Positions 1-42,236 of a DNA stretch of 42,236 bases are shown one piece after another. This DNA comes from a virus. The notes under the pieces are model-generated. The model searched no databases and was not told the origin of the DNA. It saw only the letters and a list, made by a program, of their open reading frames with translations. The DNA lies in IMG/VR virus record IMGVR_UViG_3300046513_000319, positions 1-42,236 of that record; one strand, given 5' to 3'. Every line of letters starts with the position of its first letter. Position 1 is the stretch's first letter. Position numbers and translations under genes: made by a program.

Positions 1-127
1 CGGAACGCGATGTCCGATAGGGCGTGCACCTGCCATGTTCGGTTCGCCTGTGTCGCCAGGCGCCACCAGGGAGCGCTAACCGCCACCTGCCGCACCTTGG
101 CCACCGGCGGCAGCGCGCTGCCGTCGG
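1..127. repeat. Terminal direct repeat, left copy (circular-assembly overlap)
   Basis: These 127 bases are identical to positions 42110-42236. An exact overlap of this odd length is what a k-mer assembler leaves at the ends of a closed circular contig, so it is read as an assembly overlap, not as a biological terminal redundancy. The unit genome is about 42,109 bp, and a tail gene reads through the join. Confidence 0.93.
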
Positions 128-1145
128 CCGCCAGCGTCAGCGCCGGCGCCCCGATCTCCACCGCGCTCAGCACCAGCTTGCCAAGCCAGCTTATGGTCGC
201 CACCGCATTGACGCTGGCGGCGATCCGCTGGATCAGCTCGCGCGGCGTCGTCTGTTCGGTGACCGCGATCGACAGCTCCCACGGCCGCGCGATATCCAGC
301 GCGTCGGCGGTGCCGGCGGCAAGCCGGTCCGATGCGCCCTTGATCGCCGCTATCCGCGCGATGATAGCCCCAGGCAGACGATGCCATCCGCCGACATTGT
401 CGCCCCGGACATGGAAGGTCAGCAGCCCGTCGGGCGGGGCGCCCATGCGAACCAGGCCCAGAGACACACAGGTCGCCCAGGTACCCGCCGCCAAATCCAT
501 CGCCTCGAGCACGGCGTAATCGGTCGCATCGCCCACGGACGCGCCGAAGCGGCTCAGCCTGTCGAACGCCAGATCGACGGCCTGGATCGCGCCGCAGCCG
601 GAAAGCTGGTAGATCTGCGTCACGGCATCGACAAGCACGCCCGTGACAAAGCGCGGCGCGCCGAGCAGCAGAGGCTTTACCGTCCCCTGAAGGTCAAGCG
701 GCCCTTCCGCATCTCCAGTGCCGGCATAGGTCGGCAGCAGCGGATCGTCGAGCCAACGGCCATCGACCGCGAATTCAACAGTGCCGCGGCCGTCGGCAAA
801 CTCCGGCTGCGTCGTGATCCGCCCGTCGAACGTCAGGTCGAAATCATCGAAGCCGTCCCCCAGGGCGCCACGCCACCAACGCAGCCGCGCATCGTGCAAA
901 GCCAACGCAGGCAGGTCAGGCAAGCCGTCCAGCATGATCTCGAACTGGCCCGAAGGCTCCGTGATCCCGCCGCCGAACGACCCGTCGAAGAAATCGTATC
1001 GAAAGACCGGCAGCCGCGCGATCGCCGGCCACCATGACACCCCGTTCAAATGACACAGGCGATCGTCGTCATGGCTGGCGACGCGCACCACCGCGGCATC
1101 GGCGCCGTCCCAGGCGTCGATCTGGCAGAGCCATGCGGTCGTCAT
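1..1145 (-). CDS. Tail tip / central fibre protein, N-terminal part (continues at 42109)
   Basis: This is the first 381 codons of an 870-residue protein. The frame is open from ATG 1145 to the window edge with no stop, and it continues in frame at 42109 down to 40642 once the circle is closed. The start codon lies 2 bases after the stop of the upstream tail gene. The sequence begins MTTAWLCQIDAW and is a globular, Trp/Asp-rich region without transmembrane segments. Position after the tape measure and two small tail genes, together with its size, fits the tail-tip or hub/central-fibre protein that occupies the place of lambda gpJ. I see no clear lambda gpJ motif, so the role rests on gene order and on the C-terminal modules described at the other end of the window. 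Confidence 0.75.
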   Translation of the reverse strand, partial: MTTAWLCQIDAWDGADAAVVRVASHDDDRLCHLNGVSWWPAIARLPVFRYDFFDGSFGGGITEPSGQFEIMLDGLPDLPALALHDARLRWWRGALGDGFDDFDLTFDGRITTQPEFADGRGTVEFAVDGRWLDDPLLPTYAGTGDAEGPLDLQGTVKPLLLGAPRFVTGVLVDAVTQIYQLSGCGAIQAVDLAFDRLSRFGASVGDATDYAVLEAMDLAAGTWATCVSLGLVRMGAPPDGLLTFHVRGDNVGGWHRLPGAIIARIAAIKGASDRLAAGTADALDIARPWELSIAVTEQTTPRELIQRIAASVNAVATISWLGKLVLSAVEIGAPALTLAADGSALPPVAKVRQVAVSAPWWRLATQANRTWQVHALSDIAF

Positions 1146-1146
1146 G

Positions 1147-1950
1147 TCAGCTGGGCAGGTCCACCAGGTTGCACTTCCATTCGAAGCCACTGGCCTTGGG
1201 CCAGACGGTCCCCAGATCGCCGACCATCGGACCGAACCAGATGCGGTTCTGCCGCTGTGCGTGCGGATCGGGGTCGCTGATCAGCGCGATTGGCTCGCTG
1301 TTGCCGCAGACGTCGATAAGCGGCTGCACCATCTCCTCCACCTCGTCACGATAGACGGAGCCGAAGGTGACGCCCACGGCGCGCAGCTTCGCGCCGCGAT
1401 AGCGCAGCATTACGCCGCGGGAGCTGAAATCCATCGATCCCGTGTCGCGCAAGCCGAACGTCGCACCGAACTGAAAATTGCGCGCCAGGGCGATCCGCTC
1501 GCCAAGTACCAGCCGCGCCACCGTCGCGGCTGCACCAGCCAGCCCGCCTATGGTGAAGCGCCAATAACGCGAGGCCGGCGGCCCCCCGTCGCCGCCAACC
1601 CACAACGACCGCCCGCGGTTGCTCTTCGTCATCACCGCGCCGGCCAGGAACGGCATGGACCCGCTCGACCAGCTCCCGCCGGGAAAGCCCGGACCCAGCG
1701 CCGCCGTCGCCGCCTCGATCGTCAGCGTCCAGCCGGACGTCGCGCCGGTGCAGCCGAGCAACAGGGCGGTGTCGATTGCCACGTCCGACCCGAAATCGAC
1801 GGTCAGGCTCTGCGATCCCCCGCTCGCGGCGCTTTTCCACACGACGCCCATATAGTCGTTGCCGACATAGGCCGGGGAATAACCAGCCGCCGTGGAGCTG
1901 GCCGTCACAGCCGGCAACGCCATCGGCGCAAGGACGATGGCATTCGCCAT
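1147..1950 (-). CDS. Tail-tip associated protein with discoidin-like N-terminal half
   Basis: The protein has 267 residues. ATG 1950 was chosen because it overlaps the upstream stop by one base (TGATG); a longer reading up to 2157 overlaps the preceding gene and starts with Arg-rich low-complexity sequence. The N-terminal half (SLTVDFGSDVAIDTALLLG, then ASRYWRFTIGG) has the beta-sandwich look of discoidin/F5-8C-like carbohydrate-binding folds. The C-terminal half is globular and ends FEWKCNLVDLPS. It sits between a 120-aa tail gene and the large tip protein, so it is probably a structural part of the distal tail. The fold assignment is a pattern-level guess and the role is inferred from order. 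Confidence 0.65.
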   Translation of the reverse strand: MANAIVLAPMALPAVTASSTAAGYSPAYVGNDYMGVVWKSAASGGSQSLTVDFGSDVAIDTALLLGCTGATSGWTLTIEAATAALGPGFPGGSWSSGSMPFLAGAVMTKSNRGRSLWVGGDGGPPASRYWRFTIGGLAGAAATVARLVLGERIALARNFQFGATFGLRDTGSMDFSSRGVMLRYRGAKLRAVGVTFGSVYRDEVEEMVQPLIDVCGNSEPIALISDPDPHAQRQNRIWFGPMVGDLGTVWPKASGFEWKCNLVDLPS

Positions 1951-2312
1951 CAGCCGAACAGTTCCATGGAGGTCGTCTCCGCCTCGGTGTCGACTTCGAT
2001 CCGCGCAACCAGACAGGGCGTATCGACGCCATGCTGCGTGTCGATCAGGTGATAGGTCGGCACGCCGCCGGCGATATCGATCAGCATCATCTCGGCGACC
2101 GAAACGGCGAAGCGGCGGCGGAGCGCGCCGATCAAGGCGCTGCGCCCGATCAGGCAATCCTCCGCCTCGTTCACCAGATCGAAGAAGCCCTCCGCGGGCG
2201 ACTCCTTTCCGTCGCGCGCGCCGGGAAAGCGGTCCTTGATCGTGCTGTCGTCGATCGTGGCGACCTGCGCATCCCGCATAGCGGGGCCAATGTCGGCGGC
2301 AAGAGCGGGCAT
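1950..2312 (-). CDS. Small tail protein of unknown function, downstream of tape measure
   Basis: The protein has 120 residues. ATG 2312 overlaps the tape-measure stop by one base (TAATG), and the gene's own stop overlaps the next ATG by one base, so translation is coupled on both sides. It is acidic, has no transmembrane segment, and ends in a beta-rich stretch (VPTYHLIDTQHGVDTPCLVA). In siphophages the slot directly after the tape measure usually encodes distal-tail or tip assembly proteins. I do not recognise the family, so no specific function is assigned. Confidence 0.6.
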   Translation of the reverse strand: MPALAADIGPAMRDAQVATIDDSTIKDRFPGARDGKESPAEGFFDLVNEAEDCLIGRSALIGALRRRFAVSVAEMMLIDIAGGVPTYHLIDTQHGVDTPCLVARIEVDTEAETTSMELFG

Positions 2313-5300
2313 TATTTCGCCTTCACGAAGTAGCGGCCCGACGCGATGTACGTCTCGCCGTTGATGGTGATCGTCTGGTTGCCGAGCGCGTCACGCACCT
2401 GGCCCAGCAAAGCATTGGTGGTTTCCAGCATGGTGTTGGTGGTCTGCGCGGCGGTTGCGGTCTGGGTCGCCTGCGCGGTCAGGTTCGCGAACGGATCCGT
2501 CCCGGGGCCGGCGACGGGCGCCGACTTCTCGATCAGGTTGATGGCCGATCCGGTCAGGCTGGTGATCTTGTCGAACTGGGTGAAATAGGCCTGTGTGCTG
2601 CCGTTGATCTGACGCTCGACCGACAGGAACAGGTCGGCTGCTTCGCGGAAGGCGTCGGCGTCGATCGCCTGACCCGCGTTGATCTTGTCGATGAACGGCT
2701 GCAACTGCTTCTGCGCGACATTCTCCTGGTCGCGCAGCGAGAGCGGGCTGTTCGGCCCGGCCTTCAGCGAGGTCAGATACTCCTTCAGCCCCTTCGACGC
2801 ATCGCCGATCTGCTTGATCGTGTCCTCCCGCTCCAGTTGCCACAATTGCCGGGCTTCGGCGATCTGCTCGGCCGATCCGCCACCCTCCTTCAGCGTGGCG
2901 GCCAGCTGCTTGAACTTGTCGTCGACAGCGTCCAGCGCCGCCTGCAGCGGGTTGAGACGGGCCTGAAGATCCTTGTGGATCGACTCGATCGCCACCGCCT
3001 TCTCGATCGCGGTTTCAAGTTTCTGGCCCGATGTCAGGATATTCTTGGCCGCATCGGAAATTCCCCCGATCACCCCGTCCTTAAGGGCCTCGCTGATGGC
3101 GAAGCGGATCGCCGCCTCCTGATCGGCGCCGAAGTCGACGACGCCGGCGCCCTTCTTCGTGCGGCCCTGGCCCGTGGTGTCGACACGATAGCTTTTCTTG
3201 CGCACGCCGATCGACACGCTCCCCGCGCCGGTGATGTTGCCATCCAGCTCGCTGGCGATCTGGTCCAGCGAATCGATGACGGACCCCAGGCTGCCGGTCG
3301 CCGCCTGTTTGCGGCTGCTGCTATTGCCCGAAACCCGGCCGACGCTCAGGTCGCCATTGCCGTAGCCCAGCGTTGCCGAGCCCTTTTTGGTGCTGCTGAA
3401 CAGTCCCGTCAGAATGCCGAGTGGCCCGCCCTTGAAGCCGAAGATATCGCCGATCAGGGAATTGGCGACGCTGGCGAGCGCGAGCGGACCGGCAACCGAT
3501 GAGATGGCTCCACCAATCCCGCCAAGGCCACCGGCCGCGCCAGCGCCGCCCAACCCGGCCTTCGTCAGCACGTCGTCGCCGGCGACGATCGATCCAGCTC
3601 CAGACCAGCTCCCAGACATGGCGGAGGCAGCCGAACCGCCCGACGACTTGCCGAACAGGCCGCCGCCGATCGACCCAAGCAGCGCGCCTAAGGGCGACTG
3701 GCCAACCGCCCCACTGGCGGCACCAATCGCGGACGAGAGATCCAGGCTTTTTCCCGACAGAAGCGCCAAAGTATATTGCGCGGCGATATAGCTGATCGTG
3801 GCCATGCCCTGGCGCTTGAAGTCTTTCCAGATATCGCCGGTGCGCCCCGAGAAGGCGTCCATATAGAAGCTGGCAAGGTCTTCTACCTGGCGTTTCTCGC
3901 GCTCCAGCCTCTCTTGCTGCGCTTTGTCGAGTTCGGCCATGGCCTTCTGGATCAGAGCGCCTGCAGCCTTTTCCTGCTCGGCGTCATAGTCGTTTTTGAC
4001 GTTGAGCTCCGCGGTCTTCTTCAACGTCTCGTAGGAGGAGAGATCGGCCGCGGCCTTTTCTTTGCTCACACCATATTGTTTGGCGAGAATATCTGCCGTC
4101 GTGTTTTCGAGCGCGGGGAACTGACGCTTGATCGCGAGCAATGCCTCTTCCTGCCGCGCTGCCAGTTCGCCCTGCTGAACCCGGACACGCTCGACCTGTT
4201 CGATATCCTCTTGTTTCTGGACCTGTCCATCCAGGCTCTTGCTGATCTGGTTATATTGATCGAGCAGGCGTTTCGCCTCGCGCTCCGCATCCGTCATGCC
4301 GACCTTGCGCGCCTTCGCGGGCGTGCTGAGGTCGACGTCGAGCGGTGATGCCTTCGGCAGAGCCAGGGGTTTCACGGCCTGCTGCACGGCCTTCTGCTTT
4401 GCCAGCAGGCCGTCATATTCTTTCTGCAGAGCCAGGACATTGGCTTTGGCGATAGCCAGCTCGCGCGGATTGACCGACGGCGCGACGAGCTGCGCCGTTC
4501 GGCCATAGCGTTGCGGCGTCGTCAAGTCGGACAGGCGTTCCTTGGCATCCCCCAGCCGCGCCTTGACGTTGGTCAGGTTGCGCGCCGGTTCAGGGCCAAG
4601 CTCATAGCCCGCGAACGCGCCAATGCCCGCGCCCAGTGCAATGCCGGGCAGACCGCCGGCAGCGCCCAGGCGAGCGCCCGCCAGCGCGCCCAGGACGGCC
4701 ATCGCGCCCTTGGGGTCCTGGCTCCAGAAATTGCTCAGCCCCGACGACAATGTGGTCAGGCTATTGGCGAGGCCGGCGATCGCGGTCGCATTATTCGCGA
4801 CCACGCTGGCGATATTAGCCTCGAGCACCATCTTGACCTGTTCCAGCTTCTTCGCCGTCTGGTCGGCCTCCTGGATCTGCTTGTCGGAGAGCACGATCCC
4901 CAAGTCCTGCGCAGCGTTGCGCAGGCCGTTGACCCGGTCGGCGCCGCTGGCCAGTAGCGGATCGATCTTCTGCCACGACTCCCCCAGCAGCTTGGATTCG
5001 ATGGCGGCACGCTTTGCCGGATCGGTGACGCTGGAAATTCGTCCGACCAGCTCGCCCATCACCTCGCCGGTGTCTTTCGCCCGCCCCTTCAGAGTGGTGA
5101 CATCGACGCCCAGCTTCTTGAAGGTGTCGATGGCCTCCTTATTGCCCAGGCGCGCGGCGCCGATCTTCTCGGTGAGGTCACCCAGCGCGTTATTCAGGTC
5201 GGCCTGCTCCACGCCCACCGCCTTGGCCGCATAGCCATATTCCTGCAGGTCCTTGGTCGTCACGTTGAGCTGCGCGGAGGTTGTTTTCAGCGCAGAGATA

Positions 5301-5515
5301 TTGGCCAGCGCCCGATCCGCGAGCGCGCCGATCGCGGTCAGCGTCGCCGCGCCGACCAGCGATCCGAGGCCGGAATTAAAGCCCGATCCGAACCGCTTGC
5401 CAACGTCCCTTCCTGCGACGTCGGCATCCCGGCCCACTTCATTGAACGCGGTCTTTATACCGCGCGAAAATTCCTCCCCGCGCAGCTTCAGGCGGGCGAC
5501 AATGTCGACGGACAT
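2312..5515 (-). CDS. Tail length tape measure protein
   Basis: At 1067 residues this is the longest structural protein. The N-terminus (VDIVARLKLRGEEF, then a short helical stretch and NVTTKDLQEYGYAAK) matches siphophage tape measures, where the chain sets tail length inside the tube. Hydrophobic Gly/Ala segments lie near residues 270-310 and 590-700, and long charged helices with coiled-coil character lie near 410-560 and 860-980. The family rule of about 1.5 angstrom per residue would give a tail near 160 nm, which is an estimate. ATG 5515 has an AGAAGGG ribosome-binding site six bases upstream. The gene follows a DUF6441-like gene and precedes the tip genes, the usual place. Confidence 0.93.
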   Translation of the reverse strand: MSVDIVARLKLRGEEFSRGIKTAFNEVGRDADVAGRDVGKRFGSGFNSGLGSLVGAATLTAIGALADRALANISALKTTSAQLNVTTKDLQEYGYAAKAVGVEQADLNNALGDLTEKIGAARLGNKEAIDTFKKLGVDVTTLKGRAKDTGEVMGELVGRISSVTDPAKRAAIESKLLGESWQKIDPLLASGADRVNGLRNAAQDLGIVLSDKQIQEADQTAKKLEQVKMVLEANIASVVANNATAIAGLANSLTTLSSGLSNFWSQDPKGAMAVLGALAGARLGAAGGLPGIALGAGIGAFAGYELGPEPARNLTNVKARLGDAKERLSDLTTPQRYGRTAQLVAPSVNPRELAIAKANVLALQKEYDGLLAKQKAVQQAVKPLALPKASPLDVDLSTPAKARKVGMTDAEREAKRLLDQYNQISKSLDGQVQKQEDIEQVERVRVQQGELAARQEEALLAIKRQFPALENTTADILAKQYGVSKEKAAADLSSYETLKKTAELNVKNDYDAEQEKAAGALIQKAMAELDKAQQERLEREKRQVEDLASFYMDAFSGRTGDIWKDFKRQGMATISYIAAQYTLALLSGKSLDLSSAIGAASGAVGQSPLGALLGSIGGGLFGKSSGGSAASAMSGSWSGAGSIVAGDDVLTKAGLGGAGAAGGLGGIGGAISSVAGPLALASVANSLIGDIFGFKGGPLGILTGLFSSTKKGSATLGYGNGDLSVGRVSGNSSSRKQAATGSLGSVIDSLDQIASELDGNITGAGSVSIGVRKKSYRVDTTGQGRTKKGAGVVDFGADQEAAIRFAISEALKDGVIGGISDAAKNILTSGQKLETAIEKAVAIESIHKDLQARLNPLQAALDAVDDKFKQLAATLKEGGGSAEQIAEARQLWQLEREDTIKQIGDASKGLKEYLTSLKAGPNSPLSLRDQENVAQKQLQPFIDKINAGQAIDADAFREAADLFLSVERQINGSTQAYFTQFDKITSLTGSAINLIEKSAPVAGPGTDPFANLTAQATQTATAAQTTNTMLETTNALLGQVRDALGNQTITINGETYIASGRYFVKAK

Positions 5516-5526
5516 ACCGAACCCTT

Positions 5527-6210
5527 CTAAGTTCTAAATTTTGCGCGCACGCGCCGCTCGAAATCATTCACCAGATCGCCCTGCGCCTGCCGGATCAGCC
5601 CCTCGATCGACACTTTGTTCGCGAAGCGCTGGAACGGGATCAGCACGAAGATCGTCACGTCGACCATATGGGCGGGTGAGCCATCCCGATTGAGGCGCGC
5701 GCCGCCGCGATCATGCCTGCGCACCGGCGATACTGCGCCGGAGCTGAAGACCACTTGCTGTGCGACCAGCCGAGCATTCTGACCTTGCTCCTCCATGACG
5801 AACCGCAGCTTTACCCCGTGGCTCCGCTCCCACTCCTGCGGCGTGACATTGCGCTGGCGGTTCAGCACGCCGGCGGCATCGGTCGGGATTGCAAGCCATT
5901 GCCCTTCCTTGGCCCGGTTGATCCCGGCCTGGGTCCAATAGGCGATCGCACCCTCCGACCTGGCCCGACCATTCACATAGACGACACCCTGCGGATCATA
6001 GGCGCCGACGCCGGCCTTGGGATAGCTCTCCGATTTCCACGCCCGCCACAGATTGCCCCGAACCGCGCGGCGGGTCGCCCCCTCCAGATCCTGCTCCAGC
6101 TTTCGCGTCGCGAACTTCACCGCCTGCGTGCCGGACAGCAGCACACCGCCCAGCACCAGGTCAGCCGCCCGATCGAGCGATGCCTGCTCGATATCGATCT
6201 CGACGCTCAT
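5527..6210 (-). CDS. DUF6441-like phage tail-region protein
   Basis: The protein has 227 residues and an ATGA overlap with the stop of the frameshifted chaperone frame (6207-6210). The sequence (LEGATRRAVRGNLWRAWKSE, then VVYVNGRARSEGAI and a C-terminal QGDLVNDFERRVRAKF) resembles the uncharacterised DUF6441 family found in alphaproteobacterial phages between the tail chaperone and the tape measure. No transmembrane segment or catalytic motif is visible. Its place suggests a tail assembly or minor tail role. Family recognition is from memory of the pattern, so confidence in the name is moderate; the gene itself is secure. Confidence 0.7.
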   Translation of the reverse strand: MSVEIDIEQASLDRAADLVLGGVLLSGTQAVKFATRKLEQDLEGATRRAVRGNLWRAWKSESYPKAGVGAYDPQGVVYVNGRARSEGAIAYWTQAGINRAKEGQWLAIPTDAAGVLNRQRNVTPQEWERSHGVKLRFVMEEQGQNARLVAQQVVFSSGAVSPVRRHDRGGARLNRDGSPAHMVDVTIFVLIPFQRFANKVSIEGLIRQAQGDLVNDFERRVRAKFRT

Positions 6211-7081
6211 TCGACCTCCCGCTTGCTCACCATGCCGTCGAGGAGGAGGAAGGCGTCCATCAACGCCGCTGGTTGATCCATATATCCACCGGCACAGGGC
6301 AGCGTGCCGCTACCGCCACCAAGGCCGCCACCCCCGGCCTGCGCCTTTATCTGCATCCAGCTATCCACAACGAAAAAAGCCCAGCGCGGCGTCGTCAGGC
6401 GGGGGTTTTCGTTGTGTCGGTCTCCGGCGACGATCCAGCCGTCTCCGTAATGGCGCCCGAATGCGAAGTCCCCGGGCCGTCGCCGGACCTCGAGGGCGCA
6501 TCGGAGTTTTTTTCCATGCCTGCCCCATATTGGATAGAATAGGCTCGGATTCCTGCAGCGCGCAGATGGAGGGGATCGACGCGCTTCAGCGCAACCTCCG
6601 CGACACAACCATCGGGACCGCGCGCGAAACTGACGCCACCATCCGCCCTCTGGACGACATTCTCCCACCCGACGCAGAATCGCCGGAACGCGACCACCGG
6701 CAGCAGAGTATTGCGCCGCTCCATCTGCGCCGTCAGCGCGCGATACTCCGGCCAGTGCTGCTGGAGGACGCGTTTGGCATCCGCCAGCGTGGCGCGCTGA
6801 GCATCATCCATCTCGGCGCCAGCCAACTCCATATTCGCGAGCTCGACAAGGCCCTCCGCGTCGTCGCCGCCCAGATGCTCGAACCCGGCCAGGATCGCCG
6901 CGTGCAGCTCCCACTGATAGACAGTGCCGGCGGAAAATTCTCCCGCAAGCTCCGCCTCCATGAGTTCGCGTTCGATGACCGATCCGGCCCGCAGGCGATA
7001 GACCGGCGGGTCGGGCTCGTCCGTCAGCCAGGACGGCGTGAACGGAATGGCCGCGGCGACGGAGGTGCTGGCAAGGATCAT
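6207..7081 (-). CDS. Tail assembly chaperone, long form by programmed -1 frameshift (GT-type)
   Basis: Ribosomes starting at ATG 7081 that slip back one base at A AAA AAC (6506-6512) would leave the short frame after residue 192 and read 99 more residues to the TGA at 6207, giving about 291 residues. Three things support this: a perfect X XXY YYZ heptamer in the correct phase; a -1 frame that stays open for 300 bases; and a stop of that frame that overlaps the next ATG (ATGA at 6207-6210), whereas the short frame stops at 6395 and would leave a 185-base gap. The extension (LRCALEV then RRRPGDFAFGRHYG, ending MVSKREVE) takes the place of lambda gpT. Expression of the long form is not proven here. 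Confidence 0.75.
6395..7081 (-). CDS. Tail assembly chaperone, short form (gpG-type)
   Basis: The unshifted product has 228 residues. The N-terminal two thirds are helical and acidic (IERELMEAELAGEFSAG, LVELANMELAGAEMDD), typical of proteins that coat the tape measure before tail-tube polymerisation. The last 36 residues, after MEKN, are Ser/Thr/Gly/Pro-rich and look disordered, as expected for a terminus used only when no frameshift occurs. ATG 7081 has a GAGG site and follows the major tail protein stop by 7 bases. Like lambda G, it sits between the major tail protein and the tape-measure block. Confidence 0.8.
   Translation of the reverse strand: MILASTSVAAAIPFTPSWLTDEPDPPVYRLRAGSVIERELMEAELAGEFSAGTVYQWELHAAILAGFEHLGGDDAEGLVELANMELAGAEMDDAQRATLADAKRVLQQHWPEYRALTAQMERRNTLLPVVAFRRFCVGWENVVQRADGGVSFARGPDGCVAEVALKRVDPLHLRAAGIRAYSIQYGAGMEKNSDAPSRSGDGPGTSHSGAITETAGSSPETDTTKTPA
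6506..6512 (-). other. Slippery heptamer A AAA AAC for -1 frameshifting
   Basis: On the minus strand the codons GAA AAA AAC end in the heptamer A AAA AAC, in the phase where both P- and A-site tRNAs can re-pair as AAA AAA after slipping back one base. It lies within the tail chaperone gene, the conserved place for this event in siphophages. Confidence 0.8.
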
Positions 7082-7088
7082 ATCGACC

Positions 7089-8318
7089 TCAGAAGAACGT
7101 CAGGATGGATTCGCCGTCGCGGCTCTGAGCGTCGCGACCCGGGGACATCATGCGATACTGGTTTTCCTCCGACCGCAGCTGGCCCCGGGTGCCGGGATCG
7201 GACTGGACCGGCTGCAGGACCGGGAGGGTCAGCGCCCAGCGATTGCCCGCAGCGGCGCCGGCGCGCAGCACGCCTGGGTACTGGCTGAACGCGGCGATCT
7301 CGGCCAGCACGTCCCGCGTCGCCACCAGCGTGGCGAGCGGGTTGCACTTCAGCGTCGGCTCGCGTGCGCCAAGCTGGGTCGGCCCGAAGCCGAAGTCCGT
7401 GTTCGGGTCCTCCGGGTTTTCCTGCGTCCCGCCTTCGGTGATCGACCAGTTCTGGATGGGAAGGCCCAGGCGGTTGATCAGAAAAGCCGGGTTGAGGCCG
7501 CCGGGACCCTGCGCCAGGATCGGCGCGGAATGCAGCGGCGGGTTGACGTCGGGGATCGCCGCGTCCGTCTTGCCAAGATAAACGCCGGTCAGCCTGAATG
7601 TCATGAAGCCGGGCCGCGCCGTGTCGCCGCCCCAGTCGGTTATTGTACCGCGGCAGCCCACAAACTTGCGGAGCGTTCCGTCCTCATAGAGATACAGCGT
7701 CCCGCTGGGATGGTCCGTGACGCGCGCAGCGGCGTCGCGCGGCGAGGTCCCTGCATAACTCCAGTTCGCCGGCATTGCGGCCAGCGTGGTATTGTCGAGC
7801 GGCGTACCGAACAAGTCGGCCAGCGTCGCCACCTTCGCGGCGCTATAGGCAGTGATCACCGTGGTGCGGCCAGCACCAGGCCCGACCGACAGGACCAGCG
7901 GGAGGCCGCGATAGGCTTCTGCCGTGGAGGAATAACCGGTGCCCAGCGTCGCCGAGCTGGCCCCGCCCGCGGTCAGCGCCGCGGCCGCGATCGCGGCGGT
8001 GAACAAGCCACGCTTTCCGCATGCCGACAGCAGTGCGTGGTGCGGCGGCTTGACGGTGGAGGTATAGGCGGCGTTCGCGCCTTTCATCCGAACCTTGATC
8101 GTCACTTCGGCCGCCTGTCCGACGACCAGCGGTGCGCCGGCGACCAGCGACCCCGTCGCTTCTCGGGACGATTCGACGACGAACGGCGCGTTGTAGCTGT
8201 AACCGTCCTGTTCGAAGGGGAAGGCGTCGGCCGCCAACGGACTGGCGTCCACGCCTTCGGTGGTCTCCAGCTTGAAACACATCGCCACATTGGCATGGCG
8301 GATCACTTCTCCCGACAT
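7089..8318 (-). CDS. Major tail (tube) protein
   Basis: The protein has 409 residues and starts at ATG 8318 after an AAGGAG site seven bases upstream. It is beta-rich with many Gly/Ser/Thr turns, for example KLETTEGVDAS and VEVTIK-type strands (QAAEVTIKVRMKG), fitting the phage tail-tube fold that polymerises around the tape measure. A middle region rich in Ala/Gly/Thr (about 120-230) may be an inserted Ig-like or surface domain, since simple tube proteins are nearer 150-250 residues. It stands between the tail-terminator gene and the frameshifted chaperone, the canonical position. The assignment is from context plus composition. Confidence 0.8.
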   Translation of the reverse strand: MSGEVIRHANVAMCFKLETTEGVDASPLAADAFPFEQDGYSYNAPFVVESSREATGSLVAGAPLVVGQAAEVTIKVRMKGANAAYTSTVKPPHHALLSACGKRGLFTAAIAAAALTAGGASSATLGTGYSSTAEAYRGLPLVLSVGPGAGRTTVITAYSAAKVATLADLFGTPLDNTTLAAMPANWSYAGTSPRDAAARVTDHPSGTLYLYEDGTLRKFVGCRGTITDWGGDTARPGFMTFRLTGVYLGKTDAAIPDVNPPLHSAPILAQGPGGLNPAFLINRLGLPIQNWSITEGGTQENPEDPNTDFGFGPTQLGAREPTLKCNPLATLVATRDVLAEIAAFSQYPGVLRAGAAAGNRWALTLPVLQPVQSDPGTRGQLRSEENQYRMMSPGRDAQSRDGESILTFF

Positions 8319-8333
8319 GTCGGTCTCCTTCGG

Positions 8334-8762
8334 TCAGGTCTGCTCGGGAAGCCCCCGGCGGGTTGCGAATGTGATGGTGAAGTCGAGCGCGAAGGCGAGG
8401 CGGCGGCCGCTGGCCAGCGCCGCGCGGGTGACGCGCATGTCGCCCTCACGCACCGTCTCGATTTCCGGCTGCACGCCCTCCAGCCCCATGACGGCGGTGA
8501 CGGTGTCGGCGTATAGCTGGTTGAGGGCCTGGCTGGCTGCGGTGCCGCCCGCTCCCTCGACATAGCCCTCAATGGTCAGCGCCATGCCGTAACGCGAGGC
8601 TCCTGCCTCCGCCTCGTCAAGGCCCTGGCCGTCATCATAGATATGCAGCGCTGGCCAGCTCGTCGGATCGCCCGACGGCATCCGCTCGATCTCTTCAGCC
8701 GACGTGCCATTGGACAGCGCCGAGTCGATCGCGGCCAGGATCGTCTCGCGGACCGCGGTCAT
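8334..8762 (-). CDS. Tail terminator / minor tail protein U-like
   Basis: The protein has 142 residues. ATG 8762 overlaps the upstream stop (ATGA 8759-8762). The sequence starts with a helix (VRETILAAIDSALSNG), then WPALHIYDDGQ, and ends in a beta strand (RRLAFALDFTITFATRRG), the alpha/beta plan of tail-terminator proteins that cap the tube and join it to the head. It is followed directly by the major tail protein, as in lambda-like gene order (U then V). No diagnostic motif is seen, so the name is based mainly on synteny and length. Confidence 0.65.
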   Translation of the reverse strand: MTAVRETILAAIDSALSNGTSAEEIERMPSGDPTSWPALHIYDDGQGLDEAEAGASRYGMALTIEGYVEGAGGTAASQALNQLYADTVTAVMGLEGVQPEIETVREGDMRVTRAALASGRRLAFALDFTITFATRRGLPEQT

Positions 8763-9052
8763 GCTTTTTCCACCGCGACTTCCCAGGCAACGACGTCATC
8801 GCGGTCGGTGGCGTTAATCACGCTCCAGGCCCTGCCGCCCTCTTCCGTGATCGTGTCGCCCTTCTTCGGGCGGCGCGGCAGATCGGCCTGCTGGATCTCG
8901 AACGAGACATGACGGACAGTGCGCCCCGGCCCCAGGAAGGCTTCCGCCGGCACATCCGACTTCACCGCCGTGATCGCCTTCGGCGCGATGGTGACGCCCG
9001 CATAGCTGATCGGCTGCGCGAAGGCGTCATGGATGTCCGTCAGGTCGCTCAT
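8759..9052 (-). CDS. Head-tail joining protein, lambda gpFII-like
   Basis: The protein has 97 residues. ATG 9052 overlaps the upstream stop (ATGA 9049-9052). The segment RRPKKGDTITEEGGRAW followed by VINATDRDD resembles the strand-loop-strand of lambda gpFII (RRGDTLTIGEENFWV), the family that forms the head interface for the tail. It is small, soluble and beta-rich. Gene order (capsid, two tiny genes, this, terminator, tube) matches lambda-like head-tail completion modules. Confidence 0.7.
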   Translation of the reverse strand: MSDLTDIHDAFAQPISYAGVTIAPKAITAVKSDVPAEAFLGPGRTVRHVSFEIQQADLPRRPKKGDTITEEGGRAWSVINATDRDDVVAWEVAVEKA

Positions 9053-9243
9053 GCGTCGGGTGAGGCCGCCTTGGTCGGCCGCGCCGGCGCCGCTTCGGCA
9101 ACCGCCCCGCCGCGATCGACAAGGTCCTGAGCGCGCGCACCGCTGATCTGCTCCGGTTCGTCGCCGATCGTGACCGTGGCGCCGGCGTCAACACGCCGTC
9201 CCGCATTGTTCACCGATGCGGTGTAAAGCTCTATGCTCTTCAT
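9049..9243 (-). CDS. Small head-tail region protein, 64 aa
   Basis: The start is ATG 9243 with an AGGGG site eight bases upstream; a longer reading from 9375 overlaps the preceding small gene and starts in Arg-rich noise. The product begins MKSIELYTASVNNAGRRVD and has a short beta-rich body (AGATVTIGDEPEQIS) and an Ala/Pro-rich tail. Its stop overlaps the next ATG. Small proteins of this look between capsid and connector genes are frequent in alphaproteobacterial phages. The function is unknown. Confidence 0.65.
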   Translation of the reverse strand: MKSIELYTASVNNAGRRVDAGATVTIGDEPEQISGARAQDLVDRGGAVAEAAPARPTKAASPDA

Positions 9244-9295
9244 GAAATGTTCCCCTGCAGGGATGTTGACACTAGCGCAGCGGCGCTCGCGGTCG

Positions 9296-9502
9296 TCAGG
9301 CCGCGGCGCCCTGGCCGTTTCCCACTTCCGGCGCCGGCTCGGGCGCGTGCGGCTTTTCGGGTCCGGCGGCGCCATTGCGACGCGCGAGTTCCAGCTGGTC
9401 CGGATCGACGCCGGCTATCTTCTCGCCCGACGCAAAATGCTTGCCGTCGATCGCCGTATCGTACTGCGCATACAGCACAGGCTTTTTCGCTCTCGTCGTC
9501 AT
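9296..9502 (-). CDS. Small protein downstream of capsid gene, 68 aa
   Basis: The start is ATG 9502 with GGAGA five bases upstream; an extension to 9724 would run antisense-like through the capsid gene and was rejected. The sequence begins MTTRAKKPVLYAQYDTAID, has a compact middle (HFASGEKIAGVDPDQLE) and a Pro/Ala/Glu-rich C-terminus. It has the general look of the short Mu/HI1506-type or peripheral capsid accessory proteins next to major capsid genes, but I do not recognise a family. Confidence 0.6.
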   Translation of the reverse strand: MTTRAKKPVLYAQYDTAIDGKHFASGEKIAGVDPDQLELARRNGAAGPEKPHAPEPAPEVGNGQGAAA

Positions 9503-9582
9503 GGATGGTCTCCAAAGGCGGGCGGACGCCGTTGCGACGCCCGCCCCAGTTGGCGCAGGGACTGCCCTTGCGGGCCTGCAGA

Positions 9583-11004
9583 TCAGGCGGTGAGTGCGTC
9601 GACCATCGCCGAGAAGCTGGCGGCATGGCGAATGGCGAGGTCGCAGCTCTGGAAGGTTTCGATCCGTACCGAGCCGGTGCCCGACAGGATGTAGGGATTG
9701 ACCAGCACGTCCAGGCCGCCCCACATGCCGATGATCAGATCGGCCCAGTTGCCGAAGATGATCGCCGAGCAGGTCCCGACCGATGTCCCCTTGTCGAGAG
9801 TGGAAGGAACCTGGTTGGAAACGGCGGCCTTGTAGCCGTTCATTTCACTGCCTTTTTCCCAGATCGGATCGCCGTTCGTCCCCGAGAATTTCTCGGTCAA
9901 CTTCAGCTTGCCCCGGACCTTGGTGTTGGTCAGGTAGGCAAGATTGCCGACGTCCGCATTGTTGTTCGCGATGTTCGTTTCCAGCCCGACGATATGCGCC
10001 CAGGTTGGAGCGAGACCGTTGGTTCCGCCGGTGACGGAGCCGATACCCGCGGTGTTCAGGACGCCGCGTGGCTGGTTCGCCGACCCCGACCCGTTGATCC
10101 CAGCGAGATCGATCGCCAGCGCCAGGACGGTTGCGAGATCATAGCGCACGAATGCTTCGACATCGATCGACGACTGCAGCAGCAGTTGCCGGGTCATGTC
10201 GGTGAAGCCCGCTACCGTCTTCGGGCTGAGCGCCACCTGGTCGAACGCCTGCTGGCTCTCCGTCGGCGCGGAGCCTTCCGAAACCCAATAGGCAGTCGCC
10301 CCGCCGGTCTGGCGAGGAATGGCGAGGTTGCCGTTCAGGTCCGTCAACATCCGCGCCCCGAGCTGCGGGAGCGCCATGCGGTTGCGCAGCAATTCGATGA
10401 AGCTGCCGGCCAAAAGATCGGTCGCCACCGTATGCCCACCGGCGGTCGCCGTCCCGACCGACAGGTCCCGCTGTTCGCCGCGGACATTGGCAGTCAGCAC
10501 ATCGAGCGGGATGCGCAGCGATCCGGCCTGACTGCTGGGATTGCCCCGCTGCAGGGCGGCGGCCGAACATTCCATCTCGAATCCGGCGGCGCGCTGCGCA
10601 GCTGCATCCGTCGGATTGGCCAATGCGTGGAAGAGGCGCAGGAAGCTGTAGCGCTGGGTTTCACGTTCCGACAGGCCGATCGCGGGCGTCTCGGCGGTGC
10701 GGATTGCCTGCGTCTGCGGCGCCGTAGCGTTGAAGTCACGAACGAACTGCTCGACGCTGTGCCCGCTATTGATGGCGGTATCGGCCAGCTCGCGGCAATT
10801 CATCCGCTCACCGATCGCGCGCAGGTTGGCGGTGCGCTCGCGCTCCGCCGCAATCGCGGCGTTGATGCCGGTCATGTCGGCCGCGGTTGCCGGCGCCGCC
10901 GCGGGGGCCGCGCGCTGTTCGACTTGGGGCTGGACGGGGGCCGCGGGCGCGGCGACGGTAGGAGCGACGGGTGCACCGCCGCCCGCATTGCGAAGCATGT
11001 TCAT
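9583..11004 (-). CDS. Possible internal translation product: major capsid protein alone
   Basis: Inside the fusion gene, ATG 11004 (MNMLRNAGGGAPV) is in frame and has AGAGGAGA at 11013-11020, about eight bases upstream. This is a good Shine-Dalgarno site in the middle of a coding region, exactly at the boundary between the protease and capsid parts. It would give a 473-residue capsid protein without protease. That would supply excess shell protein over protease, as phages with separate genes do. This is a sequence-based proposal; the fusion reading is equally open. Confidence 0.5.
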   Translation of the reverse strand: MNMLRNAGGGAPVAPTVAAPAAPVQPQVEQRAAPAAAPATAADMTGINAAIAAERERTANLRAIGERMNCRELADTAINSGHSVEQFVRDFNATAPQTQAIRTAETPAIGLSERETQRYSFLRLFHALANPTDAAAQRAAGFEMECSAAALQRGNPSSQAGSLRIPLDVLTANVRGEQRDLSVGTATAGGHTVATDLLAGSFIELLRNRMALPQLGARMLTDLNGNLAIPRQTGGATAYWVSEGSAPTESQQAFDQVALSPKTVAGFTDMTRQLLLQSSIDVEAFVRYDLATVLALAIDLAGINGSGSANQPRGVLNTAGIGSVTGGTNGLAPTWAHIVGLETNIANNNADVGNLAYLTNTKVRGKLKLTEKFSGTNGDPIWEKGSEMNGYKAAVSNQVPSTLDKGTSVGTCSAIIFGNWADLIIGMWGGLDVLVNPYILSGTGSVRIETFQSCDLAIRHAASFSAMVDALTA

Positions 11005-11604
11005 GTCGTCAGTCTCCTCTGAGATGAGTGTGCGTGGGTCGAATGCGGGCTTGTCGCCTTCGCGACCCACGCCCACGGTGGTGTCTGCGGGAACCGAGAC
11101 CAGGCTGATCTCGTAGGGCTCCCATTCGGTGACGCGGTATGTCGCCTCGTCGCCGTCGCGCTTCTCCAGGATCATTTCGATGATCCGGTAACCGACGCTG
11201 ACCAGCTTGCGGATGCCGTCCTGGACATCGCGGAAAATCTCTTCGGCGCGGGCGGAGCGGCCAAAGCGGACGATCGCGCGGCCCTTCTTCCCCGAGATCC
11301 ACGCCTTTTCGACCACGCCCACCTGATCGCGGGTATTGTGGTCCATCAGCAGCGCTCCACCGCCGTTCAGCCGGTCCATGCGGATCGCCTTGGCGGCGTG
11401 GTCGAGGATCTCCGTCCCCCACCACCGCTCATAAGGCTCCTCGCTCGAGAAGCTGAGCTCTACGGTGCGCGCCTCGACATTCACGCTTTCGGCGCGGACC
11501 TCGATCTGCAGATCGCGCGTCATGCTCTGGTCGATCTCGCCGTCGCGTGTCAGCGAGGCGAGCGCCATCGCGCCCGCCAGCGCCGGGATCAGCACATGCT
11601 GCAT
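9583..11604 (-). CDS. Prohead protease fused to HK97-type major capsid protein
   Basis: The protein has 673 residues. ATG 11604 is preferred over ATG 11610 because AGGAGGT then lies six bases upstream; with 11610 the site would touch the start codon. Residues about 20-180 are an HK97-type (U35-like) prohead serine protease (ARTVELSFSSEEPYERWWG, LLMDHN, LVSVGY, YEISLVSVPAD). A linker of Ala, Pro and Gln (about 200-245) and a helical segment follow. The rest is the HK97-fold capsid shell (GGHTVATDLLAGSFIELLRN, then PRQTGGATAYWV, ending VRIETFQSCDLAIRH). Cleavage between the halves during head maturation is expected from the family. A second in-frame start with its own ribosome-binding site lies at 11004. 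Confidence 0.9.
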   Translation of the reverse strand: MQHVLIPALAGAMALASLTRDGEIDQSMTRDLQIEVRAESVNVEARTVELSFSSEEPYERWWGTEILDHAAKAIRMDRLNGGGALLMDHNTRDQVGVVEKAWISGKKGRAIVRFGRSARAEEIFRDVQDGIRKLVSVGYRIIEMILEKRDGDEATYRVTEWEPYEISLVSVPADTTVGVGREGDKPAFDPRTLISEETDDMNMLRNAGGGAPVAPTVAAPAAPVQPQVEQRAAPAAAPATAADMTGINAAIAAERERTANLRAIGERMNCRELADTAINSGHSVEQFVRDFNATAPQTQAIRTAETPAIGLSERETQRYSFLRLFHALANPTDAAAQRAAGFEMECSAAALQRGNPSSQAGSLRIPLDVLTANVRGEQRDLSVGTATAGGHTVATDLLAGSFIELLRNRMALPQLGARMLTDLNGNLAIPRQTGGATAYWVSEGSAPTESQQAFDQVALSPKTVAGFTDMTRQLLLQSSIDVEAFVRYDLATVLALAIDLAGINGSGSANQPRGVLNTAGIGSVTGGTNGLAPTWAHIVGLETNIANNNADVGNLAYLTNTKVRGKLKLTEKFSGTNGDPIWEKGSEMNGYKAAVSNQVPSTLDKGTSVGTCSAIIFGNWADLIIGMWGGLDVLVNPYILSGTGSVRIETFQSCDLAIRHAASFSAMVDALTA

Positions 11605-11623
11605 CGTCATACCTCCTGGAAAA

Positions 11624-13138
11624 TCAGTCTTTCGGGTCGGGGTCGGGGCGCGGATCGCCCTGATCTTTCGCCGCCGGCTGCGCCGTCATTCCACGTTCGG
11701 CTTCGGCATCGAGCTCCGCCCACACCTCATCCGGATCGCGGCCGCGCTCGCGGATGATCTGAGCCCGACTCTTCGTACTGAGCGCGACGGCTTCCTTGTC
11801 CGCCATCGCGTCCGCACGCGGATCGACCCAGTCCCATCGCCGCCCGAAATAAACGGGCATGTTGAAGCGATCGAACTGGCTATAGGGCAGCCGCCGCAGA
11901 TCGGCGTCCTTGACCATCGCCCGCGCCAGCCAGCGTCCGAAGACCAGCTCCTTCGATTCGATGTAGAAGGCCTGCAGCATCTTCCACATTTCGCGCTCGT
12001 CGAGCGTTCCGCTGCGGATCGAGCTGAAATTGACGTTCGACAGATCGCCGGAGAGGCCGTGATAGCTGACCAGCAGGCCCGTCGACAGGCGCCTCAGAAC
12101 ATTCTTCGTGAACGGGTCATAGACCTCGTTCGGATAGGTCGGATCATACTCCTTCAGCTCATAGCCGTCGGGCACGATGTCGAACGTGCCCGGCGTCGCC
12201 TCGCTGACGAAATCGCCGGGGGCCTCGGCATAGCCGGCCCCATCCTCGTCCGTGCCGCCGATCGGCGGCCCGGCCTCTGGGTCCTTTTGCTGGAAGAACC
12301 CCATTTTCGCCGCGCCGACATTCGCCGCCACCAGCGCTGCCTCGTCGAACTGGTCAAGGTGCCGTGCGTCACGCAAGCCGACATAGGGCCAGGGGACGCC
12401 GCGCCACTGGTCGATATCCTCTGCGACAAACAGGTGCAGGATCTCGGCTGCGTCGACGCGCAGGTAACGCCGCGTTGCCGTGCCATGCATGTCGGCGCTG
12501 TGCTCAAAGACGCGCAGGTGATAGGCCCGCGGCTTCATCCAAGCATCGAATTCGACGCCCATGCGAATGCGGCCACCATCGTCCAGGTCGCGATTATGCT
12601 CTTCATCCAGCAGGTGGCCGGGCAAAAGCTGGAGCTGCAACCCGTGGTCGCCGCGGCCTTCAACGAACCGTACCAGCACCTCGCCGTCGCGCGCGATCAT
12701 GTTGATCGCCAACGCATCGAACTGCGTTTCGCTAAGGCGCCCCGTCACATCATAGGCGCCGCGTCGAGCAAACCGTTTGTAAGCCGCAGCGATCGCAACG
12801 CTGTTGGCCTTGTCCGGCTCTCCATTCTGCAGCCGGCAATCGACCTTCAGCGTGAAGCCGGCTGCGCCGACCACATTGGTACGCACCAGGCTGAAGAACT
12901 TCCGCCCATACTCGTTGTTGCGCGCGAAATCGCGGCTGCGCGCGCGCATTGGCCGAAGATGGCGCAGCAGCGACATATTTACCGTCTCGTCGGCGGTGGT
13001 CCACTTGCTGGTCAGCCGGTCGGTTATCCCGGCCTGGAACCCACGGCGGCCGTAGGCGATGCGATGGCGCGCCGGTGGACCGGACACAGCCTCATCCTCC
13101 CGGCGCGATCGGCCGATCTCGAAACCGAAAATACGCAT
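11624..13138 (-). CDS. Portal protein, lambda family
   Basis: The protein has 504 residues and begins MRIFGFEIGRSRREDEAVSG. The body has lambda-type portal features: the RARSRDFARNNEYGRKFFS region near residue 70, VVGAAGFTLKVD near 90, the polar GVEFDAW stretch, and the central helical and wing region (LDQFDEAALVAANVGAAKMG). The C-terminus is charged and disordered (ending DPRPDPDPKD). The portal forms the dodecameric ring through which DNA is pumped and to which the connector binds. It lies between the gpW-like connector and the capsid fusion, as in lambda (W, B, C/E). Confidence 0.92.
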   Translation of the reverse strand: MRIFGFEIGRSRREDEAVSGPPARHRIAYGRRGFQAGITDRLTSKWTTADETVNMSLLRHLRPMRARSRDFARNNEYGRKFFSLVRTNVVGAAGFTLKVDCRLQNGEPDKANSVAIAAAYKRFARRGAYDVTGRLSETQFDALAINMIARDGEVLVRFVEGRGDHGLQLQLLPGHLLDEEHNRDLDDGGRIRMGVEFDAWMKPRAYHLRVFEHSADMHGTATRRYLRVDAAEILHLFVAEDIDQWRGVPWPYVGLRDARHLDQFDEAALVAANVGAAKMGFFQQKDPEAGPPIGGTDEDGAGYAEAPGDFVSEATPGTFDIVPDGYELKEYDPTYPNEVYDPFTKNVLRRLSTGLLVSYHGLSGDLSNVNFSSIRSGTLDEREMWKMLQAFYIESKELVFGRWLARAMVKDADLRRLPYSQFDRFNMPVYFGRRWDWVDPRADAMADKEAVALSTKSRAQIIRERGRDPDEVWAELDAEAERGMTAQPAAKDQGDPRPDPDPKD

Positions 13139-13142
13139 TGCG

Positions 13143-13706
13143 TCAGAGTCTCATCAGGACGCGACCTGGGCCGGTCCGGCCCGCGCGGCGGTCCTCGTTC
13201 ACAACCAGGCCCGCATAATATTTGCGCAAGTCCACGAGTTCTGCATGCGTGAGCCGCTTGATCTGACGGCCGTCTGCGAAGGTCGTCTCCAGATCCGTCT
13301 TGCTGGCGCGGCCCTCGATAGCGGCTTCGATCGCTGACAGCACCTTGCGAGCGTGGCTACGGCTGTCGACGTTGGCCGCAGTCGGGTCGGCTTCAACAGC
13401 CAATGTGCCGCTGTCCGCAGTCAGTCGGTCGCTGCCCTTGGTTATCTGGGCCGACCAGCGCCAGTCGCCCGCCGCCCACTCTGCCGTCACGCTGGCATCA
13501 ACGATGAGTGACCAGCGCGTCGTCCCGTCGCCGGCGGCAACGGTGACTGGCGTCCCACCGGCGACGGGCGCAAACCGATAGGAAAGCGCATAGCCATCCG
13601 CCACCGGATAGTCGGTCGCCAAATCCACGCGATCGACCTTCAGGCTGTCGCCGGCCACGATACGCGCAGGCATCGCCATTGCCGGCGCCGCCAACATATT
13701 GGTCAT
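13143..13706 (-). CDS. gpW-like head-tail connector with an extra N-terminal beta domain
   Basis: The protein has 187 residues and an ATGA overlap with the terminase stop (13703-13706). The last 70 residues (ARKVLSAIEAAIEGRAS, DGRQIKRLTHAELVDLRKYY) look like lambda gpW, a small connector added to the portal after packaging (two helices around a DGR-type beta hairpin). The first 110 residues form a separate beta-rich domain (SLKVDRVDLATDYPVADGY, then GDWRWSAQITKG) absent from lambda gpW, which is only 68 residues. The order terminase, this gene, portal equals A-W-B of lambda. Confidence 0.75.
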   Translation of the reverse strand: MTNMLAAPAMAMPARIVAGDSLKVDRVDLATDYPVADGYALSYRFAPVAGGTPVTVAAGDGTTRWSLIVDASVTAEWAAGDWRWSAQITKGSDRLTADSGTLAVEADPTAANVDSRSHARKVLSAIEAAIEGRASKTDLETTFADGRQIKRLTHAELVDLRKYYAGLVVNEDRRAGRTGPGRVLMRL

Positions 13707-15775
13707 CGCTGCGCTCCCTGGTTAAGGCGCCCCATCCATCCCGCACGCCGGGGCTTGGGACGGCCACGTTGCCGGCGTTGCTCCGGCTCGATTGTCGTTT
13801 CGACCGCTGCGGTTTCCACATCGGCAGCTTCGGTTTGCATATCTGGCCGGTCCGTTTGCGCGACCCGCTCGGATTTCGGCCAGCGCACCCGGAAATCTTT
13901 CGGGACCCAGGCCATATCAGGGCGGCTCTGCGCAAAGGGCGGGCGCAATAATGCGACCTCGCCATAGACCAGTATGTCCAGCGTCTCGTTGCGAGCGCGG
14001 ATCTTGACCCACTTGCCGTCGCGCAATTCTTCCGCGGCGATCTCTTCGACATGCGCGTCAGAAAGATCGCCGGGGAGATGGATATATCCCGGCCCGGGAG
14101 CGGGCCTCCGCAATCGCGCGTCGATCATGTTCTTCACCGCATGGACGTTCGGGATCCATAGCTTGGCGCTGTTGCGCTTCGCTCCGCCGCGTACCTTCTG
14201 ATCGGCGAATTGGCCCGGCGGCATGAGCTTGCCTTTCGGGTTCGAACCGCCCTTGACCAAGGTGATGCGGGACGGATGCACGCCCAGCGCCACCGCTGCA
14301 TTCCAGAACCATTTCGCGCCGGCGGTCGCCTGGTCGCCCTTGCGGTCGGAGCCGCCGGTATCGATCACCAGCGACAGCACCGGTGCATGGCCGATCGGCT
14401 TTCCCCTCTCGTCCAGCTCGGCGAACGGATATTTCCGATCGAACAGTGGCAGCAGGGCCTTCCAGTGCTCCGCATGCGTGAACGGCGCGACCTGCGTCAG
14501 GCCATCGTCCAGCACATCGATCGCGAAACGGTCGATCAGCCAGGTCTCCCGATCCTTGGCCGACCCCACCGCGCCGCATTCAAAGCGATCGTGCTGGACG
14601 TCGATTATGATGTTCACCACCTTTGGGCCGCGCGGGACCGTCCCGAGCCGCCACGTCGTTTCGCGCCGTTTCTTCAGTACGTCGGCGGCGATCGGCTTCT
14701 CGCCCGAATGCAGCGATCGGTAATTCTTGCCGGCCTTGACGTTCCAGAACGTCTTCAGCTTGGTCTCGTCTTGCCGCGCCTCCCAGTCTATCTGGCCTTC
14801 CCGCCACAACCGCGCGAGGTCGGGCCAGGGCGTGAACGACAGCAGTCCGTCGCGCTGAAACGTCCGCCGAAATTTTCCGGCCTCGGGGCGCGTCGCCACG
14901 AAGCCGCGGTGCGGGAGATGGGCCGTGCTCGCAATCAGTGCATGGCGCGCCTCCGGGAGCAATATGCACCCATTGGCCGGACAGACGACATGGGCGGATC
15001 GCGCCGCTTCATCCATCGTGCCTGCATCAAACTTCAAATCGCGGATCAGGTCCAGGTCGACCCGATCCCCGCATTCCGGGCAGACGGGCTGCAGCCGCTC
15101 CATCGTGCCCTTGGCCACAAAGGCGGCGATCCCCCTATCGTCCGCCAACGCCGGCGACGACGACACCAGCTTGGTGTCACGCCCCTTGTGAATGGTCATG
15201 CGTCCGTCCAGCAACCCTACGGCGTCGCCCTTACCCTCGATATCCTCGGGCCACCCGTCGAAGTCGTCGATCCAGCCGCGACAAACAGTGCGCTGGCGAA
15301 ACTGATTTTCAACCGGCCACACGCCGACAAGAAACACGCCGCTGCGAAACAGCTTCATGTGGATGTTATCGGCGCTGACATGCGGCGCCAGCTCCGCCTT
15401 CAATACTGTCGTGCTGGCGATCATCGGGTTGATCCGCAGCTTTATGAAGCTCTCCAGCAGCGCCTTATCCGGCTGGCCCAGCATGAAGGGCTCCGGATCA
15501 TGCTCGATCGACCAGCCCACGAACGCTTCGCCGACCATCGACTTGCCGCCCTGCGCCGGCCCCTGGTCGCCGACTTCCGACGTCTCCGGGTCGGAGCAGG
15601 CGTCCATGATTTCCGCCAGAAACGGCAAGGCCTCCGGATCATAATAGGCCAGATGCTTTGCCGCCCATTGCGAAACTGTCAGGCTTTTCTTCGGCCTGAC
15701 AATATTCGCATAGCGCGCGACAATCTGGAAACCGGTCTCAAACGGCGGGACCTTCGGAGGCGATTGATGCAACAT
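13703..15775 (-). CDS. Terminase large subunit, GpA (lambda) family
   Basis: The protein has 690 residues. The N-terminal ATPase has Walker A GPAQGGKS at about 72-79 and a Walker-B-like VCRGWIDDFD near 164-173. A zinc-ribbon-like Cys set (CPECGD, then VVCPANGC) follows near 230-275. The nuclease half starts near residue 400 with NIIIDVQHD and continues with LVIDTGGSD near 470. The C-terminal 70 residues are charged and likely contact the portal. The GpA family cuts at cos and packages unit-length genomes, so this phage probably makes cohesive ends. The gene overlaps the small-subunit gene by 38 bases. Confidence 0.93.
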   Translation of the reverse strand: MLHQSPPKVPPFETGFQIVARYANIVRPKKSLTVSQWAAKHLAYYDPEALPFLAEIMDACSDPETSEVGDQGPAQGGKSMVGEAFVGWSIEHDPEPFMLGQPDKALLESFIKLRINPMIASTTVLKAELAPHVSADNIHMKLFRSGVFLVGVWPVENQFRQRTVCRGWIDDFDGWPEDIEGKGDAVGLLDGRMTIHKGRDTKLVSSSPALADDRGIAAFVAKGTMERLQPVCPECGDRVDLDLIRDLKFDAGTMDEAARSAHVVCPANGCILLPEARHALIASTAHLPHRGFVATRPEAGKFRRTFQRDGLLSFTPWPDLARLWREGQIDWEARQDETKLKTFWNVKAGKNYRSLHSGEKPIAADVLKKRRETTWRLGTVPRGPKVVNIIIDVQHDRFECGAVGSAKDRETWLIDRFAIDVLDDGLTQVAPFTHAEHWKALLPLFDRKYPFAELDERGKPIGHAPVLSLVIDTGGSDRKGDQATAGAKWFWNAAVALGVHPSRITLVKGGSNPKGKLMPPGQFADQKVRGGAKRNSAKLWIPNVHAVKNMIDARLRRPAPGPGYIHLPGDLSDAHVEEIAAEELRDGKWVKIRARNETLDILVYGEVALLRPPFAQSRPDMAWVPKDFRVRWPKSERVAQTDRPDMQTEAADVETAAVETTIEPEQRRQRGRPKPRRAGWMGRLNQGAQR

Positions 15776-16322
15776 CTATCGCCCCGCCGCCCATTTCCTC
15801 GAACTTGTTAGCCAAAGCACTCAGATCGGTTTCAACCATCTTGTCGATCAGGTTGATCTGCTCCCGCGACAGGTCGGTCCTCTTCGACAAGCGCGCCGTC
15901 AACGTGCGCCCATGCTTGGCGACGAGCGACAGCACAGCGACGAACGCCGCCTCGACCGTCGCCTTTCGGACCAGATCGCCGCGCAGCTCGGAGAGCTTGG
16001 TGGCGACGATCTCTTCTTCCATGATCGCGCGGCGCTCCGCCGGCGACATCCCCACATGCTCCGGCGCCACCACGGCGTCAGCGCCCAGCAAATCCAGGGC
16101 GAGCTGGCGCACCTGCTGGGCGCGTTCGCGGGCGATCGTCTCTTCACGCACGCGGATTTGCAGAATAAATTGGGCGGCAGCGGCAAGATCGAACTCATAG
16201 GCCTGCCCGTTCTTGCCGCGAGCAAGCACCGGAAAGTCCTCGTGCTCGGCGATCAGCTTCCGGATCGTCGGCTCCGACGGCATCCCCGGCATCGACACAA
16301 GTTCGGCCAAAGAGCCGATCAC
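15738..16322 (-). CDS. Terminase small subunit, Nu1/DUF1441-like
   Basis: The product has 194 residues if GTG 16322 is the start. The frame is open up to 16427, but the extra N-terminus (ending KLLFLFGFC) is unlike the family. Near the start lies a winged-helix DNA-binding segment (SEPTIRKLIAEHEDFPVLA, then GKNGQAYEFDL), as in Nu1-type subunits that recognise cos. Long helices for oligomerisation follow (TIARERAQQVRQLALDLLG). The C-terminus should bind the large subunit, whose gene overlaps. No strong ribosome-binding site is visible for any start, so the N-terminus is uncertain. Imperfect 45-bp-spaced repeats lie just upstream and may be its target. Confidence 0.78.
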   Translation of the reverse strand: MIGSLAELVSMPGMPSEPTIRKLIAEHEDFPVLARGKNGQAYEFDLAAAAQFILQIRVREETIARERAQQVRQLALDLLGADAVVAPEHVGMSPAERRAIMEEEIVATKLSELRGDLVRKATVEAAFVAVLSLVAKHGRTLTARLSKRTDLSREQINLIDKMVETDLSALANKFEEMGGGAIDVASIASEGPAV

Positions 16323-16424
16323 GGAGCAAAAACCAAACAAAAACAAAAGCTTCGAAAAAAATCCGAGACTTGCAGACTTAATGCGCCTTCGGCCCCCGTA
16401 TACGGATTGACGCCAGGAAGGACC

Positions 16425-16604
16425 CAAGCGCCCCTCTGCGCAATTTTATGTCGCCCCTTCCACCCCCGCGTAACTTTCGTGCGCGCAATTCCATGTCGTC
16501 CGCCACGTCGGGACGTAACAAAGTTGCGCGTAATATTCGAACAAGGTAGGGCCCCGCCCGCAACAAAGTTGCTTGCAGTCGAGAGGCGTTCGCATCTGGC
16601 AGAG
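16425..16604. repeat. Degenerate array with 45-bp period upstream of terminase
   Basis: Within the non-coding stretch 16323-16732, related sequence recurs every 45 bp. GCGCAATTYYATGTCGYCC occurs at 16438-16456 and 16483-16501. GTAACAAAGTTGC at 16515-16527 and GCAACAAAGTTGC at 16560-16572 repeat in the same phase. GTAAC also begins the unit at 16470 and GCGCGTAAT continues the unit at 16515. The place, just before the small terminase gene, is where cos/cosB or a late-gene control region is expected. The rest of the stretch (16605-16732) shows no gene that I can support. Confidence 0.6.
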
Positions 16605-16732
16605 ATCGGTGCGGGCATAGGGCTCATCGGCTCATAGGTCCGCCACCAGCGTATCCACCGGATAGCCGATTTGACCGCCAATGTGGACAAACAATATTTC
16701 GCAAACACAACATTCTACCCCTTGCGCCGTGT

Positions 16733-17194
16733 CTATGCGCGCGTTTCTGCGGCGTTCAGCGCCACGCAGATCGCCGTAATTGCGCGCGAATATCGTTTGC
16801 GGAGGCCGTGAGCCCCGTGCTTGACGCCCATCGGGCGCAGCAGCTTGGTCCAAGGGATGGACTTGCGGCCGGCGGCGAGGTTGCGGATCGCCATGACCAC
16901 CAGCCTGCCATCGCCGTCAGGCGCATGGGCCAGCCACCCCATGGCCTCGTTCATGCGGGCGATCTGCTCTCGCGACAGGGGAATGCGCACCACGGCCTCC
17001 ACGCTCTGGCCTCCCTCGATCTGGGCCAGGATGTCCGACCAGTCGGGCACGATCAGGTGCCATGGGCCGTCGGTCGCAAAGGGTGATCCCCCATCCCCGG
17101 GCATCCGCCACTGATACTGCATCGCCTCGACCAGGCGGGCCTGGACATCCTCAAATGTCCAGAATGCCGACCCTTCCACCGCCGGAACCATCAT
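16733..17194 (-). CDS. DUF6362-like protein, possible late regulator
   Basis: The protein has 153 residues. ATG 17194 has GGAAGGG about nine bases upstream; readings from 17229 or 17407 add low-complexity sequence from the repeat region. The order of elements (TFEDVQARLVEAM, SREQIARMNEAMGWL, then a C-terminal LRKRYSRAITAICVALN) matches DUF6362, a family common in alphaproteobacterial prophages between replication and terminase genes. Its C-terminal helices look like a DNA-binding HTH. Synteny with Q- or sigma-like late regulators is suggestive only. It is the last gene before the late operon. Confidence 0.7.
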   Translation of the reverse strand: MMVPAVEGSAFWTFEDVQARLVEAMQYQWRMPGDGGSPFATDGPWHLIVPDWSDILAQIEGGQSVEAVVRIPLSREQIARMNEAMGWLAHAPDGDGRLVVMAIRNLAAGRKSIPWTKLLRPMGVKHGAHGLRKRYSRAITAICVALNAAETRA

Positions 17195-17436
17195 GCGCCT
17201 ACCCTTCCACCACCACGTCGAGAACAACATGCTGATATCTTTCGATATCTTCCTTCCGTTGGAAGGATTGGAAGGATTGGAAGGTTTATTGAAATCCATG
17301 TGTATGTGCCTGCGCGCACGCGCCCGCACATGTGTGTGATGGAATTTCGAAAACCCTTCCAAACCTTCCAAAGGCGCAGAAATCCCGCGCTCTTCCCTTC
17401 CGATCACCCTTCCGCCACCCTTCCATTTCGGAAGGA
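17170..17436. repeat. GGAAGG/CCTTCC iteron-like cluster, candidate replication origin or operator
   Basis: Mostly non-coding (17195-17443). ACCCTTCCA occurs at 17170-17178, 17201-17209, 17353-17361 and 17417-17425, with the variant ACCCTTCCG at 17406-17414. In the other orientation there are three tandem 9-mers TTGGAAGGA (17259-17285, the last ending in T). CCTTCC-GTT-GGAAGG forms a hairpin at 17252-17266, and CCTTCCAAA is doubled at 17355-17372. Between the two groups lies a hairpin-capable ATGTGC/GCACAT pair (17304-17331). It abuts the 3' end of the primase-helicase gene, so an origin with iterons is a reasonable idea. Confidence 0.6.
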
Positions 17437-17443
17437 TCGCGAC

Positions 17444-20400
17444 TTAATCCCACCCCGGCACGAAGTCGTCGTCGGGCGGCGGACGCCATGCGTCGTCGGG
17501 AGGCGAGTCGAGATGGTCGACGGCCGCTGGCTCCGTCGATACGTCGATCGCCTCCCGCACCTTCCCGTCATGGTCGAGGAAATCGGACACCCGCCGCACC
17601 ATGCGCAGGCCCAGCCAGTGCATCCCGTTCGACGCCTTGTTGGTGAAGCCCTTGCCCTTCATGGCCCGGCTGAAGCCCTTCTGCTTCCACTCCACCTCCT
17701 GGGCCGCCTTGGCCCATGCGATATAGAGCTCATACAGGTGAGAGGATTGCACCCGGGCCTCCGGGTCGGGCTCCGTACACAGGCGCAGGAACGCCGCCAG
17801 CGGATCGCTGTCCTCCTTATAGTCGGCCGAGGCGACCGTGACGTCCTCCGGCTCGATAAAGCCGTTGTCCATCCAGTCGATCAGGCCGCGCACCATCCAG
17901 GCAAGGATGCCGGGATGCTCGGCCGCAAGGCGCTTGGGCAGCTCGCGGTCCTTCTCGTGGGGCTCCAGGTGCGATTCCCACATCACCACCTTGACGCGGC
18001 GCCAGATGCCTTCGGTACCGCGCGGGATATCCGGCTTCTCATTGCACCACAGCGTCCATTTGAAGATCGGCATGAAGCGGAAAAAGGAGCGGAAATTGTC
18101 CCGCACGTTCATTGGATCGCCGCCGGTCACCGTGTTGATCAGCGGCTCGTTGATCTTGGCTCCCACCGGCACTTCGCCCGACGTCAGCAGGCGGACTCCC
18201 GGCAGCTGGACGAGATCGGGCGTGGCCTGGTCGCCCCGCTTCTTCACGCCTTCGTCGAGAAAGGTTTCGACGCCGATTGTGTCGCCATAGTCGCCCACCG
18301 CCTCTCGGCAGGCATTGCCAAACGTCGACTTGCCGTTGGCGGCCGTCGGCCCCCACCAGATATGGAAGATCTGCTCACCGATATCGCCGGTCAGATTATA
18401 GCCCATCCATTGCTGCAGGTAGCGGAGGCGCGCCTCTTGCGGCTGTGCCCAGCGCACGAATTTCCGCCATTCCGGTGCATCGGCCTCCGGATCATAATCG
18501 CATGCGGTCAGCTTGGTCAGCATGTCCTCGCGGCGATGCGGCCGCAGCTCCACCCAGCTGCTGTCCGGCGCCTCGGCTGAGCCCTTGCGATGAAAGACCA
18601 GCGTCCCGTTGCGGCAGTTGAGCAGCATCTGGTCGGTGTCGAAGTCCTTCAGCTCCACCGTCACCCAGCGTTTGGCAAGGTTGGCGATGCAGCCGATCCG
18701 GCCCGATGCCTCCGACGCCCTGCCCCATCGGCCGAGCAGTTCCGACAGCAGCACATATTTGCTGCCGCTCTGCACCCATCGGTCGAGCCCGTCGACATGG
18801 CTTCCGGTTTCCCAATGCGTTTCCCATTGCCGCTTCAGCCAGGCCGGGCCTTCGGCGTCATAAGGCTCTTCGGGCGGGCCGACGCCGGTATCGCGGATGA
18901 AGGCGGCCTCCCGCTGGATCGCCCGCACCGTTTCGAACACGCCGGCCATGACGTCCGCCGGCGTCGTGTCCTTCTCCTGGTTCAGCACCCGATAGCGGCG
19001 GCTGTCCCAGCCCAGCCAGCCCTTCGCGGTCGTATAGAGATAATCGCGGCCATGGCGGGCGTCGAACCGCTCCGCATTGCCCATGTCCGTCCGCTGGAAC
19101 GACGCGCAGCGCATGTCGAGCAGCAGGCCGGCGACGTCGAAGCCACGGGCATGACCGGCGTCGAACGCCTTGGCCAGATCCTCCGCCTGCAGGTCGGGAC
19201 AGTCCTCCAGGAACAGATCGTGCAGCGCGTCCCATTCGGCCGCCTCGATCAGGCCCTCGCCAACGCGCCGCCCGATGTTCCAGGCGAGGCGGCCGCGCAG
19301 GTCCGCGGTGGCCGGCATCCGCTCCATCTGGCGGACCAGCCATGCGGCCGACACCCGCCGCAGCAACACCTGCACCCCCTCCGGCTGGTCGGAGAGGCGC
19401 GCAGCGCCCTCGACGCTTCCATTTGGAAGCATGTCCTGTTCCGACAACCCCGGGGGCGGCGGGGGAAAGGCGGCGTCGAACCGCGCGCGCCAGTCGCTCA
19501 GATATTGCTCGCGCGTCTCCTGGTCGACGATGGTCATAGCCAGCACGGCAAGCCGCCGCCACAGCCCCGCCTTGCCCTCCGGCGTCGCCAGATGCCCCTC
19601 GCGCAGACAGGCGCCCCACAGGAAGGCGGAGAGCGGCTGCGCGGCCGCCAGGATCGCCTCGATCCCGTCCCGGCCGCCATCCTCCTCCGCCGGCGCGCGC
19701 GCCATGTCGTCGGGATCGCGCCCCTCCGGCATCATCGCGATCGACAGCGTCGCGGGCAGGCCGCTTCCGGCAAAGACCGCCCCGACCATCGGCAAGGCCC
19801 GCTCGGCCGCACGCACCGCGGCGCGGCGTCCGGCGCCGTCGCCGTCGAACAGCAGCACCGGCGAAGGCTCGATCCGCCACAGCCGCTGCAGCTGCTCGAC
19901 CGTCAACGCCGTCCCCATCGGCGCGACGGCCTCCGCGATCCCGACATCATCCAGGGCGATGACGTCGAAATAGCCCTCGACGACGACCAGGCGCTTCGCC
20001 GCGCGCGCGGCCGGGGCGGCGCGATGCTGGTTGAACAGGAGGCGGCCCTTGTCGAAATGGTCGGCGTCCGGGCTGTTCAGATATTTCGGATCCTGCTTTT
20101 CACTGGTCGCCCGCCCGCCGAACCCGACGCAGCGCCCGCGGGCGTCATGGATCGGGATCATGATGCGGCCGCGGAAGCGATCGGCGAGCAGGCCATCGCG
20201 CTCGAGCAGCAGGCCCGCGGCCTCGAGCGACGCCGGCGACACGCCGCAGGCCGACACCGACCGCGCCCGCGGCGCGAGGCCCAGGCCGAACCGCGCGATC
20301 GTCGCGATCGACAGGCCGCGATCCATCAGCACGTCGATCGCCGCGGGCATCGCATGGAGCTGGCCGCTATACCATGCCGCGGCCGCAGCAAGGACGTCAT

Positions 20401-20737
20401 GGACGCCGGCGGCCGCACTCTCCCGCCGCGCATGGTCCTCCGATCGGGCGGGCACGTCCAGGCCGGCGGTGGCCGCCAGCTCGCGCACGGCGTCCATGAA
20501 CGCCATGCCGCCCTGGTCGACCAGCCAGCGGATCGCGTCGCCATGCGCGCCGCAGCCGAAGCAGTGATAGAAGCCTTTTTCGTCGTTGATGGTGAAGCTC
20601 GGCGTCTTTTCACCGTGGAACGGACAGCACGCCTTATATTCGCGCCCCGCTTTCTCCAGCTTCAGCGTGCCGCCAATCAGGCTCGACAGGGTGGTCCGTG
20701 CACGCAGCGCGTCCAGAAATTGCTGCGACAGAGACAC
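17444..20737 (-). CDS. DnaG-type primase fused to SF3 (D5/P4-type) replicative helicase
   Basis: The protein has 1097 residues, with a GTG start at 20737. The N-terminus is like bacterial DnaG: a CHC2 zinc site (CCPFHGEKTPSF with C38, H41, and C59, C62 in CFGC), then the primase core with the Toprim motifs VVVEGYFDV (E254) and LLFDGDGAG (D298, D300). The C-terminal part is a D5-N/SF3 helicase: NCRNGTLVF, YLQQWMGYNLTG, Walker A GPTAANGKST near 795-804, and FKWTLWCNEKPDIPRGTEG. It would synthesise primers and unwind at the phage origin. Usual phage primase-helicases join Toprim to a RecA-like helicase (T7 gp4) or an AEP primase to SF3, so this pairing is notable. Confidence 0.92.
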   Translation of the reverse strand: MSLSQQFLDALRARTTLSSLIGGTLKLEKAGREYKACCPFHGEKTPSFTINDEKGFYHCFGCGAHGDAIRWLVDQGGMAFMDAVRELAATAGLDVPARSEDHARRESAAAGVHDVLAAAAAWYSGQLHAMPAAIDVLMDRGLSIATIARFGLGLAPRARSVSACGVSPASLEAAGLLLERDGLLADRFRGRIMIPIHDARGRCVGFGGRATSEKQDPKYLNSPDADHFDKGRLLFNQHRAAPAARAAKRLVVVEGYFDVIALDDVGIAEAVAPMGTALTVEQLQRLWRIEPSPVLLFDGDGAGRRAAVRAAERALPMVGAVFAGSGLPATLSIAMMPEGRDPDDMARAPAEEDGGRDGIEAILAAAQPLSAFLWGACLREGHLATPEGKAGLWRRLAVLAMTIVDQETREQYLSDWRARFDAAFPPPPPGLSEQDMLPNGSVEGAARLSDQPEGVQVLLRRVSAAWLVRQMERMPATADLRGRLAWNIGRRVGEGLIEAAEWDALHDLFLEDCPDLQAEDLAKAFDAGHARGFDVAGLLLDMRCASFQRTDMGNAERFDARHGRDYLYTTAKGWLGWDSRRYRVLNQEKDTTPADVMAGVFETVRAIQREAAFIRDTGVGPPEEPYDAEGPAWLKRQWETHWETGSHVDGLDRWVQSGSKYVLLSELLGRWGRASEASGRIGCIANLAKRWVTVELKDFDTDQMLLNCRNGTLVFHRKGSAEAPDSSWVELRPHRREDMLTKLTACDYDPEADAPEWRKFVRWAQPQEARLRYLQQWMGYNLTGDIGEQIFHIWWGPTAANGKSTFGNACREAVGDYGDTIGVETFLDEGVKKRGDQATPDLVQLPGVRLLTSGEVPVGAKINEPLINTVTGGDPMNVRDNFRSFFRFMPIFKWTLWCNEKPDIPRGTEGIWRRVKVVMWESHLEPHEKDRELPKRLAAEHPGILAWMVRGLIDWMDNGFIEPEDVTVASADYKEDSDPLAAFLRLCTEPDPEARVQSSHLYELYIAWAKAAQEVEWKQKGFSRAMKGKGFTNKASNGMHWLGLRMVRRVSDFLDHDGKVREAIDVSTEPAAVDHLDSPPDDAWRPPPDDDFVPGWD

Positions 20738-20841
20738 GAAACCCCACCCCGGAAATCAGGCAAAACGGATACAGTTCAACGTTGGCGCGCTTGTTCTCAG
20801 GGGCCGCCGGAGCTAGTGACCGAACCGAAATGGAGGCCGCC

Positions 20842-21117
20842 ATGCCGATCAGCTTCGACGATGCCAAATGCGCCCACGACTTCGACTGCGGTCGGGTCAA
20901 TTTCTACGCCGAAGATAATGGATCTCGCGTGTATTGCGCTGTGAGCGATGAAGCGCTGCAGGATTTCACGCACAACACTTCGGCCAGTCCGGATGTGTTG
21001 GTCCAGCTCTACCAGGACAACTCGGCCGCGATCCACGCGGTGGCGGCCGCCAAATATCGCAACCGCGCATTCGAAGCGGACGGCTATATCTACGTGAAAA
21101 GCGCTGATCTGTGTTGA
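20842..21117 (+). CDS. DUF1488 family protein
   Basis: The protein has 91 residues. ATG 20842 has GGAGG six bases upstream; upstream Met codons in the open frame are out of range of a site. The sequence (MPISFDDAKCAHDF, VNFYAEDNGSRVYCAVSDEAL) is a good pattern match to DUF1488, a small family of alphaproteobacterial chromosomes with unknown role. It is the only plus-strand gene inside the early minus operon, diverging from the primase-helicase gene across 104 bases and convergent with the 62-aa gene. It must have its own promoter; none is obvious. It is probably an accessory gene picked up from a host. Confidence 0.75.
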   Translation: MPISFDDAKCAHDFDCGRVNFYAEDNGSRVYCAVSDEALQDFTHNTSASPDVLVQLYQDNSAAIHAVAAAKYRNRAFEADGYIYVKSADLC

Positions 21118-21122
21118 TCTAA

Positions 21123-21311
21123 TCACGACGCAGATCCCGCCAACAGGGCAATCTCTTCCAGCAGTTTGCCCGCCCGCATCTGGTCGCCCTTCCCTCCAGG
21201 CACGGTGACGTCGCAGACGATCGTCGCCAGCTCGCGGATCTTGCGCGCCCGGAAATAGGCGTCGCCGCGCGACGGGGCTTCAGCCGCGACCTGCAAGCCG
21301 GTCCTCCACAT
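21123..21311 (-). CDS. Small early protein, 62 aa, unknown
   Basis: ATG 21311 lies inside the upstream 97-aa gene (32-base overlap). The product is helical (AYFRARKIRELATIVCDVT, AGKLLEEIALLAG) without membrane segments. No ribosome-binding site is clear, so translation may depend on coupling. The family is not recognised. It stands downstream of the sliding clamp in the replication operon and ends five bases from the convergent DUF1488 gene. Confidence 0.5.
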   Translation of the reverse strand: MWRTGLQVAAEAPSRGDAYFRARKIRELATIVCDVTVPGGKGDQMRAGKLLEEIALLAGSAS

Positions 21312-21573
21312 CGACGAAAAGGACAGCCGCCGGATCGGTCGCGAGGCGCGGCAGGCCCTCCGTCGATCCCCTCAGATGTCCCGGTGCCGGGAGTGGTCGG
21401 CTCTCCAGGGATGGAAGCGGTGGAGGCGGATTTGCGGCGCGGCGCCCGCGCTGCACGGCCTCCGCCCAGCGTTCGCTGTCATGCGCCATGTCGAGCATGA
21501 GGGCTCTTGCCCCCCCCATGTCGCCGGTGAAGACGGCGATCGCCAGCTTGTTGATGCGGTCAGTCAGGCCCAT
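21280..21573 (-). CDS. Small early protein, 97 aa, unknown
   Basis: ATG 21573 has AGGGAGGG about six bases upstream and starts 12 bases after the sliding-clamp stop. The N-terminus is helical (TDRINKLAIAVFTGD, RALMLDMAHDSERW). The middle is rich in Pro (NPPPPLPSLESRPLPAPG) and probably unstructured. It may be a replication accessory because of its place, but there is no family match that I can name. Confidence 0.55.
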   Translation of the reverse strand: MGLTDRINKLAIAVFTGDMGGARALMLDMAHDSERWAEAVQRGRRAANPPPPLPSLESRPLPAPGHLRGSTEGLPRLATDPAAVLFVDVEDRLAGRG

Positions 21574-21585
21574 GTCGTCCCTCCC

Positions 21586-22725
21586 TCAAATCGCGCAGGG
21601 CGCGAGAATGTAACGCGCCGAACCGCCCAGGCCGGTGATCAGCGCCTGCTTTCCGCCGCCGGCGAGCTCCATGCGGACGATGCCGCCGCGCATCCGCGAC
21701 ACATTCTCGCGCAGGCACACGGCGCTGAAGCCGATGCGAAAATCCTCGCCGCCATAGTCCACGGCCAGTTCTTCCGATCCGTCGCCGATTCCGGGGACCG
21801 AGGGCGCAAGACGCAGCAGGTTGCCGCTGAGCGACAGCGACACGGCCCGGTCGCTGCCCTCCTCGACCAGCAGCAAACGCTGCAGCGCCGCGTCCAGTTC
21901 GTCGGCGTCGACCTCGATCGCGATCGGATTGTCCGTCGGGAACGGCTTGCGATAATCGGGAAACTGCGCGTCGACCAGGCGGCTGAGAAATTTCAGCCCG
22001 TCGCCGAAATCGACGGCGATCTTGCCCGCGGCGATCTCGACCTCGACGCACGCATCGTCCGCCTGCCCGTCGAGCAGGCGCGTCAGCACTGCGATCGCCT
22101 TGCTCGGGACGATCGGGACGGTGGACAGCGCGACGCTGTCGTCCAGAGCTACGGTACGATAGGCGCCGCGATGATGGTCAAGCGCCGCGAAGGTCAGCGT
22201 GCGGCCACCCTCCTCCTCCCGCACGTCGAGCGCAACGCCTCGGCGCATCCAGCGCGCGTCGTCGGTCGCGGCCGAGAAGGCGACATCCTCTATTCCTTCG
22301 AGCAACAGCCCGGCCGAAATCTCGAATGTCTCATACTCCTCGGGCGCCGGCATCGGCGGAAAGTCTTCGGGGCCGAGCGTCTTCAGCGCATAGCGGGACC
22401 GGCCCGCCTGCAGGGCGATCTTGCCGCCCTCGCTACGGAGCGAGAGCTGTCCGCCGTTGGCGAACCGCGCAACCATGTCGGTCAGCAACTGCGCAGGCGC
22501 GCAGAAGGCAAAGGGCTGGCCCGTGACCGTGACGACGGCGACGCGCACGCGCAGCCACTGGTCCAGATTGGTGGCGGTGATCGACGCATGGTCGGCCATG
22601 ACCGACACCATGACGTGGCTCAGGATCGGAATCGTGCTCTTGCGCTCAACACAGCCGGCGAGCAGCTTCAGCGCCTTGGCAAGTGGCGCGACCTCGATCG
22701 TCGCCGATGGAATGGTCTCCGTCAT
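21586..22725 (-). CDS. dnaN: Phage-encoded sliding clamp, DNA polymerase III beta subunit homologue
   Basis: The protein has 379 residues, the usual DnaN length. ATG 22725 overlaps the upstream stop (ATGA). DnaN landmarks are in order: KLLAGCVERKSTIPILSHV in domain I, GRSRYALKTLGPEDFPPMP closing domain I, LVDAQFPDYRKPFP at the domain II/III junction, and a C-terminal LITGLGGSARYILAP at the clamp edge. A dimeric clamp tethers polymerase and other partners to DNA. No phage polymerase is visible, so it would work with the host Pol III or displace the host clamp. It lies two small genes upstream of the primase-helicase. Confidence 0.9.
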   Translation of the reverse strand: MTETIPSATIEVAPLAKALKLLAGCVERKSTIPILSHVMVSVMADHASITATNLDQWLRVRVAVVTVTGQPFAFCAPAQLLTDMVARFANGGQLSLRSEGGKIALQAGRSRYALKTLGPEDFPPMPAPEEYETFEISAGLLLEGIEDVAFSAATDDARWMRRGVALDVREEEGGRTLTFAALDHHRGAYRTVALDDSVALSTVPIVPSKAIAVLTRLLDGQADDACVEVEIAAGKIAVDFGDGLKFLSRLVDAQFPDYRKPFPTDNPIAIEVDADELDAALQRLLLVEEGSDRAVSLSLSGNLLRLAPSVPGIGDGSEELAVDYGGEDFRIGFSAVCLRENVSRMRGGIVRMELAGGGKQALITGLGGSARYILAPCAI

Positions 22726-23258
22726 GCCGCTTCCTCCCGCACATCATCCTCGAACGACAGCAGCCCCGCCTCGATAAGGGAGAGCATTGCGATGACAGGC
22801 CGCTGGTGCGTCAGCTTCGCGTAAGCGCAGATGCGAAGCCACAGCGGCGACCAGCGCGCGCGAAGGATGGAGGACGCACCCAGCGGATCATCGCGCAGCG
22901 CCACGTCCTGCAGCGCTCCGCCCAGGCTGAGCCCGTCGGGCGTCGGAGCGGCGATCGCACCGCGCCGCCCGACGACGGACCCCGTCGAGCGCGCGGCCGT
23001 CCGGTTGGCTCCCGCGCGCGACGCTTCCGCATCCACTTCCTGCTTCAGGGAGGGTGTGGGCGACGGCTCAGCCGTCGCCGGCGTCAGCCGAAAGCTGTCC
23101 CATTCCATCTTGCCTGCATAACGCAGGCTGGTGATCGCGCCGGCGAACGCGCCGATCGGCACGTCCGCCAGATTGCGCAGCGCAACGGCGCTGGTCGGCA
23201 CCGCGCCGGGGGCCAGGCCGCGCAGCACCGCGACGATCTTTTCCGCGGCCGGGTTCAT
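22722..23258 (-). CDS. Early protein of unknown function with winged-helix-like N-terminus
   Basis: The protein has 178 residues and ATGA overlaps on both sides. The first 60 residues (AEKIVAVLRGLAPG, TSAVALRNLADVPIGAFAG, AITSLRYAGKMEWDSFRL) have the helix-turn-helix plus wing look of small DNA-binding domains. The middle is polar and low-complexity. The last 50 residues are helical (LWLRICAYAKLTHQRPVIA). It sits between a ParB-domain protein and the clamp, suggesting a role in replication or its control. Confidence 0.55.
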   Translation of the reverse strand: MNPAAEKIVAVLRGLAPGAVPTSAVALRNLADVPIGAFAGAITSLRYAGKMEWDSFRLTPATAEPSPTPSLKQEVDAEASRAGANRTAARSTGSVVGRRGAIAAPTPDGLSLGGALQDVALRDDPLGASSILRARWSPLWLRICAYAKLTHQRPVIAMLSLIEAGLLSFEDDVREEAA

Positions 23259-24085
23259 ATCGCCTCACCCATTTCCGCGTGCGCTTCGGCTACTGCCGAC
23301 AGGACCGCCGCTTCGGCGGCGCTGCGCAGATTGAGGTCGGGCGCTGCGGCCTGGGCGCGCCTTATGTCGGCGACCCAATCCTCCTGCGTGCCCCCCCCCA
23401 GCACCATGGCCAGGAATTCAATGTCGCGCGCGCCGCGCAGGCCCGGAAGGGCGACGACGGCCGCCACGATGCCGGGGAAAATCGTCCCGAAATAGCGAAG
23501 GGCCTGCCCCTCGAACGCGGCAGCGCCGATCGCCAGCGCATCCCGCACCACCGCCTCGCCATGCGCCGCATGGACCCGCTGCAGGCCGCCGACATTAACG
23601 ATCTGGCCCGGCTTCAGGCTGTCATAATTGGTGGTATGGGCCAGCGTCAGGCCCGCCGCCGCCATGGCCCGGGCGATTGCTTGCGCATCGCCGTCGCCCG
23701 CCTCCAGCGCCGCCTTGAACAGGTCGAGCGCGGTCAGCGGCCGTCGCTCCTGGTTCAGCGCGACAAAGGCTTTCGCCTCAGCGCTGCGCGAGGCGGACGG
23801 GACGATGACGCAGGGCAGGTCGTAAATGTCATGGCGCAGCCGGGCCGCGGCGAGGCGGTGCTGCCCGTCAATCACCCACAACGTGCCATCCTCCCGTTTG
23901 GCGACCACCAGCGGCTGGCACATGTCCCAGTTCCAGTTGCCCGCAATCCGACGGATCAACTTCTGGCTCGACCCGGTGTCGATCGACCTCTGATAGGCCG
24001 GATCGATGTTGAGATGCGGCAGCGGCCGGAACTCCAGGCTCGGCCGCATGCCGACCGCATCGTTGATGCGCAGCTTGCCGCTCAT
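23255..24085 (-). CDS. ParB/sulfiredoxin-domain protein, DUF6551-like
   Basis: The protein has 276 residues and starts at ATG 24085, overlapping the stop of the larger ParB-domain gene (24082-24085). The ParB-like N-domain is seen in LNIDPAYQRSIDTGSS followed by LWVIDGQHRLAAARL and AFVALNQERRPLTALDLF, where GQHR takes the place of the GERR box. The C-terminal half is helical (residues 130-276). The composition and length fit DUF6551-type proteins of phages. ParB-fold domains can act as CTPases or nucleases; which applies here cannot be told from sequence alone. Confidence 0.75.
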   Translation of the reverse strand: MSGKLRINDAVGMRPSLEFRPLPHLNIDPAYQRSIDTGSSQKLIRRIAGNWNWDMCQPLVVAKREDGTLWVIDGQHRLAAARLRHDIYDLPCVIVPSASRSAEAKAFVALNQERRPLTALDLFKAALEAGDGDAQAIARAMAAAGLTLAHTTNYDSLKPGQIVNVGGLQRVHAAHGEAVVRDALAIGAAAFEGQALRYFGTIFPGIVAAVVALPGLRGARDIEFLAMVLGGGTQEDWVADIRRAQAAAPDLNLRSAAEAAVLSAVAEAHAEMGEAI

Positions 24086-25881
24086 GCCAAGGTCTCCGGC
24101 GTCACGGTACTCTCCGGATGCGCGGCGCGAAACGCCTCGACCGTGTCATAGTCGCTGCCGATCGTATCGGCATACATCAGCAGCTGCGCCAGATCCTCGG
24201 CACCCTCTTCAGCGGTGACGTCAGCTTCAGGGTCTGGATTCTCCGGCTCATCCCAGTAGGCGCCGTCATTCTCGCCTTCGGCCCAACGATAATACCATGT
24301 GCCGTCGACCATGATGACGGCGGGCGCCGGCGACTGGGCAAGCAGTCGCTCCTTCTGCAGCTGCAGCTTTAGAGCTGCACGCTCCTCGGCCTTCTCCTGG
24401 GCGGCCTTGTTCTCGGCCTCTCGCTGCAGATGTGCGTCATAATCGGCGGTAGCCGCGGCTATCTTGGCGGCAACCTCGGCTTCGGTGACCAGCACAACCA
24501 TGTCGAGCTTGATGCACATACCAAGCGCCGCGTCGTTGCGATTGTTGATGTATGCTTGGTCCGCCCAGAAGCGCCGGCCCTCGACCTTGGCGATGGCGTT
24601 CTCGTCGGCCGCCATGCGCGCCGCCAGGATCTGGATGCCCTTGTTGCGTCTCTCCGCTGCCCAGCGCGCCTCCCGCTGCTCCTGCGTTTCGCCATCTCCA
24701 CTGGCGCCGAGCCTGGGCGCAACATCTTCGTATCGGTCCGTGGGGACGAAGAACTTCTCGTGGAGGCCGAGCTTGCCCTTGTGATCGAGGCTTGCAACGG
24801 CGGTGATTCCAATCCCCTGGTCCCGCGCGCGCTGGCGCAGCTTCTCATAGGTGGGCCAGTTGTAGTTCCACCCGCGATCGATCAGCTTCCACTTGCTGGA
24901 CGGCGGTTTCGGCATCTTCGCGCCAGTCAGGCCGGGCGCCAGAAGAACCTCGCAAGTGGTAGGGTGTGTCGCCTGGGCCGCCTTCAGCAGGCTCGGCAGC
25001 AGCTTTTCGGCGCGCAGCGGCGCGACGGTGAGGATGATGCCAGGATCGCGCAGCTTCCGAGCGCCGCTACAAGTTGTGGCATCGCCGAACAGATCGTCCT
25101 CATACCCGCCGCCGGCCTTTTCATAGGCCTCTTCACCAACGAACAGGAACAATGGGCTGGCCGTCGTCATCTGGTCGTTGATGATGGCAGTGCGGATCGA
25201 TTGGGCGCTGTGCGCCCCCCACGTCTTCTTCTTCTCGGCCTTGTAGATCTTGCGCTGCAGGATGTGGCTCTGCGTCAAGCCGTATGCCATCGCGGCGTCC
25301 AGCGTCATCTCGCCGGCACGAAGGCCGTCCAGAACTTCCTCCGCAAGACCAGCCAGCCGCAACCGCTGCTTCACATAGCGTTCGCTGAACCCGAACCGTT
25401 TGGCCAGGTCGGCCGGCGACAGACTGCCCGGCTTCATTAACTCGGCGAACGCATCGAACTCGTCAGCGGGATTCATGTCGCGGCGCGCCAGATTTTCCGA
25501 TAACGATATTTCGATCGCCTCGGCCTGCGGGCGGATCAGCACGGGCACGGCGAACGCGTCGTCGATCAGGCCACGCTCGCGCAGCATCTGCAGCGCCTGC
25601 AGGCGCCGCCCGCCGCCAACGATATAGACCACACTGTTGTCGACGCGCGGGTTGAAAGGATAGCCGATCAGCGACTGAAGCAGGCCGTGAGCCGCAATGT
25701 CGTCGGCCAGGCTCTCGACGTCCGCGTCGATCGCCGTCTTGCGGACATTCTCCGGTGCACGACGCAGTCGGGAATAGGCCACGATCTCGATAGCGCTTTC
25801 CGCCACGGTGACGATCGCCACCGCGTCCTGCGCCGTCTCTTCGTCCTGGGCGGGCTCGGCCGCCTTCTTCGCTCTTGCCAT
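24082..25881 (-). CDS. ParB-like partition/nuclease-domain protein, 599 aa
   Basis: The N-terminal ParB domain spans about residues 30-150, with APENVRKTAIDADVESLAD, VYIVGGGRRLQALQML (the GGGRR box) and LSENLARRDMNPADEFDAF. A HTH domain follows (LAKRFGFSERYVKQRL). The remaining 380 residues, with charged coiled-coil stretches near 480-530, are unlike chromosomal ParB (about 300 residues). No ParA homologue is seen, so classical partition is unlikely. Large ParB-like proteins occur in many phage and plasmid early operons, with proposed roles in DNA processing or transcription control. ATG 25881 follows the 57-aa gene. Confidence 0.8.
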   Translation of the reverse strand: MARAKKAAEPAQDEETAQDAVAIVTVAESAIEIVAYSRLRRAPENVRKTAIDADVESLADDIAAHGLLQSLIGYPFNPRVDNSVVYIVGGGRRLQALQMLRERGLIDDAFAVPVLIRPQAEAIEISLSENLARRDMNPADEFDAFAELMKPGSLSPADLAKRFGFSERYVKQRLRLAGLAEEVLDGLRAGEMTLDAAMAYGLTQSHILQRKIYKAEKKKTWGAHSAQSIRTAIINDQMTTASPLFLFVGEEAYEKAGGGYEDDLFGDATTCSGARKLRDPGIILTVAPLRAEKLLPSLLKAAQATHPTTCEVLLAPGLTGAKMPKPPSSKWKLIDRGWNYNWPTYEKLRQRARDQGIGITAVASLDHKGKLGLHEKFFVPTDRYEDVAPRLGASGDGETQEQREARWAAERRNKGIQILAARMAADENAIAKVEGRRFWADQAYINNRNDAALGMCIKLDMVVLVTEAEVAAKIAAATADYDAHLQREAENKAAQEKAEERAALKLQLQKERLLAQSPAPAVIMVDGTWYYRWAEGENDGAYWDEPENPDPEADVTAEEGAEDLAQLLMYADTIGSDYDTVEAFRAAHPESTVTPETLA

Positions 25882-25905
25882 GGTCAGTCCCTTCGTTTTG
25901 CGGTC

Positions 25906-26079
25906 TCAGGCCGTCTCGTGATCTTCGGAAGTCTCGCCACGGTCGCAGGCGTCCGCCCAGGCCGTGGCCGTTTCGATATCGATCTTGTAAATGTCGGCGA
26001 GCTGGCCGAGCAAAGCGCGGCCGACTATGCCGTACCGCCGGTTGAAGCGGCTGCGCTTGATCGCTTCAGCCAGCGGCAT
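25906..26079 (-). CDS. Small early protein, 57 aa
   Basis: The start is ATG 26079 with AGGAGG six bases upstream. The product (MPLAEAIKRSRFNRRYGI, IYKIDIETATAWADACDRG) is helical, and the gene overlaps the upstream gene by 14 bases. It may be a small regulator, but no family is recognised. The strong ribosome-binding site is the best support that it is translated. Confidence 0.6.
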   Translation of the reverse strand: MPLAEAIKRSRFNRRYGIVGRALLGQLADIYKIDIETATAWADACDRGETSEDHETA

Positions 26080-26452
26080 GCAGGCCTCCTGCCATCGTTT
26101 CCGCCTGCGCCCGCATCGCCAGCGCGCCGTCCAGGGCGTCACGCAGCCGGATCGCATCCTCTTCGCTCAGCACGGCCATGCCGTCGGGCGTTGCCAGCAG
26201 CACTTCGCGCGCGGCGGGGCGAAGCACGCCCATGATCCCGCCGGGATAGGCCCAGGACTTGCGGCGCGGCCACGCGCGCGACGCCCGGGTCATCTCCATC
26301 ACCTCGCAGTCCGCGCACCCGGCGCAGAATGTCATCCACCCCTGCCCGGCCACGAACAGCGCATCCCAGCCGGCCGGGAGGCATGGCACATCGACGCCGT
26401 CCGCCTGCGCGCCACAGGCGCAGCAGTGAAGCGTGCCTTCGGCCCAGCTCAT
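26066..26452 (-). CDS. Cys-rich early protein, possible zinc ribbon, 128 aa
   Basis: ATG 26452 overlaps the upstream stop (ATGA 26449-26452). Paired cysteines (LHCCACGAQ near residue 10, then FCAGCADCEV near 45) suggest a zinc-binding knuckle. The C-terminal part is an acidic helix (LSEEDAIRLRDALDGALAM). The function is unknown; zinc ribbons of this type in early phage operons may bind DNA or RNA polymerase. Confidence 0.6.
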   Translation of the reverse strand: MSWAEGTLHCCACGAQADGVDVPCLPAGWDALFVAGQGWMTFCAGCADCEVMEMTRASRAWPRRKSWAYPGGIMGVLRPAAREVLLATPDGMAVLSEEDAIRLRDALDGALAMRAQAETMAGGLHAAG

Positions 26453-26676
26453 GCTCCACACCGTTCGGGATGCACCCGCCGAAGCGCGGAAAGCAGGTTG
26501 ATCGAACCTTGCCGCGACGCGCGGTCGAAATCGGACAGGCCGCCGCGCACGCGCAGCCGCGCCACCGTGCATTCGACGGTCGAGCGCGCATAGCCAGTCT
26601 TGGCCACGATCTGGTCGATGGTTCCGCCGGTATCGACAAGATCCATGATGATCGTTTCATAGCTGTGATCGCTCAT
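26449..26676 (-). CDS. Small HTH protein, 75 aa
   Basis: ATG 26676 overlaps the upstream stop (ATGA). The pattern TIDQIVAKTGYARSTVECTV followed by ARLRVRGGLSDFD is a compact helix-turn-helix of the MarR/winged or sigma-region-4 style, close to minimal size for a DNA-binding phage regulator. It is one of four predicted regulators in the first 2 kb of the early operon. Confidence 0.65.
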   Translation of the reverse strand: MSDHSYETIIMDLVDTGGTIDQIVAKTGYARSTVECTVARLRVRGGLSDFDRASRQGSINLLSALRRVHPERCGA

Positions 26677-26810
26677 TTCCAAGGCCCCCGGCCAATGGCG
26701 GTGAGCGCGATCCATCCGAAGAAAGCGAGCACCGCGACCAGGATGACTGCAGGCGCACCTATTCCGATGGCGAGCGTCCACAAAAGCCATCCTGGAAGGG
26801 AGATCGTCAT
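26673..26810 (-). CDS. Single-span membrane peptide, 45 aa
   Basis: ATG 26810 and the stop at 26673 both overlap neighbouring genes by 4 bases (ATGA). The sequence is almost entirely one hydrophobic helix (LLWTLAIGIGAPAVILVAVL, then AFFGWIALTAIG) with a short polar end. Double translational coupling argues that it is a real gene despite its size. The role is unknown; early membrane peptides often alter superinfection or host envelope functions. Confidence 0.6.
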   Translation of the reverse strand: MTISLPGWLLWTLAIGIGAPAVILVAVLAFFGWIALTAIGRGPWK

Positions 26811-27325
26811 AGCGGCGCCCTCACCGTCTTCTGCCCGGTGGCGACGATCGTAACCACGCGGCGCTCGCATGGGCTGGGCTCCTCGACGATGATCTGGCCC
26901 ATCCGCACCAGGCGGCGGACGCGGTAGCTTGCCGCCGTTGCGCCGGAGAGGCCGGCGAGCGCCGCCAGCTCGGCATTGGTCGGGCACGGCCTGCCGGATG
27001 CGGCGGCATGGCGCAGTGTGCGCAGGATCACCGTCTCCGCCGAACGGCGCACCACCTTCTTCGCGCGAAATCGGCCGCGGTTGATCGCCGGCGCGCGGCG
27101 CTGGTCAAGCGCGGAGAGCGGTGCGTTGCGCCGTTCGGCAATGAATCGGAACCCCTGCCCCTCGCGCTTCGACGTCAGGCTGACCAGCCCGGCCTCATGC
27201 AGCGCGCGGGCGATGCCGGCGATCTCCGGCGCGGGCGAGGATGCCCCGGCGCAATAGGCGACGCTTTCGCCAGGGACGGCGCGCTCCACCCAGTGGCGCA
27301 TTTGATCGGGCGAGATCATACGCAT
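26807..27325 (-). CDS. Winged-helix/HTH early protein, 172 aa
   Basis: ATG 27325 overlaps the upstream stop by one base. The first half (ERAVPGESVAYCAGASSP, IAGIARALHEAGLVSL) and the second half (TNAELAALAGLSGATAASY, RVRRLVRMGQIIVEE) both look like winged helices, so the protein may hold two HTH units joined by an Arg/Lys-rich stretch. It is probably a DNA-binding regulator or replication-initiation accessory. The family is not certain. Confidence 0.65.
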   Translation of the reverse strand: MRMISPDQMRHWVERAVPGESVAYCAGASSPAPEIAGIARALHEAGLVSLTSKREGQGFRFIAERRNAPLSALDQRRAPAINRGRFRAKKVVRRSAETVILRTLRHAAASGRPCPTNAELAALAGLSGATAASYRVRRLVRMGQIIVEEPSPCERRVVTIVATGQKTVRAPL

Positions 27326-27507
27326 CACCGCGGCCTCTGGAAGACATAGGGCCAGATGATGACGGTGATGATCGCGACGGCAAACGGATGCTGGACTGGA
27401 TAATTCTGGCGCCGCGCCTCGAAGAAACACCATAGCGCCACGAGCTGGCCGACGATCACATAGCCCAGCAGGAAGACGAGGACCCCCGTCGCCAATGCCT
27501 CGGTCAT
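27325..27507 (-). CDS. Two-span membrane protein, 60 aa
   Basis: ATG 27507 overlaps the upstream stop (ATGA 27504-27507), and the stop overlaps the next ATG by one base. Two hydrophobic helices (VLVFLLGYVIVGQLVALWCF and FAVAIITVIIWPYVF) flank a short basic loop (EARRQNYPVQ). No family is recognised. Its place early in the left operon fits a small inner-membrane host-takeover or exclusion protein. Confidence 0.65.
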   Translation of the reverse strand: MTEALATGVLVFLLGYVIVGQLVALWCFFEARRQNYPVQHPFAVAIITVIIWPYVFQRPR

Positions 27508-27992
27508 ATCCCCTCCCCCACTGCATCCAGTTCCGCCAGCAACGTGGCCGCGATCTCCAGCAACTGCTGCGCGTCAGCGCGCAGACCGCTTGCGTTCACG
27601 TCGCGGGCGCAGAGGCCGCCGTCGGCCATGCCCTTGCCGATCTTCGCGACGATCTCCCCCGCCTCCATGGTCAGCGCGCCGCAATGGTCCCACCAGTGGC
27701 CTGATCCGGCGCGCGCCTCTGGCAGGACATGCAGGCCGTATCCCTGCAGGCGGGCCATGGTGCGGGCGATGAATGGGTGGCCATCGACATGGGCGCCGAT
27801 TGAATCGATGGTGTGGGCGTCGCGCAGCGTCAGGCTGTCGGTGTCGTTGGCCGACGCGCAGCGCTGCAACTGGCTCCGCCCCGCCCGTGTCTCGAGCGCG
27901 CAGTCGATCTGCCCGCCCGCCGCCGCGATCGCGCGCCGCACCGCCAGCTTCTGCGTCTGCTCCTCACTCGACAATGTCGCCCCCGCGCCCAT
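27504..27992 (-). CDS. CII/Phage_CP76-like regulatory protein
   Basis: The protein has 162 residues. The N-terminal 70 residues (LAVRRAIAAAGGQIDCALE, RAGRSQLQRCASANDTDSL, TLRDAHTIDSIGAHVDGHPF) have the layout of the Phage_CP76/CII-type regulators of alphaproteobacterial phages: a helix, a degenerate HTH, then a helix that reads like IDxIGAHVDGxPFI. The C-terminal 80 residues are helical and may oligomerise. It is the second gene of the early operon, where phages carry a CII-type lysogeny activator. The role in the lysis-lysogeny choice is inferred. Confidence 0.65.
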   Translation of the reverse strand: MGAGATLSSEEQTQKLAVRRAIAAAGGQIDCALETRAGRSQLQRCASANDTDSLTLRDAHTIDSIGAHVDGHPFIARTMARLQGYGLHVLPEARAGSGHWWDHCGALTMEAGEIVAKIGKGMADGGLCARDVNASGLRADAQQLLEIAATLLAELDAVGEGI

Positions 27993-28023
27993 GGTCAGCG
28001 CGCCCCTCTTGACCGCGCCGCCA

Positions 28024-28434
28024 TCATGCGGCGTCCCGGTTCACGGGTGCGCCGTGAATGGCGCGATCGATACGGTCGCACGCGGCGTCACGCTGGCCCG
28101 GGGGGCATTCAGTGGCGAGATTGCCCGGTGACAGGTCAGGCGCGGCGACGGAAAGGTGATAGCCATGTGGCAGCGATTCAATGACACGGCGTGCCGCGAT
28201 CGGCATGCCCTCATCCCCCCAGTTGGCTGGATCAGCCAGCCACGCCATCATCCGCGAATAATTGCGCACGGTGAAGTCTCGGCCGTTGCGTACCCGCACG
28301 AAAAATTGCGAGCTGGAAAGAACCCGGTCCCCAAGCGCGGTAAGTGCGCGGCCGGACTGAGTCGCCCACATCTCCGCGACGACAAGCATCGGGTCGATCA
28401 GTATCTCGGCAGGATTGTCGTCGGCTGTCTGCAT
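28024..28434 (-). CDS. Cro-like early regulator, divergent from the repressor
   Basis: The product has 136 residues from ATG 28434; GTG 28443 is in frame but lies in the -10 element. The middle (MWATQSGRALTALGDRVLS, then FFVRVRNGRDFTVRNYSRMM and AWLADPANW) matches a frequent alphaproteobacterial phage regulator family with a HTH in place of Cro. It is the first gene of the early operon, transcribed away from ci. A TTGACA/CATAAG promoter puts the transcript start at about 28436, so the mRNA has almost no leader. A palindromic operator overlaps the promoter, so repression by CI is expected. Confidence 0.7.
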   Translation of the reverse strand: MQTADDNPAEILIDPMLVVAEMWATQSGRALTALGDRVLSSSQFFVRVRNGRDFTVRNYSRMMAWLADPANWGDEGMPIAARRVIESLPHGYHLSVAAPDLSPGNLATECPPGQRDAACDRIDRAIHGAPVNRDAA

Positions 28435-28435
28435 G

Positions 28436-28453
28436 AGCGTCACTTATGACGCT
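28436..28453. promoter_or_regulatory. Palindromic operator, left (CGTCA-N4-TGACG)
   Basis: AGCGTCACTTATGACGCT is an 18-bp inverted repeat with 7-bp arms. Its core CGTCAC-WW-ATGACG recurs at 30425-30442 in front of the rightward operon. It covers the -10 element and start of the leftward early promoter. Additional half-sites GCGTCA (28458-28463) and TGACGG (28492-28497) lie between the two divergent genes. Confidence 0.75.
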
Positions 28454-28470
28454 TTTAGCGTCACTGTCAA
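28443..28470 (-). promoter_or_regulatory. Leftward early promoter
   Basis: On the minus strand there is a perfect -35 TTGACA (28465-28470), a 16-base spacer and -10 CATAAG (28443-28448). The expected start is about 28436, two bases before the ATG of the Cro-like gene, so the message would be leaderless or nearly so. The operator overlaps the -10 element. Confidence 0.7.
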
Positions 28471-28523
28471 CCGTCGCAGATGGCGATAGCGTGACGGACC
28501 CCTTATGCCCCATCCATATCGGT

Positions 28524-29285
28524 ATGAATTCTGTGCTCGCTCAACGTGTTCGACAGCGCCTCGATGCGCTGAACCGGTCCGCCTCCTCCGTCTCGAAGAA
28601 GGCCACTGGTAACGTCGATGCCATCCGCCGCATCTTTGCCGGCCACGTCCCGAACGGCGAGCGGCTGGATCTCATCGCCGCGGAGCTTGGCACGACCGCA
28701 GCTTGGTTGTTAGGACGCGATGCCGAGTCGTCGACCAAACCGCTCAGTCCGGCCCAGGGCTATATGCCGCCGCCTGATGGCGACGCGCATGAGTTGGAGG
28801 ATGATCGTCTTGCCTACATACCGCGGCGCATGCCCAAGGACGTGCCGGTGCTCGGCACCGCAATGGGCAGCACGATGGACTTCCGGCAGGACGGCCGGTC
28901 CGAAATCGTCGAAATGATGGAGATTGACGAAGGCGATGTGATCGATTGGGTTCGCCGACCTGCCGGCCTGGCTGGGCGCAAGGATGTTTATGCCATCTAT
29001 CACACCGGGATTAGCATGACGCCGCGCTTCTTCCCTGGCGGCCTGTCATTCGTTGATGGCCGCCGCGCGCCGAATATCGGCGACGCGGTGGTAGCACAGA
29101 TCGCGCGCCCCGACGCGGACGGAGATCCGCGGGTCTATTCGGTGCTGGTCAAAACACTGGTGAAAAGGACCGCCGAATATATCGAGTTCGAGCAATATGA
29201 ACCGCGCCTGCGCTTCACCGTCCCCACCGCACAGGTTAAGCGGATGCACCGCATCATGGAAAACAACGACCTTTACGGAATCTGA
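28524..29285 (+). CDS. CI-type repressor with LexA/S24 C-terminal domain
   Basis: The product has 253 residues from ATG 28524. A reading from 28446 adds 26 residues that cover the operator, so it was rejected. The N-terminal HTH region (VLAQRVRQRLDALNRSA, VDAIRRIFAGHVPNGERLDL, IAAELGTTAAWLLG) is of the XRE type. The C-terminal S24 domain has a catalytic-like Ser164 in GISMTP and Lys210 in YSVLVKTLVK, and the possible self-cleavage loop is VPVLGTAMGS (108-116). It should maintain lysogeny by binding the CGTCA-N4-TGACG operators at 28436 and 30425 and be inactivated by RecA-assisted cleavage. The missing Ala-Gly in the usual form makes cleavage less certain. No clear promoter was identified. 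Confidence 0.88.
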   Translation: MNSVLAQRVRQRLDALNRSASSVSKKATGNVDAIRRIFAGHVPNGERLDLIAAELGTTAAWLLGRDAESSTKPLSPAQGYMPPPDGDAHELEDDRLAYIPRRMPKDVPVLGTAMGSTMDFRQDGRSEIVEMMEIDEGDVIDWVRRPAGLAGRKDVYAIYHTGISMTPRFFPGGLSFVDGRRAPNIGDAVVAQIARPDADGDPRVYSVLVKTLVKRTAEYIEFEQYEPRLRFTVPTAQVKRMHRIMENNDLYGI

Positions 29286-30329
29286 TCATTCGGGGAATGG
29301 CGCACCGTCATGATGGATGACGCGCGAGGCGAGGATTGCGACGCTCAGGTCCCGCGGATAGAGAAAACGGACGGGCTTACCGGTCGATTTGCGCACCTCG
29401 ATCCCGTCATTGAACAGGTCGAGGTCAACGATCGACGCGCGGCTGATCGCGATCGTCTTGTTGGGGCCAGCCCAGATGAGCCGCTTGTTGGTCAGGACTA
29501 GGTCGCCTTGACCGAAGCTGTGCGTATATTCCTCCTGCTCCCGCTGGACGCGGATCGACCCGGCGCGCAGGCTGACTCCCTTGATGATCCGGACGCTGCT
29601 CGTGACGCCGCCATAATTGATGCGGACGGTTCGCGTGCGGATTTCCACCGCCTCCGCGAAGACATGGACGTGACAAACCTCATTCTTCTGCAGGATCAGC
29701 GGAGCGGCCACAACCGGTAGTGGGCCATGCTCCACCGCGTGACGGCGACGGGCCTCCGCCAACAGCGCGGCGCTCTCGCCCAGATTGAGCGTCCCGACGC
29801 CCAGGCGCGTCGACAGCGCGGTCAGCGCAGCGTCCTCAGCGGGAGAAACCTTGCCGTCCTCCAGCATCGCGGCCACCTGTCGCTCCAAATGCGTTCGCGC
29901 GACATCACCGATCACCGCTCCGGCCTCCCCGCCCCTCGCGCCGATCCTGGCGCATAACACCTCCATGTCCTCACTGACATACGCTCGACCGCCCGCGATC
30001 TGGAAATCGTAAAAGGTGCGGATGAACCGCTCACGCTGGCGCGCGGCGGCGGCCCGAACGGCGGGCGAGTCGAGCGTGAGACGTTCCGCAACCGTCAATG
30101 CCTGCGCAGACACCGCAGCGATCTCCTCCGGTCCGGCCGCCGCGATCCTGTCCAGCAACGCCCCGCCCATCAGAGCGGCGGCGCGGCCGCGCCTCATGCC
30201 GAAGGCATCGCGCAACTCTGCAAGCCGGTCCGTGTTCATTACGTCCAGCTCGCCCAGCGCCGCGGACATAAAGCCATCTTCGTCCGTCCCGCCGACGGCG
30301 CTTCGAACCATCTTCAATAGTGCGCGCAT
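29286..30329 (-). CDS. TerB-like plus PH-like domain protein, candidate lysogenic conversion gene
   Basis: The protein has 347 residues. ATG 30329 has GGGGGAAAGG just upstream; a longer reading uses TTG and was rejected. It ends one base after the ci stop, tail to tail. The N-terminal part (residues 30-200) is helical, with a TerB/TerY-like acidic motif LEDGKVSPAEDAALTAL near 180. The C-terminal part (FGQGDLVLTNKRLIWAGP, TIAISRASIVDLDLFNDGIE) is a bacterial PH-like (bPH/GRAM) domain. Such proteins bind membranes or ions, and some relate to stress or defence. Its place between ci and the rightward operon is typical of genes expressed in lysogens. Confidence 0.7.
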   Translation of the reverse strand: MRALLKMVRSAVGGTDEDGFMSAALGELDVMNTDRLAELRDAFGMRRGRAAALMGGALLDRIAAAGPEEIAAVSAQALTVAERLTLDSPAVRAAAARQRERFIRTFYDFQIAGGRAYVSEDMEVLCARIGARGGEAGAVIGDVARTHLERQVAAMLEDGKVSPAEDAALTALSTRLGVGTLNLGESAALLAEARRRHAVEHGPLPVVAAPLILQKNEVCHVHVFAEAVEIRTRTVRINYGGVTSSVRIIKGVSLRAGSIRVQREQEEYTHSFGQGDLVLTNKRLIWAGPNKTIAISRASIVDLDLFNDGIEVRKSTGKPVRFLYPRDLSVAILASRVIHHDGAPFPE

Positions 30330-30395
30330 CGCCTTTCCCCCGGCGACAGCATTCCGGCGAATCCTTCCCAAATCAAGGCGTCACGGTGGCGACGC

Positions 30396-30424
30396 TTGAC
30401 GCGTCATATGTAACGCACTATTCA
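30396..30424 (+). promoter_or_regulatory. Candidate rightward promoter
   Basis: TTGACG at 30396-30401 (inside the palindrome TGACGCGTCA, 30397-30406) is followed after 17 bases by a weak -10, TATTCA (30419-30424). The operator at 30425-30442 lies over the start of transcription. The -35 is good and the -10 is poor, so the placement is tentative. Confidence 0.45.
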
Positions 30425-30442
30425 TCCGTCACAAATGACGGA
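30425..30442. promoter_or_regulatory. Palindromic operator, right (CGTCA-N4-TGACG)
   Basis: TCCGTCACAAATGACGGA is an 18-bp inverted repeat with 7-bp arms and the same 14-bp core type (CGTCAC-WW-ATGACG) as the left operator. It ends inside the GGAGGT ribosome-binding site of the first rightward gene, so a bound repressor would block that gene. A half-site GCGTCA is also present at 30378-30383. Confidence 0.75.
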
Positions 30443-30449
30443 GGTCTCC

Positions 30450-30875
30450 ATGCTCAAAGTCCCTACCGAATTCCCCATGCCCGGAAGCGAGGCGCTGTAC
30501 CGCGCGCCCTTCCACGGCGATGAAGTCAAGGTCCGCATCGTCAGCATCGACGGTAGCGGCCGCCCCCTGATCCTGGGCAAGGGCGTCAACTGCCGTGTCG
30601 AGATGCACCGGCTGCGCGCCTATGCAGAGCCGCGCGCCGCGATCGACCTGTGGGCGGACAAGCGCGTCGCCTCCGTCCTCTACCCCGCATCGACCCGTGC
30701 AGCCGACGCCTGGGCCGACTTCAAGCGCTGGTACCAGTCCATCTATCAGGCGCCCGTCCCGATCGATCACAGCCGCTTCAAGCGCGGCCTGCAGGATCGC
30801 GGCTTCGTGATCCAACGCGGCAAGGTCGGCTTGAGCTGGGCTTTCGCCCTCGCTCCGGAAAGGGCGGCGGCGTGA
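30450..30875 (+). CDS. First gene of rightward operon, 141 aa, unknown
   Basis: ATG 30450 has GGAGGT at 30440-30445, four bases away, sitting in the operator. The protein has a beta-rich N-terminus (ALYRAPFHGDEVKVRIVSID, then SGRPLILGKGVN) and a C-terminal helical part (TRAADAWADFKRWYQSIY). It has no transmembrane segment. The family is unknown. Being the first gene after the operator, it may be an early or lysogenic regulator, but that is not shown by its sequence. Confidence 0.6.
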   Translation: MLKVPTEFPMPGSEALYRAPFHGDEVKVRIVSIDGSGRPLILGKGVNCRVEMHRLRAYAEPRAAIDLWADKRVASVLYPASTRAADAWADFKRWYQSIYQAPVPIDHSRFKRGLQDRGFVIQRGKVGLSWAFALAPERAAA

Positions 30876-31153
30876 TCACCGTCACGCTCCACGCCATCGG
30901 CCTGTGCGTCATCGCCGTCGCGTTCGGCGGCGCGGTCGCTGCCATGGTCGCCACATGGCAGCGGCACGGCGACCAGGCCATCGACGCGCTGTTCTATGCA
31001 GCGCCTGACGAACCGCAAGCCGAACCGCACAGTCCGTCACCGCTGCTGCCGATGGCGGAAAATCCCAATCCGGTGCTGCGTATCCTGGTGCCAGCCACAC
31101 TCGTGGTGCTCGGGGCGGTGATGGTGTCGCTGATCGTGCTGGTCCAGCCATGA
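30872..31153 (+). CDS. Two-span membrane protein, 93 aa
   Basis: GTG 30872 overlaps the upstream stop (GTGA 30872-30875), and the gene's own stop overlaps the next ATG (31150-31153). Two hydrophobic helices are seen (ITVTLHAIGLCVIAVAFGGA and RILVPATLVVLGAVMVSLI), separated by a polar, Pro-rich loop. No known family is apparent. A product in the inner membrane expressed with the integrase operon could act in exclusion. Confidence 0.6.
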   Translation: MITVTLHAIGLCVIAVAFGGAVAAMVATWQRHGDQAIDALFYAAPDEPQAEPHSPSPLLPMAENPNPVLRILVPATLVVLGAVMVSLIVLVQP

Positions 31154-32466
31154 CCGAAGCCCTCGCCAACCTCACGCCCGAACCAGCGGCGGGGGATGTA
31201 ACGCAGGCGGATAGGCGGGCTGCTGCCGCCTTTTACGAGAAGCACTTGGCGCGTGCCGGCGAGGTGCCTGTTGCTGCCGCAATGCGTGCGGGGCACATCG
31301 ACGACAGCCCCCTCATCCAAGCCTTCCGCGACCATCGCCTCGCATCCTCCCCATCCGAGCCTGTTGCGGGGGAGGATCGGCAGAAGCTGTTGGACCGTGC
31401 GGAGCGGGCTTGGCAGCGGTTTTTCTATCCGGCGAGCGACTGTTTCGTGAACGACATAGGCGACAAACACATATCGGTCGATCTGGAGGTGGCGGATTGC
31501 CTGCGCCTTACGCTCGCCCAGCTTGGACGCCATGTCGCGGCGCCAGACGGCGATGTTCCGCTCGCCATCTGTCCAAAATGTGGCGCATCCGGGTGTATGT
31601 GCGATCATGAGCCAAGATGCGGGGCGTGCGAGCGACAGGCGGAGGCCGAGCCGGTGGGGGAGGTGGTGACCAGCGCGCAGTTAATCGCCATGCTGGATGA
31701 TCCTCGCATCGCAAACGCCGTCAACGACAAAGGAGCCTATGGGAAAGCCGTCAATCAGAACGATGCGATGCGACAGGAGTTGGCCCATGTCAGCAATCTG
31801 GTTTCTGATCTTGCTAGAGCCATGCACGTCGATTTGGCGAACGACGATGGAAGTTGGCCTGATCTAGCGGGTCGAATACAGAAACTCACCGCAAACACTC
31901 GCCTCGCATCCTCCCCATCCGAGCCTGTTGCGGGGGAGGTGCCATCCTTCCAACAGCGTGTGCAACCGTGGCTAATGGCCTGCTTCGGCGAAATGATCGC
32001 AGGCGACCGGGAAGAGCGCAATCATCGCTTTCTGGAAGAGGCGCTGGAATTGGTACAGGCGTGCGGCTGCTCAGCGAGTGAAGCGCACCAGCTTGTCGAT
32101 TATGTCTATGGCCGTCCGGTGGGGGAACTGCATCAGGAGATAGGTGGCGTAATGGTCACTCTCGCCGCGCTCTGCCTAGCGAACGACGCTGACATGCACG
32201 CCGCCGGTTGGGTCGAGCTGGATCGCATTTGGTGCAAGGTGGAAGCGATCCGGGCCAAGCAGGCCGCGAAGCCGAAGCATTCTCCTCTGCCTGTCGCATC
32301 CTCCCCTGTTGCCGGGCCGCTTCCTTCCCAGGATACTATCAATATCGCCGCGCGCCGCATGGTTGCGGCGCAGGGGATGGATTGGGATGCCCTCGATGGT
32401 GGCGACCATGGCTATTGGGAAAGCATGGCGCGCACCGCATTCGGTGCAGTCAGCAAAGTGGGATGA
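31150..32466 (+). CDS. Modular Ea22-like protein with a MazG-like NTP pyrophosphohydrolase segment
   Basis: The protein has 438 residues and looks like a chain of short domains joined by linkers: an N-terminal helical part; a module with zinc-like cysteines (CPKCGASGCMCD, RCGACERQ near 140-165); a helical module; a MazG-type all-alpha segment (MIAGDREERNHRFLEEALEL, then SEAHQLVDYVYGRPVGELHQ); and a C-terminal unit (RMVAAQGMDWDALDGGDHG) as in Ea22/Ead-type phage proteins. MazG-like folds hydrolyse NTPs, with the ExxE pair seen in FLEEALELV. The first two linkers (RLASSPSEPVAGE) are encoded by an identical 41-base repeat. Function is not assigned beyond the fold. Confidence 0.65.
   Translation: MTEALANLTPEPAAGDVTQADRRAAAAFYEKHLARAGEVPVAAAMRAGHIDDSPLIQAFRDHRLASSPSEPVAGEDRQKLLDRAERAWQRFFYPASDCFVNDIGDKHISVDLEVADCLRLTLAQLGRHVAAPDGDVPLAICPKCGASGCMCDHEPRCGACERQAEAEPVGEVVTSAQLIAMLDDPRIANAVNDKGAYGKAVNQNDAMRQELAHVSNLVSDLARAMHVDLANDDGSWPDLAGRIQKLTANTRLASSPSEPVAGEVPSFQQRVQPWLMACFGEMIAGDREERNHRFLEEALELVQACGCSASEAHQLVDYVYGRPVGELHQEIGGVMVTLAALCLANDADMHAAGWVELDRIWCKVEAIRAKQAAKPKHSPLPVASSPVAGPLPSQDTINIAARRMVAAQGMDWDALDGGDHGYWESMARTAFGAVSKVG
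31335..31375 (+). repeat. 41-bp direct repeat, copy 1 (linker DNA)
   Basis: Identical over 41 bases to 31899-31939 in the same gene and reading frame, encoding the linker RLASSPSEPVAGE. A shorter related stretch (TCGCATCCTCCCC) occurs at 32294-32306. Identical codons at third positions argue for recent duplication or ongoing recombination between linkers. Confidence 0.85.
31899..31939 (+). repeat. 41-bp direct repeat, copy 2 (linker DNA)
   Basis: Second copy of the repeat at 31335-31375, lying just before the MazG-like module. The 564-base interval is a multiple of three, so recombination between the copies would remove two modules and keep the frame. Confidence 0.85.
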
Positions 32467-32867
32467 AACCCGCCCGCCTCTCTCCGGCCGAAGCAGTCGC
32501 CATCGCGGCGGAGGAGCGCGACCGCCGCTGGAAGGCCTGGTCGGCTGCGGTTGGAGCGGCGGCAGAGGATCAGCGTGAAGCGCTTGTCGCCCGCGCGCTG
32601 CGCGACGAGCTGCTGTGGTTCGAAATTGAAATGTGGGCGCGCCGCCTCGCGAGCGATCCGGAAGGCCACGCCCATGGCTGGCCGCGTCACTTGCGCGAAG
32701 CTCTGAAGAGCGCCACCCTGACCGCCAACGTCGCGCGCCAACATGCTCTTGCTGGCAAGCTGCCGGAGGCCAAGGCCCTCGATCTAATCCACCTGTGCAA
32801 CTGGCTGGCCGTCACCCGACCGATCCCGTTCCGCGAGATCGTGGCGGAGCGGAGCGCTGCGGCGTGA
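32463..32867 (+). CDS. Helical protein of unknown function, 134 aa
   Basis: ATG 32463 overlaps the upstream stop (ATGA). The product is Ala/Glu/Arg-rich and helical (EAVAIAAEERDRRWKAWSAA, LRDELLWFEIEMWARRLAS, ALDLIHLCNWLAVTRPI) without membrane spans. Its own stop overlaps the GTG of the excisionase-like gene, so the four genes up to the integrase form a coupled operon. I do not recognise a family. Confidence 0.6.
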   Translation: MKPARLSPAEAVAIAAEERDRRWKAWSAAVGAAAEDQREALVARALRDELLWFEIEMWARRLASDPEGHAHGWPRHLREALKSATLTANVARQHALAGKLPEAKALDLIHLCNWLAVTRPIPFREIVAERSAAA

Positions 32868-33148
32868 TACAGCAGGATATCCGCCCGAGCCGCAGCCGCT
32901 GGCCTCGTCTCCTGAAGGAGCCCGACGCCTGCGAATATTTGTCGATCGGCAAATCGACGTTGCGTGACCATGGTCCGCAACCGAAGCACCTCGGCCGCGC
33001 CGTGCTGTACGACATTCGCGATCTGGATCGCTGGGCCGACCGCCTGGGCGACCAACCACTTGAACCCGATGAGCATTTGAAGGAAGCTGCCAGTGTCGAG
33101 GACGCCTATTTCAGGGGACGCGCCCAGCGTGGCAGAGATCGAGCTTGA
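32864..33148 (+). CDS. xis: Excisionase-like / AlpA-MerR-type HTH protein
   Basis: The protein has 94 residues from GTG 32864, which overlaps the upstream stop (GTGA). The segment LKEPDACEYLSIGKSTLRDH followed by LGRAVLYDIRDLDRWADRL is the AlpA/excisionase winged-HTH pattern (helix, turn, short wing with a YDIRDLDRW-type end). It immediately precedes and overlaps the integrase gene, as xis often does. The symbol is given on context plus fold; a role in controlling integrase is the alternative. Confidence 0.7.
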   Translation: MIQQDIRPSRSRWPRLLKEPDACEYLSIGKSTLRDHGPQPKHLGRAVLYDIRDLDRWADRLGDQPLEPDEHLKEAASVEDAYFRGRAQRGRDRA

Positions 33149-34157
33149 ATATACCTATCTGGCCAAGGGTAAGTATTGGCGCTTTCGCCGCAACGGCCGC
33201 GACACGAAGATCAACGGCATACCCGGCAGCAAGGAATTTTTCGATCACTACAACCAGTTGCTGGAGCAGGAAGAGGCGATCGCGGCCGATCGCACGCCGG
33301 CGCGATCGACGCTCAATTGGCTGATCAAAAAGTACGAGGGTAGCGCCGAGTATCGCGCACTCGCCGATTCGACCCAAACGGATTACAGCAAGACGCTCCG
33401 CACGCTCGAGGCCGAGTTGGGCGAGCAGCCCTTTCTCTACATCACCCGCAAGATGGTCAAGGCCGTCCGCGACGACTTCGCCGACACCGCCCGCAAGGCG
33501 CACAAAATCAAACAGATGGTCAGCCGCCTCTATAGCTGGGCCGACGAGAACGACCATGTGCCGGAGGGAACGAACCCGGCGGCGGCGATCAAGCGTTTGA
33601 AGCGCCAAGGAGGCGAACGGGAGATCGCCGTTTGGAGCGACGAAGAGATCGACCTGTTCTTAAAGCATTGTCCCGAACGTCTTAAGACACCCGTGCTGCT
33701 CGCGCTTTATACTGGACAGCGGAAAGAGGACGTCTTGACCATGTCGTGGACCCAAGTCCAGGGCGACATGATCCGCGTGCGCCAGTCGAAGACGGGGACG
33801 ATGCTGGACATCCCGTGCCATCCCGTCCTGAAGAAGCATCTGGCGGCCGAGCGCAAGCGGCGCGAGGGCGTCCAGATCTGCATCAGAAACCGGGCCACCA
33901 AGGACCGGCCCACCGAGCTTTGGAACGACAATACGTTCGGCGCCGCCCTCTACCGGGCGGTTCGGGCGACGCCGGACATGCCGCCGAATCGCTCGCTACA
34001 CGGCCTGCGCTACGCATCTGCGAGCCGCTTGGAAGAGTCGGGTTCAACGGTGGCGATGATCGAGGCGGTCTTGGGTCATCATACCTTCAAGATGGCCCTC
34101 AAATATGCGAGCCAGCGTCTTCGTGCGAAGGCCGCCATGGACAGGTTGAGGGCGTGA
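33093..34157 (+). CDS. int: Tyrosine integrase
   Basis: The protein has 354 residues from GTG 33093, with GGAAG six bases upstream; GTG 33129 is possible. An N-terminal arm-binding region (LEYTYLAKGKYWRFRRNG) precedes a SAM-like core-binding domain (STQTDYSKTLRTLEAELG). The catalytic domain has all tyrosine-recombinase residues: R210 in YTGQRKED, K233 in QSKTG, H303xxR306 in LHGLRYAS, H329 in LGHHT and the nucleophile Y338 in LKYASQ. It should insert the phage genome at a tRNA-Cys gene through the attP that starts a few dozen bases downstream, and excise it with the excisionase-like protein. Confidence 0.95.
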   Translation: MSRTPISGDAPSVAEIELEYTYLAKGKYWRFRRNGRDTKINGIPGSKEFFDHYNQLLEQEEAIAADRTPARSTLNWLIKKYEGSAEYRALADSTQTDYSKTLRTLEAELGEQPFLYITRKMVKAVRDDFADTARKAHKIKQMVSRLYSWADENDHVPEGTNPAAAIKRLKRQGGEREIAVWSDEEIDLFLKHCPERLKTPVLLALYTGQRKEDVLTMSWTQVQGDMIRVRQSKTGTMLDIPCHPVLKKHLAAERKRREGVQICIRNRATKDRPTELWNDNTFGAALYRAVRATPDMPPNRSLHGLRYASASRLEESGSTVAMIEAVLGHHTFKMALKYASQRLRAKAAMDRLRA

Positions 34158-34380
34158 TTTGGCTATCGCACTGCGAACTTTAGGGATTGCACTGCGAACT
34201 TTTCTCCCCTAGTCGCCGCAAACCCGCAGAAATGCTGTCGTTGGCCCGATGGCGGAGTGGTTACGCAGAGGACTGCAAATCCGCGACGAAGGACGGAATT
34301 TCTTCATAGTTCGCACATTTCACCGTTTGTTCACGCCACGCTTTTCTGCGGGTTTCAGGTGACATTGCGAACTTTTCCTT
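34158..34380. other. attP region with arm-type repeats and flanking inverted repeat
   Basis: Non-coding up to the gene at 34483. TGCGAACT occurs four times: two direct copies within GCACTGCGAACTTT at 34168-34181 and 34189-34202 (21 bp apart), one direct copy at 34366-34376 and one inverted copy at 34308-34315. A perfect 13-bp inverted repeat (AAACCCGCAGAAA, 34220-34232, and its complement, 34343-34355) is centred near 34288, next to the tRNA-derived core. The layout resembles integrase arm sites and accessory sites around a core. The stretch 34381-34482 is pyrimidine-rich with nothing else I can support. Confidence 0.75.
34243..34282 (+). other. attP core: 5' half of a tRNA-Cys (GCA) gene
   Basis: The 40 bases from GGCCCGA through GACTGCAAATCC fold as acceptor strand, D-arm (GCG...CGC), a GAGGA anticodon stem strand and a CTGCAAA anticodon loop with GCA. 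The match to a tRNA-Cys 5' half stops in the 3' side of the anticodon stem, after TCC; the following GCGACG no longer fits. No T-arm or 3' acceptor is present, so it is not a functional tRNA. It is the expected site of identity with the bacterial attB. Confidence 0.82.
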
Positions 34381-34482
34381 CGCTGCAGCGCGTCTAAATC
34401 CGTCGCTCAATGTGCTGAAGTGCGTTGGGGTTGGCGTAATTTCCCCTTCCCCTTTGTTCTTTTTCCGTTCTACCCATGGGGT

Positions 34483-34869
34483 ATGAGATTCTCGCAAGAC
34501 CGGCTGATCTTCAAAGCGCTGTGCGCGCTGGACGAAGTGGTGGAGCGCGCGCGGAAAGATCGGGTCGAGCCCGACTTCGCCATTCGCTTCGCCCTGGCCT
34601 ATCTCCACAGCGTCCGAATACGGGAGGATGATTGGTGCTATCGCGAGTTTCTGCAAACAATCAGTAGAACGCCATCGTTTGAGCAGCCGGGAGTCCCGAT
34701 GCGGGGAACGCTGGCATGCACGCAATTCCAGTGCATATGCCGATCGGTGGGGATCGAATATACCGTGGAATTCGAGGTTGCGATGCAGGATGCGCGAAAG
34801 TCCAAGCAATCGATCACGGCGGGCAGCGCGGCAGCTAGTCCGGCGGACAGCCGATCTCCGCGCCGTTAG
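34483..34869 (+). CDS. Plus-strand gene next to attP, 128 aa, unknown
   Basis: The start is ATG 34483 with a GGGG site; a longer reading from 34420 adds a Phe/Pro-rich stretch from the pyrimidine tract. The product (MRFSQDRLIFKALCALDEV, AIRFALAYLHSVRIREDDWC) is helical, with a short Ser/Ala tail. It overlaps the convergent Rz1 gene by 35 bases at the 3' end. After integration it would be the first gene inside the prophage beyond the host tRNA-Cys promoter. It is a candidate lysogenic-conversion gene of unknown family. Confidence 0.55.
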   Translation: MRFSQDRLIFKALCALDEVVERARKDRVEPDFAIRFALAYLHSVRIREDDWCYREFLQTISRTPSFEQPGVPMRGTLACTQFQCICRSVGIEYTVEFEVAMQDARKSKQSITAGSAAASPADSRSPRR

Positions 34870-35140
34870 CCTTCGCCCACCGGCATATCCGTGCCACGGC
34901 GCGCCAGCCACGTTCGCCCCAGCTCTCCACCGCCACATCATAGGCGGCGGCTGCCTGCGCGGACGTGACGATCGCCGCCGGCGCAAGCGGCTTGGGCTCA
35001 ACCGCCAGATCGGCAGAGGGCGGGTAGATCGGCTGCAGCCGTTCCCTGGGCGCGCAGCCGCTGGCAGCCAAGGCGCACGCGCACAGCATCGGGAGCCTCA
35101 TCCGGCACAGTGCTGATCGCATCGACAAGCGCATCCTCAT
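34835..35140 (-). CDS. Rz1: Outer-membrane spanin (Rz1-like lipoprotein)
   Basis: The protein has 101 residues. Its first 143 bases overlap the Rz-like gene out of frame, the embedded Rz/Rz1 arrangement. It has a lipoprotein signal: basic N-terminus, hydrophobic stretch and lipobox LAASGC with Cys29 (LPMLCACALAASGC), followed by a Pro-rich segment (RLQPIYPPSADLAVEPKPLA). It would be anchored in the inner leaflet of the outer membrane and pair with the Rz-like protein to fuse the membranes at lysis. At 101 residues it is longer than lambda Rz1 (60). Confidence 0.8.
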   Translation of the reverse strand: MRMRLSMRSALCRMRLPMLCACALAASGCAPRERLQPIYPPSADLAVEPKPLAPAAIVTSAQAAAAYDVAVESWGERGWRAVARICRWAKANGAEIGCPPD

Positions 35141-35378
35141 TCTCCTTCACTTGCAAAGCATCCTTCACCCGCGCGGCGGCGGCATGGTCCTTCGCCGCTG
35201 CATCGACCTTCAGCGCCTTGGTGTTGGCGAGGGCACGCGCCGCCTCTGCCCTCGCCGTAGCGTCGGCCGAGCCCCTGCAGTAGCCGAGCGGCAGGCAGAG
35301 AGCGGCCGAGCAAAGGGCGGCGATGACGGGCGACCGTGCGGCCTTCAGCGCCGTGGCGGCGGCGGCAAGTTCGATCAT
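34998..35378 (-). CDS. Rz: Inner-membrane spanin (Rz-like)
   Basis: The protein has 126 residues. ATG 35378 overlaps the stop of the 30-residue gene (ATGA). One N-terminal transmembrane helix (SPVIAALCSAALCLPLGY) is followed by an Ala/Lys/Asp helical coiled-coil region (RAEAARALANTKALKVDAA), the topology of i-spanins, with the body in the periplasm. Together with the overlapping lipoprotein gene it makes a two-component spanin pair. The family is recognised by structure and gene nesting, not by sequence motif. Confidence 0.78.
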   Translation of the reverse strand: MIELAAAATALKAARSPVIAALCSAALCLPLGYCRGSADATARAEAARALANTKALKVDAAAKDHAAAARVKDALQVKENEDALVDAISTVPDEAPDAVRVRLGCQRLRAQGTAAADLPALCRSGG

Positions 35379-35467
35379 GGCAATCTCCCCGGGTTCTCGA
35401 GATCGTCGATCACGCAGCGGATCACGATCCACGGCGCCGACAGGAGGAACAGCAGGATACGGATCAT
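35375..35467 (-). CDS. Tiny lysis-cassette membrane peptide, 30 aa
   Basis: ATG 35467 overlaps the holin-candidate stop (ATGA 35464-35467), and its own stop overlaps the Rz start (ATGA 35375-35378). The peptide starts with one hydrophobic helix (MIRILLFLLSAPWIVIRC) and ends in a short polar tail. Coupling on both sides, the exact fit of the overlaps and its sense-strand place between lysis genes support a real gene. It could modulate holin timing or Rz insertion; that is speculation. Confidence 0.5.
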   Translation of the reverse strand: MIRILLFLLSAPWIVIRCVIDDLENPGRLP

Positions 35468-35784
35468 GCGTCGTCCAGTGCGTCCTGGACACGGTCCGCG
35501 GCATCCTCACCCACCGATTCCACCGTGTTCGGGCCGACCTTCAGCTTGAAGGTGCGGCGGCCGAGGATGGCGGACAGGCCCGTCAGCACGATCCCGATCA
35601 GCACCAGCGTGCCATAAGCAAAATAGGCCACCGGCCAGGGCGAGCGCGACTTCTCCGCGAGCAGTGTCAGAGACCGCCAGGCTAGGATGGTGACCACGAT
35701 ACCGCCCAGGCCGAGGAACAGGATGCCCGCCATCCGCCGCCAGTCGCGCGCTGTCCATCCGCCGGTGTCGGGTACGATGGTCAC
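35464..35784 (-). CDS. Two-span membrane protein, holin candidate
   Basis: The protein has 106 residues from GTG 35784, which overlaps the endolysin stop (GTGA 35781-35784). There are two transmembrane helices (ILFLGLGGIVVTILAW and YFAYGTLVLIGIVLTGLSAI) joined by a short charged loop (LLAEKSRSPWP). The C-terminus is charged and ends DRVQDALDDA. Its location between endolysin and spanins fits a class II type holin that opens the inner membrane. A much longer reading of this frame up to 36510 runs antisense-frame through the endolysin and was rejected. Confidence 0.68.
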   Translation of the reverse strand: MTIVPDTGGWTARDWRRMAGILFLGLGGIVVTILAWRSLTLLAEKSRSPWPVAYFAYGTLVLIGIVLTGLSAILGRRTFKLKVGPNTVESVGEDAADRVQDALDDA

Positions 35785-36287
35785 GCCTCGTTCCGGCTGA
35801 GCGGCGACCCATCGTTCGCTAGCAATACCGGCCCGGTCGGCGGCGGGAGCGGTGCGCCGCTGGGCCAGCGCAAGCCGCCAGGTGCGAGGCGGTCCTTCGC
35901 GATCCACGTCTCGCTGACGCTGTTCGACTGGTTGCCGCCGAGCACGCGATAGGCGTCGGAACGCTCGCCCAGATACAGGCCGACATGGCCTCCCCCGGCC
36001 CGGGTGAAGACAAGGACGCAGCCAAGCCGCGGCGTGTTGAGCTGCCGTCCCCAGCCGGCCCAGCTCGACGCGCGCACCGCGATCGCCGGCGGCGCGATCT
36101 TCACCTCGACCATGACATGCGCCATGAACGTGCCGCACCACGGCGTCTCGTCGTCCTTCACGACAATGCCCAAGATCTTCGATCCCAGCGCCGCGATCCA
36201 CCCCATGATCGTGGCCGAATGCTTCGGCCCCACAATCTCCCGCACGCCGATCAGCTTGCGCGCGATCAGCAACCAGCTTGGCTCCAT
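35781..36287 (-). CDS. Endolysin, TIGR02594/NlpC-P60-CHAP-like
   Basis: The protein has 168 residues. The features TPWCGTFMAHVM (catalytic-like Cys51), RASSWAGWG, RLGCVLVFTR and GGGHVGLYLGE (His101) match the TIGR02594 family of phage and bacterial cysteine peptidases that cleave peptidoglycan peptides. No signal peptide or transmembrane segment is seen, so release needs a holin. The short conserved end (VLGGNQSNSVSETWI) is also family-typical. It is the first gene of the lysis cassette; ATG 36287 follows the 83-aa gene by 3 bases. Confidence 0.82.
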   Translation of the reverse strand: MEPSWLLIARKLIGVREIVGPKHSATIMGWIAALGSKILGIVVKDDETPWCGTFMAHVMVEVKIAPPAIAVRASSWAGWGRQLNTPRLGCVLVFTRAGGGHVGLYLGERSDAYRVLGGNQSNSVSETWIAKDRLAPGGLRWPSGAPLPPPTGPVLLANDGSPLSRNEA

Positions 36288-36290
36288 GGC

Positions 36291-36542
36291 CTATGCTCCC
36301 CAAAAAGAAGGGCGCCCGCGGCGCCCCTGTCGGATAGTCATGTGCAGCCGCGGCGATCGTCGCCGCAGCTGCTCCTCCCGTCGCCTCTCGAAATCGGCGA
36401 TACGCGCGCCCAGCGCCCGCCGCCGTTCCGCCAGCGCCGCGATCGACGGCGAGGGCGGCGGGCGGATCGGCACGACATTGTCGTTGATGCCGACGATGCG
36501 GCGGATGCACGCCGCGATCTCGTCCATTGTGGCGCTGACCAT
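36291..36542 (-). CDS. Small coiled-coil protein, 83 aa, upstream of endolysin
   Basis: ATG 36542 overlaps the stop of the large upstream gene by one base (TGATG); a TTG at 36545 is less likely. A short helix (MDEIAACIRRIVGIND) and a Pro-rich bend (PIRPPPSPS) lead into an Arg/Glu helix (LAERRRALGARIADFERRRE) and a basic tail. There is no transmembrane segment. It may be a scaffold or nucleic-acid binding accessory of the late operon; no family is recognised. Confidence 0.55.
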   Translation of the reverse strand: MVSATMDEIAACIRRIVGINDNVVPIRPPPSPSIAALAERRRALGARIADFERRREEQLRRRSPRLHMTIRQGRRGRPSFWGA

Positions 36543-38407
36543 CAAGCGGCGGCTAGCAGGCGGTCAAGCAAGGCTCCCATCGCCTGGTTGGTGATCCGTG
36601 GCCGCAATATGCTGGTATTGCCGGCGGCGCCCGACCATGTGCTTGTCCCGTCACCGTTTACGACCCACGTGCCGCGCAACCCGCCATAGTCCCATTCCGG
36701 GCCCGGGCCCAATGCGGCGAGAAGCATTGCCATCGGACCCCAACTGTTGCGCCTGCCCGCAGTGTGCAGCGAGGGCGCCAGTGTCTGCGCTATGTAGGCG
36801 TAAATGTTGGTGGCGGGATCCGCACCGGGCGGCGGCCCCGACAAGACCTTACTCGCAGCGTTGTCCGGCATCAGGATGATTTCTCCTGGCCAATTGGCGG
36901 CGACATACTGGGCCGCGGAAATATCGCCGGCGATGTTGTACCCGATGCTTCCGTCGTTCGGCGTCGTGGCTTCAATGACGAGACGTCGATCACGCGCCAT
37001 TTCAATGGCATCTGCTCCGGATTGTAAAAATGCTGCCAAGTTCGTCAGGAAACCCATCTCGATCAGGACGAAGGTGCCGGTCGCCTCTTTGAACATCCTG
37101 CGATAGAACTCGACGCCCGACTGATACTGGGCGCGATCTTTCGTCCCAAGCCCCATAAAGGCAGCGATCGGCTGGGTGATCGTGGAGGTGCTAAGCGTGC
37201 CACTCCCTTGATAAGCGCCGATGGGAATCTGGGGAGCGCCCGAAAATCGGTTCACGGCCTCGATCGCAGCGGCCGAATAAGGATTGCTCGAGTTGACGGC
37301 GACGCCTTTGATGCTGGAGAAGCCACCCTTGCGCAGAGCATGCGCTATACCAAGTGCATAGAAATCGTCGGGGTCCGTCAACCCATCGGTGCCGATAAAC
37401 AGATCCGTCACGCCAGCGGCCGACGCGAGCTGCCTACGTCCAACGGCTAGGGCATACAGGTATCCAGCATGTTCGGTTTCGAGATTGCGATAGGGCGCGG
37501 TGCTCACCGAACCCCATGCCGACCTAGCGCCGGTGGCCAGAGCAACCTCGTCAATCACGCCGGTATATTTCAGCGTACCGTCGGGCCGCGCCCCGATTGT
37601 AAATCCTACGGTCGAGGTGGAGGATGCCGTGCCGAGATTGTTGTTCTGGATCGTTGCGGCGCTGTCATAGACCCCATTGATATAGATCCGCACGCCAGCG
37701 TTGGTATCGTCGCTCTGATTGCCGGAGAAAGTGATCAAGATGTGGGAGACGACATTGTTGGGAATGTCGATCGTTGACTGCACGACAATGCGGGCTGACG
37801 ACGTGTTGACCAGGCATATTTTGACGATCGTCTTACCCGAACTGTAGAAAAGCTGGACCTCCCATCCGATGCCACTGTTTGCCTGATCTGTTTTCGAAAT
37901 AGGCACATAGGTGGCAGTGCCCGAGCGCGTGACATTGGGTTTGAGCAAAAAGCTCAGCCGAAAAGGTGTATTGTAGGACAGGTTCAACTTGGACGTGTCG
38001 GAGCAAACGGCATAGGCATTCGTTCCATTGAAGGAGACAGCCGCGTCGAGATCGTCGACCAGCAGGCTCGCCCCCATGTAACTAGGCGACCCTTGTGGTG
38101 TCAGGGTAAGCCCTTGCTTGCTGTCGACCAGGGCAGTCGGAGCCACCGCTGCATTCGCACCCCCGTCGCTGTAAGCATCGCTCAGTCTGAAGTAGGCCTG
38201 CAGGCCCGCATCGCTCAATATCCGCTCGGCATAGGGTAGCGGCACCACCGCGCCGACGCCGTCGACGGTAATGCCACCGCCATGCAGAACAGGCCGCGCA
38301 ACGCTCAAGCTTGCACTGGCGCCGAAGTGTCCGCGCAGGACCGGAAACATCGCGCGGTCGAGGGGTAGATCGACGTCACCCTGGCACATCACTCGAGAAA
38401 ATTTCAT
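36542..38407 (-). CDS. LamG/concanavalin-A-like plus nucleoside-hydrolase-like protein, receptor-binding candidate
   Basis: The protein has 621 residues from ATG 38407, with GGAG six bases upstream; a start at 38464 would put the site inside the gene. Residues about 80-260 are a LamG-type jelly roll (AVSFNGTNAYAVCSD, LNLSYNTPFRLSFLL, KYTGVIDEVALATGARS). Residues about 300-520 are like inosine-uridine nucleoside hydrolases (LFIGTDGLTDPDDFYALGIA, VLIEMGFLTNLAAFL). The DxDxxxDD metal/nucleoside motif is altered (DGLTDPDD), so activity is uncertain. A Trp/Gly-rich end follows. Its G+C appears lower than that of its neighbours, as often in host-range genes. A tail spike or surface-binding role is inferred. 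Confidence 0.72.
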   Translation of the reverse strand: MKFSRVMCQGDVDLPLDRAMFPVLRGHFGASASLSVARPVLHGGGITVDGVGAVVPLPYAERILSDAGLQAYFRLSDAYSDGGANAAVAPTALVDSKQGLTLTPQGSPSYMGASLLVDDLDAAVSFNGTNAYAVCSDTSKLNLSYNTPFRLSFLLKPNVTRSGTATYVPISKTDQANSGIGWEVQLFYSSGKTIVKICLVNTSSARIVVQSTIDIPNNVVSHILITFSGNQSDDTNAGVRIYINGVYDSAATIQNNNLGTASSTSTVGFTIGARPDGTLKYTGVIDEVALATGARSAWGSVSTAPYRNLETEHAGYLYALAVGRRQLASAAGVTDLFIGTDGLTDPDDFYALGIAHALRKGGFSSIKGVAVNSSNPYSAAAIEAVNRFSGAPQIPIGAYQGSGTLSTSTITQPIAAFMGLGTKDRAQYQSGVEFYRRMFKEATGTFVLIEMGFLTNLAAFLQSGADAIEMARDRRLVIEATTPNDGSIGYNIAGDISAAQYVAANWPGEIILMPDNAASKVLSGPPPGADPATNIYAYIAQTLAPSLHTAGRRNSWGPMAMLLAALGPGPEWDYGGLRGTWVVNGDGTSTWSGAAGNTSILRPRITNQAMGALLDRLLAAA

Positions 38408-38468
38408 TGTTGGCTCCATGAAAATGGGCGCCGAAGCGCCCGCGTTTGCGTAAAAATTTCCCACCGGA

Positions 38469-38885
38469 TCAGGCCCCGCCCTGCCTCGTCAATCTTTCCT
38501 CCTCCGACCGGTCGAGCGCCGCGGCCGCGCGATCGGCGACCATCTGCAGGTCGATCGGAAAGGCCTGCGCCAGCAGCTGCTCCGCCTGGATCAGCGCCGG
38601 ATTGCGTGGATCGAGACGGATCAGGGCGCCGGCGACATGATGGAAGGCGAAGCGCAGCGCCTCGTTCTGGCGCCGGATCGCCCCCACTTCGGCCTTCAGC
38701 TCTTCGCGGATCTTCTTCCACTCCTGGTCGATCCGCTCATCCTGCGCATCCAGCGCCGCCTGCTTGCTGTCATGACGGGCGCTCAGCCAGAGGATGAACC
38801 ACCGCACAAACCAGATGCCGCCGCCAACGCCCAGGCCGCCGCCCGCCGCCTGGGCGACGCCCTCCGCAATCTTCTCACTGCCCAT
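38469..38885 (-). CDS. Membrane-anchored coiled-coil protein, 138 aa
   Basis: ATG 38885 was chosen because ATG 38936 overlaps the exported 101-aa gene. One hydrophobic segment (GIWFVRWFILWLSARHD) follows a Gly-rich N-terminus (QAAGGGLGVGGG). It is followed by a long charged helix (KQAALDAQDERIDQEWKKIR). The topology recalls small phage holin-associated or tail-anchoring proteins. No signature family is seen, and it lies far upstream of the lysis genes. Confidence 0.6.
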   Translation of the reverse strand: MGSEKIAEGVAQAAGGGLGVGGGIWFVRWFILWLSARHDSKQAALDAQDERIDQEWKKIREELKAEVGAIRRQNEALRFAFHHVAGALIRLDPRNPALIQAEQLLAQAFPIDLQMVADRAAAALDRSEEERLTRQGGA

Positions 38886-38889
38886 GCCT

Positions 38890-39195
38890 TCAGCAGGTCG
38901 GCGCAAAAATCGGGATGCCTGTTGCCTCGCCGCCATGGCCGGTCAGAGCGCCAATGCGCGCAGCAGGATCGAGCAGCTTGACGATCCGGACATCACGTCC
39001 CTTTGCACGCTCTCCACGCGCATAGCGTCTCGCGGCGCTCTCGGTGCGGCGACGCTCTCCTTCGGCGATCCGACCGGCGCCGCAGATCGGGGTCAGGTCG
39101 ACATAGATGGTGAGCGGGTGCCCCTCGGGTTTCGCCATGGCGGGCATGGAAAGCAGGCACGCGAAAGCGGCCAGCAGCAAGGCTGGATAACGCAT
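38890..39195 (-). CDS. Exported small protein with signal peptide, 101 aa
   Basis: ATG 39195 has AGGAG about eight bases upstream. Residues 1-21 (MRYPALLLAAFACLLSMPAM then A) are a classic Sec signal with an AMA cleavage site. The mature part is a basic, Arg-rich chain (GERRRTESAARRYARGE) with two Cys residues (PICGAG, and the C-terminal Cys) that could form a disulphide. A secreted basic protein in the late operon may act in the periplasm during infection or lysis, or be a superinfection-exclusion factor. The family is unknown. Confidence 0.6.
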   Translation of the reverse strand: MRYPALLLAAFACLLSMPAMAKPEGHPLTIYVDLTPICGAGRIAEGERRRTESAARRYARGERAKGRDVRIVKLLDPAARIGALTGHGGEATGIPIFAPTC

Positions 39196-39219
39196 AGGAC
39201 TTCTCCTTTTGGGTTGACG

Positions 39220-40176
39220 TCAGGTGAGTGTGGCAACGATGCGCTGAAGTTCAGCCACCTGAGCCTCCAGCGCGAGGATGCGATCATCATGCTCGATCGC
39301 CGCCTGGTTGAGCGCGGGGACAGCCTTGCTCTGGTCGATCCCCTGAATGTCGGGGACCATCCGGGTTTTCATCATGGGCTCGCCATCGGCGCCCAGGATG
39401 TCATCAGAAGGATATGACTCCTCCCGCATCCCGTCTTTCTGGCCGGTCGCGCCGCCGGGGACCGCCTCCCCAAAGACATGCGCCAGATAGCCGTCGGTGG
39501 TTTCGCCGCTCGCAATCCATTCGAAGGTGCCCGGCTGCATAGCTCGAAGCTTTGCCATCGCGTTTTCAAGCGGGCGGAAATTCTCTTTCAGACGATAATC
39601 TGAGGATGTGTTGTAGGATGTCGATGACCCATTGGTGCTGATCGATCCTACGTTGCTGCCCGAACCATAGAACCAGTCTGCCAGGCGCCCGCCGACGTCG
39701 TCGACGCGCCCAAGGAAGGCTGATCCGCCTCCAGCGCCATTATTCTTGTGGGCAGATATGACACGAACATTGCCGATGCCCGATGAGGCTGCAAGTTTCG
39801 CATAGCCGCCAGTCCAGTCAACGATCTGGCCCACGAGGACGCGCCCGTCGCCAGTAATCCGCATATTTTCTAAGCCGGTCGCCCCGGTGCCGACATAGAA
39901 TTCTATACCGCCATCGTTAAATCCGGCTGAGATTCCACGCACCACGATGGCGGCACCGCCGGTATTGAACGCCGTTCCCGACGCAAGAACTGCCGTCGCT
40001 GCGTCGCTTCCTCCGAGCAATTGCCGACCACCTAAATCCCACACGTTCGAGGCGTTGACGTGGAGGAATTGGCCGGCGTTCGCATTGACCCCGCCTGCGC
40101 CCCGCGCCAGCACCATGACATCGGTGTTTAGCGGATAGGAAACATCGGTGAAGGCGTTCCAATCCGTATCAGCCAT
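39220..40176 (-). CDS. Tail fibre with S74-type intramolecular chaperone
   Basis: The protein has 318 residues from ATG 40176, with GGGGGAAA upstream; the first Met at 40215 overlaps the preceding gene. The N-terminal part (VMVLARGAGGVNANAGQFLH) and middle (GGIEFYVGTGATGLENMRIT) are repetitive beta, as in fibres. The C-terminus is a peptidase-S74-like domain (TSSDYRLKENFRPLENAMA), where the Ser-Lys pair in SDYRLKEN cleaves itself after trimerisation. It then has a coiled-coil tail (ALNQAAIEHDDRILALEAQV). It would form trimers at the tail tip and contact the host. Confidence 0.85.
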   Translation of the reverse strand: MADTDWNAFTDVSYPLNTDVMVLARGAGGVNANAGQFLHVNASNVWDLGGRQLLGGSDAATAVLASGTAFNTGGAAIVVRGISAGFNDGGIEFYVGTGATGLENMRITGDGRVLVGQIVDWTGGYAKLAASSGIGNVRVISAHKNNGAGGGSAFLGRVDDVGGRLADWFYGSGSNVGSISTNGSSTSYNTSSDYRLKENFRPLENAMAKLRAMQPGTFEWIASGETTDGYLAHVFGEAVPGGATGQKDGMREESYPSDDILGADGEPMMKTRMVPDIQGIDQSKAVPALNQAAIEHDDRILALEAQVAELQRIVATLT

Positions 40177-40645
40177 GAGCCGTTTCCCCCGTCCAGTCGA
40201 TTGCGGCGGCGGCAAGCACCGCCGGGAATGTCTCAGCCGTCCGGATCGCCGCCTTCGCGCCCTGCCGCCGGCTCTCGACAGCCGCGAACGCCTTCAGATA
40301 GGCGCGGTGCCTGGCGGAAACGGCGGCCGTGATGTCGGCGAGGTCGGCCCCGGTCGCCGCCGCCTCGGCGGCCAGGATCACCGGCTCGGCCGTGCCGGCG
40401 GCTTCCGCCGCCTTCATCGCCTGTGCGGGTGTCCTGGCCGGATAATGCGGGACCGCGGCAGCATCGACGCGCCCGCAGTAAAAGTCCCGAATGGCGTCCA
40501 TGTCTATGGCGGGGATGATGGCGTGAAGCGGGACCTCTCCCGCCACTTGGCCCTCGGCAGCCTGTAACGGGATAAGGCTCTCGGGCACCTGCCCGGCGCG
40601 CAGGATCGCGCCCGTGGCGGCGTCCGCCACAAGAAAACAACTCAT
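40169..40645 (-). CDS. Small tail-tip accessory protein, 158 aa
   Basis: ATG 40645 overlaps the stop of the large tip protein (ATGA 40642-40645). The beginning (CFLVADAATGAILRAGQVPE, SLIPLQAAEGQVAGEV) has the style of small proteins that follow phage tip or fibre genes and carry a short conserved Gly/Ile beta segment. Then follows an Ala-rich helical end (PVILAAEAAATGADLADITA). It overlaps the S74 fibre by 8 bases. A role in fibre attachment or folding is inferred from order. Confidence 0.6.
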   Translation of the reverse strand: MSCFLVADAATGAILRAGQVPESLIPLQAAEGQVAGEVPLHAIIPAIDMDAIRDFYCGRVDAAAVPHYPARTPAQAMKAAEAAGTAEPVILAAEAAATGADLADITAAVSARHRAYLKAFAAVESRRQGAKAAIRTAETFPAVLAAAAIDWTGETAHG

Positions 40646-42236
40646 CGCTTCGCCTCCAAGATGGTGATTTGCTGATCGCTGTACAGGACCGAGCCGGACC
40701 CGCTGTCGCGCGAGAATTTCATCAGATAGGTGACGGCACCCGCTGGCGGCGTGTCGACGGTCCAGTAATCGGTTTCGCCGCCGGAGGCGGAGCTGAACGG
40801 GATGCCCATAGCCTTCAGGGTCGTGTCGCCGGCCCCGGTCCGCCTTACAAAAATGGTATTCCCGGTAGTCGCCGACCCTGCACTGCGCCCGACCTGCACC
40901 CTGAAATCGACGCGGACCGACGCGCCGATGGACGTGTAGGACAGCGGCAATCCATCGTCGGTCGCGCCGGCAGCGAGTGTGTGTGCGCTGGCGTCAACCG
41001 CAAATGCAAGCAAGGTCGCCGAATTTGGCTGAAGCGCAGGCGTGTCGACCTGATTGGTCCCGACCCCGCCTCCGCTCTTGATCGTCCCCGACACATCATC
41101 AGCGGTGATGGTCCCCACCGGCGTCCCCGACGGCGCACCGATCGTGCCGCTGACGATCGCCGCCAGATTGGCATTGGCCACATAGACGTCGTTCCACTTG
41201 GCCTGATAGGTCGCGGCGACGATGACCGTGTCGGCCGACGTGTCGGTATAGGCCGGCGACAGTCCCGCCATATAGCTGTTCAGCGCCGACAGCTTCGTGG
41301 CGGCTATCGTCCGCTCGCTCGCCCCGACGCCCAGCGCGATCGCCTGCGCCGCCTGCGCCGTATATTCCGAATTGACCCGGTTATATTCCAGGACCACCGC
41401 CGGCTTCTCGCCCTTCGACAGGACGCCGTCCGACACCACCGCGGCGATATCCGCCGACTGCTGCGCCGTCGCGCCATAGGTCGACGCCGGTATCCAGTCC
41501 GACCCATTCCAGTGGTCAATTTGCGGCGGCGAGAGATATGCTCGCGTTAGCAGATCACCGATCCCGTCGCCAACCGGCTCGGGCTCGTTGGACCTGAACA
41601 TCGTGAACCGCGACGCCTTGCCGTCGGCTACCCCCAATGCGCCCGCCGCATCCAGGATCGCCTGCCCGATACGCTGGTCGTCACAGAACGTCCAGGCGAG
41701 GATGATATGGTCGCCGCCAAGGGTGATCGCATCGGAGCCGATCGACAGCCGCCCCGATCCGGGGACACGGCGATAGCTGCGGTTGCCATCCGCCGTGTTG
41801 ACCCAGATATCGTTGACGTCGCTGTCGGCCGCCGACGGCGCGGTGTCCTGAAAGAAGGTCGCGGATTTTCGATCGGCGGTCTCCTTCGCCTCCGCGACGA
41901 TCGCCTCCAGCGCGGCGCCGGTGCTGTCGACGGGGACCAGCGCGTCCGACTTGCGCTCCCAGTTCGGATTGCCGTCCGCCGGCGCCGACCCCGCCGTGGG
42001 GGTGGCGCCGATGAACAGCCATTCCGATCCGTCGAGCAAGTTGACCCAGTCGCCGGCGCGATAGACAGTCGCTGGATTATATTGGCCTCGCGGCGTCAGC
42101 GTGCCTTCGCGGAACGCGATGTCCGATAGGGCGTGCACCTGCCATGTTCGGTTCGCCTGTGTCGCCAGGCGCCACCAGGGAGCGCTAACCGCCACCTGCC
42201 GCACCTTGGCCACCGGCGGCAGCGCGCTGCCGTCGG
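40642..42236 (-). CDS. Tail tip / central fibre protein, C-terminal part (start at 1145 across the join)
   Basis: This is the remainder of the 870-residue protein whose ATG is at 1145 in the window-start copy; positions 42110-42236 repeat 1-127. The region has tail-fibre modules: a CBM5/12-like repeat (GQYNPATVYRAGDWVNLLDG, FIGATPTAG), a KSATFFQDTAPSAADSDVND-type hinge, helices (NSEYTAQAAQAIALGVGASE) and an immunoglobulin-like end (SVRVDFRVQVGRS, YWTVDTPPAGAVTYLMKFSR). In linear form it seems to start at 42213, but that Met is internal. Gene order and these modules support a central tail-tip fibre. Confidence 0.75.
   Translation of the reverse strand, partial: DGSALPPVAKVRQVAVSAPWWRLATQANRTWQVHALSDIAFREGTLTPRGQYNPATVYRAGDWVNLLDGSEWLFIGATPTAGSAPADGNPNWERKSDALVPVDSTGAALEAIVAEAKETADRKSATFFQDTAPSAADSDVNDIWVNTADGNRSYRRVPGSGRLSIGSDAITLGGDHIILAWTFCDDQRIGQAILDAAGALGVADGKASRFTMFRSNEPEPVGDGIGDLLTRAYLSPPQIDHWNGSDWIPASTYGATAQQSADIAAVVSDGVLSKGEKPAVVLEYNRVNSEYTAQAAQAIALGVGASERTIAATKLSALNSYMAGLSPAYTDTSADTVIVAATYQAKWNDVYVANANLAAIVSGTIGAPSGTPVGTITADDVSGTIKSGGGVGTNQVDTPALQPNSATLLAFAVDASAHTLAAGATDDGLPLSYTSIGASVRVDFRVQVGRSAGSATTGNTIFVRRTGAGDTTLKAMGIPFSSASGGETDYWTVDTPPAGAVTYLMKFSRDSGSGSVLYSDQQITILEAKR
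42110..42236. repeat. Terminal direct repeat, right copy (circular-assembly overlap)
   Basis: Exact copy of positions 1-127. It lies inside the tip-protein gene, so it marks the place where the circle was opened, not a repeat in the phage genome. Only one copy should be counted. Confidence 0.93.

Follow-up and report, generated by a model that had tools for sequence, protein, structure and literature searches.

In reviews of bacterial elements that integrate at tRNA genes, the target is said to be expressed from its original promoter 'with very few exceptions'. A smaller number of elements carry the 5' part of the gene. Passages of the Islander report (Hudson, Lau and Williams 2015, PMC4383910) record 5' tDNA fragments in 159 of 3,919 islands and describe crossovers in the anticodon loop as common. 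To judge from its title and from the way PMC6563490 cites it, a paper of 2002 is an early report of the reversed layout. The archaeal element pTN3 (Cossu 2017, PMC5495485; reviewed in PMC8371274) has a 41-bp core within the 5' half of the tRNA gene, and the rebuilt tRNA is 'separated from its original promoter'; one thaumarchaeal element also carries the 5' part of a tRNA. The sequence-only reading of the DNA described here had held that the usual tRNA-targeting layout leaves the host promoter in place, in agreement with the reviews. The 5'-half layout is less novel than it implied; the layout is rare, yet has already been described in Islander and for pTN3.

The DNA analysed, referred to as the window, is the whole 42,236-nucleotide stretch of a viral record. 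We put at roughly 85% the probability that it contains the attP of a temperate phage that recombines in the anticodon loop of tRNA-Cys and brings with it the 5' half of the gene and, most likely, a captured promoter. In the proposed sequence of events, the integrase would recombine within the single-copy tRNA-Cys gene of a sphingomonad, leaving the host promoter on a broken 5' fragment at one end of the prophage. At the other end would stand the only intact tRNA-Cys, its 5' half from the phage and its 3' half from the host. This hybrid gene would be read from phage DNA, most likely from a captured host-derived promoter (TTGCAC at 34187, TAGTCG at 34210), to which read-through from the integrase gene may add. 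With the hybrid read from phage DNA, the cell would rely on the phage for an essential tRNA.

Anatomy of the attachment site

The core of the attP (34243..34282, + strand), GGCCCGATGGCGGAGTGGTTACGCAGAGGACTGCAAATCC, corresponds to nucleotides 1-40 of tRNA-Cys(GCA), an assignment made by direct reading and by identity to host genes: all 40 of its 40 positions match the 5' part of the gene in dozens of Sphingomonadaceae genomes (query 65-104, 100%). It comprises the 5' strand of the acceptor stem, the D arm, the 5' strand of the anticodon stem, the anticodon loop, and the first 3 nt of the 3' strand of that stem; 3 nt past the loop, the window diverges from tRNA-Cys. Neither ARAGORN nor Rfam detected a complete tRNA in the window, and the 3' half of tRNA-Cys is missing. 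The claim made from the letters, that the attP holds the 5' and not the 3' half of the gene, was thus correct to the base. The ends of the contig form an exact direct terminal repeat of 127 bp, which indicates that the attP is present here in its unintegrated form.

Upstream of the core lies a gene for a tyrosine integrase of 354 amino acids (33093..34157, + strand; PF00589, 4.8e-12). Its catalytic residues R210/K233/H303/R306/H329/Y338 are conserved and are invariant in the family alignment, and its profile matches lambda Int structures. The gene ends at 34157 and the core begins at 34243 on the same strand, 85 nt further on, so the core does lie downstream of int and in the same direction, as had been read. 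Upstream of int and overlapping it is a gene for a small helix-turn-helix protein (32864..33148, + strand), a possible excisionase, with a weak match to HTH_17 (5.8e-4) that falls below the Pfam cut-off.

Across all 42 kb of the window there are only four copies of the octamer TGCGAACT, and all of them flank the core, between 34172 and 34373, as predicted arm-type sites. On the left are P1 (34172..34181) and P2 (34193..34202), the latter within the spacer of the candidate promoter; both read TGCGAACTTT on the + strand, as does P'2 (34366..34375) on the right. The remaining copy, on the P' side, is inverted (34306..34315, - strand; ATAGTTCGCA on the + strand), and its AGTTCGCA motif is also found about 30 nt to the right of the core in other attPs. 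In addition, a 24-nt inverted repeat (83%) has its left arm over the captured tRNA leader (34212..34235, + strand) and its partner at 34340-34363, on the right side of the attP. Core and predicted arm repeats together are of lambda-type attP anatomy, which we regard as established at the level of sequence.

Integration at tRNA-Cys in relatives

No lysogen of the window phage itself was found, and a DNA search of phage records returned no near relative; what was found were related integrases, mostly 49-62% identical, at 19 genome loci, nearly all in Sphingomonas, and in IMG/VR contigs. The tRNA-Cys gene is normally single-copy in sphingomonads, and each of the 15 genomes with a related integrase at tRNA-Cys has one intact copy. 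Displaced fragments were present in 14 of these 15 genomes and were always the 5' end of the gene (nt 1 to between 38 and 41), on the same strand as the intact gene and upstream of it; in the fifteenth (G009) no displaced fragment was seen, and the contig reaches just 2.5 kb beyond the intact gene on its upstream side. Where int sits at the far junction of a lysogen, orientation was assigned from the paired fragment and intact loci. The int gene is undisrupted in the lysogens of relatives. Fragment matches end exactly after CTGCAAA in five related elements (L020, L025, L028, L030, and L043), which puts the crossover no further right than the 3' edge of the anticodon loop; tyrosine integrases are usually expected to cross over on the loop itself (PMC8371274). 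In the window the loop occupies 34273..34279 (+ strand), and the same fragment ends make it the probable 7-nt crossover (overlap) region.

The search of sphingomonad genomes that the sequence-only reading had proposed thus located related integrases at tRNA-Cys in 15 genomes, 14 of them with the displaced 5' fragment of the reversed layout, and its prediction of an intact tRNA joined from phage 5' and host 3' halves was borne out in the relatives by the rebuilt gene at the junction and the displaced 5' fragment. An attB in some other, unrelated gene did not occur and is rejected, the target in the relatives being tRNA-Cys.

Comparison of lysogens with empty sites located the host promoter. The integrase of Sphingomonas sp. 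SRS2 (L015) groups with that of the window (support 98/97). When SRS2 was compared with an empty relative (G395), the two outer flanks matched, at 85% over 1398 bp upstream of the fragment and at 84% over 1365 bp downstream of the intact gene; the DNA that precedes the intact tRNA-Cys had no match. A second pair, lysogen G012 and empty G016, gave the same picture on the promoter side. In a comparison with 57 empty-site records, none of the 15 lysogens gave a match for the sequence upstream of its intact tRNA-Cys; of 13 sequences upstream of displaced fragments, 9 gave one. In the relatives, therefore, the broken fragment retains the host promoter and the start of the working tRNA-Cys lies in element DNA; among the 15, there was no prophage in which the intact tRNA keeps the host promoter. 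This displacement is demonstrated by sequence comparison in the relatives; that the leader is active as a promoter, and that a lysogen of the window phage would behave in this way, we infer from sequence.

Several further observations concern variation at this target. The first likely gene to the right of the core (34420-34869 in the window; also in L014, L015, L016, L020, L028, L030, and L043), known from ORF calls only, is usually co-directional with the tRNA half, so that in a lysogen the displaced host tRNA-Cys promoter would be upstream of it. The tRNA half faces the integrase, on the opposite strand, in L006, L010, L017, L018, L022, L029, and L040; L010 stands apart from the clade that unites the other six, which implies at least two changes of orientation with respect to int. 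In L018, L019, L021, L023, L043, and L146, phage halves that start with GGCGCGA are found with host 3' halves that end in TCGCGCC, and GGCCCGA with TCGGGCC, so that the acceptor strands of phage and host correspond; the need for the phage half to pair with the host acceptor stem is a possible limit on host range. A second, divergent integrase-like family also occurs beside 5' halves of tRNA-Cys (L209:2641-3966, L169:7987-9261, L181:133-1503, and L002:3105-4358). Its members are 64-98% identical to L209:2641-3966, have the C-terminal motif RHGGMTE...SKHKT..AYR.YAKE, and match nothing in Pfam or PHROGs; promoter-like boxes precede the tRNA half in L181 and L002. Its presence at these halves suggests independent use of the reversed layout. 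Two records labelled as Synechococcus phages (L002 and L003; OM868082 and PP438429) have a tRNA-Cys half and relatives of the integrase that are typical of alphaproteobacteria; the host named in them may be mistaken or may be a contaminant. Finally, one sphingomonad holds a classical 3' fragment of tRNA-Cys (nt 27-74; G157:C1:1633874-1633921), so that both layouts target the same gene within one family.

Source of tRNA-Cys transcription

A strict sigma-70 scan of the window returned no promoter, and no terminator was found between int and the tRNA half. Given the empty promoter scan, we turned to a two-box model derived from the leaders of host tRNA-Cys genes (50 leaders; TTG[AC]C - 17 nt - [CT]A), and thus trained on the same gene family. 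In the window it identified a -35-like box, TTGCAC (34187..34192), and, at 17-nt spacing, a -10-like box, TAGTCG (34210..34215), both on the + strand and the latter 27 nt from the tRNA 5' end and also placed by homology to host leaders. The score of 10.1 was reached by 1.3% of random phage windows (P 0.013) and 3.5% of shuffled sequences (P 0.035), and by itself points only weakly to a promoter.

Homology of the leader to host DNA adds to the score. Alignment of the window leader with host leaders gave scores of 54 (G149), 42 (G144), and 38 (G160), as compared to a maximum of 30 in 1000 shuffles, and a BLAST search of host sequences with leader and tRNA half together gave 104 bits, against about 73 for the tRNA alone. 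Such homology could outlast promoter activity. The tRNA-Cys gene behind the best-scoring leader, in G149, adjoins a 2.7-kb island, and the displaced host leader there likewise reads TTGCAC-17-TAG. This mini-island (L233:7549-10344) lies between a 5' fragment of tRNA-Cys and the intact gene, has no recognised integrase, and shows the same promoter type on both tRNA-Cys copies.

Across the family, 16 of the 25 integrase clusters have a host-type promoter (score of at least 9) ahead of the tRNA half that the phage supplies, compared with about 3% of background windows, although the clusters share ancestry and do not amount to 25 independent trials. Both SRS2, whose boxes are TTGACG-17-TAGAGC, and L005 bear such a promoter and cluster with the window integrase (98/97). 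These comparisons lead us to conclude that most members of the family transcribe the tRNA mainly from a captured host-type promoter, as the window phage probably does too.

The alternative that survives best keeps the reversed layout but has the tRNA read through from the integrase operon, the promoter-like boxes being incidental. Its case is the proximity of int, 85 nt upstream on the same strand with an empty terminator scan between, together with nine same-strand clusters, including lysogens G012 and G010, in which the two-box model recognised no promoter. In these two lysogens (loci L057 and L062, respectively) the sole intact tRNA-Cys is cut off from the host promoter, with no recognisable host-type replacement. 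Against it, the leader of the window is homologous to host promoters, and SRS2, from the clade of the window, has boxes of its own. Where int lies on the strand opposite to the tRNA, read-through is impossible, and there the promoter is present in all six clusters, as opposed to 10 of 19 same-strand clusters, a difference that is only suggestive (Fisher P 0.057). We consider read-through with incidental boxes unlikely as an account of the window. The sequence-only reading had derived transcription of the tRNA from phage DNA, by int read-through or by an unseen promoter at 34158-34242. The phage origin agrees with the loss of the host promoter in relatives, and host-homologous, promoter-like boxes do fall within that interval; read-through is possible for the nine clusters in which no promoter was recognised.

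An extension of the captured-promoter reading, somewhat more doubtful than read-through, is a reciprocal exchange of promoters. The arm repeat at 34193-34202 sits between the -35 and -10 boxes, an arrangement repeated in L010 and SRS2, and the integrase could there compete with RNA polymerase. Under such an exchange, the captured promoter on the sole tRNA-Cys would be shut off by integrase bound at the spacer arm site, and the displaced host promoter would read the first prophage gene; in this way the prophage would possess an essential host gene and draw on a growth-regulated host promoter.

Two other explanations are rejected. Lysogeny in which integration destroys the host gene and the phage compensates with a complete tRNA of its own, here a tRNA-Cys, is known in actinobacteriophages (PMC10865867), but is barely conceivable for this integrase family, whose relatives rebuild an intact gene at the junction, and the window holds no complete tRNA. 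That the fragment is a chance or degenerate remnant, as the absence of a predicted tRNA from the window might suggest, is scarcely credible given the 40/40 identity, the clustering of arm repeats only at the attP, and the same arrangement beside related integrases demonstrably integrated at tRNA-Cys.

Comparison with described systems

In the literature covered, which does not take in two key papers of 2002, no direct precedent was found for a tRNA promoter carried in an attP. The 5' islands of Islander, in the passages that describe them, resemble the window in that the attP carries the 5' part of the gene and the displaced fragment is the 5' end. Islander is a catalogue, in those passages without discussion of the origin of the promoter, whereas the integrase family of the window was found, as far as searched, only in sphingomonads and related contigs. 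The pTN3-like elements likewise place the core within the 5' half of a tRNA gene, and restore the full tRNA away from its promoter. They are archaeal, their integrase gene is split on integration, and the integrase promoter is stated to drive their tRNA; here, in contrast, int remains intact and ends 85 nt before the core, and many attPs have a separate, host-type tRNA promoter. As in tRNA-dependent lysogeny (PMC10865867), the viability of the lysogen would rest on tRNA sequence and promoter of the phage, but in that system an entire phage tRNA makes up for the destroyed gene, whereas here a hybrid gene is rebuilt.

What appears to be new is a bacterial integrase family that combines the reversed layout with a candidate host-type tRNA promoter borne in the attP. 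Since siblings within it differ in promoter carriage and in the direction of int, the source of the promoter in 5'-half elements can be tested by sibling comparison. An entire family of bacterial integrases appears to shift an essential, single-copy tRNA onto phage DNA, which most tRNA-targeting elements do not.
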